NCBI GenBank assembly: GCA_019247795.1
Contig: JAFBAK010000245.1
Span: forward strand, 1-64,000
DNA length: 64,000 bases
Origin: Hyphomicrobiales bacterium
GTDB lineage: Bacteria; Pseudomonadota; Alphaproteobacteria; Rhizobiales; Beijerinckiaceae
Direction of reading: 5' to 3'
Both the position numbers and the translations under genes were made by a program. Shown in pieces: positions 1 to 64,000 of this stretch; position 1 is the stretch's first letter, and every line of letters starts with the position of its first letter. The notes under the pieces are model-generated. The model worked only from the letters and a program-made list of their open reading frames with translations, was not told the origin of the DNA and did not search any database.

Positions 1-695
<695 letters not shown>

Positions 696-984
696 TCACG
701 CAGCGATCGTTCGGGGGTCGATGTCTTAGACGCTGCCCAAAATCCTGACAAGCAAGGTGTGCGACCTGTTCGTGTCGCCGCGCCTGTCAACCTTGCCTGA
801 TCAGGTGTGGCCTCACCTCATTCTTGCCTAAGCCGCCCAATCTTTGACCTGGTGACGGGCGTGCGCCTCTCAAGGCCCTGCCCGACAAGCCGCCTCGCCG
901 CCTGCTTCATTGTCTTTTACGAGAGAGCCAATTAGATCAGAGTCATTATTAGCGTATACCCGCGCTTCTGAAGAGCCCTCCTTC

Positions 985-2928
985 ATGTCTTTGGTCAGTC
1001 ATTTATACAGCGTGGTGCGGATCTTTCTCGATCCTTTTTGGTTGCGACTTTGGACTAGAGTCGAGAGGCGGGTCGCCCCGATCGAAGCGCGAATCGCGCT
1101 GGTGGAAAACGCGCTCAACACCCTGCAACGCAATCCGGCAGCTTTCTTTGAGGCGCGATCGATCGGCGCTTTGTCTACGTCGACCCCGATCCGGCGCGAG
1201 GACTACGACGCATGGATCACCCAGTTCGATCGCCTCCGTCCTGGCGAGGATCACTTGATAAGGCGACATACCGCAACGCTCGCTGAACGCCCGAAATTTT
1301 CTCTTATTATTGCTGCGCATGGAACCATCGACGCGCTTTCGAAGACCATCGCCTCCGTCCGGGAGCAGATCTATGACGATTGGGAGCTTTTCATCCCTTC
1401 GCGAACCGCTGACGGCCATGCGGGAGATCTGCTTTCCGCCCCTGAGACGATTGATGCCAGGATTAAAGCGGCGAGGTTTCCCGGGGAGGATGTTTCCAAT
1501 GTTCTAAAAGCGGCAGTTGAGGCGTCCCCAGGTCATTTTGCGGCTTTGCTCCATGCCGGCGATATTTTGGCGCCGCACGCGCTCGCATCGATGGCTGACG
1601 CTGTCAATCGGCACTCGGACGCAGACATTTTCTATTCGGACGAGGACAAGATCGACAGTCTGGGGCGCAGATACGAACCCTGGTTCAAACCCGATTGGAA
1701 TCCCGAGCTTCTCAGGGGGCAAGATTATATCAGCCATTTCGGCGTGTTTCGAATGAAGCATGTCCGAGCCTTGCTGAGACCGAACCAGAGTGAACTGAAC
1801 GTCCAGGACTGGAACGTGCGCCTTGCTTCATCCGGGAGCAGTCGTGTCGTGCACGTGCCGCATATTCTCTGCCATCGCCTCGATACGATGAATTCGAACA
1901 GCCTCTTCTTGGCGCTTATGCAAGGGCCGGCGGCCCTGCAAGGACCGACGTCCACGCAAGGAGAAATCGCCGCGAGCGAGTCGCCGGAAAACCCCACGAT
2001 TGCCGGCACGAAAATGCTCCGCGCCATGTCCGAGGCCAGCGTCGATCGCCAGGCTGGATCACAATGGCCCCGAGTGAGCGTCATCATTGCCACGAGGGAT
2101 CGGACGGATTTGCTTGCGCAATGCCTGCAGGGTCTGTGGGAGCGCACCGAATATCCAGACATCGAGATCCTCATTGCCGATAATGACAGCTCTCAGCCTA
2201 AGACGGTGACTTTTTTCGCCGAGGTGAAAAAGCGAGGCGTGCGGGTCGTCTCATGCCCAGGTCCGTTCAACCACTCCAAGATCAACAACCGTGCGGCACG
2301 TCATGCCTCTGGTGACGTCCTCCTCTTGCTGAACAACGATGTCGAGATGCTCGAGCCGGGATGGCTTAAAGCGATGATCGGACATCTGTTCAGTCCGGAT
2401 GTGGCAGCGGTGGGGGCCAAGCTTTTGTACCCGGATGGCACCTTGCAGCACGGCGGTGTCGTGCTCGGCATGCTGGGCGTTGCGGGCCATGTGCATCTGG
2501 GCGCCTCCATCGATAGTCCCGGCTATCGAGAGCGGCTACGATTGGCTCAGGATGTCTCCTGCGTGACGGCGGCTTGCATCGCAGTGCGTCGAAGCGTCTT
2601 CGAAGAGGTCGGCGGCTTCGATGAAGATCGTCTCGCGGTTGACTTCAACGATGTCGATCTCTGCATCCGCATACGCCAGGCCGGCCATCGCATCATTTGG
2701 ACGCCGCACGCCGCGCTTGTCCATCATGAGTCAAAAAGCCGCGGCTCACCGAAAGAGAAGGTCAACCAGGAGAGGCTCAATCGTGCGGCGGCCTGCATGC
2801 GGCAGCGTTGGGGTAGTCTTCTCGATCGCGATCCCTTCTGGAACCCGAACCTTTCATTGCAATCGACCGAGCCGCGCATAACCTTTCCGCCGCGCGTATC
2901 ACGACCTTGGCATCACGGTGCGGGCTGA
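985..2928 (+). CDS. Tandem-domain family 2 glycosyltransferase (O-antigen/rhamnan type)
   Basis: ORF 910..2928 begins at a TTG; ATG at 985 is the likelier start. Two GT-A-like segments (KFSLIIAAHG..., PRVSVIIATRDRTDLL...DNDSS...LLLNNDVEM). Confidence 0.85.
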   Translation: MSLVSHLYSVVRIFLDPFWLRLWTRVERRVAPIEARIALVENALNTLQRNPAAFFEARSIGALSTSTPIRREDYDAWITQFDRLRPGEDHLIRRHTATLAERPKFSLIIAAHGTIDALSKTIASVREQIYDDWELFIPSRTADGHAGDLLSAPETIDARIKAARFPGEDVSNVLKAAVEASPGHFAALLHAGDILAPHALASMADAVNRHSDADIFYSDEDKIDSLGRRYEPWFKPDWNPELLRGQDYISHFGVFRMKHVRALLRPNQSELNVQDWNVRLASSGSSRVVHVPHILCHRLDTMNSNSLFLALMQGPAALQGPTSTQGEIAASESPENPTIAGTKMLRAMSEASVDRQAGSQWPRVSVIIATRDRTDLLAQCLQGLWERTEYPDIEILIADNDSSQPKTVTFFAEVKKRGVRVVSCPGPFNHSKINNRAARHASGDVLLLLNNDVEMLEPGWLKAMIGHLFSPDVAAVGAKLLYPDGTLQHGGVVLGMLGVAGHVHLGASIDSPGYRERLRLAQDVSCVTAACIAVRRSVFEEVGGFDEDRLAVDFNDVDLCIRIRQAGHRIIWTPHAALVHHESKSRGSPKEKVNQERLNRAAACMRQRWGSLLDRDPFWNPNLSLQSTEPRITFPPRVSRPWHHGAG

Positions 2929-3080
2929 GCGAGGCCGGTCGTCCCACGCAAGAGAAAGGCCAGCCCCATCCGTAACGATTGGCTCCCAAGCGCATTGGCC
3001 TTGCCGAGGAATTCGGCTATCGCGCACGCTGCTGAGGAACTCACTGCCCATGCCATAGAGTTCATCTGAGCCAAGCTTGC

Positions 3081-4139
3081 GTGCTCCCCATGACCGGACC
3101 AGCTCAACGCCTTTTATTGACCGGTGCCAACGGCTTTGTCGGCCGCTGGGTGCTTGAGCGCCTTGCCCACCATGCGCCAGACGTCGAGGTGATCGCCGGA
3201 ACATACCGCGGCGAGTTGGCCATGCCACTGGCGCAGATCGCGCGGTTCGACATCTGCGATGCGGCGGCGGTTGACGAGCTCATAAGAGCTACAAGGCCGA
3301 TGGCCATCATTCATCTTGCTGCCATATCCAATGTCAAAGAAGCACGCGACACGCCGCGCCAGGCTTTCGCGACCAATCTTCACGGTACGCTGAACCTTGC
3401 CGAATCTACCCTGAAGCACTGCCCGACAGCGCGCTTCGTCTTCATCAGCTCATCAGAGGTTTACGGAGGAACGGGCAGGTCTTCGCGCGGCCCGCTCGAC
3501 GAGACTGCGCTCCTTGATCCCGAAAATCCCTACGCCGCCGCGAAGGCCGCGGCCGATCTGGCGATCGGGCAAATGGCTCACGATGGCCTGCAAGCCATAA
3601 GAGTGAGGCCCTTCAATCACACCGGTCCAGGGCAGACGGAACGTTTCGTCATTCCTGCATTCGCGGCACAAATTGCTCGGATTGAAGCTCGGGCTCAGGA
3701 GCCCGTGATGCGGGTCGGAAATCTCGAAGCAAGTCGGGACTTCGTTGATGTTCGCGACGTTTCGGACGCCTACATCCGGCTCGCGCTTTCGCCATTATGC
3801 TTCGAGCCCGGCCTTGTGCTCAATCTCGGTTCAGGCAGTGTACGTCGGATCGGCGATGTGCTGGACGAACTCGTTTCGCTCGCCGCGGCGAGAATCCGGA
3901 TAGAAACGGATCCCTCCCGTTTGCGAGCGAAAGAGACCCCGTCGATACGCGCCGATACAAGCCGAATCCGAGAGCTTATCGGCTGGGAGCCTAAAATTCC
4001 CTGGCAAAAAACACTCGCCGACCTCTTAGGGTTTTGGCGCGACCGAGTGGGAGCCGATGGTGGGCCGAGAGAACGCCTTCGAGAGAGCTCGGAGAAAGCC
4101 GACCCCCGGGTGTTCAAACGAGACGATTTGCCGACGTGA
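3081..4139 (+). CDS. rmd: NAD-dependent epimerase/dehydratase, GDP-4-dehydro-6-deoxy-D-mannose reductase-like
   Basis: Rossmann LLLTGANGFVGRWV; SSSEVYGG; YAAAK; RPFNHTGPGQTERFVIPAFAAQI is typical of Rmd. Gmd lies nearby. Confidence 0.8.
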   Translation: MLPMTGPAQRLLLTGANGFVGRWVLERLAHHAPDVEVIAGTYRGELAMPLAQIARFDICDAAAVDELIRATRPMAIIHLAAISNVKEARDTPRQAFATNLHGTLNLAESTLKHCPTARFVFISSSEVYGGTGRSSRGPLDETALLDPENPYAAAKAAADLAIGQMAHDGLQAIRVRPFNHTGPGQTERFVIPAFAAQIARIEARAQEPVMRVGNLEASRDFVDVRDVSDAYIRLALSPLCFEPGLVLNLGSGSVRRIGDVLDELVSLAAARIRIETDPSRLRAKETPSIRADTSRIRELIGWEPKIPWQKTLADLLGFWRDRVGADGGPRERLRESSEKADPRVFKRDDLPT

Positions 4140-4228
4140 GCCCCCGCCCCTCACGGCCCGAATTGCCAATCGAAACGGCTCGGTTTAAGGCAGCGTTCTA
4201 AATCTGAGCACTCAGGAACACTGGCGGC

Positions 4229-5254
4229 ATGTCGAAAAGTCTCATGCAGAAGGATGACCTTATTCTCGTGACGGGAGGAGGAGGCTTCATCGGCGGTCAT
4301 ATGGTCAAAACCCTGCGCGACCAAGGGTTTCACCGTCTCCGGGCAGTCGATCGCAAGCCGTTTGAGGAGTGGTACCAGATCTTCGATGATGTGGAAAACC
4401 TGCAACTCGACCTCGCTTTCCTGGATGGCTGTCAGACCGCGGCCAAGGGCACCGGCTATGTGTTCAATCTTGCCTGCGACATGGGTGGCATGGGTTTCAT
4501 CGAGCTCAACAAGGCCTTGTGCATGCTTTCGGTTCTCACCTCGACCCACATGCTGGTTGCGGCGAGAGACACGGGGGCGAAGCGACTCTTCTACTCGTCT
4601 TCAGCTTGCGTTTATAACGGCAGCAAGCAGACAGACCCCAACAACACCGGGCTTGCCGAGGCCGACGCCTATCCAGCCATGCCCGAAGACGGCTATGGCT
4701 GGGAAAAGCTCTTCTCCGAGCGAATGGCACGACATTTCATGGAGGATTTCGACCTCGAGACCCGCGTTGCGCGCTACCACAACGTCTACGGCCCTTGGGG
4801 CACATATGACGGGGGCCGCGAAAAGGCGCCGGCCGCGATCTGTCGCAAGGTGATCGCTGCGAAACAGTCCGGAAAGCATGAGATCGAAATTTGGGGAGAC
4901 GGCGAGCAGACACGCAGCTTCATGTATATCGACGACTGTGTTCACGGCACGCTTGCGCTCATGGAGAGCGACGTCCGTGAGCCGCTCAATCTCGGCTCGG
5001 ATGAACTCGTGAGCATCAATCAGCTCGTCTCGATCGTGGAGGACATCGCCGGCGTGAAGCTGAAACGCAAGTATAAGCTCGATGCGCCCAAGGGGGTGCG
5101 TGGCCGCAACAGCGACAACACGAAGATCAAGAAGAACCTCGATTGGGCGCCCTCCATCAGGTTGCGGGATGGCTTGGAAAAAACCTATGCCTGGATCGCC
5201 GACGAGATGAGCTCGAACATGGCGGACGCACGCAAGAAGGTGTTCGCCACCTGA
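4229..5254 (+). CDS. NAD-dependent epimerase resembling GDP-mannose 3,5-epimerase
   Basis: NLACDMGGMGFIELNKA, SSACVYN, YGWEKL, RYHNVYGPWGTYDGGREKAPAAICRK, WGDGEQTRSFMYIDD, GVRGRNSDNTKIKKNLDWAP match remembered GME signature segments. Confidence 0.8.
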   Translation: MSKSLMQKDDLILVTGGGGFIGGHMVKTLRDQGFHRLRAVDRKPFEEWYQIFDDVENLQLDLAFLDGCQTAAKGTGYVFNLACDMGGMGFIELNKALCMLSVLTSTHMLVAARDTGAKRLFYSSSACVYNGSKQTDPNNTGLAEADAYPAMPEDGYGWEKLFSERMARHFMEDFDLETRVARYHNVYGPWGTYDGGREKAPAAICRKVIAAKQSGKHEIEIWGDGEQTRSFMYIDDCVHGTLALMESDVREPLNLGSDELVSINQLVSIVEDIAGVKLKRKYKLDAPKGVRGRNSDNTKIKKNLDWAPSIRLRDGLEKTYAWIADEMSSNMADARKKVFAT

Positions 5255-5286
5255 GCAATGCGGTCAGAGCCTGCATTTGGGAATTC

Positions 5287-6435
5287 TCAATCCGCTTTCT
5301 CCATGACGAGATAGACCGGGTCGCCCAACCGCGCGATCCTCTCCGGCTTATTTTGGGCGGGACCCGGCTTCACCGAAATTGTCTCGTCGTCGACAACGAA
5401 ATCACTGAGGCGGAAGCTGGCGCGGATATGCAGGCCGAGCTTCTCAAAGAGGGCTTGCACCATGGACGCCGACGGCACCAGACAAAGCTCCCAATCGGCG
5501 CAGAATGGCCAGCGCGCAGGGTCCGACAATTCGAACACCGGCTCTTCCCGGTTGCAGACACAGCTTTGAAGGAGAGCCCAACGTCTGGTCAGCCGCGCCA
5601 GCCGCTGCGCACCACCAATTGGATCCCGCAAGTGATAGAACAACCCGGAGCAAAACACGAGATCATATTGCTCGGCGGTCGAGAAGTTCTCGAGATCGGC
5701 AACCATGAACCTCGTTGACCCGATCCAACTTTCTTGAAGTTGATCCGCAATGAAACCTGCCTGTTCTATTGCCGCCGTGTCGTGGTCGAAGCCGTCCACA
5801 ATCGCGCCCATTTGCGCAAACAGGAACGAGAAATGACCGGCGCTGCAGGCCACGTCGAGCACTTTAGAGCCGCTGATCGGACCGACATGTTCTTTGATCA
5901 GGTAGGAAAAAATTGAACGTGCCACCGCGTTCGCGCGAGTCCACCCAGGCTCATCTTCGACCGAGGCGCGAACCAGGACTCCATCACCGAGATCCGTCGT
6001 GTAGTACCAGTGGGGAAACTTGGCGCTCCGAGCGTCCTTGACGAGGTTTGGGGCATCCGTCCAGGTGACGTTCGTGATTCGGGCAAGGGCAGAACGATCC
6101 GCCTCGCCTGTGCGGATGCATACTCGGAACCGAGTCTTCGTCGCTACCAGGAAGGTAGCCTCCTGTGTCGCCGGCGAGCGAGCCAGAATTCGCTCCGGAA
6201 CGATGTAGCAGCTGATATCTCGCGATGACACGAGCCCGATGCCCAGCGGTCCCTCTTGCACAGTCGCGCTGACCTTTACCAATGCAAACCGGCCAGCGGC
6301 ACTGATCTCAGCCTCTGAAGATAGGCTGGCGTAGTTCCATCGGCGCGGCGGTGTCCGCACGAAGATTGGGCAAGGGTGCTCGGACCCCTGTTCCGATCCG
6401 TGGTCTGCAAAAGCAACGTTGAGATTACGCCACAC
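5287..6435 (-). CDS. Class I SAM-dependent methyltransferase with N-terminal accessory domain
   Basis: VLDVACSAGHFSFLFAQMGAIVDGFD (motif I) and DLVFCSGLFYHLRDP; about 125 aa N-terminal extension before the methyltransferase fold. Confidence 0.8.
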   Translation of the reverse strand: MWRNLNVAFADHGSEQGSEHPCPIFVRTPPRRWNYASLSSEAEISAAGRFALVKVSATVQEGPLGIGLVSSRDISCYIVPERILARSPATQEATFLVATKTRFRVCIRTGEADRSALARITNVTWTDAPNLVKDARSAKFPHWYYTTDLGDGVLVRASVEDEPGWTRANAVARSIFSYLIKEHVGPISGSKVLDVACSAGHFSFLFAQMGAIVDGFDHDTAAIEQAGFIADQLQESWIGSTRFMVADLENFSTAEQYDLVFCSGLFYHLRDPIGGAQRLARLTRRWALLQSCVCNREEPVFELSDPARWPFCADWELCLVPSASMVQALFEKLGLHIRASFRLSDFVVDDETISVKPGPAQNKPERIARLGDPVYLVMEKAD

Positions 6436-7038
6436 GATATAAATCTCGTTTATTTAACAGGAAACCTCCTGATAGAGCTTAATACTAAATTCAAACCAGA
6501 AGCAGATCTATAATTCAACTTGAAATGTTTTCCGAACCAGCAATTGTTCAGGGTGACACCGCAGAAGCGCGTCGTGGTCGAGGCTCCGGTGCGCGCACCA
6601 ACGACACGGGAAGTGATGTTTTCGGGTGCGAATTGCTGCCTTTTTCCGCCGGGGGGCGCCCGATTCACGAGATGAGCGGGGAGATCGGAACGATGCCGAG
6701 CACGGTGAACTGCTGATGAGGGCCTATTGCTCGCGAGGTCTTGCCGGCCTGGATGAAAAGCGATGCCCTGCGCCTGCGCCCAAATATTGTTGCCCGGACC
6801 GGCAGGCGGATTTCAGCATCGCGGTGTCAGTCCTGCCGGCGAGCTATCCTCTTGGACGGGATGTTTGCAGGCGCAAGCCTCAGTCAAGGTGAGCAGCAGG
6901 TCTGGCGTTCCTGCACGCGCAGGAGATTGACCTTACGGGGCGCAAATGTGGGAGTGGGGGATGGGGCCGAGCTGTCATTATATGGCGCCGCCCGAGAATG
7001 CCATTTTCATCTGTATCTGCCGTCGCTTGCGTGTCGAC

Positions 7039-8145
7039 TTATGACGGCGACATGAAGCGGCAGTTCAACCGCTGCACAGCCACCCCGATGCGATCAGCTC
7101 CCTCCTCCGTAAGGCCGACGCCAAAGGGCAAGTAAACCGAATGCGCGAACCAGAATTCCGATGCCTTGAAATCGCGATCGCGCAGAGCTTCATAGGGCGG
7201 ATGGTGATACATGGGACGATATTGGCGCGCGGCAAGTATGCCCTGGCTCTTCAACTGCGAAACCACGTCGTCCGGGCGCTCGACGAAGATGATGTGCTGC
7301 ATGGGCACGTCTCCATCCGCCGCGCGAAATAGTCGCTCTCCCAAGTGCTTGGCCAGGATGGAATAAGCGCTGCGCTTGCGAGCCCAACGTTCCTCGATTT
7401 GATCAAGCTCGGCGTTGCCGAGGGCCGCGGCGAGATCGCTTAAACGTAAGTTGCTGCCGATGCTCTTGTTGAGATTGGTCCGGCGCCAGTCGACGTCACC
7501 CTGATCGGCAGCCGCAATGGCCGCGTCTCGCTGCGCCTCATCATGGGCGAGAACGGCACCCCCCTGACCGGTGGTCAGGATCTTCGGTACGCTGAAGCTG
7601 ATGGTGCCGATCTGGCCGAAGCTGCCGCCTCGGCGGCCCGGGCGACCGCGACCGAGCGCCCAGGCTGCGTCCTCGATGAGCGGCACGCCTCGATCGGCGC
7701 AGATCGCGGCAACCTCGTCGAGGTCGTCGCCGATGCTTCCGCAGAAATCCACGTAGACGACGGCCCTCGTGTCTTTAGTGATTGCTTCGCCCAAGCGTTT
7801 CGGATCAATGCATCCCGTTGCCGCATCGATTTCCGCAAGACGGGGCCTGAGGCCGATCACCCCGAATGCGTTGATGACGGATATCACACCGTAGGCGGGA
7901 ACAATGACCTCATCGCCGGGTCTCAAGCCGAGCGCCTGCGCAGCGATCGACAGCGCGACGGTGCCGCTGGAAACAGGAACTGCGGCCGCCACGTCACAGA
8001 CCTGCGCCAGCCGCGACGCGAAGCTTTGCGCCGTCGGGCCAGGCCCAACGAAGGAAGTCTCGATTTGGCGGCTGACCGCCTCCGCGCAACTCGGCGGAAG
8101 CCAAGGCTCGGCAAGCGGGATGATGCTGTGCTGCTGCTGGTTCAA
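7039..8145 (-). CDS. DegT/DnrJ/EryC1-family aminotransferase
   Basis: IPLAEPWLPPSCAEAV, DFCGSIGDDLDEVAAIC, EDAAWALG, SFSVPKILTTGQGG (PLP lysine region). Likely TTG start at 8145 in a TTGA overlap with the upstream gene; ORF track begins at 8214. Confidence 0.85.
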   Translation of the reverse strand: MNQQQHSIIPLAEPWLPPSCAEAVSRQIETSFVGPGPTAQSFASRLAQVCDVAAAVPVSSGTVALSIAAQALGLRPGDEVIVPAYGVISVINAFGVIGLRPRLAEIDAATGCIDPKRLGEAITKDTRAVVYVDFCGSIGDDLDEVAAICADRGVPLIEDAAWALGRGRPGRRGGSFGQIGTISFSVPKILTTGQGGAVLAHDEAQRDAAIAAADQGDVDWRRTNLNKSIGSNLRLSDLAAALGNAELDQIEERWARKRSAYSILAKHLGERLFRAADGDVPMQHIIFVERPDDVVSQLKSQGILAARQYRPMYHHPPYEALRDRDFKASEFWFAHSVYLPFGVGLTEEGADRIGVAVQRLNCRFMSPS

Positions 8146-8732
8146 ATCTCGCCTCTTTGCAGCCGTTGCATCGCTTCCGCTTGAACCGCTTTGACACTGT
8201 CTACGTCGCGCCACCCGATGAGCTGCGGTCGGCCGGCACCGGTCACGTAAACGGAACCTGGCTCAAAATCTCCATTGATGATGCATGTGGCGCCGATCGT
8301 GGCGCAGTCGCCAATTGTCGCATTCGGCAAAACCACGCAATGAGCACCGATCACCACGCCTTTGCCGACCGACACATCCCCTGTCACACCGCGCTTGAGA
8401 TCGTCAGGAACGACCGAGTTCGTGAGGAGGGGCGAGGAGTAGTCATCAGATGCCGTATAGATTCCGACATAGGCGGCGGTCGTGCTGAAGTCGCCGAAAG
8501 TGATCCTCCCAGCCGTACCTCCCAGGAGGCAGTACGAGCTGATGTGCACGAAGCAACCGATGTCGACATGGCCTTTGAGGATGACGAAATCATCGATGCG
8601 CGTGTGATCACCGAGTTTGCCTCGAAAGCCGTAAAACCTCGCCAAGCGGCTGACTTGCACCCGCCGGCCCACAAATACGCATCCGAGCGATCGTAGCTCC
8701 TCGGGAGCGTAATATGGCGTCTCGTCCGCCAT
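8142..8732 (-). CDS. Left-handed beta-helix (hexapeptide) sugar O/N-acyltransferase
   Basis: Hexapeptide pattern ...IDDFVILKGHVDIGCFVHISSYCLLGG...VSVGKGVVIGAHCVVLPNATIGDCATIGATCIING. Confidence 0.82.
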   Translation of the reverse strand: MADETPYYAPEELRSLGCVFVGRRVQVSRLARFYGFRGKLGDHTRIDDFVILKGHVDIGCFVHISSYCLLGGTAGRITFGDFSTTAAYVGIYTASDDYSSPLLTNSVVPDDLKRGVTGDVSVGKGVVIGAHCVVLPNATIGDCATIGATCIINGDFEPGSVYVTGAGRPQLIGWRDVDSVKAVQAEAMQRLQRGEI

Positions 8733-8741
8733 GTCCCGTCA

Positions 8742-10142
8742 TCAGTTCGTCAGGTGGTCGAAGCGCTCACGATACCCAGGCGTGGTGATCACGCGGCTCT
8801 TCATGTCTCGCTGAATCCCGAGCGGCACATAGCGGCCGACCTTGTTGCGATGCGATTCGTCGAGCGCTCGCCAACAGTCGATTACGGTCGTCGAGGCGCC
8901 CTGCGTCCAATCGATGCCCGCGAGTTGCTGCAAGGGCAGCGCGATGACTGCCGCGTCGCACTTGATACACTCCTCGGCCTGCTCGGCAATTCGAAGCTTA
9001 CCGTTCAAGGCGCCCCGGGCCTCCTCATTTGCCATAGGGTCCCAACCAACAACGAAACGGCCCTCCGCCGCCAGCCAATCGGCAAGATCGATCCCGAATG
9101 ACCTGTCGATCATCGAAGTGCCGGGCTTGTAGGCGAGGCCGATCACTCCCACAGACCCGCCTCGGGGCACCACATCCAATACTTGGCGCAACACATAGTG
9201 GCCGTGGTCGAGATTGGCGCGGTCGATTGCATTCGGCAAAGTCGAGGGCACGCCCACAAGATCCATGAAAGCCGCAAGGGCGCGGTTGTCCCGCGGCCAA
9301 CAAGGGCCGCCATAGGGAACCGCGCCCTTGAAGAAACGCCGACCCAGCCGATAGGCAAGCGCATGAGTGATGCGATCCACATCGGCATCCGGCACCTCAT
9401 TGCACAAGGCGAGCAACATGTTGGCAAAGGCCACGCGCATGGTCTCGTGCGTATTCGAGGCGATCTTCGTGATTTCGGCCTCGATCGGGGTGACGCGGAC
9501 CGCAGGGGCATCGTTCGTCACCATGCGACGGTGGATGCCTTCCACCACCGCGCCGCTTTCCGTATCCGATTCGCCGATCAAGACGTATTCCGGCGAGATC
9601 AGCCCTTTCATCACGTCCCCTTGCGCGATGAAGGATGGATTGTAGCAAAAACCGAGGCGGTCCCCGATGCACCGACCCGCCGCCTGCTCGAGCGCGGGGA
9701 TGAGCTGCGCGCTACTCGATTTCGGCAGGACCGTGCTCACCACTGAGACGACGTGAGAGCCGGGTTTCTTCGCTGCCGCCTTGCCGATCGCCTTCAGCGC
9801 GTCGATGATCAAGCGGTTGGAAAAACCGCCGAGGGTGTTGCTCGGCGTCGGCACGATGATGAAGCTGACCGAAGACCGGTGCACGGCCTCCGCCGGGTCC
9901 ATCGTGGCGAGGAACTGACCGGGCTGCAAACGACCGAGACGCTCCATCACGCCGGGCTCGTTCGTCCGAAAGCTGCCGTCGTTCAGAGCCTTCACCTGCG
10001 ATTCGACCACATCGACCCCGGTGACGCGATAACCCGCCGCGGTGAGTGCCGCGACCAAGGTCACGCCCACCTTGCCCAGGCCCACCACTGAGACTGCATC
10101 TGATGCCATCATGTCGAACTCAGCTTCTCGAGAAAGCCGCAT
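8742..10142 (-). CDS. UDP-glucose/GDP-mannose dehydrogenase family protein
   Basis: VSVVGLGKVGVTLVAALTAAGY, IIVPTPSN, YNPSFIAQGDV, GGPCWPRDNRA (active-site Cys). Alternative starts at 10112/10109. Confidence 0.85.
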   Translation of the reverse strand: MRLSREAEFDMMASDAVSVVGLGKVGVTLVAALTAAGYRVTGVDVVESQVKALNDGSFRTNEPGVMERLGRLQPGQFLATMDPAEAVHRSSVSFIIVPTPSNTLGGFSNRLIIDALKAIGKAAAKKPGSHVVSVVSTVLPKSSSAQLIPALEQAAGRCIGDRLGFCYNPSFIAQGDVMKGLISPEYVLIGESDTESGAVVEGIHRRMVTNDAPAVRVTPIEAEITKIASNTHETMRVAFANMLLALCNEVPDADVDRITHALAYRLGRRFFKGAVPYGGPCWPRDNRALAAFMDLVGVPSTLPNAIDRANLDHGHYVLRQVLDVVPRGGSVGVIGLAYKPGTSMIDRSFGIDLADWLAAEGRFVVGWDPMANEEARGALNGKLRIAEQAEECIKCDAAVIALPLQQLAGIDWTQGASTTVIDCWRALDESHRNKVGRYVPLGIQRDMKSRVITTPGYRERFDHLTN

Positions 10143-10166
10143 CCCAAGCGTGACGCGGCGGGTGAT

Positions 10167-11147
10167 TCATTGCGCAGGAAAGCCGTTTATGGGAACGGCC
10201 GAATGACCGACCCAATCAGGATCGCGGAAGTAGCCAGTCTTGACGGCCGCGGCGACTTCGCGAAAGGCGTCGGCAACCGTGCGCGTGGGACGAAAACCGA
10301 GCGTCTTGACGATTCGATCGCCGCTTACCCGATAATCGCGTAAATCCGGCTTGCGCTGCACGATACTCGCCCGAAGATCGGGAAGGACCTCACGCGCGAT
10401 CGCCAACAGGCCGGTTTTCTGGTGATTTTCGCCCACAACGTTGAAGACGCGCCTCGTCACCAGAGCAGCCTCCGACTGCAGGACATGGCCCATCACTGCG
10501 GCAGCATCGTCGATATGCAGGAAGGGCCGCCAAGCCTCCGGAGCAAAGATGTCGATTGGGCGCCCGAGAACGGCCTCGCGCGCCATCTCGTTCACGAGCA
10601 GATCGAACCGCATCCGCGCCGATAAGCCACAGATCGTTCCGAGCCGCAACACGGTCACGGTGGGAATGCCGTTGACATGCAAGACTTCGTCTTCGGCCAG
10701 AACCTTGGCTCGAGCGTAGTCCGAGATCGGATTGAGGGGTGCATCCTCATCGACCGCCGCGTTGGGTTCGGCGACGCCGTAGTTGCTGCAGGTGCTGACG
10801 AAGATCAAGCGGTTGACCCCAGCCTCCGCAGCGGTCGCGAGCAAATTAGCCACGGCTCCATGATTGATCGACCAGGAGAATTGCGTATTCACGTTGCAGG
10901 CAGCTTCGCCGACTATGCCGGCAAGATGAATGACGGCGTCCATGCTCTTCATGGCGCCCAGCAGCGAATCCCGATCGCGCACATCCCCGAATTGAAATTC
11001 GAAGCTTTGCATCGCCGTCAAAGGAAGCAACGCTTCGGCGCCGTAGAGAAGGCGATCCAAGACGCGTACGAAATGCCCCTGGGACAATAAATGAGCGGCG
11101 ACTCGGGACCCCACATAGCCCGCACCACCGCTGACCAGAATTTTCAT
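10167..11147 (-). CDS. NAD-dependent epimerase/dehydratase
   Basis: MKILVSGGAGYVGSRVAAHLL, HLAGIVGEAAC, YARAKVLAE. ORF extends to 11174; MKILVSGG start at 11147 preferred. Confidence 0.82.
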   Translation of the reverse strand: MKILVSGGAGYVGSRVAAHLLSQGHFVRVLDRLLYGAEALLPLTAMQSFEFQFGDVRDRDSLLGAMKSMDAVIHLAGIVGEAACNVNTQFSWSINHGAVANLLATAAEAGVNRLIFVSTCSNYGVAEPNAAVDEDAPLNPISDYARAKVLAEDEVLHVNGIPTVTVLRLGTICGLSARMRFDLLVNEMAREAVLGRPIDIFAPEAWRPFLHIDDAAAVMGHVLQSEAALVTRRVFNVVGENHQKTGLLAIAREVLPDLRASIVQRKPDLRDYRVSGDRIVKTLGFRPTRTVADAFREVAAAVKTGYFRDPDWVGHSAVPINGFPAQ

Positions 11148-11204
11148 GGAGAAAGGCTCCGCAGGAAGGAACAAGATAGATCGAGCCGCGAGCGACCAAA
11201 AATA

Positions 11205-12629
11205 TCAGGGTTCCGCGTACTCTGGACGGGGCTGCATGGCAAGAATTTCTATCGCACGGATGCCGACCGATGAAGGCTGGGCCGTCTTGCCGTTTCGAAG
11301 CAGCAGCGAATTGCAACCATTGTTACGATATTCGAAGTAATAGTCTCGAGCATCATGGGTCGCGGCCAGCTCGATTTCTTCCGCGAGCACGTTCCGTTGG
11401 GGATCGAACATCGAGAGCATCGGCGTACCGGCGACATGCGAAACAGTGACCTTCACCCAATGCCATTCCTGGTCGAACGAGAGCGTCGGAAGGTTGAGCG
11501 GCGCCATGGCGGCATAATTCCAACTTTGACGTGGGGTGGTGAAGACTGTTCGGCCCCAACGACGCGTCCTCGTGGCGCCACCCGACGCCCAATCAGTTTC
11601 GATTTTCATCGCCTCGGCGCCCATTGATCGAATGACGCTGGCATGAGCTTTTGGCGGAACGCGGGGTGGCACGTTTTCGCGCTCGGTCAAGCGTTGCGAC
11701 GCGCGGTCGAAATCGAGGTGGCGGCTTTTCTTGGCCAGATATTCGATGACGGGGGCGCCAGGCATGTGGCGATGGGCCGAGAGCACATGTTCGCGAAAGA
11801 CAGGCGCGTCGCCGACGAGATCGAAAAGCTGGCCTGCGAAGGTGGCGTGCATGTTAGAGAGAATCTCACGCCTCATGAATTGGAGCAGCTCCTGGTGAGG
11901 GCCGGAGGCGTCAGCCGATCCGGCAGTCACATGTCCGAGCAACCGATCTATGATGATCGTCTTGTCACGCGCGAATTGCGCGTACGCCTCAGGCCGAAAC
12001 GACATGCTCGCGGCATCGCCTCGAGCAGTCATCGTCACCGCCTCCTTCCGCACCAGCCGCTCCTGACCGAAGCGCAAAGCCATCCGGGACATGAGCTCGA
12101 AATCGGGAACGGTCTTGAGCGTCTCGTCGAGATAGAGTTCCTTGCCGAGGAGGCGACGGTTGAATACGCCGGCAGTGGTCGTGCACATGTCGTGGCGCAG
12201 GTAATCGAGGAGATTGAACGGTTTGGGCATGAACGTCCGCGGTTCATTCCAAGGCCCGTTCACGAGCCGCATGCCCCCGAAAATGTAGACGGCGTTGGGA
12301 TGTTCGCGTGACCAACCGACGTATTTCTCGATCGCGCCGTCATCGAGGATTTCGTCGCATGCGGCCGCAACCACCAGGTCACCGGTGCAGCGCTGCAGGG
12401 CCCGATTATAACCGTTGACGAGACTCGCATCCAGCTCTGACACGATATGGATCGGAAAATCCCTCACCGATTCCAAATACGCGACGCTGCCATCAGTCGA
12501 CAACGAATCTTGCACGAAAAGCTCGAATTTTCGATAACTCTGACGACGCAGCCCCTCAATTGCATCGCGCAAGTGAGGGAGCCCGTTTTTTACGGGCAAA
12601 GCAATCGACACAATTGGCTGCTCGACCAC
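11205..12629 (-). CDS. Family 2 glycosyltransferase with C-terminal accessory domain
   Basis: VSIALPVKNGLPHLRDAIEGLRRQSYRKFELFVQDSLSTDGS; AACDEILDDGA. The last ~116 aa lie outside the GT fold. Confidence 0.82.
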   Translation of the reverse strand: MVEQPIVSIALPVKNGLPHLRDAIEGLRRQSYRKFELFVQDSLSTDGSVAYLESVRDFPIHIVSELDASLVNGYNRALQRCTGDLVVAAACDEILDDGAIEKYVGWSREHPNAVYIFGGMRLVNGPWNEPRTFMPKPFNLLDYLRHDMCTTTAGVFNRRLLGKELYLDETLKTVPDFELMSRMALRFGQERLVRKEAVTMTARGDAASMSFRPEAYAQFARDKTIIIDRLLGHVTAGSADASGPHQELLQFMRREILSNMHATFAGQLFDLVGDAPVFREHVLSAHRHMPGAPVIEYLAKKSRHLDFDRASQRLTERENVPPRVPPKAHASVIRSMGAEAMKIETDWASGGATRTRRWGRTVFTTPRQSWNYAAMAPLNLPTLSFDQEWHWVKVTVSHVAGTPMLSMFDPQRNVLAEEIELAATHDARDYYFEYRNNGCNSLLLRNGKTAQPSSVGIRAIEILAMQPRPEYAEP

Positions 12630-12857
12630 TCCGAACCTCTCCCCGAATAAATCGGCGGTTGGTTAGCAAAAGGCTCGCGACGGTTCAAGCCGAAGGGAGG
12701 CGCCAGGCATTCGCAAGATGCCAAGCAAGGTCCCGCTGATAAATCGCAAGTTAATGAATTTGTTCGCATAGCTTTCGCTAGGCCTAATGAATGTGTTCGC
12801 CTAGATTTTGTCGGAGACGGTGGTATTGTCAGGTTTTCACCACCGACGGATTCGTTT

Positions 12858-13910
12858 TTGGGCACCATTCGAGCTATTCTGGCCTTATCGGTCGTGGTTT
12901 GGCACCTCTGGGGGCACGCTTTGCCCTTCACGGCCAACGGCTACAATGCCGTAATATTGTTTTTTATTATTTCCGGCTTCTACATGTCCATGGTTATAAA
13001 CAATAAGTATTGCAAAGAACCGCTTTTCAACTTCTATATGGCTCGTGCACTTCGTATTTATCCCATCTATCTAGTGACGTTGATTTTCATCGTCGGCTTC
13101 TTATCCGCCACCGGAAACCCTCTTCCCGCTCCGACGGCGACCCGCGAATGGATTTTTTCCACTTTCACGAACATCTCGATTTTCCCGATACCATGGCTCG
13201 GCAATTGGGATTGGCTCGCGATCACTCCCGCCTGGAGTCTCGCGGTTGAGCTCCAGTTCTATCTGGTCGCTCCATTCATCGTAACCCGCCGATTATGGAT
13301 ATGTATCGCGATAACGCTCGGCCTCGTCGCCCTCCGGTTGTCCGCCCTTGATCAGGACTTCGCTTATGCGCGTTATTCGGTGCCGCACGCAGATTGGTGC
13401 TTTTTCATGCTCGGAGCGGTAGCGCACCGCCTCGGACTTCTGGTCAAGGGCGATCATCTACGCAAAGCTATCGGCTGGATGGCCGTAATCATCCTGCCGC
13501 TTGCCGGCTTGCTCTGCGGATTGCCCATCGTCAAAGATCTCGATCGCGTCGAACTTTGGGGTTTCTATCTTGTATTCGCTGCGGCTATACCTTTTGTTTT
13601 TTCGATTTCGATGCGCTCGCGCATCGACCGTATATTAGGCGAACTTTCGTATCCAATCTATATTGTCCACTGGCCCGCGATCAAAGTTATACTTTACTAC
13701 AATGCCGTGATTTATCGATTTTTGCCTTATGATTACTATCGAGAGATAGACCTTGGTTTGGTTATCCTCGCCTCCGTCGCTCTCCACTTCCTGATCGAAA
13801 ACCCTGTCGAAAGGTTTCGTCGGAGGTTCTCCGCGCCTCCTGCAACCAAAGCCGAAACTTACGCCGGCGCCGAGTTTAAGGGGGTGGGAGCCGGCGCTCC
13901 GGCGGAATAG
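12858..13910 (+). CDS. Acyltransferase family 3 (OafA/YrhL-like membrane O-acetyltransferase)
   Basis: IRAILALSVVVWHLWGH; FFIISGFYMS; multiple hydrophobic segments; YPIYIVHWPAIKVI; IENPVERFRRR. Start uncertain (TTG at 12858). Confidence 0.8.
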   Translation: MGTIRAILALSVVVWHLWGHALPFTANGYNAVILFFIISGFYMSMVINNKYCKEPLFNFYMARALRIYPIYLVTLIFIVGFLSATGNPLPAPTATREWIFSTFTNISIFPIPWLGNWDWLAITPAWSLAVELQFYLVAPFIVTRRLWICIAITLGLVALRLSALDQDFAYARYSVPHADWCFFMLGAVAHRLGLLVKGDHLRKAIGWMAVIILPLAGLLCGLPIVKDLDRVELWGFYLVFAAAIPFVFSISMRSRIDRILGELSYPIYIVHWPAIKVILYYNAVIYRFLPYDYYREIDLGLVILASVALHFLIENPVERFRRRFSAPPATKAETYAGAEFKGVGAGAPAE

Positions 13911-13936
13911 GCTGACCGGCAGCTGTCTCGTCGTCC

Positions 13937-15313
13937 TCAAGCCGAGGCTCGCCGCAAAGTCACGACATCACTCGGCTTTGGGACTGCGCCGAATCCCATG
14001 CGAACCAATACAATATGAGAAGGAAGACCCGACGCGTCCATCATGCGCCACGGATCGATCACGACGAGCTTCGTTTCGGTCGACCGGCGCGCCCAAAGTC
14101 CAGAGTCCTTGAATTGTGGCCAAGGCGTCGTGACGATAGCGACTTCAACCCCCGCAAGCGCATCGACAGCATCATTGGCGAAGATGACCTTATCGCTCAG
14201 CACGGTCTCGGCGCCGGCCATCGCAAGCGGGTCATAGACGCTGACCACATAGCCTTCTTCGCTGAGCTTCCATGCGAGAGCCACACCTTGGCTCTCCTCG
14301 ACCACCTGTGTCTCGGGCTTATACGAAAGGCCGAGCACCGCAACCTTGGCGCCGGACGCGGCGTGGGCCTGCACCGCGCCGATCAGGCGCTCGATCTGAT
14401 GGTCGTTGATTGCATCGGTTGCCTCGGCGAGATCACAGCGGACGCCGAGCTTGCGGCCGAGCGCGGCGAATGCCTTGTTGTCGCGCGGGAAGCAGGGGCC
14501 GCCATAGCCTATGGCCCCCTTGATATATTTCGAGCCCACGCGCGAATCGGAACCGACGGCGGCAGAGACGACGTCGACATCGGCGCCGGGAAGCCGGTCA
14601 CACATCTCCGCAAGCATATTAGCGTAGGAGATCTTTGTCGTCACATAGGTGTTGACGGAAATCTTGGTGAGCTCCGCATTGACGAAGTTCATGCGGCGGA
14701 TCACCGGGTCATTCTCGCACGAGCGCGTGTAAATGCTTTCGAGCTGTGCGCCAGTCGCATCATCCGATTCGCCGATCAGAATGAAATCCGGGCGAAGCAT
14801 ATCGCGGACGACGCTGCCGAGCGCAATGAACTCCGGATTGTAAGCGAGGCCGAGCTCGGGACCGACCTTGCGACCCGATGAATCCTCGAGCTCCCTTTGG
14901 ATATCGCCACCCGTTGAACCGGGCATCACGGTCGAGGTGACGACCACAACGTGGCGGCCATCCTTGGCGCGGAGCGCCTGACCGATGGAGCGGACAGCCG
15001 CGAGCACGTATTTGTTGGAAAACACCCGCTCCTTGTCGCTCGGCGTCGGCACGATGACGAAGGTGATGTCCGAGTTGAGGACGGCTTCCTCGAAGGAATG
15101 CGTCGCCCGCAGCCGTGGCCGACCCCTATCGATGAACTCCTGCAATCTCGGCTCTTGCACCGGCGCAAGGCCCTTGTTGATGGCCGCGACGAATTTATCG
15201 TTCAGATCGAGGCCGATGACGTGGAATCCCTTGGCCGAGAGCACGGCGGCCATGGGGGCGCCGAGCTTGCCGAGTCCGATCACGGAAATCCGGGGCTGAG
15301 AAAATGTCGTCAT
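13937..15313 (-). CDS. UDP-glucose/GDP-mannose dehydrogenase family protein (paralog of 8742..10142)
   Basis: ISVIGLGKLGAPMAAVLSAKGFHVIGLDLN; VPTPSDKER; GGPCFPRDNKAFAALG. ATG at 15313 is preferred over the ORF start at 15472. Confidence 0.85.
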   Translation of the reverse strand: MTTFSQPRISVIGLGKLGAPMAAVLSAKGFHVIGLDLNDKFVAAINKGLAPVQEPRLQEFIDRGRPRLRATHSFEEAVLNSDITFVIVPTPSDKERVFSNKYVLAAVRSIGQALRAKDGRHVVVVTSTVMPGSTGGDIQRELEDSSGRKVGPELGLAYNPEFIALGSVVRDMLRPDFILIGESDDATGAQLESIYTRSCENDPVIRRMNFVNAELTKISVNTYVTTKISYANMLAEMCDRLPGADVDVVSAAVGSDSRVGSKYIKGAIGYGGPCFPRDNKAFAALGRKLGVRCDLAEATDAINDHQIERLIGAVQAHAASGAKVAVLGLSYKPETQVVEESQGVALAWKLSEEGYVVSVYDPLAMAGAETVLSDKVIFANDAVDALAGVEVAIVTTPWPQFKDSGLWARRSTETKLVVIDPWRMMDASGLPSHIVLVRMGFGAVPKPSDVVTLRRASA

Positions 15314-15520
15314 GATCGTCTCTTGAAGGCCTTTGTCGAGCAAACCGATATGCGTTCCTTCCAGAGGATGCTTAGAAGGCTTGCCGGCACCGTGCAACCT
15401 GCTCGTGCCGACGGTCTCAGCCTGCCGTTCACGCTTGTGGGTGGCGGTATGATCCAGACGCCGTATCGGCACTCGTCCATGCGATACATTTTCAAATGCC
15501 CAGTCCCGCGATTGTCGCTT

Positions 15521-17566
15521 TCAAAGCGTCTTCGGAACGTTCTTCTCGAGTTCGGCAATCCAGGTATCGGCACGCGAGTCGCTCGGCGCACGCCAGTCGC
15601 CGCGCGGTGAAAGTGAGCCCCCCGAACCCACTTTCGGTCCATTCGGCATCGCGGATCGCTTGAATTGACTGATCTCGAAAAAACGGAAGAGAAACAGGCG
15701 CAACCATTTGCGGATGGTCGCAAGATCATAGGCGCGCCTGCCCTCTTCCTTGAGCCCGACGGGCCAGGCGCCCGCTTTCGCATCGCGCCAGGCGTGCCAG
15801 GAGAGATAGGCGACCTTGCTCGGCCGCAAGCCGTATCGAGTGATGTAATAGAGATTGAAGTCCTGGAGCGCGTAGGGGCCGATGAAATCCTCGGTGCGCT
15901 GCCCGGGCTTTTCCCCCTCGCTCGGCACGAGCTCGGGGGAAATTTCGGTGGCGAGTACGGCGCGCAACGTCGCCGAAACGTCGGGGCCGAATTCGTTGCG
16001 GTCCGCGACCCAGCGGATCAAATGCTGGATCAACGTCTTGGGCACCGATCCATTGACGTTGTAATGCGACATTTGATCGCCCACGCCGTATGTGCACCAG
16101 CCGAGCGCGAGTTCCGACAGATCGCCCGTCCCCATGACGATCGCGTTGTGAAAATTGGCGAGGCGAAAGAGCAAGGCTGTCCGTGCGCCAGCCTGAACAT
16201 TCTCGAACGTCACGTCGTAGACCGGCTCGCCTCTCGCATTCGGATGACCGATCTCGATCAGCGTTTGGCGCACCACCGGCGTGATGTCGATCTCTTCCGC
16301 GCTCACCGCGAAAGCCCGCATCAGTGCATGCGCGCTCGACTTGGTGAGTTTTGAAGTGGCAAGGCCAGGCAAGGTGTAGCAAAGGATGTCCTTGCGGGCA
16401 TAACCGAGCCGGTCGAAGGCGCGCGCCGCGACGATGAGGGCATGCGTGGAATCGAGGCCGCCCGAAATACCGAGCACCACTTTCTTGACACCGGCAGCAG
16501 CCAACCGCGTCATCAAGCCGTGCACCTGGATGTTGAATGCTTCGTAGCAATTCTCATCGAGGAGCGTAGGATCCGACGGCAGGAATGGATATCGATCCAC
16601 GGCGCGACGCAAGGGCACCTTCTCTTCGAGCGAGGGGCCAAGCGTGAAAGCGACACTGCGGAACGCATTTTGGCTGAGATGATGATCGGCGCAATCGCCG
16701 AAAGAACCGACTCGCAGGCGCTCCTGGCGCAGACGCTCGAGATCGATATCGGCCGTGATCATCTGCGGGTGGTCTGCGAAGCGCTGCCCTTCGGCCAATA
16801 GCTCGCCATTTTCGAAAACCGCCACATGGCCATCCCAGGCGAGGTCGGTCGTCGATTCTCCCGGGCCTGCAGCGGAATAAAGATAAGCCGCGATGCATCG
16901 CATCGACTGGGAGCGGCAAAGATCGCGTCGGGCTTGTGCCTTGCCGACTACGATGTTGGAGGCCGAAAGGTTGGCCAGGATCGTGGCGCCCGCCATGGCT
17001 CCCGAGGAAGAAGGCGGAGCCGGCGTCCAGACGTCCTCGCAGATCTCCACGTGCACGACGAAGTCCTTGAGATCGGATGCGCGGAAGAGCAGATCCGTGC
17101 CGAAGAGGGTGTCCTGGTCGGCGAAGACCGCGGTCCGCTGCCGGTGCGACACCCCCGACGCAAAATAGCGCTTCTCGTAGAATTCGCGATAATTGGGTAG
17201 ATACGCCTTCGGGACGATGCCGAGCAGCGAGCCCCGATGCATCACGAAGGCGCAGTTGAAGAGGCGCCCGTCGAGCGCGAAGGGAGCGCCGACAATCAGA
17301 ATCGGCCGAAGCTCGCGCGAAGCCTCGAGAATGCGCGCAAGCTGCGCGTTCACCGAACCCAAAAGGGCATCTTGGAAGAACAAATCGTCATTCGTGTAAG
17401 CCGAGATGCCGAGCTCGGGAAAAAGCGCGAGCGCGGCATGCTCATCGTGCGCCCGTCTTGCCAAGTGCAACGTCTCGTTCGCGTTCGATTCTGGTTCTGC
17501 GACCCTGACGCGAGGGACGCACACCGCAACCCGGACAAATCCGTGATTGTAGATGTTATCGAACAT
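15521..17566 (-). CDS. nadE: Glutamine-dependent NAD+ synthetase
   Basis: N-terminal nitrilase-like amidase domain ([40 protein letters not shown]) and C-terminal synthetase P-loop ([15 protein letters not shown]). Confidence 0.93.
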
Positions 17567-17652
17567 GGAGAGTCCTGAGATGCGAACGGACAGGGAAGGT
17601 GCACGCTCGTCCCGCCCAGCGAATCTGCCGAATTTTCATTGGCTGCTTCCGT

Positions 17653-18339
17653 TCAATCCGTCATCCATGGCGGACGGCGAAACCCGAGACCATGGCAAAT
17701 GGTCCGCACGCGTGGATCGTAACCGGCGAGATAAAGAAGCCCGACATTGGCCGCGATCGCAATCTTCCCGTCGGCCGCCATGGCGCGGATGAGTGAGCTC
17801 GAGACCAGCACGGCTTCCACTCCGACCTCAGTCGAGCGCGGCACGCCTTCGACAAGGGCGAAGAAGCCGAAAAGCTTGTTGTTCAGTCGCCCCACATCGG
17901 CATAGGCCTCTTGCAGCAAGACAAGTTCCTTGACCGACAATCCCGTCTCTTCCTCAACTTCCCGCCGGCCCGCAACGTCTGGAGTTTCGTCGCCATCGCG
18001 CAGACCGCCCGGAAATTCGATGGTCCAGCGGTCGATGATGGGCCGGTATTGCCGCACGAGCACGAGATCGCCGCTGGCGTGCAGGCACATCACATTGACG
18101 TAATCGGGTTGCGCAAGCCCATGATAGATCTCTGCCTCGGAGCTACCGGGCATCATGGCCTCGACGGTCTCGAGCCGCACCCAGGGAGAGATGGCACTCA
18201 CACTGCGACTTAGCACCCGGGCCGACCCGTCTTGTTGATGAGGGGACACTACGCCTCGCAAATTCGGGAAATCCAAGGAACGACAGCGTCGGTTCTTAGC
18301 GGCACCCGGAAGGGGTCGCAACCGAATGTCCCTGTTCAA
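17653..18339 (-). CDS. NUDIX hydrolase (ADP-ribose pyrophosphatase-like)
   Basis: Complete Nudix box GGLRDGDETPDVAGRREVEEETGL. True start probably internal to the ORF. Confidence 0.85.
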   Translation of the reverse strand: MNRDIRLRPLPGAAKNRRCRSLDFPNLRGVVSPHQQDGSARVLSRSVSAISPWVRLETVEAMMPGSSEAEIYHGLAQPDYVNVMCLHASGDLVLVRQYRPIIDRWTIEFPGGLRDGDETPDVAGRREVEEETGLSVKELVLLQEAYADVGRLNNKLFGFFALVEGVPRSTEVGVEAVLVSSSLIRAMAADGKIAIAANVGLLYLAGYDPRVRTICHGLGFRRPPWMTD

Positions 18340-18378
18340 TGAAAATCGTGATTGGTCGCTGAAGCGCTTGCGCGCCCT

Positions 18379-20820
18379 TCACTCTCCAATACGCCGAACA
18401 GTCAGGCTTTTGAAGCCGAAGGGCAATTGACCATGGGCAAGAAGCCGAAACTCGAGAGCGAAATCCGGATTTTCCAAATGTGATGATGTCACTTCAAAAG
18501 GAACCGTCACCCGTCGACTCGGTCGCCAACTGCCGACAAACACCTTCTTCAGGCCGATCTCGGTGTCCCGGTATACGGCTTGGAACGTGCAAAAGGGGTA
18601 GCGTCCTGCGTGAGGCCCGACCGGCAATCCGCGAATGCGGCGTCGCAGAAAGCCTAATGCCGGGCGCAAGGCCCTCGCGTAGCCGCGGATCAAGGCTTTT
18701 GCCTTCCAATAAACCGGTTCGGCCGCAAGCTTGAATACAGCTTCGTAGCGGCCCGCGGGCAGCCGCCAATAGGGGCCGTAGAAGACGAGCCCGGGCTTCG
18801 CCGAACCATGGAAGATGTGGCCGTTTTCTCGTCTCGCCTGCGGGGCTGTCGATAGAAGCGGCAACCATTCTTTCACCGAGAGCGCCCGACTTTCTGGCGA
18901 GGATGCTGGTTTTACGTCCGCGATGCGCTCGCAACTGAGTGTGGAGAGAGTGAGTTCAACCGGCGCGACAGTGCGAAGCCGCGTCTCGATTGAGAAGCCC
19001 GGAGTGAGCGCATGATCCTGCGTTATGTCGACGTCGAGCGCGACCTGGCCTGCAACAATGTCCGAGCGCATGATCAACCGATGCCCCAGATATTCACGAC
19101 TCGACGCGATTTCGAGCACCGCGACCGTCTGGTCGCGATTGTGAATGGAGATGTCATTCCCCGACAATCCTAGCTTGAAACGGTAGGTGCCGGCATGTAG
19201 GTGACGGTGAGGGCCCTGAATGACAGGGCCCAACACTTCCTTGCGCGATCTGATCAACCGCCCATCCTGGATACCGGCGTTCCCCACCTGCAATCTCGAG
19301 GTCCAATCCACCTGCCCCTTCATGGGCGGCAAGACGAAGCCATTACGCATACGAGCCGAATAGGGCGTGTGGGCCGCGCCGATATGCGACATGATCGCCG
19401 ATTCGAAGACGTTGTTGATGGCGTTGACCGCGATGACTCGACGAAGCGGCCGGCCATCGGTCATCCGTTTGTGCTCGGACGCCACGATGGCCAGCAATGC
19501 TCGATTCATGGCGTGAGCGGCCGGCCTCGGGACACCCGCGAAGCTATTGTCGTCTTGCTCGATGCGCCCAAAATCGAAAATGAAAGCGTCAGCTTTCTCG
19601 AGCATCGTGTCGAAGGTGGTCTCGACCGCTCCGGATACGGTCGCCAGGCCCGCGCCTTCGATCAGGCTTTGGTCGACCAGAATGTCGCCCGTGAAGCCAA
19701 GCTCCTTCCACCATCCCGCAAAATGCGTCATCAGATCCCGTTTGGCACCAAACCAGGCGACGCTCGTCTTCCGCTCGCAACAGACGAACATGTCGGCGAG
19801 ATAAGGAAGGATATGGCGCGGGTCATAGTCGGTTTTGTTGTAGTTCTCGCCCACATAGGCGACCGTGGGAGGCACGTGCTGCCTCTCGCCAATCTGCCTT
19901 TTGAGTGCCTTCACATAAGCCGACGCGCTTTGTCCCGTGAGGCGAATTTCCTCGATCTCGTCATTGGCGCAACCCCAGCTATCCGCCTGCTCGGGAATCC
20001 AAGGCTTCGGAACATTCTCGATGAAACGTCTCCAGTCATTCTCCGTCCGAGAATGACTATGCATCAGGGTCACCTGCCGCGCGTGATCACAATGATACCC
20101 GTACACTTCCTTCCCCAAATCGCCGACCTTCCCCCGCAGCATCGTCAGGCGCTTGGCGATGTTGGAATCAACGTGCCAACCAAGCAGCATCTCCTCGTCG
20201 AAACCCTGGATCTCGAATAGATCGGAGCGCTCCATCAATTGAAAATCGCCAGGGCCGTCATAAAGAATGAGGGGTGATCCGAAGACGATTTCATCGACGT
20301 GCAGCGTCGAGCCCCATTCGCGGACCGTCTCGATCGCTTCACGCGCCTTGTTGCGGTCGAGGCTTTCCCACAAAGTCTCCGGAATCTCGATGCGCGGCGC
20401 GTGGTAGAATCCCGCCGGCAAGTCACGCGTGAACTCGTTGAGCGACTGCGCTCGTTGCGGCACGAAAATCATGTCGGTGTTGGTGGACAAAATCCAGCGA
20501 TTGGCCGGGTTCGAGCGACGAACCGCCACGTTACGGGCGATCGGCTCGAGCGCGACGAGCCTCGTCTTGTCGCTAAACCGTCGATGGATATGCGGCCTCA
20601 CTCTGAAGATGCGCAGTTTCTTGCGCGCCTTGTCACTCAGCGTATCCTGGATGGCTTCCGGAAAGGTGGGAAAATCATCGGGAGTGTTGTAGTCGACGAA
20701 GAGGATTTCGTCGCCATCTTCGCCAAGTACTTCGGCCATGCAATTGAAGCTGAGCGCAGCTCGCTTATGCAAATTGTAGCCATAACTGTCGTTGCGTCCG
20801 TAGAGAACAATAGAAATCAT
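18379..20820 (-). CDS. Large glycosyltransferase-like protein (813 aa) with a C-terminal repeated module of unknown function
   Basis: N-terminus MISIVLYGRNDSYGYNLHKRAALSFNCMAEVL...DEILFVDYNTPDD...RWILSTNTDMIFVP is GT-A-like; the remaining ~500 aa are not recognised. Confidence 0.7.
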   Translation of the reverse strand: MISIVLYGRNDSYGYNLHKRAALSFNCMAEVLGEDGDEILFVDYNTPDDFPTFPEAIQDTLSDKARKKLRIFRVRPHIHRRFSDKTRLVALEPIARNVAVRRSNPANRWILSTNTDMIFVPQRAQSLNEFTRDLPAGFYHAPRIEIPETLWESLDRNKAREAIETVREWGSTLHVDEIVFGSPLILYDGPGDFQLMERSDLFEIQGFDEEMLLGWHVDSNIAKRLTMLRGKVGDLGKEVYGYHCDHARQVTLMHSHSRTENDWRRFIENVPKPWIPEQADSWGCANDEIEEIRLTGQSASAYVKALKRQIGERQHVPPTVAYVGENYNKTDYDPRHILPYLADMFVCCERKTSVAWFGAKRDLMTHFAGWWKELGFTGDILVDQSLIEGAGLATVSGAVETTFDTMLEKADAFIFDFGRIEQDDNSFAGVPRPAAHAMNRALLAIVASEHKRMTDGRPLRRVIAVNAINNVFESAIMSHIGAAHTPYSARMRNGFVLPPMKGQVDWTSRLQVGNAGIQDGRLIRSRKEVLGPVIQGPHRHLHAGTYRFKLGLSGNDISIHNRDQTVAVLEIASSREYLGHRLIMRSDIVAGQVALDVDITQDHALTPGFSIETRLRTVAPVELTLSTLSCERIADVKPASSPESRALSVKEWLPLLSTAPQARRENGHIFHGSAKPGLVFYGPYWRLPAGRYEAVFKLAAEPVYWKAKALIRGYARALRPALGFLRRRIRGLPVGPHAGRYPFCTFQAVYRDTEIGLKKVFVGSWRPSRRVTVPFEVTSSHLENPDFALEFRLLAHGQLPFGFKSLTVRRIGE

Positions 20821-21111
20821 TGACGACGGTCGCTAGCTTGTTTGGAGGTTACTGTCGTAATCCAGGGCAGGTCGATAACAGGCCCCGCGCTAATACAGCT
20901 TTGCAACAGATATTCTAAGGTGCTGCTCCGCAACGAGATCTCATCGCGCCGAACCACCAATGAGCTCAGCAATCGCAGGTTGGTAGCCAAAATCCGTTTT
21001 CATCGCACTGGCGGCACAGGCCAGGTTCATGCCGTATAAAGGAAACGCTGCGGCTTGCAACCTTCGCTAGCCGCCTCGCCATGCGCGCTGAACCGCGACG
21101 AGACGTTCTCG

Positions 21112-21858
21112 CTATCCGGCATATGCATCAAGGTAAGCCGGATGAACTTCCTCGAATGAGCCTATCTTTCGAACCTCGCCATGGTCGAGCCAGATAACCT
21201 TGTTGCACAGGCTCTGCATGATCTCTGCGCTATGCGATGCAAGGATCAGGATTTTCGTACGCTCGAGCAGGCTGGTGAGACGCGCCTTCGCCCTCTCCAT
21301 GAAGCGAGCGTCACCGCCTGAGATCATCTCGTCCATGATGATGATATCGGGTTCTATCGAGGTCGAGATCGCGAAGGCGAGTCGCAGGAACATGCCACTC
21401 GAATAGGTTCGGACTGGTAGCCTGAGAAACTCCCCGAGTTCCGAGAATTCCTGGATGGAGGGCGAGAGCCGTCGTGCCTCCGCGAACGACAAACCCATGA
21501 AAACGCAACGAAAAATAATGTTCTCGAGACCGGTTGCCTCAGGATCCATCCCGAGAGTGATATCGGTGAAGGAGGAGAGCCGCCCCTCGATGGACATCGT
21601 GCCGTAGGTCGGTTCATAGACGCCCGCAAGGACGCGCAGAAGCGTCGTCTTGCCGGCTCCATTGTGACCGATAACCCCGACGCGATCGCCATCCTCGAAG
21701 GACAGATTCACTCCTTGCAAGGCCTGCACGAAGATCGCTTGCTTGTGCTGGGCAAGCTTGCCGCCAAGCTTACCGAATACTTGCAGCTGAAGAGAGCGGG
21801 AGTGGGCATTGTGGATTGGAAACTCGACGCCGACGTCGGAAAGCTTGATGTGAGCCAA
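21112..21858 (-). CDS. ABC transporter ATP-binding protein, polysaccharide export (Wzt/KpsT-like, short form)
   Basis: Walker A IGHNGAGKTTLL; signature YSSGMFLRLAFAIS; Walker B IIIMDEMI. Likely TTG start at 21858, since the ORF to 21933 overlaps the permease end. Confidence 0.85.
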   Translation of the reverse strand: MAHIKLSDVGVEFPIHNAHSRSLQLQVFGKLGGKLAQHKQAIFVQALQGVNLSFEDGDRVGVIGHNGAGKTTLLRVLAGVYEPTYGTMSIEGRLSSFTDITLGMDPEATGLENIIFRCVFMGLSFAEARRLSPSIQEFSELGEFLRLPVRTYSSGMFLRLAFAISTSIEPDIIIMDEMISGGDARFMERAKARLTSLLERTKILILASHSAEIMQSLCNKVIWLDHGEVRKIGSFEEVHPAYLDAYAG

Positions 21859-21868
21859 GTGCGATGCC

Positions 21869-22711
21869 TCACAACCAATAGACGACGCGGCGGCGATACC
21901 GGCCGAAGAACGGCAGCGTGACGAGAAGGCCACCGAACGCCAAGAGGCAAGATGCCAGCCAAAACTTCAGCGGAACGGGACGGCCGAGCAGAGGATCGCG
22001 GACGATCGAAATGAGCACGGCAAAAGGATTCCAATCGACGATGACGCGGCTCTCGGGCGGCAGGAGTTCCGGTTTCCATAAGATCGGAGTCAAGAAAAAC
22101 ACGATTTGAATGACACTGGAGACGATCTGCACGATGTCGCGGAAGCGGGCGCACAAAATAGCGACGACGAAGGCCATCCAGATGCAGGTGATGATAAGAA
22201 GAACCGCTCCTAATATACTGAGAAGAGCGTATGCGGTGAACTGAACGCCGAGGGCAATGCAGATAAGCAACGGAAAAACCATGTTCAATACGAATATGAA
22301 TGTATTTCGATAAATTACCGCGTAAACTATTGCGGATGTTGATGTATATTGATTAAGAAAGTAATTGCTGCTTGTCTGTAGAGCAGTGGTCGACTCATTG
22401 ATAATGCTGGAAATGAGTTGCCAAGCCATCATGCCGACTGCGACATAAGGCAGGATCTCTCGCGGGGGCTGATGCCACAACTGCGACCAAACGACCCCAA
22501 TCGCCGAGATGTAGATGGCGCTCGACAGCATGATCCATATCTGCCCCAGCTTCGAGCGCGCGAAGCGGCGACGCATGTCCGCAGTCGCGAGCAGATGGCA
22601 TAGGCGCCATTGGCGTGCGCCATCGATCAGGTCTTGCCAGCCGAGCACGCCGTATCCGATTGCCGTGCGTGTTTGACCGACCTCTCTGAACGATGTCGTC
22701 GCGGAGCTCAT
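21869..22711 (-). CDS. ABC-2 type transporter permease, polysaccharide export (Wzm/KpsM-like)
   Basis: Adjacent to the ATPase; RRFARSKLGQIWIMLSSAIYISAIGVVWSQLW and multiple TM segments; SSVIQIVFFLTPILWKPELLP. Confidence 0.85.
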   Translation of the reverse strand: MSSATTSFREVGQTRTAIGYGVLGWQDLIDGARQWRLCHLLATADMRRRFARSKLGQIWIMLSSAIYISAIGVVWSQLWHQPPREILPYVAVGMMAWQLISSIINESTTALQTSSNYFLNQYTSTSAIVYAVIYRNTFIFVLNMVFPLLICIALGVQFTAYALLSILGAVLLIITCIWMAFVVAILCARFRDIVQIVSSVIQIVFFLTPILWKPELLPPESRVIVDWNPFAVLISIVRDPLLGRPVPLKFWLASCLLAFGGLLVTLPFFGRYRRRVVYWL

Positions 22712-22840
22712 ATGAATTGATCAACCACAATCATGTCCGCGCATCTTGGCCTCGCACGACCCAACCCCGGCGCGTGGGAAGCGCTCGATACACTGCCGAG
22801 GTAGCGCGCGCAAGAGATGCTCGGGCGCGTATGTGCCACT

Positions 22841-23821
22841 TTACGCGTGCCTGAAAAGAGAGAGCCGCGGCAAAGCTGCGAGCAGTAAACGATAGGCGCT
22901 CGTTACGCACCGCGCTTCCTTCCCGGAGCCCTGCGCCAGCGCGGCAACAACCCTGAGCGGAGGCTCGATGAGCAGGGTCGCGAGAAGACAGGCCAAAAGG
23001 CCGCCGCGGGAAAAATGCTTCGCCGCGTAGAGGAGCCGAGCGCGCCAGCTGTAGAAAAGCCGAATGTCGCGGATCGCGCGCGTCGTCCCTTGGCCCTCAT
23101 GGATGGCCTTGGCCTCGGCCATGTGCATCACGGACCAACCCGCCTGTCTCAGGCGCAGGCATAAGTCGACGTCCTCGAAATACACGAAAAAGCGCTCGTC
23201 GAACCCCCCAATTTTTTCGAAGACTGAGCGGGGCATCATGAGAAAGGCGCCCATCACCTGATCGACTTCGCGCGTGGTTTCGTGGTCCCACTCCAGCATG
23301 AAATGCGGCTGGACCAATGCGGGCGCCAATCGATCGAGGAAGAGCGATTGCGCGACGAGCCGCCACGAGGTCGGAAAACGGGCGCAGCTGCGTTGCGTCA
23401 GCCCACCATCGCCGATCAACTTCACTCCGACGGCCCCTACCCGAGCTCGTGGCTCGGCGAAGACAAAATCGACACTCTTCGTCACCGCTCCGGGGCAAAT
23501 GCGGACGTCGGGATTCATGAAAAGGAGCGCGCCCGCTGTGCCCATGGCTGCGCCTTGATTGCAGGCGGCTGCAAAGCCTCGGTTCGTTTGATTAGAGACG
23601 ATGTGCAGCGGCAGAGCGTCGACGAAATCGTGAAGTTCGGCTGACCCGTCCGTCGAGGCATTGTCCACGATGATCAGTTTGCCGATGCACGCGACATCCT
23701 CAGGAGAAGCAAGAAGCGCATCGAGACAATGACGCAGCCGTTCTCCCGAGTTCCAATTGACGATAACGATGTCGAGTTTGCCGGATTTCGAGGAAGCGTC
23801 CGGTTGCGGCGACGTAATCAT
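22841..23821 (-). CDS. Family 2 glycosyltransferase (WbbL/rhamnosyltransferase-like)
   Basis: LDIVIVNWNSGERLRHCLDALLAS, IIVDNASTDGSAE, NRGFAAACNQGA, LLFMNPDVRI, GGFDERFFVYFEDVDLCLRLRQAGW. Confidence 0.9.
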   Translation of the reverse strand: MITSPQPDASSKSGKLDIVIVNWNSGERLRHCLDALLASPEDVACIGKLIIVDNASTDGSAELHDFVDALPLHIVSNQTNRGFAAACNQGAAMGTAGALLFMNPDVRICPGAVTKSVDFVFAEPRARVGAVGVKLIGDGGLTQRSCARFPTSWRLVAQSLFLDRLAPALVQPHFMLEWDHETTREVDQVMGAFLMMPRSVFEKIGGFDERFFVYFEDVDLCLRLRQAGWSVMHMAEAKAIHEGQGTTRAIRDIRLFYSWRARLLYAAKHFSRGGLLACLLATLLIEPPLRVVAALAQGSGKEARCVTSAYRLLLAALPRLSLFRHA

Positions 23822-23833
23822 TACCGTTCTGGA

Positions 23834-24910
23834 TCAGCCATGCCGCACCTTTAGACCGCGTCGGTCGAGGGAATTTTGTCGCGCCACGAGGGGCGACCAC
23901 CAAGCCTCGTTTGCGAGATACCAGTCGACCGTCGCTCGTAATCCATCTTCGATCGACAAGGTGGGCCGCCAGCCGATTTCCTTTTCGGCCCGGCTCGAGT
24001 CGATCGCATAGCGCAGATCGTGCCCCGGACGATCGGTGACGAAAGTGATGAGCCGGCGCCGCGGGCCAGATGCGAGACGGCCGATTTTCGCATCGAGCAT
24101 ATCGCAAATGGTCTCGACGATCTCGATGTTGCGCCTCTCGCTTCGCCCGCCGATGCAGTAGGTCTGGCCCGGCCTTCCCCGCTCCAGCACCGCGCGCAAT
24201 GCGAATGCATGATCGGTGACATGCAGCCAATCGCGGACATTCTCTCCCCTTCCGTAGACGGGCAGCGGCTCGCCTTTCCAGGCCTTCAGGATCATCAAGG
24301 GTATGAGCTTTTCCGGAAATTGCGCCGGACCGTAGTTGTTGGAACAGTTTGTGACGAGCACGGGCAAGCCGTATGTATGTCCCCAGGCGCGCACCATGTG
24401 GTCGGAAGCTGCCTTGCTTGCCGAGTAGGGGGAGGACGGATCGTAGGGCGTGCGCTCGTGAAAGAAGCCTCCGTCGCCAAGCGAACCGAAAACTTCGTCC
24501 GTCGACACATGCAGGAAGCGAAATTGCGCGCGCTTGGCCTTGTCGAGCGTCGCACAATACGAGAGCGCGCCAACGAGAAGGTTTGCCGTGCCAAGCACAT
24601 TGGTTTCGACGAAGAGCAACGGGTTCTCGATCGAACGGTCGACGTGGGATTCCGCCGCGAGATGCACGATTGCGTCAGGAGAATGCCGCGCATAGAGCGC
24701 GCTGACTGCATCCCGTTCTCGGATGTCGAGTTTCTCGAACAAGTAGCGGCCGCTCTCCTTCAGCGGCTCGAGAAGCCGCTGGTCCGCCGCGTAGGTCAAT
24801 GCATCCACATTGACGACGCGGTAACCTCCTGCCGCCACAAACGAGCGCACCACATGGCCCCCGATGAAACCGGCGCCCCCCGTGACCAAAATTGTCTTCA
24901 TGATAGGCAC
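23834..24910 (-). CDS. rfbB: dTDP-glucose 4,6-dehydratase
   Basis: MKTILVTGGAGFIGGHVVRSF, DALTYAADQRLL, AAESHVDRSIENP, HVSTDEVFGSLG, YSASKAASDHMVRAWGHTYGLPVLVTNCSNNYGP. Confidence 0.95.
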   Translation of the reverse strand: MPIMKTILVTGGAGFIGGHVVRSFVAAGGYRVVNVDALTYAADQRLLEPLKESGRYLFEKLDIRERDAVSALYARHSPDAIVHLAAESHVDRSIENPLLFVETNVLGTANLLVGALSYCATLDKAKRAQFRFLHVSTDEVFGSLGDGGFFHERTPYDPSSPYSASKAASDHMVRAWGHTYGLPVLVTNCSNNYGPAQFPEKLIPLMILKAWKGEPLPVYGRGENVRDWLHVTDHAFALRAVLERGRPGQTYCIGGRSERRNIEIVETICDMLDAKIGRLASGPRRRLITFVTDRPGHDLRYAIDSSRAEKEIGWRPTLSIEDGLRATVDWYLANEAWWSPLVARQNSLDRRGLKVRHG

Positions 24911-24970
24911 GACCTTTCGACCGATTGGACACGGGGCCGAAATCCAATGATACGAGAGCGCATGGCGGCT

Positions 24971-25543
24971 TTACCCAAATAGGTTGACGGCATCGGCAAG
25001 CCGCGGGTTGGCGCGGTCCTTTTCGGAAACCATGACCTCCCTCTCGACAAACGGCCACTTGATCTGAAGAGCTGGATCGTTCCAAAGAATGCCGTGGTCA
25101 TGCTCTCGCGCATAGTAGTTCGTGACCTTGTAGACGACCTCCGTATCCGGTTCGAGGGTCACGAACCCATGCGCGAAGCCCACGGGGACGAAGATCTGGT
25201 TCCAGGCCTCGGCGCTGATCTCGGCCGTGACATGTTGACCGAAGCTGGGCGAGCTGCGGCGGATATCGAGAGCGACATCGAATATGCGCCCGCGCACGAC
25301 GCGCACGAGCTTACCCTGGGCAAATGGAGGTGACTGGTAGTGGAGACCGCGCACCGTTCCGACTTGCGCCGAGAGGGAGTGATTGTCCTGCACGAACGGC
25401 AACTCTAAACCGGCGGCGGCATATTCGCGCAGATTGTACGTTTCCGAGAAAAAGCCGCGCGCGTCGCCTTGCTTGATGGGCCGAATGATCTTGACGTCGG
25501 GAATCCCCAATGATGTGGTCTCGAGCTTCGTCATGACATCCAT
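24971..25543 (-). CDS. rfbC: dTDP-4-dehydrorhamnose 3,5-epimerase
   Basis: DARGFFSETYNLREY, VQDNHSLSAQVGTVRGLHYQSPPFAQGKLVRVVRGRIFDVALDIRRSSPSFGQ, VPVGFAHGFVTLEPDTEVVYKVTNYY. Confidence 0.95.
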   Translation of the reverse strand: MDVMTKLETTSLGIPDVKIIRPIKQGDARGFFSETYNLREYAAAGLELPFVQDNHSLSAQVGTVRGLHYQSPPFAQGKLVRVVRGRIFDVALDIRRSSPSFGQHVTAEISAEAWNQIFVPVGFAHGFVTLEPDTEVVYKVTNYYAREHDHGILWNDPALQIKWPFVEREVMVSEKDRANPRLADAVNLFG

Positions 25544-25815
25544 ACGCCGAAAGGGGCGGCGGGTTGTTATACAGTGTGGGCGTTCGTGGCAACCCGGTCT
25601 GCTCGATAAGCCGATGAAGAGAGGGCGCGTGTGCTACTGCCCATCAGGCTCGTTCCAGCGCACAACCGCTTGACGCGTTGCAGGTTGGCGCAGATGGCGG
25701 TCACTTTTTTTCCAAGGTGCTGCCCTCCATTATTGGCTTTTCTTCGTGCAACGCTGAATTCCCGAAAGCTGCGCCATAGGCCAACTGCGAGCTCGAATTG
25801 AACGGATTGCCTTCG

Positions 25816-26913
25816 ATGGTCAGAGTCCTTGCGTTGACCCGCTGGCCGCGCTCGGCCGCAAGTTCGCGTCAAAGGTTTTTGGCATTCGCCAGTTTTCTGG
25901 CGCGCCACGACATCGAACTCACCGTACGACCGTTTTTTGATGAAGCCTATATCTCCCGCGTCAACTCCGGCCTTAAGGCCAACAGCATGGAGCTGATGGC
26001 TCATTATGGCCGCCGCTTGAGTGAACTTTCAAAGCGAGGCCGATATGATCTTCTGTGGATCGAAAAGGAAGCGCTCCCCCAAATTCCCTATCACCTCGAG
26101 GCGCTGTTTCTCGGCAACAGCAAAATCCTTTTGGATCTCGACGACGCCTGGCATCTGCGGACACAGGCGAGCCCGCTTCGCCACCTGCTTGCCAGGAAGA
26201 TCGAGCGGCTGTCCCGGCGTGCCGACGGGCTTACTGTCGCAAACGCTGCCCTCAAGGCTTGGGCCGTCCAAGCGGGCGTACCCGAAAGCAAAGTGACGCT
26301 GGTTCCCACCGGCCTTGACGTGAACCTCCACGAGAGCGCACCCGAGCCCGACGGTCCCTTCACACTCGGGTGGATCGGCGGCCCATTCACCACGGAGTAT
26401 CTGGAAAGCATAGAACGGCCCTTGCGGCGCCTTTCCAGCGAAGGCGTGCATTTGCTCGTCGTGGGCGAGAATCGCGAACTCGATCGCCTCGGGGGCATTC
26501 GGCTCGAGCAGCATCCGTGGTCAGAAGCGACTGAGTCAAAGCTCCTCTCTCGGTGTCATGTCGGAATCAGTCCCCTGCTTCACGACGGCTGGAGTCAATT
26601 CAAAAGCGGCTACAAGCTCATTCAATACATGGCGGCGGGCCGGCCCGCGGTAGCTTCCCCGATCGGAGCCAACTGCGACGTGATGGCCGCGGAAGAAACG
26701 GGGCTGTTCGCCACGAGCGAGGCGGAGTGGTACTCGCAAATCAATCGTCTGCGGCAAGACAGCGATCTGCGAAGGCGGCTCGGAAGACAGGCCCGCCTGC
26801 GATGCGAGCAGATGTTCTCGATCGAGGCCCTCGGCGGGCATCTGACGCGCCTGATGCATCAGCTCGCGAGAGAGCCTGTATCGCCGAGGAGACTTGACCC
26901 CTTGGAGGAATAG
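25816..26913 (+). CDS. Glycosyltransferase (GT-B/GT4-like)
   Basis: KILLDLDDAWH, VANAALKAWAVQAGVPESKVTLVPTGLD, LGWIGGPFTTEYL, YKLIQYMAAGRPAVASPIGAN. Start TTG 25798 or ATG 25816. Confidence 0.82.
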   Translation: MVRVLALTRWPRSAASSRQRFLAFASFLARHDIELTVRPFFDEAYISRVNSGLKANSMELMAHYGRRLSELSKRGRYDLLWIEKEALPQIPYHLEALFLGNSKILLDLDDAWHLRTQASPLRHLLARKIERLSRRADGLTVANAALKAWAVQAGVPESKVTLVPTGLDVNLHESAPEPDGPFTLGWIGGPFTTEYLESIERPLRRLSSEGVHLLVVGENRELDRLGGIRLEQHPWSEATESKLLSRCHVGISPLLHDGWSQFKSGYKLIQYMAAGRPAVASPIGANCDVMAAEETGLFATSEAEWYSQINRLRQDSDLRRRLGRQARLRCEQMFSIEALGGHLTRLMHQLAREPVSPRRLDPLEE

Positions 26914-27238
26914 ATTAGCTAAGCTGCCGTTCAAGCTTGGCCTGAGGTAGGAATCTTCTGAGAGAAAAGGACAAATTCGATCCGCTTCGCGGGAGATGAG
27001 GACGGCGTCCTGGTGAGGGGGAGCTTGCTTTCCACCGCCGGCTGATAGTGGATCGCTTCCGACGGAGAGTACACACCCACTCCGTAACATCGCACACCAT
27101 ACGCCATGAGATGTGGTCCAGCCTTTCCGACGAATGGTGACGATCGACCGGGCCGGAACGGCTGAGCCCGCGAATATTTATCGGCGATTTCGCTGATCTT
27201 CGCCAAAATCCACAAAATGAACTCACTGAGGTCGATAG

Positions 27239-28108
27239 ATGAAAGGCATAATCCTTGCCGGCGGTCGTGGCACCCGTTTGTATCCCATGACGATCGTAAC
27301 TTCGAAACAACTTTTGCCTATCTATGACAAACCCATGATCTATTATCCGCTCGCTACTCTCATGCTAGCCGGCATTCGGGAGATCATGGTGATTTCAACG
27401 CCCGAGGATTTGCCGAGCTATCGCAAACTCCTCGGTGACGGTCGGCAATGGGGGATCAACCTGGTTTATGCGGCGCAAGCCAAACCGGAGGGCTTGGCGC
27501 AAGCATATCTGATAGGCGCGGACTTCGTCAGGGGCGCGCGCTCAGCGTTGATATTGGGCGACAACATCTTCTACGGTCACGGCTTGACCGATATCCTCGC
27601 ACAGGCCGCCTCGCAGTCGAAAGGCGCAACAGTGTTCGGTTATTGGGTAAAGGACCCGCAGCGCTACGGAGTGGTGACCTTCGATGCCGCCGGAAAGGCC
27701 ATCGACCTCGAGGAAAAGCCGAAGAACCCGAAATCGCACTGGGCAGTGACCGGCCTCTATTTTTACGATGAGGATGTCGTCGAGATTGCACGAGCCATCA
27801 AACCCTCGGCGCGAGGCGAGCTCGAGATCACCGATGTCAATCGGGCCTATCTCGAGCGCGGTGCGCTTCGTGTCGAGAAGCTCGGCCGCGGCTTCGCCTG
27901 GCTCGATACGGGAACTCCGGACAGTCTCATTGAAGCGAGCGCTTTCGTACAGACATTGGAGCACCGACAGGGCCATAAGATCGCCTGTCCTGAGGAGATC
28001 GCCTATTCGGCCGGCTTCATCGATGCCGATCAGTTGAACGAGATCGCGCGGAGTCTCGGCAACTCGAGCTACGCAGATTATTTGCGTTCGCTTGCAAGGG
28101 CAGACTAA
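27239..28108 (+). CDS. rfbA: Glucose-1-phosphate thymidylyltransferase
   Basis: [54 protein letters not shown]...[10 protein letters not shown] is diagnostic for RfbA. Confidence 0.96.
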
Positions 28109-28137
28109 GCGGCACGCAGGCTGGAACCAGGTGAGAC

Positions 28138-30042
28138 GTGCAATCGATCAGCCGCTTTTGGAAGCTGTGCCTCTTTGCTCTTCGTGCGATCCGCGTCGGG
28201 CTCGCGATGCTCGCGAGGGACCCTGCACGGACCCTGACGTTGTTTCGGGACATGCGCGCACAAGGCCTAGTGGAGGTCAAGGCCCGTTTTTCCGAGGTTC
28301 CACGTTACCGTGAATGGGTCGAGCTTTACGACCGCTTCGACCACGAAGAGGCCGAAAAAATCCGGGCCTTCCTGACGACTCTTCCGGTCAAGCCGAAATT
28401 CTCGGTTCTCGTGCCCGTTTACGAGACCGCGCCCAAAGAGCTCACAGAGATGATCGCCTCCGTGAAGGGGCAGATATACGATGATTGGGAGCTCTGCATC
28501 GCAGACGACGCGTCAAAGCAACCTCATATACGCGCGATCTTGGAGTCCGAGGCGAGTAGCGACCCCCGCATCAAGCTCGTATTCAGAACTGAGAACGGCA
28601 ACATCTCCGCCGCGAGCAATTCAGCATTGGCGCTCGCCACCGGCGAATTCATTGTCTTACTCGACCACGACGACATCTTGGCCCCCCATGCACTTGCCCT
28701 TGTGGCGGACGCGATCAGCCGCCATCCCGATGCGGATATCCTCTACTCCGACGAGGACAAGCTCGACGCTCAGGGACACCGCTACGGCGCTTACTTCAAG
28801 CCCGACTGGAACCCGGAGCTTCTCTATGGCCAGAATTTCATCAGCCATCTCGGCGTCTATCGCTCGAGCCTGGTGCGGGAGCTTGGCGGCTTCCGAGTCG
28901 GCTTTGAGGGCAGTCAGGATTATGATCTCGCCTTGAGGGCGACCGCGGTTTCGAAAGGCAAAATCGTACACGTGCCTCATATTTTGTACCATTGGCGCGT
29001 CTACCCCGGCGCCGGCACGTTCACGTCCACTCAGATTGGTCGGGCCGTTCAATCTGCCCGCCAGGCAATCAAGGAGCAGCTCGCGGGACTGGGCGTAAAG
29101 GCGAGGGTCGTCGAGGGCGGCTACGGCTATCATCGCGTCATTCGCTCCGAGCCGGTGCAATGGCCGAAAGTCACCGTGCTCGTGAACCTGCGCGAATCCC
29201 ACCGTGCCCTTCGCGCTTGTATCCGCGGTTTGCTCGAGAAGACCGACTATCCGGAAATGGAAATCATCATCGTCGATTGCGGTGGCGGAGAGAACTCGGC
29301 TTTGCCGATCGAAATCCTGAACATGCGCAATCTCCAGATCGTGCGGGGCGCGCAGACCGACCTCGCCAAAATTTTCAATGAAACCGCGCGCGGCGCATCG
29401 GGCGAGATCATCCTCTTCCTGGACAGCGACATGTTGGTCGTCGAGGAAGGTTGGTTGAAGGAGATGGTATTGCTGGCGCGACACCCAGGTATCGGCGCCG
29501 TCGGCGCTCAGCGTCGTGCCCCCGATGGGAAAACTTGGCTCGGGGGAATGGTATTGGGGCTCGGTCAGGTCGCTGAACCGGCGTATGGCCGGCCGGCAAG
29601 CTCGCCGGCGTATTTCGGCAAACTGCTCCTGACGCAGGATGTATCTTGCGTCAGCTCGGCCTGCATGGCGGTGCCCCGCGCCGCCTTTGATGAGGTGGGC
29701 GGCTTCGACGAGAGCAATCTCGCGCCGAGCTTCAATGACGTCGAACTGTGCATGCGCCTGCGAAAGTTCGGCTACCGTATTATCTGGACTCCCTACGCGC
29801 GCCTTCACCACGGGAAGAAGAGAAAGCCGACAGCCTCAAGTGAAGATCAGGAAGTGCGCCGGAAGGAAATCGCCCATATTCGAGAGCGCTGGGGGAAGGT
29901 GCTCGATCGCGATCCCTTCTGGAATCCCAATCTTTCGCTGCACTCGAATTTCCCGCGAATCAGCTCGCCGCCGCGAATCACAAGACCCTGGCTGGCCAAA
30001 GATGCATGCGGGGACGAAGCCGAACGACAAAACATGTCGTAA
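28138..30042 (+). CDS. Tandem-domain family 2 glycosyltransferase, paralog of 985..2928
   Basis: KFSVLVPVYETAPKELTEMIASVKGQIYDDWELCIADDAS, LLDHDDILAPHAL, GSQDYDLALRA; C-terminus RWGKVLDRDPFWNPNLSLHSNFPRISSPPRITRPW matches the first protein. Confidence 0.88.
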   Translation: MQSISRFWKLCLFALRAIRVGLAMLARDPARTLTLFRDMRAQGLVEVKARFSEVPRYREWVELYDRFDHEEAEKIRAFLTTLPVKPKFSVLVPVYETAPKELTEMIASVKGQIYDDWELCIADDASKQPHIRAILESEASSDPRIKLVFRTENGNISAASNSALALATGEFIVLLDHDDILAPHALALVADAISRHPDADILYSDEDKLDAQGHRYGAYFKPDWNPELLYGQNFISHLGVYRSSLVRELGGFRVGFEGSQDYDLALRATAVSKGKIVHVPHILYHWRVYPGAGTFTSTQIGRAVQSARQAIKEQLAGLGVKARVVEGGYGYHRVIRSEPVQWPKVTVLVNLRESHRALRACIRGLLEKTDYPEMEIIIVDCGGGENSALPIEILNMRNLQIVRGAQTDLAKIFNETARGASGEIILFLDSDMLVVEEGWLKEMVLLARHPGIGAVGAQRRAPDGKTWLGGMVLGLGQVAEPAYGRPASSPAYFGKLLLTQDVSCVSSACMAVPRAAFDEVGGFDESNLAPSFNDVELCMRLRKFGYRIIWTPYARLHHGKKRKPTASSEDQEVRRKEIAHIRERWGKVLDRDPFWNPNLSLHSNFPRISSPPRITRPWLAKDACGDEAERQNMS

Positions 30043-30171
30043 CTTGTTCCGTTCTCTCGAGACCGATCCACCCATTTAGCCTCCGAGCAATTGCCCACCT
30101 GTCGCTTTTTCCTTATGCGCTCTTCGAGCTCTCCCCTGACGAGCTCCGTGCGACGCCACAGGTGATCTCCC

Positions 30172-31089
30172 ATGGCCAGCCGCTACCAAGGCCCGATTAT
30201 CGATGCCCACCATCATTTGTGGGACATAGCGCTCGGTCGGCATCCCTGGCTCACTTCCGATGACAGCGCGATCAAGGCGCTCGGCGAGATCGCTTATCTG
30301 CGGCAGAACTATCTCGTTGAAAATTTGATTGCGGATATCGGGCCGCAACAGGTGGTCGGATCCGTGTATGTCGAGGCGGCATGGGATCGTGCAAGACCTC
30401 CCATCGAAGAGGTGCAATGGCTCGAAAACCTGAAACGGCCGGCTCGCATCGCATCGCGCTGTGTCGCCTGGGCGCCGCTGAGGTCGGCGGAGGCCGCCGC
30501 GTCGCTGGACGGACTCGCCGAGCACAGCGGCGTCGTCGGCATTCGCGAGGTCGTCCGATGGCATCCAGATCCCGCCAAGCGTTGGACCGACGCCGGTATT
30601 CTCGCTCATCCCGCGTGGCGACGAGGCTTCGAACATCTGCGCGCTCGCGGTTTTCTGCTCGAGCTCTTGATGAACCCGTACCAGGCAAACGACGTTGCCC
30701 AGCTCGCAGACGATTATCCCGATCAGATCATCGTGATCAATCATTGCGGCACGCCGATCGATCGCGATGTTGAAGGCCTGATGCGTTGGAAGCGCGGCTT
30801 GGCGCTCATGGGTGAACGTGAGAACATCGTGATCAAGCTCTCGAACTTCGGAGCTTACGGGAAGGATCGGAGCCTCGAGGCTCTGCGCGATACCGTCATG
30901 AACTGCATCGAGGCCTTCGGGACGGATCGCGCCATCTTCGGCAGCGATTTCCCCGTGGGTCGACGCAATATGTCGTATCAGGAAAGCTGCGAACGCTTCA
31001 AAGACATCATCGAGACCTTTTCGGCGCGTGAGCAACGTGCGCTCTTTCACGACAATGCGACCCGCTACTATCGTTTCGATGCGGCTTGA
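30172..31089 (+). CDS. Amidohydrolase 2 family (TIM-barrel metal-dependent hydrolase)
   Basis: PIIDAHHHLWDIALGRHPWL; VINHCGTP; AIFGSDFPVGRRNMSY. Confidence 0.85.
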   Translation: MASRYQGPIIDAHHHLWDIALGRHPWLTSDDSAIKALGEIAYLRQNYLVENLIADIGPQQVVGSVYVEAAWDRARPPIEEVQWLENLKRPARIASRCVAWAPLRSAEAAASLDGLAEHSGVVGIREVVRWHPDPAKRWTDAGILAHPAWRRGFEHLRARGFLLELLMNPYQANDVAQLADDYPDQIIVINHCGTPIDRDVEGLMRWKRGLALMGERENIVIKLSNFGAYGKDRSLEALRDTVMNCIEAFGTDRAIFGSDFPVGRRNMSYQESCERFKDIIETFSAREQRALFHDNATRYYRFDAA

Positions 31090-31125
31090 GGTCATTTCGG
31101 AGAGGGCGACCAAAAGGCGTACTCA

Positions 31126-32739
31126 ATGACAAAAGGTTTCTTTCGCGAAAGCACTCCCATGAAGCGACGTTCCTTTCTCGCATCTGTCCTAGCCGCAACG
31201 ACCATCGGGGCACCGAGCCTTGCGGCTCCTTCCACAAGCCGAGTGCTGAAATTCATTCCCCAAGCTGACCTCGCGGTGCTCGATCCGATTTGGACAACCG
31301 CTTATGTGACGCGCAACCACGCGTATCTCGTCTTCGACACGCTCTACGGCTGGGACGCGAGATTTGAAGCGAAGCCGCAGATGGTCGAGGGTCACACCGT
31401 CGAGAATGATGGCAAGGAGTGGCGGCTGACCTTACGCCGTGGCTTGCGCTTTCATGATGGCGAGCCAGTGCTGGCGAGCGATTGCGTCGCAAGCATCCTG
31501 CGCTGGGGTAAGCGCGACAATTACGGCCGCATGCTGATGGCCGCGACCGAGGACCTCTCCGCCCCCGATGATCGCACCCTGATCTTCCGGTTGCGGGAGC
31601 CCTTCCCGCAATTGCCGGACGCTCTCGGCAAGGCGACCAACAACATGGCGGCTATCATGCCGGCGAGGCTCGCCGCGACCGATCCGTTCCGTCAGGTGCC
31701 GGAGCTGATCGGCTCGGGGCCCTTCCGCTTCCAGGCCGATGAGCGGGTGGCTGGCGCGCAATATGTCTACGAACGCTTCGCCGATTATGTCCCACGTCCT
31801 GAAGGCTCGCCGAACTGGACGGCCGGGCCGAAAATCGTCAATTTCGACCGCGTTGAGTGGCATGTGTTGCCCGATGCTGCGACCGCCGCCTCGGCCTTGC
31901 GCTTGGGCGAAATGGATTGGTGGGAGCTTCCGCCACCAGACCTCGTCACGATGCTTCGAGCCGATCGTGCTCTCAAGGTGGAGGTGCAAGATCCCACCGG
32001 ATTTGTGGGCATTTTCCGAATGAACCATCTCAATCCGCCCTTCGACAATCCGGCCATTCGGCGTGCCCTGCTGGGCGGCATCGACCAGTCGGAATTCGTG
32101 GAGGCGGCAGGAGGCACCGACCCTTCGGGATGGAAAGACGGTGTCGGTTTTTTCTGCCCCGGCACACCCATGGCGAGCGATGTCGGAATGGAAGTGCTTT
32201 CCGCGCCGCGCGATCTTCTCAAGGTCAAAGAGGCGGTGAAGGCCGCAGGTTACGGCGGAGAAAAGATTGTCCTTCTCGGCGCGACCGATGTGCCGATCCT
32301 GAAGGCGATCGCCGACGTGACAGCCGATTTCATGCAGCGAGCCGGGTTCAACATCGACTACGTGGCCACCGATTGGGGGACCGTGGTGCAACGTCGGACC
32401 CGCAAGGATCCGGCGGACAAAGGCGGCTGGCATCTATACAGCAATTTCACTGGCGGCATGGATCAGACGACGCCGACCACGCACACCAATCTCTGGGCCG
32501 GCGGCAATGCGGCCCCCGGATGGCCGAGAAGCCCAAGAATCGAGGAGCTCAGTGCCGATTGGGTACGCGCACCCGATCAAGGCGCCCAGACGCGCATCGC
32601 GCAAGACATCCAACGCCAAGCCTTCATCGACGTGCCCTATATTCCGCTCGGGCAGATCGCGCAGCCCACCGCTTACCGTCGCGACCTCGCCGGAGTGATG
32701 CCTGGATCTGCGGTGTTCTGGAACGTGAAACGCGCCTAG
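31126..32739 (+). CDS. ABC transporter substrate-binding protein, family 5 (peptide/nickel type)
   Basis: Signal peptide MKRRSFLASVLAATTIGAPSLAA; DLAVLDPIWTTAYVTRNHAYLVFDTLYGWD; GKEWRLTLRRGLRFHDGEPV. Confidence 0.87.
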   Translation: MTKGFFRESTPMKRRSFLASVLAATTIGAPSLAAPSTSRVLKFIPQADLAVLDPIWTTAYVTRNHAYLVFDTLYGWDARFEAKPQMVEGHTVENDGKEWRLTLRRGLRFHDGEPVLASDCVASILRWGKRDNYGRMLMAATEDLSAPDDRTLIFRLREPFPQLPDALGKATNNMAAIMPARLAATDPFRQVPELIGSGPFRFQADERVAGAQYVYERFADYVPRPEGSPNWTAGPKIVNFDRVEWHVLPDAATAASALRLGEMDWWELPPPDLVTMLRADRALKVEVQDPTGFVGIFRMNHLNPPFDNPAIRRALLGGIDQSEFVEAAGGTDPSGWKDGVGFFCPGTPMASDVGMEVLSAPRDLLKVKEAVKAAGYGGEKIVLLGATDVPILKAIADVTADFMQRAGFNIDYVATDWGTVVQRRTRKDPADKGGWHLYSNFTGGMDQTTPTTHTNLWAGGNAAPGWPRSPRIEELSADWVRAPDQGAQTRIAQDIQRQAFIDVPYIPLGQIAQPTAYRRDLAGVMPGSAVFWNVKRA

Positions 32740-32889
32740 CCGAAAACTGACCCGGCAACACGGAAACATTTTTTACATGCGCTCTTGACGGCGGCAACCT
32801 CACGGTCTCGAGCCTATCATCCTCCCGAAGTAATCGCGCACGCGGTAACTTGAAGTTTGTGTGTCGCTCGTGTCTTGCGCGTTTCGGGG

Positions 32890-33888
32890 TCACCCGCTGA
32901 TGTACTTTTTGAGGACCGAGGCGCCGACCGTATATTTCGGATCGACCATGTTGCCGAGGCGAACGCGTCCTGCCTGGGTCAGAAACAAATAAGCATCGAG
33001 CTCCTCGAAACCATAATCCGCGACCATCCAGCGGATGAGTTCGCGATAGGCGATGCGGGCCGCATCTTCGAGCGGGCGAGCGCTGCCGATCGCCATGATG
33101 AACGTCTCCGTCTCGAGACGAGGTCCGGCGAAGCTCCACCCCTTGATTAGATCGACGCGGGCCGTGACGGTCGCGGCTTGCTCGACGGCGACACCGCAGA
33201 GCTCACCATCGCCTTGCGTCGCGTGGCAATCGCCAAGGTAGAGAAGCGCCCCTCTCGTATGGACCGGCAGATAAAGGATGGCGCCCGGCCCGATATCCGG
33301 AAGATCCATGTTGCCGCCATGATAATCGGGCTGCAGAGAAGAGATCGCCTCGATCTCGGGCGAGACGCCGATGGTGCCGATGAAAGGCTGATAGGGGAGA
33401 ACGATCTTCTCGTTCCAATGCACACCTTCCTTGTCGATGCGCATCTTTTTGACGCGTTCGGGCAAGGGAGGGTGAAGCATCGCGGTCATGCTCGTGCCCA
33501 CAAGTCCCCCGAATTCGGGGACAAGACACGTCGTTCCTGCAGGTTGGGCGCCGCGTGTCTCGACGGCTTTAATTTGCACCGCAAGGCAATCGCCTTTCTC
33601 GGCACCCTTCACGAAAATGGGCCCGCTTTGCGGATTGAGAAACGGAAACTTCAGCTTCTCACTCGGCTTGTCGCGTTCGGATTTTATGGCGCCCCCAAAG
33701 GCATCCAAGGTTTCGACCGAGATGCTGTCGCCAGGCTCGATTTCGAGCGCGGGAGTTGCATAAGGGCCGTAGACATAATGAAACTTGGCTTGCTTCGCCT
33801 CGCTCAGGATGTGCTGGACGCCAGATTTTCCGTGGGCGCTGCCGCGCCGCGCCATGATCGATTCTCGAACCCATGCCGGCTCGCTCAT
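32890..33888 (-). CDS. Acetamidase/formamidase family protein
   Basis: ALEIEPGDSISVETLDAFGG, GPIFVKGAEKGDCLAVQI, GTIGVSPE, HGGNMDLPDIGPGAILYLPVHTRGALLYLGDCHATQGDGELCG. Confidence 0.9.
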   Translation of the reverse strand: MSEPAWVRESIMARRGSAHGKSGVQHILSEAKQAKFHYVYGPYATPALEIEPGDSISVETLDAFGGAIKSERDKPSEKLKFPFLNPQSGPIFVKGAEKGDCLAVQIKAVETRGAQPAGTTCLVPEFGGLVGTSMTAMLHPPLPERVKKMRIDKEGVHWNEKIVLPYQPFIGTIGVSPEIEAISSLQPDYHGGNMDLPDIGPGAILYLPVHTRGALLYLGDCHATQGDGELCGVAVEQAATVTARVDLIKGWSFAGPRLETETFIMAIGSARPLEDAARIAYRELIRWMVADYGFEELDAYLFLTQAGRVRLGNMVDPKYTVGASVLKKYISG

Positions 33889-33924
33889 CTTGCTTCCTCC
33901 CGTTTTTTTCCGGAATGCCCTCGC

Positions 33925-34686
33925 CTAAAGCTGCACGCCGCGCGTCAGCGCTCCATCCACCACCAGATTGGTGCCGGTGATGAAGCTTGCGGCGGGACTC
34001 GCCAGGAACACGGCGGCATTGGCCATCTCCTGCGGCGTGCCCATTCGGCCGGTCGGATTGAGCGCGAGCGCCGTGCGATAAAGTTCGGGGTTGCCGTCCT
34101 TGATCTTGTTCCAGACGCCGCCTTCGAAATAGGTGTTGCCAGGCGACACGGTGTTGGCGCGGATGTTCTTCCCGGCGAGCTGATATGCGAGGCCTTGTGT
34201 GTAATGGATGAGCGCGGCCTTGAAGGCTCCGTAGGGACCGGCGGCGAAATCGATTTCGCGGCCGCTCACACTCGAGATTGTGACGATCGAGCCCGCGGAA
34301 CTCTTCTCCAGCCAAGGCATGGCCGCATTCACCAGGCGCACGCTATGCATGAGATCGACTTCGAAGCCACGACGCCAACCCTCTTCATCGCCGCTGATCG
34401 CAAGGGCGCTCACATTGGCGATGACGATGTCGATGCCCCCGAACGCGGCCGCAACCGCTTCGACCCAATTCTTCAATGCTTTGGCGTCGCCGACTTCGAC
34501 CACGTGACCCTGTGAGCGTCCGCCTTTCTTCGCGAGCGCCGCCGCCGTGACCTTCACCTCCTCGCCGTTGCGCGCGCAAATAGCGACATCGGCTCCCTCG
34601 CTCGCGAGGGTCTCGGCAATCGCTCGTCCGATGCCCTTCGTGCCGCCGGTCACGAGCGCTCGTAAACCCTTCAATCGAAGATCCAT
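33925..34686 (-). CDS. Short-chain dehydrogenase/reductase
   Basis: LRALVTGGTKGIGRAIAETLASEGADVAICARN; SSVSG; YGAFKAALIHYTQGLA; NTVSPGNTY. Confidence 0.9.
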   Translation of the reverse strand: MDLRLKGLRALVTGGTKGIGRAIAETLASEGADVAICARNGEEVKVTAAALAKKGGRSQGHVVEVGDAKALKNWVEAVAAAFGGIDIVIANVSALAISGDEEGWRRGFEVDLMHSVRLVNAAMPWLEKSSAGSIVTISSVSGREIDFAAGPYGAFKAALIHYTQGLAYQLAGKNIRANTVSPGNTYFEGGVWNKIKDGNPELYRTALALNPTGRMGTPQEMANAAVFLASPAASFITGTNLVVDGALTRGVQL

Positions 34687-34942
34687 CTCTCTCTCCCTCC
34701 ATGCCGATCAGCCGGCGACCTGTAACATTTCGGCGCGAGGAAATCGCCTCGTCAGGCCGTCAAGATTTCGCGCGCACTGCGAACGACTGCTGCTCTCGGA
34801 TGTTGCGACCACGTTCCTCGCTCGACGTTGCAAATAAGGCGCGGCGCCGCGCTGGTTATTGTCGTCCATCATTGCGAGTGACAGGTCGAAGAAAAGCCAT
34901 TTCGCGCTCCTGTTAAAATTTCGCTCCCACTGGCGGCTGAGG

Positions 34943-35749
34943 TCAGGCGAGCCAAATTTCACCCTTGCCGGAGACGGACATGTCGCCGGCGAGCCGACGC
35001 AACGGTCGCCTGAGCTTTCGGGCAAAGCCGAGACCGAGGCGCTCGAGCTCGGACGCGAGAAGCGACGCCGCCACCAATCGGTGCGAGCCGCAGTCGGCAA
35101 ACATCGGTGGAGCGAGGCAATCGCCGTCGATGAGGACGATCGTCCCCCGGCGCATGAGCGGCCCGGGCGCTCCCGTTAACCTGCCGCGAAGCACCAGAGT
35201 GCCGGCGATCATGCGGCTTCCGGCCTCTTTACCGCTTTTCCCTTCGACAACGAGAAGACCGCGGCGCAGCCTATGGCCGGCGCGGGGTCCGACATCGCCG
35301 CGCACGATTACGACGCCGCCCGACATGCCGGCCATCTCGCCGGGAAGCGGTCCTCCAAGATTGTCGCCGGCGTCACCGTCGATCTCGAGAAACCCGCCGG
35401 CGAGCCGCGAGGCCGCGCAAGGGCCAACATCGCCACGAATGTGCAGGCGGCCTCCTCGCATCAGCCTTCCGGCCTGGGCGCCCACCGGCCCATCCAGGAT
35501 GATCTCGCCCGAGGCCATTCCCGCGCCGACGAAGTCGAAGCGCTCCGACGCGCCTTCGAAGCGAAGCGACATGGGATCCCCCATGCGCAACCTGAAGATA
35601 TCTCCCACCTCGAGCGGGTCTTGCGAGAGATCCAGCGGAAGGCGAGCGATCGCCTTCTCGGAACGGCCTTGCAGATTTTCCGGAACGAGGCCCGAGAGAT
35701 CGATCCGCCGATCCGGATCCTTTTTGAGCGTGAGGATGAGCGGCCTCAC
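34943..35749 (-). CDS. fhcC: Formyltransferase/hydrolase complex subunit C (formylmethanofuran dehydrogenase subunit C-like)
   Basis: GXXGG-rich repeats (GPCAASRLAGGFLEIDGDAGDNLGGPLPGEMAGMSGGVVIVRGDVGPRAGHRLRRG) as in FwdC/FhcC. GTG start at 35749 overlaps the fhcD stop (GTGA). The ORF track start at 35926 is too early. Confidence 0.92.
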   Translation of the reverse strand: MRPLILTLKKDPDRRIDLSGLVPENLQGRSEKAIARLPLDLSQDPLEVGDIFRLRMGDPMSLRFEGASERFDFVGAGMASGEIILDGPVGAQAGRLMRGGRLHIRGDVGPCAASRLAGGFLEIDGDAGDNLGGPLPGEMAGMSGGVVIVRGDVGPRAGHRLRRGLLVVEGKSGKEAGSRMIAGTLVLRGRLTGAPGPLMRRGTIVLIDGDCLAPPMFADCGSHRLVAASLLASELERLGLGFARKLRRPLRRLAGDMSVSGKGEIWLA

Positions 35750-36654
35750 GGCAGCAGCTCTCGCAGGTGAAAGTGATGGCGGCCGAGCTTGCCGCCATAA
35801 TTGCCCGCGGAGACGCGGAGCGCGCCTTTTTCGGGCCCGAGACGGATGATGGCGGCAAGGCCCGCGCGCATCGCCCCGCCCACGGCTTCCGCGCTCAATC
35901 CATCGATGACGATCTCGAGCACACACCCGATCTCGGCACCGAGCTTCGACTTCGCCGCGCCTTTGAGGGTCGGGCAGTAGGCATCGTTCGTGGAAGCGAC
36001 GAGCGTCTTGTATTTCGATCCTACCTTCGAACCTGAGCGCACGATGCCGCCCGGGAAAGGCATAATGACATCATGCGCCGCATCGATGCGGCGCGCTGCC
36101 GCCTCGGCCGCCTTGAGAACGTTGCGCGGATGAGCGCCCATGATGATCAGGTTGCCTCCGCCGACTGCGGCCTTTGTCATCCCGATGACCGCCTCGCAAA
36201 CAAACTCTCCGTCCATGACGGGGATGCGCCAATAATGGCGTCCGCCGAACTTCTTGGAAATCTGCCAGCCATCGCCGAAGTAGCGCAGTGCGGCCCCGAG
36301 CTTGAGCTTTTCCTCGCTCTCGATCGCGCCGTAGCAGGCACTTCCGACGCTGGTGAGCACGCACTGCCCGACCCGCGTCAGCACCTGCTTTTGCAGCTCG
36401 CTCGTCGAGACGGCGAAGAGGAGGACACGCACGCCCGGCCTCCCATCCGGCGTTTCGGTGCCTGCGAGCTCGCGGTCGATGCCACCCTCGACACCGCATC
36501 CGATAACCGATGTCGCAAATCCGGTCATGGCTGTCGCGGCCTGGCGGGCCCATTCGGCGCTGTCCGCCGTGATGATCAGCGCCGTCGCGCGCATGTCGAA
36601 TGCTTCGGCGAAGCTGTTCTCGACCATGATGCCCTTGACGCTCATGTCGCGCAT
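35746..36654 (-). CDS. fhcD: Formylmethanofuran:tetrahydromethanopterin formyltransferase
   Basis: GIMVENSFAEAFDMRATALIITA, GCGVEGGIDRELAGTETPDGRPGVRVL, VGSACYGAI, NLIIMGAHPRNVLKAAEAA are Ftr/FhcD signatures. Confidence 0.97.
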   Translation of the reverse strand: MRDMSVKGIMVENSFAEAFDMRATALIITADSAEWARQAATAMTGFATSVIGCGVEGGIDRELAGTETPDGRPGVRVLLFAVSTSELQKQVLTRVGQCVLTSVGSACYGAIESEEKLKLGAALRYFGDGWQISKKFGGRHYWRIPVMDGEFVCEAVIGMTKAAVGGGNLIIMGAHPRNVLKAAEAAARRIDAAHDVIMPFPGGIVRSGSKVGSKYKTLVASTNDAYCPTLKGAAKSKLGAEIGCVLEIVIDGLSAEAVGGAMRAGLAAIIRLGPEKGALRVSAGNYGGKLGRHHFHLRELLP

Positions 36655-38273
36655 GGCACGTCCTCGAACGCCCCGAGAAAGCCTGGTGCCTCAGGCGGCA
36701 CCACGAAAAGACCTCGGGACATGCCATAGAGGCTCTCGTAATAGTCATCGAGCCTTCGGTCGACGGCGCGATCATAAGAAGGCGTGACGCTGAGCGTCTT
36801 GCCCGGCAACTCGCGCACGATGTCACCGTCACGCACAACCATCTCGCCGTTCTTCAAAACGAGATGAGCCGCGCGGAACATCGCCGCCCGGTCCTTCAGG
36901 TCGTGATAAACGGCGACGTCGGCGAGCGCCCCTTCCCCGAGATGCCCGCGATCCGAGAGGCCGAGCAATTTCGCGGGCGCTGAACGCGTCATCGTCGCGA
37001 TCTCGAAGAGGGAGTACTCGCGCGCTATCGATGGCAATGTGGTCACCGCGAGCGTCGATTTGGGCAAGGCGTCGAGCCATGCAGCACGCAGGTTGCGATC
37101 CATGAGCAAGGCAAAAAGCTCGGGATAGCATGTGAATGGCGCACCGTTCGGATGATCGGTCGTGAAGAAAACGCGGCGAGGATCCTCGATCAAAAGAAAA
37201 AGCTCGAGCCCTGCCGCCCACTGCACGGCATTCGTGAAGCTCGACTTGCGATAGGCGATCGGCACGATGCCGCCGCCATTGGAATCTCCATCGATGATGA
37301 TGCTCTTTCTCGGATGAGCAAACCCCGTCGCGGCGAACTGGCGCAGGACGTCCGAGGAAACCGTCACCGTTTGTCCGAACATGACTTGCCCGACATCGAT
37401 GCTGAGATGGGTCGCCTTGTTGACGGCTTCCGCGAGACGGGCTGCGGCGGAGGAAAAGCCGCGCTTTCCTTCGGTTCCGTAGCTGTAGAATTGCAGATGG
37501 GCGAGGTGGATCGGTAAGCCGTCGAATGCTGCAATCGTTTCGAGAGCCGTCTCGACATTGCCGGCGAGCCCGAGGTTGTTGCAATGAACGTGAAGCGGAT
37601 GGGGAACCCCGAGCGCGTGCACCGCCTGTTGAAGCGCGCTCACGATGGCGCGTGAGCTCACCCCGTAGGTGGGGACGACATCGTCAAGACCGAAGCTTCG
37701 CACATTGTGCTTGAACGCCATGGCGGCCCCGGCATTGATGACTTTGACGCCGAGCGCACGCGAGGAAGCGAGCATCGAACCGACATAGTCGCGGATGGCG
37801 CCCTCACCTTCCTTTTCGCGCATCAGCGAGAGCAGGAAATCGTCATTTCCGAGCACGGCCAGAATGGCCTTGTCGATGATCGGCGTGTCGGCAAGCTCTA
37901 GATGCGCGTGCAATGCCGTATGCGGAGCGATCGCGGGCTCGACGACGGTCGTGAAGCCCATCGTCGCATAGAGCCTTCCCGTTTCGATCGTGGACCAGCC
38001 GAGCTCGGTGAGCGGCGTCCGTGTTGGGCGCACGAGATGAGCCCGATGATATTCGGGCAGCAGCAGGCGCGCTGTGTTCACATTGGCGCCTGCGATGTGC
38101 GAGTGGATATCGATGGCGCCGGGCATGACGATCTTTCCGGCGACATCGAAGTTTTCGTCCGCTCGGCCTCCGGGCGGCGGCGCGACGACGCGCGCGCCCT
38201 CGATCCACAGATCGACGATCTCGTCCCTGCCATGAGCCGGATCGATGACGCGCCCACCCGCGAGCCTGATCAT
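36642..38273 (-). CDS. fhcA: Formyltransferase/hydrolase complex subunit A (formylmethanofuran dehydrogenase subunit A-like amidohydrolase)
   Basis: MIRLAGGRVIDPAHGRDEIVDLWIEGARVV...MPGAIDIHSHIAGANVNTARLLLPEYHRAH. ATG at 38273 overlaps the fhcB stop (ATGA). ORF start at 38600 is an artefactual extension. Confidence 0.96.
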   Translation of the reverse strand: MIRLAGGRVIDPAHGRDEIVDLWIEGARVVAPPPGGRADENFDVAGKIVMPGAIDIHSHIAGANVNTARLLLPEYHRAHLVRPTRTPLTELGWSTIETGRLYATMGFTTVVEPAIAPHTALHAHLELADTPIIDKAILAVLGNDDFLLSLMREKEGEGAIRDYVGSMLASSRALGVKVINAGAAMAFKHNVRSFGLDDVVPTYGVSSRAIVSALQQAVHALGVPHPLHVHCNNLGLAGNVETALETIAAFDGLPIHLAHLQFYSYGTEGKRGFSSAAARLAEAVNKATHLSIDVGQVMFGQTVTVSSDVLRQFAATGFAHPRKSIIIDGDSNGGGIVPIAYRKSSFTNAVQWAAGLELFLLIEDPRRVFFTTDHPNGAPFTCYPELFALLMDRNLRAAWLDALPKSTLAVTTLPSIAREYSLFEIATMTRSAPAKLLGLSDRGHLGEGALADVAVYHDLKDRAAMFRAAHLVLKNGEMVVRDGDIVRELPGKTLSVTPSYDRAVDRRLDDYYESLYGMSRGLFVVPPEAPGFLGAFEDVPCAT

Positions 38274-39409
38274 CGAAGCGCCTTCCCCGGCTCGATCAGG
38301 GCGGCGCAGAACCTGTCGACCACCGCGGCCACGGAGGGGATCGTCTCGCGCGCCGTCGCTCTCCGGAACGCCAAATGTCCGCTCGCCGACGAATAGTCCA
38401 CCGTGTCGTGATCCACACCGGGCGTCCCGACCGCAATCTGAACCAGCGCATGCGGCCTTCTTGCTCCATCGCTTCGAGAAGTCAGCGCGATCATTGGCAC
38501 CTCGTCGGCCCAGTCCGGCCAATGGTCGCGATACGCGGATACCCACAGCGCCAGATCGGCCTCGCCGCTGCGCGCCAGACGCGCCGCGTCGAAGCGCCAA
38601 GGGTCGTGCTCGGGTTGGCCCTGCGAAAAATCAATGTTCGAAGGAAAGCCGGTGAGCCAGGTCAGGGCCATGGCAACCCCCGCCGCATTGTCGGCAGCGC
38701 AGACCGGCACGCAGGAAAATCGCGTGTGCCCGTTGAGATCGCGGACGAGTCCGGTGAGCGCTTCGATCGCAAGAACTTCCTGAGGAGGCGAGCACCAGAT
38801 CGCAACGCCGAATTGCGCCTCGCGCAGCTTCTCGACCACCGCCTGGAGTCGCGACGCCGAAATGGATGCCTTGCCGACGGGCCGCCCCGCAAGACGCGCG
38901 CGCAGCGCGGCGAGAAGCGTGGCGATCTGCGAGGCCGGCACCTGAAGCGATGTGATCTCGAGCCGAGAAGAGCGGGCCTTTCCCTTCAGGGGTCGACCGA
39001 CCCAGATGACACGGCGCGGCGCCCCGCGCGCTGCGAGCTTCGGGGCCGTTTCAAACACCCGATCGAGGAGTTCCGTTCCGGTCCCGTCGAGCGCAGAGCC
39101 GAGGACCAAGAGCGTATCGGCGCGGGCGACGGCTTCGCCTGGAGTCGTGAAGAAAGAGCCCATATCGCGCGCCACCGCAAGCTCGAGGCCCGTGGCGGTG
39201 CTCGACAGATGGTCGATGGAAGCCCCCACACGCCTCGCAAGGCGAACGAGGCTTCGGGTGCCGTCCATATCGCAGCCAAGCCCCGCGAAAAGCGGATGCC
39301 TGCTTTCGCGCAGCCGAGCAAGGGCCGCTTCGACAGCCGCGTCGAGCGAACAGGCGACGCCCTCGATCCAAGCCTTTGCGTGCCGGCCTTCCCCACGCCG
39401 CCCAGGCAT
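38270..39409 (-). CDS. fhcB: Formyltransferase/hydrolase complex subunit B (formylmethanofuran dehydrogenase subunit B-like)
   Basis: AWIEGVACSLDAAVEAALARLRESRHPLFAGLGCDMDGTRSLVRLARRVGASIDH; upstream of fhcA in the standard fhc operon. Confidence 0.93.
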   Translation of the reverse strand: MPGRRGEGRHAKAWIEGVACSLDAAVEAALARLRESRHPLFAGLGCDMDGTRSLVRLARRVGASIDHLSSTATGLELAVARDMGSFFTTPGEAVARADTLLVLGSALDGTGTELLDRVFETAPKLAARGAPRRVIWVGRPLKGKARSSRLEITSLQVPASQIATLLAALRARLAGRPVGKASISASRLQAVVEKLREAQFGVAIWCSPPQEVLAIEALTGLVRDLNGHTRFSCVPVCAADNAAGVAMALTWLTGFPSNIDFSQGQPEHDPWRFDAARLARSGEADLALWVSAYRDHWPDWADEVPMIALTSRSDGARRPHALVQIAVGTPGVDHDTVDYSSASGHLAFRRATARETIPSVAAVVDRFCAALIEPGKALR

Positions 39410-39471
39410 CGCCCTTCATCCCTCGGTTCAGCAACACGCCACAATGGGCGAACCCGCGACTCGTCGGCTGC

Positions 39472-39891
39472 TCATCGCTCGTATTTGATGTAACCGAATC
39501 GTTGGTCGCCCTGCGGCGTGCCTTCGAGCGCCCCTCCTTCCTTGCCGGGCTGCCACGCCACAACCTCCTCGATTTTTCGGGCGAGCTCAAAATCCTTGTC
39601 GGTCACACCCTTGGCGGTGTGCGTCTTCAACCGCACTTCGACCCAAGCATAAGAGGCGGTGATATCGGGGTGATGCCACGCGGCTTCGGCCAGATGTCCG
39701 ATGGTGTTGATCACCATCAGCGTCCCTTTCCAACCGTGAGTCTTGTAGGTGCGCCGAATCCAGCCTCCTTCGAGGCGCCAATGCGGCAATTCACGCTGCA
39801 GCCTTTGCGAGACCTCCTCGTCGGCGTGCACGATTTCCTGCTTTGCGGCTGTCATGCTCGCTCCTCCGTGCATCACGGACATGGCTTTCAT
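39472..39891 (-). CDS. 4a-hydroxytetrahydrobiopterin (pterin-4a-carbinolamine) dehydratase-like protein
   Basis: LPHWRLEGGWIRRTYKTHGWKGTLMVINTIGHLAEAAWHHPDITASYAWVEVRLKTHTAKGVTDKDFELARKIEEV. Start may be 39855 (MTAAKQ). Confidence 0.88.
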   Translation of the reverse strand: MKAMSVMHGGASMTAAKQEIVHADEEVSQRLQRELPHWRLEGGWIRRTYKTHGWKGTLMVINTIGHLAEAAWHHPDITASYAWVEVRLKTHTAKGVTDKDFELARKIEEVVAWQPGKEGGALEGTPQGDQRFGYIKYER

Positions 39892-39963
39892 ATCGGCGAG
39901 GGAAGTCTATCTTATTTGCTCGTCAACACAACGGCTCGCCGGTCCGGCGCAACGGAGCCTTGC

Positions 39964-40971
39964 ATGGTCGAGGGCAGGAAAGTGGTCATCAGTGCGGCGG
40001 CACGCCTGCATCTCGGTTTTTTGGATTTGAATGGCGGCCTTGGGCGGCGCTTTGGAAGCATCGGGGTGGCGATCGACGGTCCCATCACGAGGTTGAGCCT
40101 TCGCCATGCGAGACAGCCGCGGGCGCATGGCCCCGACAGCGAACGCGCAAGCGTGCACCTTGCCGTTTTGGCGCGTCGCTTCGGGACGACAAACTTCTAT
40201 GCGCTCCACATTCACGAGGCAATACCGGCGCATACCGGCCTCGGCTCGGGTACCACGCTCGCACTTGCGGTCGCAGAGGCGTTCCGACGCCTCGAGGGCC
40301 TTCGCAACGATTGGCGCGAGGACATACGCACGCTCGCACGCGGTCAAAGGTCCGGCATCGGCATCGCGGTCTTTCGCAACGGAGGCTTCGTGGTCGATGG
40401 CGGTCGTGGCCCTGAGACTGTCGAGCCGCCAATCACCACGCGGTTGCCGTTTCCGAGGAACTGGCGCATCCTTTTGCTACAGGATGCGTCGACGCACGGC
40501 ATCCACGGCGATCAAGAGCGAGCGGCTTTTTCGGCGCTCGCGGCATTTGATGAGGCGGAGGCGGACCGAATCTGCCGCCTGGTTCTGATGCAGCTCCTTC
40601 CCGCGTTGGCCGAAGAACGAATTGTTCCGTTCGGAGAAGCTGTCCGCTCCATCCAGGAACGTCTCGGCGACTATTTCGCGCCTGTGCAAAGGGGAAGGCG
40701 CTTCGCAAGCCCAACCGTGTCGGCGGCTCTCGACATCTTGCGGCGAGAAGGCGCGCACGGCGTTGGCCAGAGCTCTTGGGGGCCAACCGGTTTTGCCTTC
40801 TCGGAAAATCTCGCGATGGCGGAACGGCTGGAAGAGGTCTTGCGTCGCGAGGGTTTTGCAAGGAGTCTCGACATTTCTATTCGCCGAGGCGTCAATCGCG
40901 GGGCGCGAATCGATGCTCGCGAGGAGGATGATTCGGTTATGCAAGAGAGCGAGCTCACCCGAATCAACTGA
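39964..40971 (+). CDS. Beta-ribofuranosylaminobenzene 5'-phosphate synthase (RFAP synthase, GHMP kinase-like; methylotroph Orf4 type)
   Basis: ISAAARLHLGFLDLNGGLGRRFGSIGVAIDGP; EAIPAHTGLGSGTTLALAVAEAFRRL; RSGIGIAVFRNGGFVVDGG. ATG at 39964 is in frame with the over-extended ORF from 39376. Confidence 0.92.
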   Translation: MVEGRKVVISAAARLHLGFLDLNGGLGRRFGSIGVAIDGPITRLSLRHARQPRAHGPDSERASVHLAVLARRFGTTNFYALHIHEAIPAHTGLGSGTTLALAVAEAFRRLEGLRNDWREDIRTLARGQRSGIGIAVFRNGGFVVDGGRGPETVEPPITTRLPFPRNWRILLLQDASTHGIHGDQERAAFSALAAFDEAEADRICRLVLMQLLPALAEERIVPFGEAVRSIQERLGDYFAPVQRGRRFASPTVSAALDILRREGAHGVGQSSWGPTGFAFSENLAMAERLEEVLRREGFARSLDISIRRGVNRGARIDAREEDDSVMQESELTRIN

Positions 40972-40995
40972 GCGGGATCCGGCAGAGGAAACGCA

Positions 40996-41892
40996 ATGGG
41001 CGACAAGAACATCCTTCACATGCTGACGCCCCTCAAGCACGTCAGCCCATTCGACACGAACATGGCGCTCGACGCGGGCTACGATGCCGTCATCCCTTAT
41101 TCGGGGGTCGAGCGCGGCGAGATCGCTTCGCTCGTGCAGGATGCGATTTTCTCACGTCCCCCAAAACTCGGCGCAAGGACCGGCTTCTTTTTCGGCGGCA
41201 AGGATGCCTTTCTTGCCCTCGACATGCTGGATGCCGCCAAGAAGGCGATGGTGCCGCCCTTCGGCGCCTCGCTCTTTGCCGATCCGGCAGGCTCCTTCAC
41301 GACCGCCGCCGCCATGGTGACCTGTGTCGAGAGCACTCTTCGCCACAAGCTTTCGCGAACGCTCGACCGGCTCGCGGTCGCCGTGTTCGGCGCCACCGGC
41401 GTCGTGGGCTTTTCCTCGGCCGTGATCGCGGCGAGGCAGGGTGCGAAGGTGACCCTCGTCGGCTATGACGGGGTCGAGCGTGTCTGCAAGGCGGCAGAAG
41501 AGGCCAAGCGCCGCTTCGACGTTGCGCTCGATTTCGCCGACGGCAGCAGCCATGACAAGATCGGCAGAATTCTTTCGTCCACGCAGGTCGTGCTCTGCGC
41601 CGGGCGAGCCGGCGTCCGCATCCTCGATCGCGAGCAGCTTCAGGCCGCGCCGGACCTCTTGATCGCGGCGGACGTCAACGCGGTCCCGCCTTCCGGGGTC
41701 GAGGGGCTGAAGGTCGATGCCAAGGGGGAGCCGGTCGGGGAAAGCCGAGCGCTCGGCGTTGGGGCGCTGACCATCGGCCAGCTGAAATCGAAGACGGAGC
41801 TCGGACTTTTTCGACAGATGATCGCGGCGGAAAAGCCCGTCGCCCTTGATTTTCGCCACGCCTTCGAACTCGCCCGTGAGCTCGCGAAATAG
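40996..41892 (+). CDS. mtdB: NAD(P)-dependent methylene-tetrahydromethanopterin dehydrogenase
   Basis: NILHMLTPLKHVSPFDTNMALDAGYDAVIPYSGV; VFGATGVVGFSSAVIAARQGAKVTLVGYDG; ADVNAVPPSGVEGL. Confidence 0.96.
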   Translation: MGDKNILHMLTPLKHVSPFDTNMALDAGYDAVIPYSGVERGEIASLVQDAIFSRPPKLGARTGFFFGGKDAFLALDMLDAAKKAMVPPFGASLFADPAGSFTTAAAMVTCVESTLRHKLSRTLDRLAVAVFGATGVVGFSSAVIAARQGAKVTLVGYDGVERVCKAAEEAKRRFDVALDFADGSSHDKIGRILSSTQVVLCAGRAGVRILDREQLQAAPDLLIAADVNAVPPSGVEGLKVDAKGEPVGESRALGVGALTIGQLKSKTELGLFRQMIAAEKPVALDFRHAFELARELAK

Positions 41893-43009
41893 GGCGCCTC
41901 ACGTGCTCATCGCCGCGTTGTCGGGTCGGGCGCTCGCGGTGTCGGCGCGCTGGGCCGGCTACGCTCCGCTCGTCGCCGATCTCTTCGGGGATGCCGATAT
42001 GCGCGATGCTGCGAATCGTTCCGACGTGGTACCGCGCGATCTCGCGTCAGGCCTCGAGGAAGCGACGCTGATCGCTTCGCTGACGCGTCTTGCATCCGGC
42101 CGTCGGTGCGAGGGCCTGGTCTATGGCTCGGGTTTCGAGGATCGGCCGGCGAGCCTCGCGCGTATCGCGAGCCTATGGCCGGTTCTTGGAAATAGCGCAG
42201 ACGTTGTTTCCCGTGTGAAGGACCCTTTTCTTTTCGCGCGACTTTGCGACGAGCTCGACGTGCTGCATCCGCCCGTACGCCCGAAACGTCCTCCCGATCC
42301 GAGGAATTGGATTTGCAAACGCATCGGCGGCGCGGGGGGCGCACATGTGCACCCTGCGTCCCGAAAATGCGAAATTTCGGCTCGCACCTATTTCCAGCGG
42401 AAGGTCACCGGACGAGCGATCTCGCTTTTGTTCCTTGCGAACGGGAAGGAGGCGCTTCCTCTCGGCTTCAGCGCGCAGTGGAGCTACCCGACGCGAGAGG
42501 CGCCGGCTCGTTACGGAGGCGCCGTCCGCCCCTCGGGTATACCGCTCAGCCTCGAGCGCAAACTCGTGCTTGATACGCAAAGACTTGCACGTCGCCTCGA
42601 ATTGCGGGGCCTGAACAGCGCCGATTTCCTCATCGACCGTGACAGGGCCTGGATCATCGAGATCAATCCGCGGCCGGGAGCGACGCTCGATCTTTTCGAT
42701 TCGCGGTCGGCCCCGCTCTTTGCGTTGCATATCGATGCCTGCCGGGGGTTCCTTCCCGAACACTCGCCGCGGTGGCGCGGGGCCGCGTCGGCAGCGACCG
42801 TGTATGCGACGCACACGATCCGGGCAATGCCGCGGCTGCGATGGCCCGAATGGTGTGCCGACCGGCAAAACGCCGGCACCCGTGTGGAAGGAGGCGCTCC
42901 GATCTGCACTGTCCGTGCGAGAGCATCTTCGGCCCGTCGCGCGCGCTCCTTGGCCGAAAAGCGCGTTCTTGCTGTTCTTTCGATGGTGGAGGGGAGCGAA
43001 ATTGAGTGA
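41876..43009 (+). CDS. ATP-grasp protein of the H4MPT-linked C1 cluster (Orf5/Orf17 type)
   Basis: WICKRIGGAGGAHV; FQRKVTGRAISLLFLANGKEALPLGFSAQW; SADFLIDRDRAWIIEINPRPGATLDLF. GTG start at 41876 overlaps mtdB. Confidence 0.85.
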   Translation: MSSRNRAPHVLIAALSGRALAVSARWAGYAPLVADLFGDADMRDAANRSDVVPRDLASGLEEATLIASLTRLASGRRCEGLVYGSGFEDRPASLARIASLWPVLGNSADVVSRVKDPFLFARLCDELDVLHPPVRPKRPPDPRNWICKRIGGAGGAHVHPASRKCEISARTYFQRKVTGRAISLLFLANGKEALPLGFSAQWSYPTREAPARYGGAVRPSGIPLSLERKLVLDTQRLARRLELRGLNSADFLIDRDRAWIIEINPRPGATLDLFDSRSAPLFALHIDACRGFLPEHSPRWRGAASAATVYATHTIRAMPRLRWPEWCADRQNAGTRVEGGAPICTVRARASSARRARSLAEKRVLAVLSMVEGSEIE

Positions 43010-43973
43010 GCAGATCCCGGTGAGCGTGAACCTGCGCGCGAGGGAGCTCGTTGCGCGGCTCATCGACGACGCCGCGCATTTGGGGCTCGTCGTCAGCAAG
43101 GGCGCGTTGGGGGAGACCTTGATCGATGCCGGCAGCAACGCGCCCGGTGGCATCGAGGCCGGTTTGCGCATTGCGCGTATCTGTCTCGGCGACCTTGCGG
43201 AGGTGAGCCTCCTTCCTTCGCAGTCGGTCGCGCGCTGGCCTTGGACCATCACGGTGCGCTCCTCGATGCCCGTGATCGCCTGTCTCGCCAGCCAATATGC
43301 GGGTTGGCGTCTTGCGCATGGTGAAGGCAGGAACGCCTTCTTTGCGCTCGGCTCGGGCCCGGCCCGCGCCGTTGCGCGCGTCGAGAAACTTTTCGAAGAT
43401 CTCGCCTATGCGGATCGCGCCGACTACAGCGTGATGGTGCTGGAGAGCGGTAAAGCTCCGCCCTCCGCCGTCGTGAAAGAGGTTGCGGATGCCTGCGGCA
43501 TCGATCCTGAGCGGCTGAGCTTCATCTTCATGCCGACGCAGAGCCGAGCGGGCGGTGTCCAGGTGGTGGCGCGCGTCCTCGAGGTCGCTCTGCACAAGGC
43601 CCATGAGCTCGGTTTTCCGCTCGAACACATCGTCGACGGAATGGGCGCCGCCCCTCTACCGCCCCCGCATCCCGATTTCGTGAAGGCGATGGGAAGGACC
43701 AACGACGCCATCATCTACGCGGGCGCGGTGCATCTGTTCGTGCGTGGGTCGGCGGATGCGGCAAGATCGCTCGCCGAGCGCATGCCGAGCCGCGCCTCGC
43801 GCGATTACGGCCATCCCTTTGCTGAAATTTTCAAGCGCGTCGGCGGAGATTTCTACGCGATCGATCCCATGCTCTTCAGCCCGGCATCGGTTATCGTCAC
43901 CGCGCTCGAGACGGGAGAGAGCTTCCATGCGGGCGCGATCGACCCTGCCCTCCTCGATGCCTCGTTCAACTGA
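43002..43973 (+). CDS. mch: Methenyl-tetrahydromethanopterin cyclohydrolase
   Basis: VNLRARELVARLIDDAAHLGLVV...GATLIDAGSN-like segment (GETLIDAGSNAPGGIEAGLRIARICLGDLAEV); FFALGSGPARAVARVEKLFEDL; GRTNDAIIYAGAVHLFV. Probable TTG start at 43002 (LSEQIPVSVNL). Confidence 0.95.
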   Translation: MSEQIPVSVNLRARELVARLIDDAAHLGLVVSKGALGETLIDAGSNAPGGIEAGLRIARICLGDLAEVSLLPSQSVARWPWTITVRSSMPVIACLASQYAGWRLAHGEGRNAFFALGSGPARAVARVEKLFEDLAYADRADYSVMVLESGKAPPSAVVKEVADACGIDPERLSFIFMPTQSRAGGVQVVARVLEVALHKAHELGFPLEHIVDGMGAAPLPPPHPDFVKAMGRTNDAIIYAGAVHLFVRGSADAARSLAERMPSRASRDYGHPFAEIFKRVGGDFYAIDPMLFSPASVIVTALETGESFHAGAIDPALLDASFN

Positions 43974-44919
43974 GACGTCCGCTCCTCTGCCGCTGCGCCA
44001 TCGCCCCCAAGGCGATCTTGCGATCGCAGTCGTTGGCCATCGCCGCGACGGCCACGCACGCTCGCTGATCAAGAGACTCGAGAAACTCGGAGCACGCGCG
44101 AGCTTCGTCGAGCTTTCAGCCTCAATATTCTCGACCTTGCATCCAAGCGGCCTCGCTCTCCCCGGATTCGGCGCACAGCTTCCGGATGGAGTCATCGTGC
44201 GAGCCATCGCGGCCGGTAGCTTCGAGGCCGTGACGCGCAGACTCGGCGTTCTTCACGCGCTCCGGGAGCAAGGTGTGCTCGTGTGGAACGACGCCCGCGC
44301 CATCGAGCGTTGCGTCGACAAGTCGATGACCACGTTCCTCCTTGCCCGAGATGGCCTGCCTACGCCCGAGACCTGGGCGGTCGAAAGCCGCGCGGAAGCG
44401 CTACGCGTCGTGCGACGCGAGACGCTGCGCCGCCCGCTCGTCCTCAAGCCGCTCTTCGGCTCGCAAGGGCGCGGCCTCAAGCTGGTCCGCTCCGTCCGGG
44501 ACCTTCCCGAGGAAGCTTCGGTCGCGAATGTCTATTACCTGCAACACTTCGTCGGGGGGGCCGGGCCCGAGCATAGTGATTTTCGCGTTCTGGTCTCGCA
44601 CGGCAAAATCGTCGCCGCCATGCGGCGGCGCGCGATGCATTGGATCACGAATGTGAAACAAGGCGGGCGACCCGAAGCCGCGGAGATCGGCGAATCACTC
44701 GCTGAGCTGGCCATACGCTCGGCGGCCGCCGTGGGAGCCGATTTCGCAGGTGTCGATATCCTCGTTGGGAGCGAGGGCGAGCCCTACGTGCTCGAGGTCA
44801 ATTCGATGCCGGCGTGGCGGGGGCTGCAAAGCGTGGCCGGCAATGACATCGCCGCCATGGTGGCAAAGGACTTCCTTCTCGCCCTGCGCGAGCGCATACG
44901 CGCTCGCCGCTCTGCCTGA
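43957..44919 (+). CDS. RimK-type ATP-grasp ligase of the H4MPT cluster (Orf7 type)
   Basis: VWNDARAIERCVDKSMTTFLLARDGLPTPETW; VLKPLFGSQGRGLKLV; FAGVDILVGSEGEPYVLEVNSMPAWRGLQ. ATG at 43957 overlaps the mch end. Confidence 0.9.
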   Translation: MPRSTETSAPLPLRHRPQGDLAIAVVGHRRDGHARSLIKRLEKLGARASFVELSASIFSTLHPSGLALPGFGAQLPDGVIVRAIAAGSFEAVTRRLGVLHALREQGVLVWNDARAIERCVDKSMTTFLLARDGLPTPETWAVESRAEALRVVRRETLRRPLVLKPLFGSQGRGLKLVRSVRDLPEEASVANVYYLQHFVGGAGPEHSDFRVLVSHGKIVAAMRRRAMHWITNVKQGGRPEAAEIGESLAELAIRSAAAVGADFAGVDILVGSEGEPYVLEVNSMPAWRGLQSVAGNDIAAMVAKDFLLALRERIRARRSA

Positions 44920-45788
44920 TGGACCTCGAAGCGGCCATTTGCGCGGCGTTCGAGGGGGCTTGCCGCGACGAACTTGAAGTCCCAAAACCCGGCAACGTGC
45001 ATGTGCTCGCTGAAGGTCACGCCATGACGGTCGAGGATTTCAGGCTCGCCGCGCAAAAAGCCGCGCCCTTCATGGCGACCCAAGGCGCTCGCGTCGGTGA
45101 GCGGATCTTGGGAGCGGTGGAAGCAAGCCTCGAAGCGACGGGCCAAAACATCAATCTTGGTATCATCCTTCTCTGTGCGCCGATTGCCGCCGCGGCGGAA
45201 AAAGGCGAGAGCGATCTACGCGGGTCGATCACGAGCACGCTCGAGGAGCTTGATCTTGAAGATGCCCGATTGGCATTCGCGGCGATCGTGCGCTCCCGGC
45301 CCGGCGGCCTCGGCGAAGCTGCACAACACGACGTTCGAGCGCCCCCGACGGTCTCCTTGCGCCAGGCGATGGCCGAAGCCGCCTCTCGCGATCGCATCGC
45401 GCGCCAATATGTGAGCGGGTTTGCGGACATTTTTGACCTCGGTTTGCCTGTCCGGCAGCGGGCGCTGGCGCGTGACGCCGAACCCAGGCTTGCGACGCTC
45501 GCCGTCTATCTCGCCTTTCTCTCGGCCTTTCCCGATACGCACATACTGCGCAAGCAGGGGGCGCCGCAGGCCGGACGGGTGGTGCAACAGGCGAAAGGCT
45601 TTTTTGAAAGGGTGGCGGCGGGAGCGCGTCTCGAAGCCCTTGAGGCCGAGCTCATGGCCTGGGATCGCGATCTCAAGCGCGCCGGCCTCAATCCCGGCAC
45701 CAGCGCCGACCTCACCGTCGCGACGCTCTTTTCGGCGAGATTACAATCCATCTTGCGGCGGACAGGGAAGAGTGGTTCACTTCAATAG
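44919..45788 (+). CDS. Triphosphoribosyl-dephospho-CoA synthase-like (CitG/MdcB family) protein of the C1 cluster
   Basis: [67 protein letters not shown] are CitG-family motifs. Confidence 0.88.
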
Positions 45789-45928
45789 CGGAAGGGATAT
45801 TTCCGTCGCTATCTGGCCAACCGATCCGGCAGCCCAGCCGGATGCTGTCAACAAGGATAGTTCATCAGGCCGGACGCTTGCTCGAGCGGACGGTCGCTGC
45901 GGTTTGTGTTCTCCAGGGAGGGACATTC

Positions 45929-46441
45929 ATGGCCAAGATCAACAAGATGTGCGTCGGCGAATCGCTTGTCGGTGAGGGAAATGAGGTCGCCCACATCGAT
46001 CTCATCATCGGTCCCCGCGGCAGCGCGGTGGAGACGGCGTTTGCGACCGCTCTCACCAACAACAAGGACGGGTTCACGACCCTGCTTGCGGTCGTCGCGC
46101 CGAACCTGCTTTGCAAGCCGCCGACGGTCCTCTTCAACAAGGTCACGATCAAAGGGGCGAAGCAGGCGGTTCAGATGTTCGGACCGGCCCAGCACGCGGT
46201 CGCAAAGGCGGTTGCCGATAGCGTCGCCGAGGGCGTTATCCCGGAAGGCGAAGCGGATGATCTCTTCATCTGCGTCGGCGTCTTCATCCATTGGGAAGCC
46301 GCAGACGACAAAAAGATCCAAGATTACAACTATCGCGCTACGAAAGAGGCGCTGGCCCGCGCCGTGAATGGCGAGCCCAAGCCCTCGCAAGTCGTGGCGC
46401 AACGCAACTCCGCCAAGCATCCCTTCGCGGCCGCTTCCTGA
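45929..46441 (+). CDS. fae: Formaldehyde-activating enzyme
   Basis: [91 protein letters not shown] at 45929 preceded by agggagg; the ORF from 45842 is over-extended. Confidence 0.98.
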
Positions 46442-46527
46442 GCCTTCGCGAGACTCCGAGAGCACTTCGAATCCGTGCTCTTCGGCGCCCGCTCGATAAA
46501 GCGGCTTTTCTCGACACGGCGTAACGT

Positions 46528-46557
46528 GAGGCCTATCGGCTCAATCTGATAGGCCTC
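46528..46557. terminator. Perfect 10-bp inverted repeat between convergent fae and HisA-like genes; candidate bidirectional terminator
   Basis: GAGGCCTATC - ggctcaatct - GATAGGCCTC in the fae/HisA-like convergent intergenic gap. No U-tract seen. Confidence 0.5.
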
Positions 46558-46594
46558 GCGGCCGCGCTTGCACGAGCCTCAACAGGGATCGCGA

Positions 46595-47293
46595 TTAGGC
46601 GAATTGAGCGATCTCGTGTCCAGCCAATCGTCCGTCATGCAGCGCCGTGGCGACGAGCGCGCCTTTCACGCCCATTTCCGCCAGCCGCGCCAGATCCTCG
46701 CGTCCGCGCACGCCGCCGGCCGCATAGATCCCGTGGCGACGCGCCAGGCCGCGAAGCTCACCCAAACGTTCGAAGTCGGGGCCGGCCGCGCCTCCGATAC
46801 GGGCCAAGGACATGGCGATCACGCGATCGGGCCAATAGGTCGGATCGAGAAGCTCGGTCGGACCTTGGAACGCGCCACCTCGAAAATCGAGGGAGAGGAC
46901 GAGACGCGGATTGTCCTTGAAGCCTCGCGCGACGGCGCCTGTCGCCTGCGATTCACTGCCGAGCACAAGCGTCCCGCGATCCTCGTCGAGCCACGCATGG
47001 ATCGCGTCGTCTGTCGCAACCCCGTTGTCGGTCCAGATGTCGAGATGCGCGAAGCGCTCGCGCAGTTTCTCCACGACGCGGGTATTGTCGCCGGTTCCTT
47101 CGATGGCATCGAGATCGGCAACATAGATCGTCTTGAAAGGGTAGAGCGTCATGAGGCCACGGACGACATCTTCAGGGTTTGCGCTGCCGCTCAAAGGCGT
47201 CTCGATCGGGCGGTATAGTTCCCGACGTCCCATCACGGCGCGCACGACAAGGCGGCATCGAAGATCGATGACGGGGATGATCTCGAGACCCAT
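46595..47293 (-). CDS. HisA/HisF-like beta-alpha barrel protein of the C1 cluster
   Basis: LEIIPVIDLRCRLVVRAVMGRRELYRPIETPLSGSANPEDVVRGLMTLYPFKTIYVADLDAIEGTG; GGVRGREDLARLAEMGVKGALVATALHDG. Confidence 0.85.
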   Translation of the reverse strand: MGLEIIPVIDLRCRLVVRAVMGRRELYRPIETPLSGSANPEDVVRGLMTLYPFKTIYVADLDAIEGTGDNTRVVEKLRERFAHLDIWTDNGVATDDAIHAWLDEDRGTLVLGSESQATGAVARGFKDNPRLVLSLDFRGGAFQGPTELLDPTYWPDRVIAMSLARIGGAAGPDFERLGELRGLARRHGIYAAGGVRGREDLARLAEMGVKGALVATALHDGRLAGHEIAQFA

Positions 47294-47357
47294 GCGGCGA
47301 ACCTTCGTGCTCGGAATCGGCTAAAGGCCCTGATACCAGGGTCACGCCGCGCGGAGA

Positions 47358-48446
47358 ATGCAGATGAGCACGATCATCGGCTGGGATATCGGGGGAGCGC
47401 ACCTCAAGGGGGTGCGCGTCGAGAAGGGCGTCATCACCCGCGCGGTGCAGTTGCCTTCCCCGCTCTGGCAAGGTGTCGATGCGCTTCTCACAGCCTTCTC
47501 GAAAGCCAATCGAGCCCTCGGTTCGGCACCGCGCCATGCCGCGACCATGACCGGCGAGCTTGCCGACGTTTTCACATCGCGGAGCGAAGGGGTGAGAACG
47601 CTGGCGAGCGTGGCCGCCGCAAACCTCGATGCGGGCGAGCTCGTGATCTACGCGGGGCCATCCGGCTTTATCCCAGCCGACCACGTGTCGGAGCACATCG
47701 ATGAGATCGCGTCCGCGAATTGGCACGCCACGGCGAGCCTTGTCGCACGAAGGATCGGCAATGCGCTCTTCGTCGATATGGGCTCGACCACCACCGACCT
47801 GATCGCGCTGACGCACGGAGAAATCGCCGCTCGCGGATATACGGATGCCGAGCGCCTCGAGACGGGCGAGCTCGTCTATACCGGCATGGTGCGGAGCTTT
47901 CTGATGTCGATCGCGGCGCGTGTGCCCTTTCGCGGAAACTCGGTATCGCTGATGAACGAATATTTCGCGAATATGGGGGATGTGTATCGCATCCTCGGCG
48001 AATTACCCGCCGGCGCCGATCAGCTGGCGACTGCCGATGGTCGGGAGAAATCGATCGAGGCTTCGCAAGCGCGTCTTGCGAGAATGCTTGGCCTCGATGC
48101 CCATGACGCGCCCACGGACGCCTGGATCGGCGTCGCCAGAGCCTTTCGCGAGGCACAGCTCAGGACGCTTCACGATGCGGCAATGCTCGTCCTCTCGCGT
48201 CACTTTCTCCCACAGGATGCGCCTGTCATCGGTGCAGGCATCGGGTTGAGGATCGCGAGCGCCCTCGCGGCAAGGCTTCAGCGTCCCTTTCTCCCGTTCT
48301 CGCGCCTTCTCGTCGCTTCGTCGGGGCGAGTACGAAGGCTCGCCTCTGATTGCGCTCCGGCCACGTCCGTTGCCCTGCTCCGCGACTCGAACCCCTTGGC
48401 ATCAGATCGAGCTCGAGCCCGCCGAAAACATTCCGCCGGATATTGA
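47358..48446 (+). CDS. Hydantoinase/oxoprolinase-like H4MPT-linked protein (MfnF-like, Orf19 type)
   Basis: TIIGWDIGGAHLKGVRVEKGVI; ATMTGELADVF; GNALFVDMGSTTTDLIAL. Actin-like ATPase fold motifs. Confidence 0.88.
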   Translation: MQMSTIIGWDIGGAHLKGVRVEKGVITRAVQLPSPLWQGVDALLTAFSKANRALGSAPRHAATMTGELADVFTSRSEGVRTLASVAAANLDAGELVIYAGPSGFIPADHVSEHIDEIASANWHATASLVARRIGNALFVDMGSTTTDLIALTHGEIAARGYTDAERLETGELVYTGMVRSFLMSIAARVPFRGNSVSLMNEYFANMGDVYRILGELPAGADQLATADGREKSIEASQARLARMLGLDAHDAPTDAWIGVARAFREAQLRTLHDAAMLVLSRHFLPQDAPVIGAGIGLRIASALAARLQRPFLPFSRLLVASSGRVRRLASDCAPATSVALLRDSNPLASDRARARRKHSAGY

Positions 48447-48474
48447 TCGATCTCAAATCGGCGAGGCGGCGCGT

Positions 48475-49038
48475 TCATTTTCCCGAATATCTCGCTTTGA
48501 TCTCGTCCATGAGCCAGGACCAAGCTTGCGCTTCCTCCGGCCCTTCGGTCTTTTCGACCGCGATCGATAAATAGGCGATCTCCTGTTCGACCTTCTCGCG
48601 CGGCAACATATGAAGCCGACTTACCAGGATGCATGCTTCGATCACCGCGGCCTTGGCTCGATTGAAGCCGCCGAAGGGTGCATGCGTCTCCTCGTGGATG
48701 CTCCGGCAGGCGAAGCGCGGGCGCGTTGCGTCCTCGGTGACCTCCTCGACAGCAAGCTCCGCATGGGCCAGGGCGCCGGCAAGGCGCGGCACGGCAATGC
48801 GCGAAGCATCGACGAGCGGCCAATCTCGCCGGCCCGTCAGGCACCCGGCGAAAAGACGCACGTCGTCCGTGAAGTTTGCGACCGCGAAAGGGATTTCGAG
48901 GAGGTTATCGAGTGTCGTCGAAGGACGAAAGGGTGCGATTACCCAACGTTCGCCTGAGGCGATAAGCCCGAACGGCGCCACATGGGCTTTGCCGGCGCGA
49001 TTCACGGTGGTCACGATGGCCTCACGAATCATCGGCAC
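48475..49038 (-). CDS. DUF447 family protein (Orf9 type in methylotroph C1 clusters)
   Basis: IREAIVTTVNRAGKAHVAPFGLIASGERWVIAPFRPSTTLDNLLEIPFAVANFTDDVRLFA; FGGFNRAKAAVIEACILVSRLHMLP. Confidence 0.82.
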   Translation of the reverse strand: MPMIREAIVTTVNRAGKAHVAPFGLIASGERWVIAPFRPSTTLDNLLEIPFAVANFTDDVRLFAGCLTGRRDWPLVDASRIAVPRLAGALAHAELAVEEVTEDATRPRFACRSIHEETHAPFGGFNRAKAAVIEACILVSRLHMLPREKVEQEIAYLSIAVEKTEGPEEAQAWSWLMDEIKARYSGK

Positions 49039-50455
49039 GGCGAGGCCTTCCGTTTGTTTTGCCGGACTCTGCGCGAAGCGTAGGGCCCGCCTCCCGCGGG
49101 CGGCTCAAATCCTCGTCGGGACGATCCGCGCCGCAGCCCCAGTCGAGCGCGGAATCCTGCGCGTAGCGTTTGCCGAGCTTCGCCGCGATTTCGGCCTTCA
49201 TCAATTCGGTGCCGAGGTAAAAAGCATGCGGGCCGTCGGTCGTGACGCTGAGCTTGGGGAAGAGCGACATCGCGTCCTTCCCCACATGGTGGCCGTCACG
49301 GTTATAAACATGGATGCCGTCGGCCGCTGTCTCGATGCGGAAATTGTCGTCGCGAACGCTGCTCGCGAGAGCCTCGATGTCCTCGGGCGTGCTGGCGAAG
49401 GGCTTGAGATCATGCAGCTGGACGAGACCCGCCCCATAGCCTTTGGGCAACGCGCCCTCGGTTTTCGCGGCATGCATGAGCCGCGCTGCGGCCGAATGTT
49501 CCGCGACACTGCGGCGCGTGTGTGGACTCACCTGCACGACGAGAACGTTGCGGATCGCAAGCTCGGAACAAAACCCCATCAACATGGCCGTGATCCCGGA
49601 CGTGTCGGCCTCGGTCAGCTCGGTAAGATTGCCGGTGCCCATCATGATCTCGGCCCGCGGCAGGAGCCGGCGCAACTCTGCATAGCGCAGAAGGGAGGGA
49701 ACAAAGCCGAAATGAATGGGATCGAGGATCGGATCGAGAATGACGCTGAGCTTTTGTCGTTCGGCTTTTCGCGCCGCGCGCAGGAGGTCGTCGAGATCGC
49801 CGTGGCGCGAGGCGATCACGACGGGTGTCGCTCGCGTGCCGGCGACCACATCGAGCGTTTCCGCCGTCAGGCTCAGGACGAAATCCGCTCCGGCTTCCAC
49901 GCCCCGACGCAATTCCTCCGTGTTTGCCGAATCGACGCTCGTGAGAAATCCTTGCGCCTTGAGTGCCTGGATCGCCTCCTGCAAATGCGCGAAGGGCGTG
50001 TCGGGCAAACAGCCAAGATCGATCACATCGGCTCCCGCTGCGCGCATCTTGGTTGCCCGCGCCGAGATTTCGTCGACTTCGAGGAGCGGCGCGTCGACGA
50101 TCTCGGCAAAAATGCGAACGGATTTCTCGGAGAGGAGAGGTGCTCTTCGCTTTCGGCCCAGCCACTCGGGGATGTCGCGCACCTCGTCGGGGCCGCGCTC
50201 GAATGGTCGGCCGAATTCGTTTGCCAGCCGGTCGAGATCGGCGCGGCAGCGGCCAGGCACCACGACGCGGCTCACTCTGCTGACGAGATCGCGATCCAGC
50301 CGGCGTAGAATGATTGCCTCCGTCATCAAGGCTGCCACCTTCACGCCCACATCGGCGATCGCCCATTCGAACGGCGGCGGCGTCAGCTCCGCGAGCACCT
50401 TCTCGAGGCGCGAGCGCGCCAATCGTCCAGTCAGGAAGAGGACGTGCTCAGCCAT
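49022..50455 (-). CDS. Dihydropteroate synthase-related protein of the H4MPT cluster (Orf20 type)
   Basis: MAEHVLFLTGRLARSRLEKVLAEL; AGADVIDLGCLPDTPF; SVDSANTEELRRGVEAGADFVLSLTAETL; MMGTGNLTELTEADTSGITAMLMG. Confidence 0.87.
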   Translation of the reverse strand: MAEHVLFLTGRLARSRLEKVLAELTPPPFEWAIADVGVKVAALMTEAIILRRLDRDLVSRVSRVVVPGRCRADLDRLANEFGRPFERGPDEVRDIPEWLGRKRRAPLLSEKSVRIFAEIVDAPLLEVDEISARATKMRAAGADVIDLGCLPDTPFAHLQEAIQALKAQGFLTSVDSANTEELRRGVEAGADFVLSLTAETLDVVAGTRATPVVIASRHGDLDDLLRAARKAERQKLSVILDPILDPIHFGFVPSLLRYAELRRLLPRAEIMMGTGNLTELTEADTSGITAMLMGFCSELAIRNVLVVQVSPHTRRSVAEHSAAARLMHAAKTEGALPKGYGAGLVQLHDLKPFASTPEDIEALASSVRDDNFRIETAADGIHVYNRDGHHVGKDAMSLFPKLSVTTDGPHAFYLGTELMKAEIAAKLGKRYAQDSALDWGCGADRPDEDLSRPREAGPTLRAESGKTNGRPRRADDS

Positions 50456-51008
50456 TCTCGCCGAGCTCGCGGCGTCGTTGGCACACGGCCCTCTCCAGGG
50501 CCTCGAGCGACTCGACGACGGTTGTCGCCTCGAAGCTCTTCATTCGCTCGGTATTCTCGAGATCGATGCGACGCGGATAGACCTTGACAGTGCCGGCAGG
50601 CGCTCGCGTCTCGAGTTCGGGGGCGGTGTCGCAGGCGAAGACGATCGTCGGAACGCGGCATTTGCCGGCTTGCGCGAAGACATTGGTCGCGAGATTATCC
50701 GATATGCCATAGACGCATTTTGCCACGGTGTTCGATGTCGCGGGTGCGAGAACCAATGTGTGGTAGTCCCCGTGGTAGAAGCGGCCGACCGGCGCGGCGC
50801 TTGCCGTCGTGTCGCGGAAGATGCGCGCCGTTGCCGGGAAATCGAACTGTTGCTTATACATCCGCACGACCTCGGCCGCCGCCCGACTCACAAAAAGGTC
50901 GACCGCAGGCAGCAAGCGGATGAGCGACAAGGATTCCGTGAAGAAATGCCCTGATCCGGTAAGCGCCCATCCCCATTTCGGGGTCCCGTTTTCTCCGGCT
51001 CTTGCCAT
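50448..51008 (-). CDS. Flavoprotein (HFCD/dihydromethanopterin reductase-related; Orf22 type)
   Basis: WALTGSGHFFTESLSLIRLLPAVDLFVSRAAAEVVRMY; LVLAPATSNTVAKCVYGISDNLATNVFAQA. ATG at 51008 preferred; alternatives at 51050/51047. Confidence 0.85.
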   Translation of the reverse strand: MARAGENGTPKWGWALTGSGHFFTESLSLIRLLPAVDLFVSRAAAEVVRMYKQQFDFPATARIFRDTTASAAPVGRFYHGDYHTLVLAPATSNTVAKCVYGISDNLATNVFAQAGKCRVPTIVFACDTAPELETRAPAGTVKVYPRRIDLENTERMKSFEATTVVESLEALERAVCQRRRELGENG

Positions 51009-51036
51009 CCTGGCTGGTCCTGAAATCCCGGCGCGC

Positions 51037-51768
51037 TCAAACGGCATCATCGCCGGGCAAGGCCCGGCCGTCCACAGCTTGGATCGGCTCCGCCCCGCCA
51101 TCAACTTCGATGCGGGAGCCGATCGGCGCGCCCTCGCGCAAGGCCACGGCAAGACCTTGCGCGTCATGCGGTCCCAGCAAAAAGCCGCTGATGTTTTTCG
51201 CCGCCGCGAGAGATCTCGCAAACGCTTTGTCGACCACGCCTTCCCGCTCCAGATGCACTGCATTTACCGATCGATCCGCACTCAGGGCTTCGACCAGCAC
51301 CTGCTTGATCAAAAAAAGCCGGCGCGCGCGAAGCTCCTTTGCGAGCCATACGGCGAGGCTGTCGGAGGTCACGTCCCATGAAGGAGGGATCGCGACAGCT
51401 TCTCGCGATGAAGAAGAAGCGGCGCGCCGGCGCGCTTGCCGCACCATCTCGCTCGGTGCCCAGACCGGTATCCTGCCGGCCTCCAGCGCGCGCCTTATGC
51501 GGGCATTGCTGCCGGCGACCAGGAAGTTGCGGCTGAGCGCCGCGACCGCGATCGCATATTGTTCCATGGCAAGGAGCGCCATAGCGTCGGCCGCACGATC
51601 ATCAAAGCCCATCCGCGGCTGCGCCAGGCGCACCACATCCGCGAAGGGCCCCCCACCCACCACAAGGACGGTGTTGCCGGCTCCGGACTCGATCGCCGAG
51701 AGCCAGGTCGGCAACAAATCGGCGAAGGCGAGACTTCCGCCAAGCTTGACGACCGACAATTCGCGCAC
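51037..51768 (-). CDS. Amino acid kinase-family protein (MfnE-like, Orf21 type)
   Basis: VRELSVVKLGGSLAFADLLPTWLSAI; TVLVVGGGPFADVVR; WDVTSDSLAVWLAKELRARRLFLIKQ. GTG start at 51768 abuts the upstream stop at 51770. Confidence 0.87.
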   Translation of the reverse strand: MRELSVVKLGGSLAFADLLPTWLSAIESGAGNTVLVVGGGPFADVVRLAQPRMGFDDRAADAMALLAMEQYAIAVAALSRNFLVAGSNARIRRALEAGRIPVWAPSEMVRQARRRAASSSSREAVAIPPSWDVTSDSLAVWLAKELRARRLFLIKQVLVEALSADRSVNAVHLEREGVVDKAFARSLAAAKNISGFLLGPHDAQGLAVALREGAPIGSRIEVDGGAEPIQAVDGRALPGDDAV

Positions 51769-51769
51769 G

Positions 51770-52948
51770 CTAGCCGCTGGATTCGCTCGAAGCCGCAGGC
51801 GCGGGATGACGCAAAATCGCCGCTTCAGCCGTTTTCTCGCGCGTGATCTCGACGCCGACCGCCGCCGGCCCGATATCGAGCTTCTCGACACGCACCACGA
51901 CCTTCGCGACGCGCGGCTGACCTAGCACTGCGCCGGCGACACGTTCCGCCAGCACCTCCGCCAATTCCACATGGCCTTCGGCGACGATGCGGCGAATTGC
52001 GTCGGTGATGACGTCATAGGACAATACGTCGCGCAAATCGGTCGGCGCATGGGTGCCGCGTTGAACAAACGCCTCCACATTGAAACGCACACGCTGCGTC
52101 GCCTGGTGCTCGGACCGGTAGGCGCCGATATGGACGGGCACGACGAAATCCCGAACGAAAATACGATCGGTGCGAGAGGCGCCGTCTGTCGGCTCGACCG
52201 CATAGCCGCGCCCAACGAGAAGCCGATAATCGACGCGGTCCTCTTCGCCGTCCTTTGGCCTTCGATCGCGCGCATCCGAGGGAATGAGATCGCGCAAAAG
52301 CGAAATCGCTCTCGGATCGAGCTTGGCTGTCCGTTCGCCCTTGGCGCAAAGCGCGCCGCGAAATCCGAGAATGTCCGGCTGCAAGGGTAGGAGCCGTGGC
52401 ACGTCGGGAGGCTCGAGCGACCCGGCAAGCCCGGCCATGAGCCCGTTTCTCCGGCACCGTTCGACGAGGGCCGACAGCCAGACAGGATCTCGCCGACTGA
52501 GAAGGCGGCCTCCACCCTTCCTGGCGGTGTCGATCATCGCTCCGTGGAACCCCGCAACGGCAAGTTGGTCCACAATAGAAACATCGACCGTTTCATCTGC
52601 GAAGACGACGCCGATCAATTTGAACTTGTTCCCCGGCCCGGAGAGAGCCTCGATGCAGGAGGCGCGCCTTTGGTCATCGAAGAGGCCGATTTTCACATAG
52701 TCGACCCCCGTCGAGGCGATATCGTCGACTGCCCGAATGAGGGTTTGCGGATCCATCGGCAGATCGCCCGTGACGGCGCTCGTCCGCCGGCGCCCCGCGA
52801 CATGTGCCACGGCGCGCCTCAGAGTCTGTGGCTCGAGCGCGCCGAGCGCACCCTTTGCCGGGTCCTTGAAGTCGATGATGTCGGTGCCCCCGGCGATCGC
52901 GGTATCCGCCTCCGCCTCGTTCGTCACGCTGGCCAGGAACAGGGTCAT
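51770..52948 (-). CDS. Fusion: MfnB-like (5-formylfuran-3-yl)methyl phosphate synthase (DUF556) + dihydroneopterin aldolase (FolB) domain
   Basis: N-terminus MTLFLASVTNEAEADTAIAGGTDIIDFKDPAKGALGAL...AVTGDLPM...YVKIGLF; C-terminus RTDRIFVRDFVVPVHIGAYRSEHQATQRVRFNVEAFV...LSYDVITDAIRRIVAEGHVELAEVLAERVAGAVL is FolB-like. Confidence 0.88.
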   Translation of the reverse strand: MTLFLASVTNEAEADTAIAGGTDIIDFKDPAKGALGALEPQTLRRAVAHVAGRRRTSAVTGDLPMDPQTLIRAVDDIASTGVDYVKIGLFDDQRRASCIEALSGPGNKFKLIGVVFADETVDVSIVDQLAVAGFHGAMIDTARKGGGRLLSRRDPVWLSALVERCRRNGLMAGLAGSLEPPDVPRLLPLQPDILGFRGALCAKGERTAKLDPRAISLLRDLIPSDARDRRPKDGEEDRVDYRLLVGRGYAVEPTDGASRTDRIFVRDFVVPVHIGAYRSEHQATQRVRFNVEAFVQRGTHAPTDLRDVLSYDVITDAIRRIVAEGHVELAEVLAERVAGAVLGQPRVAKVVVRVEKLDIGPAAVGVEITREKTAEAAILRHPAPAASSESSG

Positions 52949-53203
52949 CGCCGTGCTTCACCATCCATGATTCGGAAAGCGAAAAGCCGTTTTCCGATAG
53001 AGATCACGCTTTGCCAACAAGTCTAGCGCATGCTGGCCCTTCTGCTAAGTCTGGCTTCAGCCAAGCCGCGGGCGCATGCTCGATGTCAGAGCGCGACCGC
53101 AAGCTCCACGTCTTGCCCGTCTTTGCCATTCAACTCCAACTTCGAAGTCTATATAATGAGGTCGACACCCCGTCGCCTCTGTGATGGCCTCGGTGCATTT
53201 GGA

Positions 53204-54049
53204 ATGGAGCTGTGGATGCGTGCGGGACCGATCATTCTTTTGCGCCTCGCGGCCATTGCGCTTGCGCTCGGCCTTGGTTTTCCTTCGGCCTTCGCCGAAG
53301 GTGAGCCCGATCCCTGGCCCGACCTTGCCAAGGAAATTTTTCACGGGGCCCCTCTCAAGGATGGCTCGGCGTTTTTGGCTCTCGATGCGCCGATTCGCGC
53401 CGAGGATGCCGCGATCGTTCCGGTCACGATGACGGTCAACCTGCCGGCGAACGACGGGCGCAGGGTCAAGGCGCTGACATTTGTGATCGATCACAACCCC
53501 GCGCCTCTCGTCGGAGTGTTCAAGCCCGGCGTCGCCATCACCTTGACCAGTCTTTCGACGCGGGTGCGCGTCGACAGCTATACGAACCTGCACCTTGTCG
53601 CGGAGATGAGCGATGGCGGCTTCTACGTGATAGAACGGTTCATCAAGGCGTCGGGAGGCTGTTCGGCACCCATGCTCAAGGACGCGCAAGAAGCCAAGGC
53701 AACCATGGGCCAGATGAAATTCCGACAGTTCGCGGAACATCCGTCGGCAGGCGTGGCTGCGTCGGACGAGCACGATGTGCAGGTCATGCTGCGCCATCCC
53801 AACAACTCGGGCATGCAGATGGATCAGCTTTCGCGGCTCTATATCCCGCCGCTCTTCGTCGAAGATCTCAAGCTATGGCAGGGAGATGACCTGATTCTCG
53901 CGGTCGAGGGCGGTATCTCGATCTCGGAGGACCCGAATTTCCGGCTCACCTATCGGAGCGCGAGTACCGCCGATTTCCGCGTCGAGGTCACGGACAGCGA
54001 CAAGCATGTTTACAAAGGCACGTTCCCGAACAAGGGATCCCAAACCTGA
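53204..54049 (+). CDS. Quinoprotein dehydrogenase-associated SoxYZ-like carrier
   Basis: Signal peptide; SoxY-like half (GSAFLALDAPIRAEDAAIVPVTM...KALTFVIDHNPAPLVGVF; GGCSAP) and SoxZ-like half (MLRHPNNSGMQMDQLSRLYIPPLFVEDL). ORF extends upstream to 53030. Confidence 0.9.
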   Translation: MELWMRAGPIILLRLAAIALALGLGFPSAFAEGEPDPWPDLAKEIFHGAPLKDGSAFLALDAPIRAEDAAIVPVTMTVNLPANDGRRVKALTFVIDHNPAPLVGVFKPGVAITLTSLSTRVRVDSYTNLHLVAEMSDGGFYVIERFIKASGGCSAPMLKDAQEAKATMGQMKFRQFAEHPSAGVAASDEHDVQVMLRHPNNSGMQMDQLSRLYIPPLFVEDLKLWQGDDLILAVEGGISISEDPNFRLTYRSASTADFRVEVTDSDKHVYKGTFPNKGSQT

Positions 54050-54097
54050 GGGTGGGAACCGGCAGGCCCGCTTTGGACAAAGACTGGAACCTGTTTT

Positions 54098-54475
54098 CTA
54101 AAAGCACCTGATTTCCGCCTCCGCCTGGGCGCGGCGCAAATCATCGACCACCTTTTTCGAAAATTCGGTCGCCCGAAACATGTTGCCGAGATTGCCGGGC
54201 GTCTGGATCATGCTCATCACCGTTTCGGCATCGACATATCGCTCATAGGGGACGAGCGAGGCAATCACATCGATCGAGCAGGAGCATCGTTCGAGCGCTT
54301 GATGTGTTTCCCCGTTCGCCTTCATGCATGCGAATACGTAATCGGCACGGGCCGAGGTAGGATAATCGTTGATCTCCGCTGCAAATGCGGGGGGCGACGA
54401 ATAGGTTATCCAAAGACCGAGCATCGCGCCCGCAAGCAGAGCCTTCCAGCGTGAAATTGACATGCTCGACATCAT
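54098..54475 (-). CDS. Small secreted protein of unknown function, cysteine-containing
   Basis: Signal-like SRWKALLAGAMLGLWITYSSPPAFAAE; mature part YVFACMKANGETHQALERCSCSIDVIASLVPYERYVDAETVMSMIQ. Start among Met codons at 54475/54472/54463. Confidence 0.65.
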   Translation of the reverse strand: MMSSMSISRWKALLAGAMLGLWITYSSPPAFAAEINDYPTSARADYVFACMKANGETHQALERCSCSIDVIASLVPYERYVDAETVMSMIQTPGNLGNMFRATEFSKKVVDDLRRAQAEAEIRCF

Positions 54476-54742
54476 GGCTGATTTGCAGAACGATCCTAAC
54501 TCCGGGGCAGGTCCCATGAAATTCGGGTAACAAGCCACCCGAGGACACGCCCCTGGCTCGATTTAAGACCAGTAAACGAAGATTTCCAAGGGTCGCGAGC
54601 CGGTGGGTGGCTGCCGCGGTCGCGCCTGGCACAAGAGAAAGTGATCTTCCGCGCAACGAAATATCGATTGACGAGATTGAAAAGGATCGGGTGCGGGGGT
54701 ATGTCTAACGTCGCAAGAACTTTCTTGTTGAAGGAGGAAGCG

Positions 54743-54820
54743 ATGGCCTGGTCGACACCTTGCGTGACTGAAGTCTGCGTCGGCATGGAAGTCACGAGCT
54801 ACGAGTCGGCGGAAATCTGA
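54743..54820 (+). CDS. pqqA: PQQ precursor peptide PqqA (25 aa)
   Basis: aaggagg RBS then ATG at 54743: MAWSTPCVTEVCVGMEVTSYESAEI*, with the conserved E-x3-Y core (EVTSY). Immediately upstream of pqqB; below the ORF-track length cutoff. Confidence 0.96.
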   Translation: MAWSTPCVTEVCVGMEVTSYESAEI

Positions 54821-54833
54821 AGAAGCCGGATTC

Positions 54834-55763
54834 GTGCCGCTCGATGAGCGGCTTGCGACGAAGCTTAAAATCGTCGTTCTCGGCTCTGCGGCGGGGGGCG
54901 GTTATCCCCAATGGAACTGCCGCTGTCCGGTATGTGACTTAGCGTGGCGGCGTGACCGTCGAGTTTCGGCGCGCACGCAATCGAGCCTCGCGGTCACTGC
55001 CGACGGACACCATTGGTTTCTTTTAAACGCTTCGCCGGATTTAAGGCAGCAGATCCAGAGCACGCCTGCGCTTTGGCCCGGCGAGTCTGGTCGCCATTCA
55101 CCTCTCCGCGGCATCTTCCTCACGAACGGGGATGTCGATCACCTCGCCGGGTTGTTGGCGCTTAGAGAGCGGCAGGCTTTTACTGTATTCGGCACGGCAG
55201 CAACGCTTAAGCTCATCGAAGGCAATTCGATCTTTCGCGTGCTCGACCCGTCTCTCGTGAGCATGCGGCCGCTGCAGGACGGCGTCGAAATCGACCCTGG
55301 ATTCGACCTGAAGGTGACCCCCTTCTTCGTGCCCGGCAAGGTGCCCCTTCATGAGGAGAGCGGTGCAGTCGACATTGGCGGTATCGGAGAAACCACCCTT
55401 GGGCTCGAAATCCGTTCTTCCACAGCGAGATTGGTCTATATTCCCGGTTGTGCGAAGATGAGCGAAGGCATCTTGCGCAGGGTCAGCGGCGCCGATCTTC
55501 TCCTCTTCGACGGCACGACCTATACGGACGACGAGATGGTTCGTCTCGGGCTTTCCAACAAGACGGCCTGGCGCATGGGGCATATGGCGATCACCGGCAA
55601 AGAAGGCTCGCTTCGCGCATTCGGCGAGGCTGGAATCGGGCGCAAGGTCTACACGCATATCAACAACACCAATCCCATCCTGATCGAGGCATCGCCGGAG
55701 CGGCGTGCCGTCGAAATGGCGGGTTGGGAAGTGGCCTATGACGGCATGGAGATCGTGCTGTGA
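54834..55763 (+). CDS. pqqB: Pyrroloquinoline quinone biosynthesis protein PqqB
   Basis: IVVLGSAAGGGYPQWNCRCPVC; NASPDLRQQI; FLTNGDVDHLAGLLALRE; GTD/THINNTNPIL-type C-terminal segment (YTHINNTNPILIEASPER). GTG start. Confidence 0.97.
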   Translation: MPLDERLATKLKIVVLGSAAGGGYPQWNCRCPVCDLAWRRDRRVSARTQSSLAVTADGHHWFLLNASPDLRQQIQSTPALWPGESGRHSPLRGIFLTNGDVDHLAGLLALRERQAFTVFGTAATLKLIEGNSIFRVLDPSLVSMRPLQDGVEIDPGFDLKVTPFFVPGKVPLHEESGAVDIGGIGETTLGLEIRSSTARLVYIPGCAKMSEGILRRVSGADLLLFDGTTYTDDEMVRLGLSNKTAWRMGHMAITGKEGSLRAFGEAGIGRKVYTHINNTNPILIEASPERRAVEMAGWEVAYDGMEIVL

Positions 55764-56497
55764 ACGATGTGATGGCGCCCAACCTTCTGGAAGCGGAGCT
55801 GCGCGAGATCGGCGCCACGCGCTATCACAACCTGCATCCTTTCCACCGTCGACTGCATGGAGGCAAATGTTCCCTCGCCGAAGTGCGCGCCTGGGCGCTG
55901 AACCGCTATTATTATCAGTCGATGATCCCGGCAAAGGATGCCACGATCCTGTCGCGCATGAACGACCCGGCCCTGCGTCGCGAATGGCGCCGGCGCGTGA
56001 TAGACCATGACGGCGAAGCCGAAGGGGATGGCGGCATCGCGCGCTGGCTGCACCTCACGACCGGCCTTGGGCTCAAGCGCCACTTCGTGATCTCGACTTG
56101 CGGCATTCTTCCCGCGACGCGTTTTGCGGTCGAGGCCTATGTGCATTTCTGCCGCGAACGCACCCTGCTCGAAGCGATCGCCTCGTCCCTCACCGAGCTT
56201 TTCTCGCCCCAGATCATCGGCGAGCGTGTCGAAGGCATGCTGAAGCATTACGACTTCGTGACCGCGGACACCCTCGCTTATTTCACAAAGCGTCCGCCGC
56301 AGGCGCAGCGGGATTCCGATTTCGCGCTCGACTATGTCCGCAAACATGCCCGCACCCCGGCCGAGCAGCAGAGTGTGCTAGACGCCCTCAAGTTCAAATG
56401 CGACGTGCTCTGGGTTCAGCTCGACGCGCTCTGGCATGCCTATGTCGAAGATCACCTGCCGCCTGGCGCGTGGCGTCCGGACGAGGCGCTTGCATGA
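55760..56497 (+). CDS. pqqC: Pyrroloquinoline-quinone synthase PqqC
   Basis: RYHNLHPFHRRLHGGKCSLAEVRAWALNRYYYQSMIPAKDATILSRM; RWLHLTTGLG; FAVEAYVHFCRERTLLEAIASSLTELFSP. Overlaps pqqB by 4 nt. Confidence 0.97.
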   Translation: MNDVMAPNLLEAELREIGATRYHNLHPFHRRLHGGKCSLAEVRAWALNRYYYQSMIPAKDATILSRMNDPALRREWRRRVIDHDGEAEGDGGIARWLHLTTGLGLKRHFVISTCGILPATRFAVEAYVHFCRERTLLEAIASSLTELFSPQIIGERVEGMLKHYDFVTADTLAYFTKRPPQAQRDSDFALDYVRKHARTPAEQQSVLDALKFKCDVLWVQLDALWHAYVEDHLPPGAWRPDEALA

Positions 56498-56787
56498 CGG
56501 AAGGGGATGCCAGCTCCCTCTCCGGCGCCTCACGTCCGCGCCTGCCGCGCGGCGTGCGCCTCAAGCACGACGATATTCGCAACGAATGGCTGCTGCTGGC
56601 GCCGGAGAGAGTATTGAAAACGAACGCCATCGCGGTTGAGATTCTCAAGCGATGCACCGGCGAGAAGAGCCTTGACGCTATCGTTGATGATCTCGCGAGC
56701 ACCTTCACGGCCGAGCGCTCGCGGGTCGATAACGACGTGCGCGCGCTCTTGACGGAACTCGCGACGAAAAGGCTCGTCGATCTATGA
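56494..56787 (+). CDS. pqqD: PqqA-binding chaperone PqqD
   Basis: ATG at 56494 (ATGA overlap with pqqC): RPRLPRGVRLKHDDIRNEWLLLAPERVLKTNAIAVEILKRCTGEKSLDAIVDDLASTF. The ORF from 56098 is over-extended. Confidence 0.95.
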   Translation: MTEGDASSLSGASRPRLPRGVRLKHDDIRNEWLLLAPERVLKTNAIAVEILKRCTGEKSLDAIVDDLASTFTAERSRVDNDVRALLTELATKRLVDL

Positions 56788-57926
56788 ACGCTGCCGATCC
56801 TTCACGCCCCGTCGGGCTGCTCGCGGAGCTCACGCATCGCTGCCCATTGGGGTGCCCGTATTGCTCCAATCCGCTGGAGCTCGACCCCCGTCAGCACGAG
56901 CTCGACACGGCGAGCTGGAAGCGCGTCTTTTCGGAAGCGGCGGCTGTCGGAATCCTGCAGCTGCATCTTTCGGGTGGAGAGCCAGCATCGAGGCGCGACC
57001 TCGTGGAACTCGTCGCGCATGGCGCCAAGCTTGGGCTTTACAGCAACCTCATCACCTCAGGCATCGGCCTAACGCAAATGTTGGTGAGCAAACTCGCCGA
57101 GGCAGGCCTCGATCACGTGCAGCTGTCGATCCAGGACTCGGAGCCTCGGTCGGCCGACCATATCGCCGGCTACAAGGGCGCTTTCGCCCGCAAGCTCGAG
57201 GCGGCCTCCTTCGTGACCGAGGCCGGCCTGCCGTTGACCGTCAACGCGGTGATCCATCGCGCCAATGTGCGCCGCGCCGGTGCCATGGTCGAGCTTGCGG
57301 TGCGTCTCGGGGCCCGACGCGTTGAGATCGCGCATACCCAATATTACGGCTGGGGTGCCAAGAATCGCGGTCTCTTGATGCCGTCCCGCGAGGAGGCGGA
57401 AGCGGCGATCGGTGAAGTCGAGGCGCTCAAGACAAGCCTCTCCGGCACGATCGTCATCGACCATGTCGCTCCCGATTATCATGCGCGCTACCCCAAGCCC
57501 TGCATGTCGGGATGGGCACGGCGCACCTTGAATGTCACCCCTTCGGGCAAGGTGCTGCCTTGTCACGCCGCCGAGCTTATTCCCGGACTCGAATTCTGGA
57601 ACGTCGCAGATCATTCCCTCGACGAAATCTGGAATCATTCGCCTGCCTTCAATGCGTTCCGGGGCGATGATTGGATGCGAGAGCCTTGCCGTTCCTGCTC
57701 GCGCAAGACCATTGATTTTGGCGGCTGTCGCTGCCAAGCCTTCATGTTGACGGGAGAGGCTCGCAATGCGGACCCTGTCTGCCACCTCTCGCCTCACCAT
57801 CATGTCGTCGAGACGATCCTTGCCGAGGCACGCGACGACACCCATCCGCCGCAGCCCTACGCGTACCGAAGATTGCGCCCTTCGACAGCCGTCAGACGGG
57901 AACGCTTGGACATCTCTGCGGACTGA
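56784..57926 (+). CDS. pqqE: Radical SAM protein PqqE
   Basis: GLLAELTHRCPLGCPYCSNPLEL (CxxxCxxC); LHLSGGEPASRRDL; SPASM cysteines ...CMSGWARRTLNVTPSGKVLPCHAA...EPCRSC...GGCRCQAFMLTG. Confidence 0.97.
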   Translation: MNAADPSRPVGLLAELTHRCPLGCPYCSNPLELDPRQHELDTASWKRVFSEAAAVGILQLHLSGGEPASRRDLVELVAHGAKLGLYSNLITSGIGLTQMLVSKLAEAGLDHVQLSIQDSEPRSADHIAGYKGAFARKLEAASFVTEAGLPLTVNAVIHRANVRRAGAMVELAVRLGARRVEIAHTQYYGWGAKNRGLLMPSREEAEAAIGEVEALKTSLSGTIVIDHVAPDYHARYPKPCMSGWARRTLNVTPSGKVLPCHAAELIPGLEFWNVADHSLDEIWNHSPAFNAFRGDDWMREPCRSCSRKTIDFGGCRCQAFMLTGEARNADPVCHLSPHHHVVETILAEARDDTHPPQPYAYRRLRPSTAVRRERLDISAD

Positions 57927-57998
57927 TCCATAGTTCGCAGGAAGAACCCAGAATCGGGCGGGCTTGCGACCCTTTCCACGCCAAGGAGCAGTATCACC

Positions 57999-58397
57999 AT
58001 GAGACAAGCGTTTCTGTGCGCCATTCTGGGTGCGAGCGCCGGCCTTTCTTTTGCGACGGGCGCCCTGGCGCAAGACGCCGCCGCAGGTGAGAAGGTGTTC
58101 GCGATCTGCCGCGCTTGTCACCAAATCGGCGAAGGCGCGAAGAATGCTGTCGGGCCGGTCCTCAATGGCGTGATCGGCCGAAAGGCAGGCACTTATCCGG
58201 GCTATTCGTATTCGGACGCCAACAAGAATTCCGGCATCACCTGGGACGAGGCGACCTTCACTACCTACATCATGGATCCACGCGCCAAGGTGCCTGGTAC
58301 GAAGATGATCTTCGTCGGCATCAAGGACGAGCAGAAGATCAAGGACCTGATTGCCTTCTTGAAGCAGTATGACGCGGACGGCAAAAAAGTGCAGTGA
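57999..58397 (+). CDS. Soluble class I cytochrome c (c2/c550-like)
   Basis: Signal peptide ending LAQ; heme motif CRACH in KVFAICRACHQIGEGAKNAVGPVLNGVIGRKAGTYPGYSYSDANK; distal Met in VPGTKMIFVGIK. Confidence 0.92.
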   Translation: MRQAFLCAILGASAGLSFATGALAQDAAAGEKVFAICRACHQIGEGAKNAVGPVLNGVIGRKAGTYPGYSYSDANKNSGITWDEATFTTYIMDPRAKVPGTKMIFVGIKDEQKIKDLIAFLKQYDADGKKVQ

Positions 58398-58431
58398 AAG
58401 CTGCAGTGACGTTCCAGCGTTCCCGTCACCA

Positions 58432-58480
58432 CGAAGCCTCGATGATCCCAGAGAGCTCGCTTCACCGGTTCGAGGCTTCG
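58432..58480. terminator. Perfect 11-bp inverted repeat downstream of cytochrome c; candidate terminator or mRNA stabiliser
   Basis: CGAAGCCTCGA (58432-58442) ... TCGAGGCTTCG (58470-58480) with a 27-nt loop in the cyt c/ABC gap. Confidence 0.4.
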
Positions 58481-58531
58481 CTGCGGCGCTTCCGCTTCAC
58501 GACGGCGCAACCATAGGCGGCGAGAGGCGTC

Positions 58532-59302
58532 GTGCCTGACATGTCTTGCGCGCCCGCCCTCTTGATCGAGCATGTGACGCACGCTTATGGCGAACGCGTC
58601 GCGCTCGATGATGTGAGCTTCACGGTCGCTCGCGGGAGTTGCACGGCGCTTCTCGGGCTTAATGGCGCCGGCAAGACCACTCTGTTCTCCCTCGTGACGA
58701 GGCTGTTCGCCGCACGACGCGGGCGGATAAGCGTGTTCGGGTTCGACATCGATCGCGATCCCGGCGAAGCGCTGCGGCGGCTCGGCGTCGTTTTCCAGGC
58801 GCGCACCCTCGATCTCGATCTGAGCGTCGCGCAAAATCTTCGCTACCACGCAGCCTTGCATGGTCTTGGCGGACGCGAAGCCAAGGCGCGCGGCGCAGAG
58901 ATGCTGGCGCGCATGGAGCTTTCCGGACGCGCCGGGGAGAAGGCGCGCCATCTCTCCGGCGGACAGATGCGTCGCGTCGAGATCGCGCGAGCCTTGCTGC
59001 ATGCTCCCCGCCTTCTCGTCCTCGATGAGCCGACGGTCGGTCTCGACATCAACTCGCGGGCCGGCATCTTGCGGCATCTCCGCGCCCTCGTGGCGCAAAC
59101 GGGTCTAACCGTGCTGTGGGCGACCCACCTGCTCGATGAAGTCGAGCCCACGGATGAGGTCGTCGTCCTGCACAAAGGCCGCATTCTCGCCACCGGCTCG
59201 GCGCAGGTCGTGATCGCGGCGCAAGGCAAGAAGGACATCGGCGGGGCGTTCTCGGCGCTAATCGCCGAGCCTGCGACCGCGGACGCGGAGTCACCGCAAT
59301 GA
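58532..59302 (+). CDS. ABC transporter ATP-binding protein of the PQQ-dependent alcohol dehydrogenase-associated type
   Basis: LIEHVTHAYGERVALDDVSFTVARGSCTALLGLNGAGKTTLFSLVTRLFAARRGRISVFGFDI; LSGGQMRRVEIARALLHAPRLLVLDEPTVGLD. Confidence 0.88.
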   Translation: MPDMSCAPALLIEHVTHAYGERVALDDVSFTVARGSCTALLGLNGAGKTTLFSLVTRLFAARRGRISVFGFDIDRDPGEALRRLGVVFQARTLDLDLSVAQNLRYHAALHGLGGREAKARGAEMLARMELSGRAGEKARHLSGGQMRRVEIARALLHAPRLLVLDEPTVGLDINSRAGILRHLRALVAQTGLTVLWATHLLDEVEPTDEVVVLHKGRILATGSAQVVIAAQGKKDIGGAFSALIAEPATADAESPQ

Positions 59303-60159
59303 CGACACCTGTCGCCACAAGCGAGCTGCATCGCCTCGAGGAGCCGCGGCGCGGCTTCTCGCTTGGCCAATATCTGACCTGCCTCATGGGCGTGGTCTGG
59401 CGCGAAGGTCTGCGTTTTCTGCATCAGCGTGAGCGCTTCATCTCGGCCCTCGTCCGCCCACTCGTCTGGCTCCTCATTTTCGCGGCCGGATTTCGCAGCG
59501 TGCTCGGCGTTTCGATCATCCCCCCTTACGACACCTATGTCCTCTATGAGGAGTACATCACGCCCGGCCTCGTGGCGATGATCCAGCTTTTCAACGGCAT
59601 GCAATCCTCCTTGTCGATGGTTTACGACCGGGAGATGGGCAACATGCGCATCCTGCTCGTGAGCCCTCTGCCGCGCTGGTTCATCCTCGTCTCGAAGCTC
59701 ATGGCGGGCACCGCCGTGTCGGTCATTCAGGTCTACGCCTATCTCCTCATCGCGTGGCTTTGGGGCATCGAGCCGCCGAAGCTCGGCTATGTGACGGTGC
59801 TCCCGGCGCTCGTAATGAGCGGCATGATGCTGGGTGCGCTCGGCATGCTGCTCTCTTCGATGATCAAGCAGCTCGAGAATTTCGCGGGCGTCATGAATTT
59901 CGTGATCTTCCCGATGTTCTTCGCCTCCTCGGCGCTCTACCCGCTTTGGCGCGTCCAGGAGACGAGCCCGATTCTCTACGTGATCTGCCAGCTCAATCCC
60001 TTCACCTACGCGGTCGAGCTAATCCGCTTCGCGCTTTATTGCCAGGTCGATTGGAAATCGCTCGGGATCGTGTTCGGCTGCACGGCGGTATTTCTCGCGG
60101 GTGCTCTCATCGCCTATGATCCGTCGAAAGGGTTGATCGGACGACGGGGTGCGGCGTAA
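59299..60159 (+). CDS. ABC-2 type transporter permease (PQQ/alcohol dehydrogenase-associated)
   Basis: VVWREGLRFLHQRERFISALVRPLVWLLIFAAGFRSVLGVSIIPPYDTYVLYEEYITPGLVAMIQLFNGMQSSLSMVYDREMGNMR; coupled by overlap to the ATPase. Confidence 0.88.
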   Translation: MTTPVATSELHRLEEPRRGFSLGQYLTCLMGVVWREGLRFLHQRERFISALVRPLVWLLIFAAGFRSVLGVSIIPPYDTYVLYEEYITPGLVAMIQLFNGMQSSLSMVYDREMGNMRILLVSPLPRWFILVSKLMAGTAVSVIQVYAYLLIAWLWGIEPPKLGYVTVLPALVMSGMMLGALGMLLSSMIKQLENFAGVMNFVIFPMFFASSALYPLWRVQETSPILYVICQLNPFTYAVELIRFALYCQVDWKSLGIVFGCTAVFLAGALIAYDPSKGLIGRRGAA

Positions 60160-60186
60160 GCGCTGCTTGGTTTTATCGGACAGAAC

Positions 60187-61176
60187 ATGCGACCCTTGCG
60201 CCTTCCCTTGTCTCGCCGCCTTTTCCTCGCAGCCATCGCGCTCGTCGCGGCGAAACCGGCGCGTGCCGAAAACATTATTCGGCTCGCAGCCCAGAAGACC
60301 GGTACCTTTGCGTGGGAACTCGAGATCATCGCCAATCACGGTCTCGACAAGTCGGCGGAAATCGCGATCGAGACGACGGAATTCGCCAGCCCTCAAGCAG
60401 CCGAGCTGGCGCTCCTCGGCGGCCAAGTCGACATCATCGTTTCCGACTGGCTCTACGTCTCGCGTGCCCGCTCGCTCGGCGAGCGTCTCGCCTTCTACCC
60501 TTATTCCTCGGCGATCGGCGCCATCATGACGCCGCCCTCCTCCACGATCACGAGCTTGCGCGACCTCAAGGGCAGGACCCTTGCGGTCGCGGGAAGCGCT
60601 CTCGACAAGAGCTGGCTCATTGTCCAAGGCGCCGCGCTCCACGACGGGCTCGATCTCAAATCCGACGCGACGATCGTCTACGGCGCACCGTCGCTTCTCG
60701 CGGCCAAGGCACGACAAGGCGAATTCGCCGCGAGCCTCAACTTTTGGAATTTCTGTGCCGAGCTCGAGGCCGAGGGTTTCCATCGTTTGGCCGGTGTGGA
60801 GGAATTGGCCGAAACGCTCGGCGCAACCGGGCCCCTCACAAATCTCGGATACGTGTTCAGCGAGGCATGGGCTCGCCGCAACGGAGCCGTTCTCGCGCGC
60901 TTTCTCGACATTTCGCGCAAGGCAAAAAACATTTTAGCCGAAAATCCTGAGGAATGGGAAAGGCTGAGGCCACGCTTGAACCTGCGTGATGCCGGCGCGC
61001 TCACGGTGCTTCGCCAACGTTACGGGCAAGGCATTCCGCGCCGGTCCGTGGAAGCGGAGGAAGCCGACGCCCGCACGCTTTACGCCGTGCTCGCACGGCT
61101 CGGTGGCGCCGAGCTCGTCGGCAAGGCGAACGAGCTCGAGCCGGGCACCTTTTACAAGATCAACACGGGCGGGTAG
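60187..61176 (+). CDS. ABC transporter substrate-binding protein (NitT/TauT/SsuA-like)
   Basis: Twin-Arg-like leader LSRRLFLAAIALVAAKPARA; ALLGGQVDIIVSDWLYVSRARS; SSTITSLRDLKGRTLAVAGS. Confidence 0.85.
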   Translation: MRPLRLPLSRRLFLAAIALVAAKPARAENIIRLAAQKTGTFAWELEIIANHGLDKSAEIAIETTEFASPQAAELALLGGQVDIIVSDWLYVSRARSLGERLAFYPYSSAIGAIMTPPSSTITSLRDLKGRTLAVAGSALDKSWLIVQGAALHDGLDLKSDATIVYGAPSLLAAKARQGEFAASLNFWNFCAELEAEGFHRLAGVEELAETLGATGPLTNLGYVFSEAWARRNGAVLARFLDISRKAKNILAENPEEWERLRPRLNLRDAGALTVLRQRYGQGIPRRSVEAEEADARTLYAVLARLGGAELVGKANELEPGTFYKINTGG

Positions 61177-61249
61177 CTCGCACGATGGATTATCCACCCG
61201 CCTGCTCGCACCCCCTTCGCCGCAGGACGACAAAGGAGCTTTCGGCAGC

Positions 61250-61990
61250 GTGATCTGGCGCATCGCATCGCTTGCCGGATTCCTGCTCGCCTGGCAATTG
61301 GGCTCGAGCCTTGCAGGGGCCGCCATTCTGCCGTCCCCGGCGGCCGTGCTCATGGCGCTGTTGGAGGAGGCCCGCTCAGGCGCGCTCGCCCTCAATCTTC
61401 TGGCGACTCTCGCAAGAGTCGCGGCGGCCTTCACGGTTGCGATCCTCTTCGGTTCCGCGATCGGTTATGCGATGGGTCGTTCCGCGACTTTCGACCGGGT
61501 CGCCGATCCCTGGCTGATCTTGCTGCTCAACCTTCCAGCGCTCGTCATCATCCTTCTCGCCTATGTGTGGTTCGGCCTCACCGAGGCCGCCGCCGTGGGC
61601 GCCGTGGCCATCAATAAACTGCCGAACACCGTCGCCACCTTGCGCGAGGGCGCGCGCGCGCTCGATCCGGCGCTCGACGAAATGGGGCAGGCTTTCACTT
61701 TCGACCCATTGACGCGGGCTCGCCATATCGTCGTGCCGCAGCTTGCCCCCTATCTTGCGGCCGCAACCCGGACTGGCTTGTCGCTTGTCTGGAAGATCGT
61801 ACTCGTCGTCGAGCTGATCGGCCGGCCGAACGGCGTCGGTTTTGCCATCGGCACCGCGTTCCAACTATTCGACGTTGCCCGCATTCTCGCCTACGGTCTT
61901 TGCTTCGTGGCGGTGATGTTGGCGATCGAAACATGCCTGGTGCAGCCCCTTGAGCGACATGCATCGCGTTGGCGAATCCGCAAAGCTTGA
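61250..61990 (+). CDS. ABC transporter permease (NitT/TauT type)
   Basis: GTG start at 61250 preceded by aaaggagct; AILFGSAIGYAMGRSATFDRVADPWLILLLNLPALVIILLAYVWFGLTEAAAVGAVAINKLPNTVATLREGARALD. Confidence 0.86.
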   Translation: MIWRIASLAGFLLAWQLGSSLAGAAILPSPAAVLMALLEEARSGALALNLLATLARVAAAFTVAILFGSAIGYAMGRSATFDRVADPWLILLLNLPALVIILLAYVWFGLTEAAAVGAVAINKLPNTVATLREGARALDPALDEMGQAFTFDPLTRARHIVVPQLAPYLAAATRTGLSLVWKIVLVVELIGRPNGVGFAIGTAFQLFDVARILAYGLCFVAVMLAIETCLVQPLERHASRWRIRKA

Positions 61991-62687
61991 AGTCTTCATC
62001 CGGAGGAAAGCGGTGCGGAGCGCGGCGGGCGAGCGCAAGGAAATTCTCGCCGACATCCGCTTTGCACTCGCGCCCGGAGAGGTCACCGCGCTTGTCGGAC
62101 CTTCCGGCTCGGGCAAGACGACGCTCCTCAAGATCATCGCGGGGCTCGATCACGATTTCGAGGGCGAAGTGACCATCCCGGCCGAGCGCCTCGGCTTCGT
62201 CTTCCAGGAACCTCGCCTCCTTCCCTGGCGCACCGTCGAGGAGAATGTCAGGATTGCCGCGCCGCAGGCGAGCAATTCGGACTTGGAGCCGCTCTTCAAC
62301 GCGCTCGGCCTTGGCCAGCACCGCCGGCATTTTCCGGGCGAATTGTCGCTCGGTCTTGCACGTCGGGCCGCTGTCGCGCGCGCTTTCGCCGTCCGCCCTG
62401 ATTTGCTGCTGCTCGACGAACCGTTCGTCTCGCTCGACGAGACGCTGGCTCGACAGCTTCAGGAGGAACTCATCGCACTGGTCGAGAGAAGCTGCGTGAC
62501 GAGCTTGCTTGTGACTCACGATATCCTGGAGGCTGCGCGGCTCGTCGAACGCGTGATCGTCCTTGATGGACGGCCGGCACGAATGGTCGCCGATTTGGCG
62601 ATCGAAAAGCCGCGCGCCCAGCGCTCGGCGACGTTCGTGAGCTCGATCGCCGACCGCATCCGCTCAACTCGGCTCACGACATCGTGA
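61950..62687 (+). CDS. ABC transporter ATP-binding protein (NitT/TauT type)
   Basis: Walker A VGPSGSGKTTLLKIIAGLDHDF; Q-loop FVFQEPRLLPWRTVEENV; Walker B DLLLLDEPFVSLDE; non-canonical signature LSLGL. Confidence 0.88.
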   Translation: MSDMHRVGESAKLEVFIRRKAVRSAAGERKEILADIRFALAPGEVTALVGPSGSGKTTLLKIIAGLDHDFEGEVTIPAERLGFVFQEPRLLPWRTVEENVRIAAPQASNSDLEPLFNALGLGQHRRHFPGELSLGLARRAAVARAFAVRPDLLLLDEPFVSLDETLARQLQEELIALVERSCVTSLLVTHDILEAARLVERVIVLDGRPARMVADLAIEKPRAQRSATFVSSIADRIRSTRLTTS

Positions 62688-62710
62688 CGTGATCGGATGC
62701 TCGCCTTCTC

Positions 62711-63241
62711 TCAATCGCTCGGGCAGGCGTAAACGGCGCGGACCTTGAGCGCGTAGTGCATCGCCGGATAGCCGTCGAACACGCCATTGATCAGGATCGT
62801 CTGCGTTTCTCCCGGCAGAACCGTGCCCCCGCCCGTGGCAGTCGTCTCGTCGAGATCCATCGTCGGGTAGGAGATCTCGACTTTCCGGATGATCTTGCCC
62901 GTCAGAATGTTGTGAACATCCCAGGTGAACGCGTGGGCATAGACGAGGAAGGAGGCGCTGGCCGACCGCAACGCCCTGAATTCCGCATCGGTGACCGGCT
63001 GCGGGTCACAATCCTCGAGCGTTCGGCCGATGCCGAGGGAAGCGCGTTTTGCGCGGCTTTCCTCCTCGCAATCGTCACGGCACGTCGTCATCTGGAAACG
63101 GATCATGTCGTCGGTGATGTCGGCGCCCTTGACGCGCTGCGCGATGCAGGCGCGAAAGCAGGTCTGCGCGCTTGCGTCTCCGATCCCACTCGACACGGCG
63201 AGCACCGCGAGAGCCAGAAACATGAAGCGAGCGTGATACAT
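62711..63241 (-). CDS. Secreted protein of unknown function with two CxxxC pairs
   Basis: Signal peptide MFLALAVLAVSSGIGDASAQ; TCFRACIAQRV...TTCRDDCEEE; rest unrecognised. Confidence 0.65.
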   Translation of the reverse strand: MYHARFMFLALAVLAVSSGIGDASAQTCFRACIAQRVKGADITDDMIRFQMTTCRDDCEEESRAKRASLGIGRTLEDCDPQPVTDAEFRALRSASASFLVYAHAFTWDVHNILTGKIIRKVEISYPTMDLDETTATGGGTVLPGETQTILINGVFDGYPAMHYALKVRAVYACPSD

Positions 63242-63272
63242 CTCGAGTGATCGGCCGAACGGCGCAATCGCG

Positions 63273-63671
63273 CTATTTGCAATCGACGAGGTCGTGATCG
63301 TCGATCGAGAACACCTTGCCTTCTTTCACCTCGACACCACGCGCCGCGCAGGCCTTGCCGCTGGCGTAGACGATTTTTGCATCATACCGGCCCGACGAAA
63401 TCCCCGTCACATCGAGCCTTTCGTCGTGATCAACGGACGCGTCCGGATCGTTCTCGCATTGATTCTTGCCGAAGCTCGAACTTCCGGCAGGCGCCAAGCG
63501 GAACTCCTTGATCGTGCCGGTCGTCAAGTTCCAAAAGCGGGTGCGGCTCGCTGCGTCCGCATCCCCCGCCACAAAGCTGAAACAGACAACGCACAGCGCC
63601 GCGAAGCCCGCGGCGCGTGAGAATAACCGAGAAGTTCGGCAAGGCTGAAAAGACAATGGGGCGGGCGGCAT
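63273..63671 (-). CDS. Secreted small protein of unknown function
   Basis: Leader AAGFAALCVVCFSFVAGDADAA; mature RTRFWNLTTGTIKEFRLAPAGSSSFGKNQCENDPDASVDHDERLDVTGISSGRYDAKIVYASGKAC...VFSIDDHDLVDCK. Confidence 0.65.
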   Translation of the reverse strand: MPPAPLSFQPCRTSRLFSRAAGFAALCVVCFSFVAGDADAASRTRFWNLTTGTIKEFRLAPAGSSSFGKNQCENDPDASVDHDERLDVTGISSGRYDAKIVYASGKACAARGVEVKEGKVFSIDDHDLVDCK

Positions 63672-63713
63672 TCGACTACTCCTCGGGTCTCATTCTGACT
63701 CGCTGCGGCGTTC

Positions 63714-63926
63714 TCATGTCTTGCGCTGCTGGTGCCCCGAATACTCGCAGTGCCAACGCATGATCGTCCAATTGGGGTGCTCGACGGCCCATTGCGCCAT
63801 CGTGGGCTCTGCCTGCATGGCGCATTTCTGGAGCGACACACTCGAATCGACGATGATGCGCTGATCCTCGCAAATATTGGCATTGGCCAACGAGCAGACG
63901 GTGAGAACGATTTCGAGGAATTCCAT
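63714..63926 (-). CDS. Small conserved-looking protein of unknown function
   Basis: MEFLEIVLTVCSLANANICEDQRIIVDSSVSLQKCAMQAEPTMAQWAVEHPNWTIMRWHCEYSG; hydrophobic start and four cysteines. Confidence 0.5.
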   Translation of the reverse strand: MEFLEIVLTVCSLANANICEDQRIIVDSSVSLQKCAMQAEPTMAQWAVEHPNWTIMRWHCEYSGHQQRKT

Positions 63927-64000
63927 TTGCGCTCCTACCCCCGTGGCTGACCACAGGCCAAGGCTAACATCGGTTTCGTGCCGCCTGCAATTCAGCTCGC

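Follow-up and report, generated by a model that had tools for sequence, protein, structure and literature searches.

Few cytosolic enzymes of polysaccharide assembly are known to carry a CBM-like domain: TarS of Staphylococcus aureus and, as a prediction, ORF6 of the Klebsiella pneumoniae O7 cluster. TarS, a GT2 wall teichoic acid glycosyltransferase (PDB 5tz8), consists of a GT-A/GT2 domain, a helical region and a C-terminal CBM-like beta-sandwich part, and its C-terminal CBM trimerization domain forms a trimer and raises acceptor affinity and processivity (PMC5156392). ORF6 is a methyltransferase-kinase chain terminator whose predicted CBM is placed after the methyltransferase and kinase domains and before a coiled coil; it belongs to an ABC-transporter-dependent polysaccharide cluster, and according to its authors no CBM had been identified in any other terminator enzyme (PMC11231755). 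Chain terminators of the WbdD type are methyltransferases of ABC-exporter clusters that carry a coiled-coil ruler and (in O9a and O7) a kinase domain, and in these systems the CBM of Wzt reads the cap. In ABC exporters of the O8/O9a type the CBM is the C-terminal part of the ATPase, Wzt.

The locus described here lies in a stretch of 64,000 nt (the window) from a Hyphomicrobiales bacterium of the Beijerinckiaceae (assembly GCA_019247795.1, contig JAFBAK010000245.1, positions 1 to 64,000 of the forward strand). It is a surface polysaccharide cluster with genes for sugar-nucleotide epimerases, a DegT aminotransferase, a hexapeptide transferase, UDP-sugar dehydrogenases, an acyltransferase, several glycosyltransferases and an ABC exporter. 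Two of its enzymes, a methyltransferase and a GT2 glycosyltransferase, each carry an extra module of about 105 residues outside the catalytic domain (Table 1). The GT2 resembles TarS in its order of parts, but it has a single module of unrelated sequence where TarS has two tandem CBM folds that form the trimer. The methyltransferase shares with ORF6 the combination of a methyltransferase with a CBM-like fold in an ABC-transporter-dependent cluster, although its module is N-terminal and a Pfam search finds no kinase domain in it. The Wzt-like protein of the window (273 aa) matches ABC_tran only, with no C-terminal CBM family found; exporters of the O8/O9a type carry their CBM on the ATPase. Glycan-assembly enzymes with a CBM-like accessory module are of a kind already known; what would be new is the occurrence of one such module on a pair of enzymes from one cluster that catalyze different reactions.

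Two enzymes with terminal modules

Table 1. Positions in the window of the two enzymes, their parts and associated features
Feature	Positions	Strand	Description and basis
Class I SAM-dependent methyltransferase	5287..6435	-	382 aa, GTG start, extra module at N-terminus; Pfam Methyltransf_31 (9.5e-11), Methyltransf_25
Methyltransferase N-terminal module, residues 21-129	6049..6375	-	Predicted 8-strand CBM-like beta-sandwich (AlphaFold); Foldseek
Methyltransferase catalytic core, residues about 187-296	5548..5877	-	Pfam
GT2 glycosyltransferase	11205..12629	-	474 aa, extra module at C-terminus; Pfam Glycos_transf_2 (1.2e-13)
GT2 catalytic domain, residues 8-138	12216..12608	-	Pfam
GT2 C-terminal module, residues 356-474	11208..11564	-	Predicted strands 360-465; AlphaFold, Foldseek
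ABC exporter pair	21112..22711	-	Wzt-like (273 aa, ABC_tran only); Wzm-like ABC2_membrane
Methyltransferase gene plus about 600 bp of non-coding DNA	5255..7040		The syntenic cluster of G634 has about 178 bp instead

A resemblance between the N-terminal part of the methyltransferase and the C-terminal part of the GT2 had been proposed from the sequence alone. Both genes, each on the minus strand, and the quoted residues agree with our translations; residues 23-124 of the methyltransferase do correspond to positions 6369-6064, although the string quoted for them begins at residue 26. Third-position GC in the modules (0.67 in the methyltransferase, 0.63 in the GT2) resembles that of the catalytic parts (0.68 and 0.70), and both modules therefore look genuinely coding. 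Pfam has no family above threshold for the first 180 residues of the methyltransferase, and none for the C-terminal region of the GT2; NCBIfam (searched with Pfam at E <= 1) adds nothing for either module, and the methyltransferase scores 54.5 bits against TIGR04290, below that family's cut-off of 300. Searched alone against Pfam at E <= 10, the modules match no CBM and only DUF1905 (E 0.068), which we judged a chance match. No named CBM family is matched by sequence in Pfam or NCBIfam at E <= 1, or in a profile search of the PDB.

A search of 100 related genomes yielded two full-length orthologs of the GT2, in genomes G634 (77% identical) and G635 (30% identical), both of the same genus as the window. 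There are no further copies of the module elsewhere in the window or in the neighboring clusters. Single-sequence and profile searches of whole genomes of the class (289), the order (348 and 249) and the phylum (329), samples that overlap, returned only the window's own copies as usable matches. Short matches in G227, G304, G447 (a membrane protein), G720, G743, G826, G881 and G917 were rejected, since they lie in unrelated proteins or in reading frames interrupted by stops. Plasmids, searched by tblastn with each of the modules and with consensus sequences of the HMMs, gave nothing usable (a match on an Azospirillum plasmid is antisense and false), and viral contigs gave no match. Genome contigs searched with the methyltransferase likewise gave none; those searched with the GT2 alignment gave only G634 and G635, both Hyphomicrobiales metagenome-assembled genomes (MAGs), and none of the GT2 matches from the class with a long reading frame, read by eye, contains the module. 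No copy thus came to light beyond the genus in these samples. The negative results leave room for distant relatives, because at E <= 0.05 the three-sequence profile of the GT module (window, G634 and G635) misses even the window's own methyltransferase module.

Sequence resemblance between the modules

A direct BLASTP comparison of the two proteins aligns only 12 residues around TPxxxWNYA (6/12 identical, E 0.12). The profile-profile comparison suggested as a check in the sequence-only reading is more informative: hhalign aligns the three-sequence GT profile with the methyltransferase module over 71 columns at P = E = 6.5e-4, and does so collinearly, in keeping with the landmarks that had been lined up by eye. 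The score of 25.5 is reached by none of 400 shuffles (the best scoring 19.9) and by one of 1,200 other protein segments, a segment of a membrane protein that had been fetched beforehand by its match to the same profile. The pair was picked by eye among many proteins, for which the P value should be discounted, by our estimate, by a factor of perhaps tens. Pairwise global scores with the methyltransferase module are equaled by shuffles in 7 of 2,000 cases for the window's GT2, in 0 of 2,000 for G634 and in 4 of 2,000 for G635; the G634 and G635 modules were never available to the sequence-only reading. A local alignment of the methyltransferase module with that of G635 is not significant (363 of 2,000 shuffles), and HMMER with the three-sequence profile reports the methyltransferase only at E 0.94.

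Seven columns (W, Y, V, G, E, R and I) are invariant across the four modules. The invariant Trp and Tyr, which are W33/Y35 in the methyltransferase and W370/Y372 in the GT2, lie in the second predicted strand of the module. The landmarks are collinear and the order of the predicted strands is equal between the modules, with the sequence signal residing mainly in the TPxxxWNYA strand. The claimed likeness is thus confirmed as exceeding chance at the level of sequence, and common descent across the whole module is probable.

Predicted fold and putative role

The AlphaFold modeling that had also been suggested predicts an eight-strand beta-sandwich for both modules, with the strands in the same order. 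The full GT2 was modeled from an alignment of the GT2 and its two orthologs, without methyltransferase rows; pLDDT is 52 overall, and the all-beta module reaches about 70 to 78 in its core (residues 391-430) and less at its ends (strands 360-363, 373-377, 389-400, 403-409, 414-420, 428-434, 441-446 and 454-465). The methyltransferase module was modeled by itself (pLDDT 77.9, pTM 0.71; strands 4-8, 13-16, 30-41, 44-50, 62-64, 67-78, 83-88 and 96-107) from a four-row alignment that includes the GT rows, so that the agreement between the two folds is a matter of consistency rather than independent proof. Foldseek against the PDB places CBM4-2, CBM29, CBM6, CBM36 and a porphyran-binding CBM among the best single-domain matches of the GT2 model, and TarS (5tz8) third among all its matches; whole-protein TM-scores are low (0.14 to 0.19 by query), as expected when the alignment is largely limited to one module of a model that is otherwise of poor quality. 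The top match of the methyltransferase module is a family 4 CBM (1gu3, E 5.1e-4, TM 0.60 by query), followed by SEC14-like GOLD domains (TM 0.62 to 0.66), a porphyran CBM, CBM16 and CBM36. Family 4 (1gu3, 1k42) gives the best match to this module among solved folds, although identity between the family and our modules is 10-15%, with no sequence-level match to any PDB chain or Pfam CBM. Across both modules the matches include many of CBM4, CBM6, CBM16, CBM29, CBM36 and other sugar-binding beta-sandwiches; viral coat proteins occur among them too, and jelly rolls are common folds, some of which bind no sugar.

Both predicted models have the beta-sandwich jelly-roll form of carbohydrate-binding modules, and on these models the module is an unclassified CBM-like jelly roll. 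The sequence-only reading had spoken of a portable glycan-binding or scaffold domain. The profile comparison and the matching predicted folds support its shared, portable and noncatalytic character; the suggested functions fit the CBM-rich fold search and the position of the module, which is C-terminal in the GT2 and N-terminal in the methyltransferase. A match of both segments to an already described domain, which was to count against the proposal, is found at the level of fold only, as no sequence family matches. Judging from the models and from the described systems, the module most likely serves as an acceptor-glycan-binding (or oligomerizing) accessory part rather than a catalytic one.

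Our preferred explanation, which we hold with moderate confidence, is that the two modules are copies of one fast-diverging CBM-like jelly roll in an ABC-exporter-dependent polysaccharide cluster and that they keep their enzymes on the nascent glycan. One module family would have been fused to the N-terminus of the methyltransferase and to the C-terminus of the GT2. By analogy with TarS and Klebsiella O7, it would hold each enzyme on the growing acceptor, raising local concentration or processivity, possibly as an oligomer like that of the tandem CBMs of TarS. In this way sugar transfer by the GT2 and methylation by the methyltransferase would be directed to the right chain. The module need not connect the two enzymes, because in G634 the GT2 has its module while this methyltransferase is missing. 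A stronger version, which we regard as improbable, starts from the exporter ATPase lacking a CBM: the same module on an elongating transferase and on a capping methyltransferase would read one feature of the chain and so coordinate extension with capping.

Oligomerization or protein docking could instead be the whole function, with a GOLD-like jelly roll assembling the polysaccharide enzymes and binding no glycan; we consider this a possible reading, though a doubtful one. The GOLD domains among the Foldseek matches are consistent with it, as are the TarS CBMs, which form the trimer interface and whose truncation barely alters kcat/Km (PMC5156392), and the noncatalytic region of WbdD, which recruits its polymerase (PMC3482155). 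The single-domain matches of the GT module are, however, mostly CBMs, and its presence in G634 without this methyltransferase argues that it is not there only to dock that enzyme.

The preferred explanation also takes the modules to be copies of one another. CBM-like beta-sandwich folds are common on glycan enzymes, and two unrelated ones might have been acquired separately, the WNYA match being a coincidence on a common fold. The weakness of the similarity past the first strand speaks for such an origin: with the N-terminal WNYA strand removed from both modules, what is left does not align significantly (102 of 600 shuffles score as well). We nevertheless think separate acquisition unlikely, given landmarks that are collinear along the whole module, a global score that stands out even with the previously unseen G635 module, and a profile matched as well by no shuffle and by no unselected segment. 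That there is no domain, only a chance likeness of unrelated linker or degenerate segments, accords with the brief BLASTP match but is already disfavored and highly improbable, since both modules are coding by codon composition and are predicted to fold, and that of the GT2 is 74% conserved in the 77% identical ortholog and retained in the 30% identical one.

A module of this fold that no sequence classification covers, present on both enzymes, would offer a compact system in which to test how such enzymes locate their acceptor chain; it would also suggest that unannotated ends of glycan enzymes may hide more such modules.

Variability of the surrounding cluster

The segment around the methyltransferase gene was delimited by blastn of positions 4200-8300 against G634:C45 together with gene order. 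In G634, which lacks this segment, the epimerase is followed directly by the aminotransferase and the order of genes is otherwise as in the window. In G635 the module-bearing GT2 is absent between the epimerase and the acyltransferase, and its 30% identical counterpart is encoded at another place in the cluster, on the opposite strand. Both module-bearing genes therefore fall in a variable part of the cluster, the part that, we infer, usually sets the identity of the glycan. The stretch of about 600 bp without a gene beside the methyltransferase (6436-7038), also absent from G634, may be left over from the event by which the methyltransferase gene was gained. The GT2 of G635 is accompanied by a formyltransferase-like and a methyltransferase-like gene (L044:7894-10626), and third-position GC is lower there (0.51 to 0.61); this block of G635 was possibly acquired recently.

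G634 and G635 have a different methyltransferase between an 813-aa protein and the ATPase gene (20821-21111 in the window; L042:15645-16472). It is found neither at 20821-21111 nor elsewhere in the window's genome (an assembly 98% complete, in 431 contigs). The two methyltransferases may possibly have been exchanged, the module-bearing one in the window against the other in G634 and G635. The 813-aa protein itself (18379-20820, minus strand) has orthologs in both relatives and no hit in Pfam or NCBIfam at E <= 1; two stretches of the form GP(Y/H)xxLxAGxYxxxFxL at its end resemble copies of a second, likewise unnamed module repeated within the protein.

Some genes of the region are of other kinds. 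By reading, we take 15521-17566 (minus strand) to be a glutamine-dependent NAD synthase gene and 17653-18339 a NUDIX gene, both inside the polysaccharide cluster, and both are kept in the cluster in the two relatives. Downstream, at about 34943-57926, are genes that we read, presumptively, as those of tetrahydromethanopterin-linked C1 metabolism and PQQ synthesis, which suggests a methylotroph.
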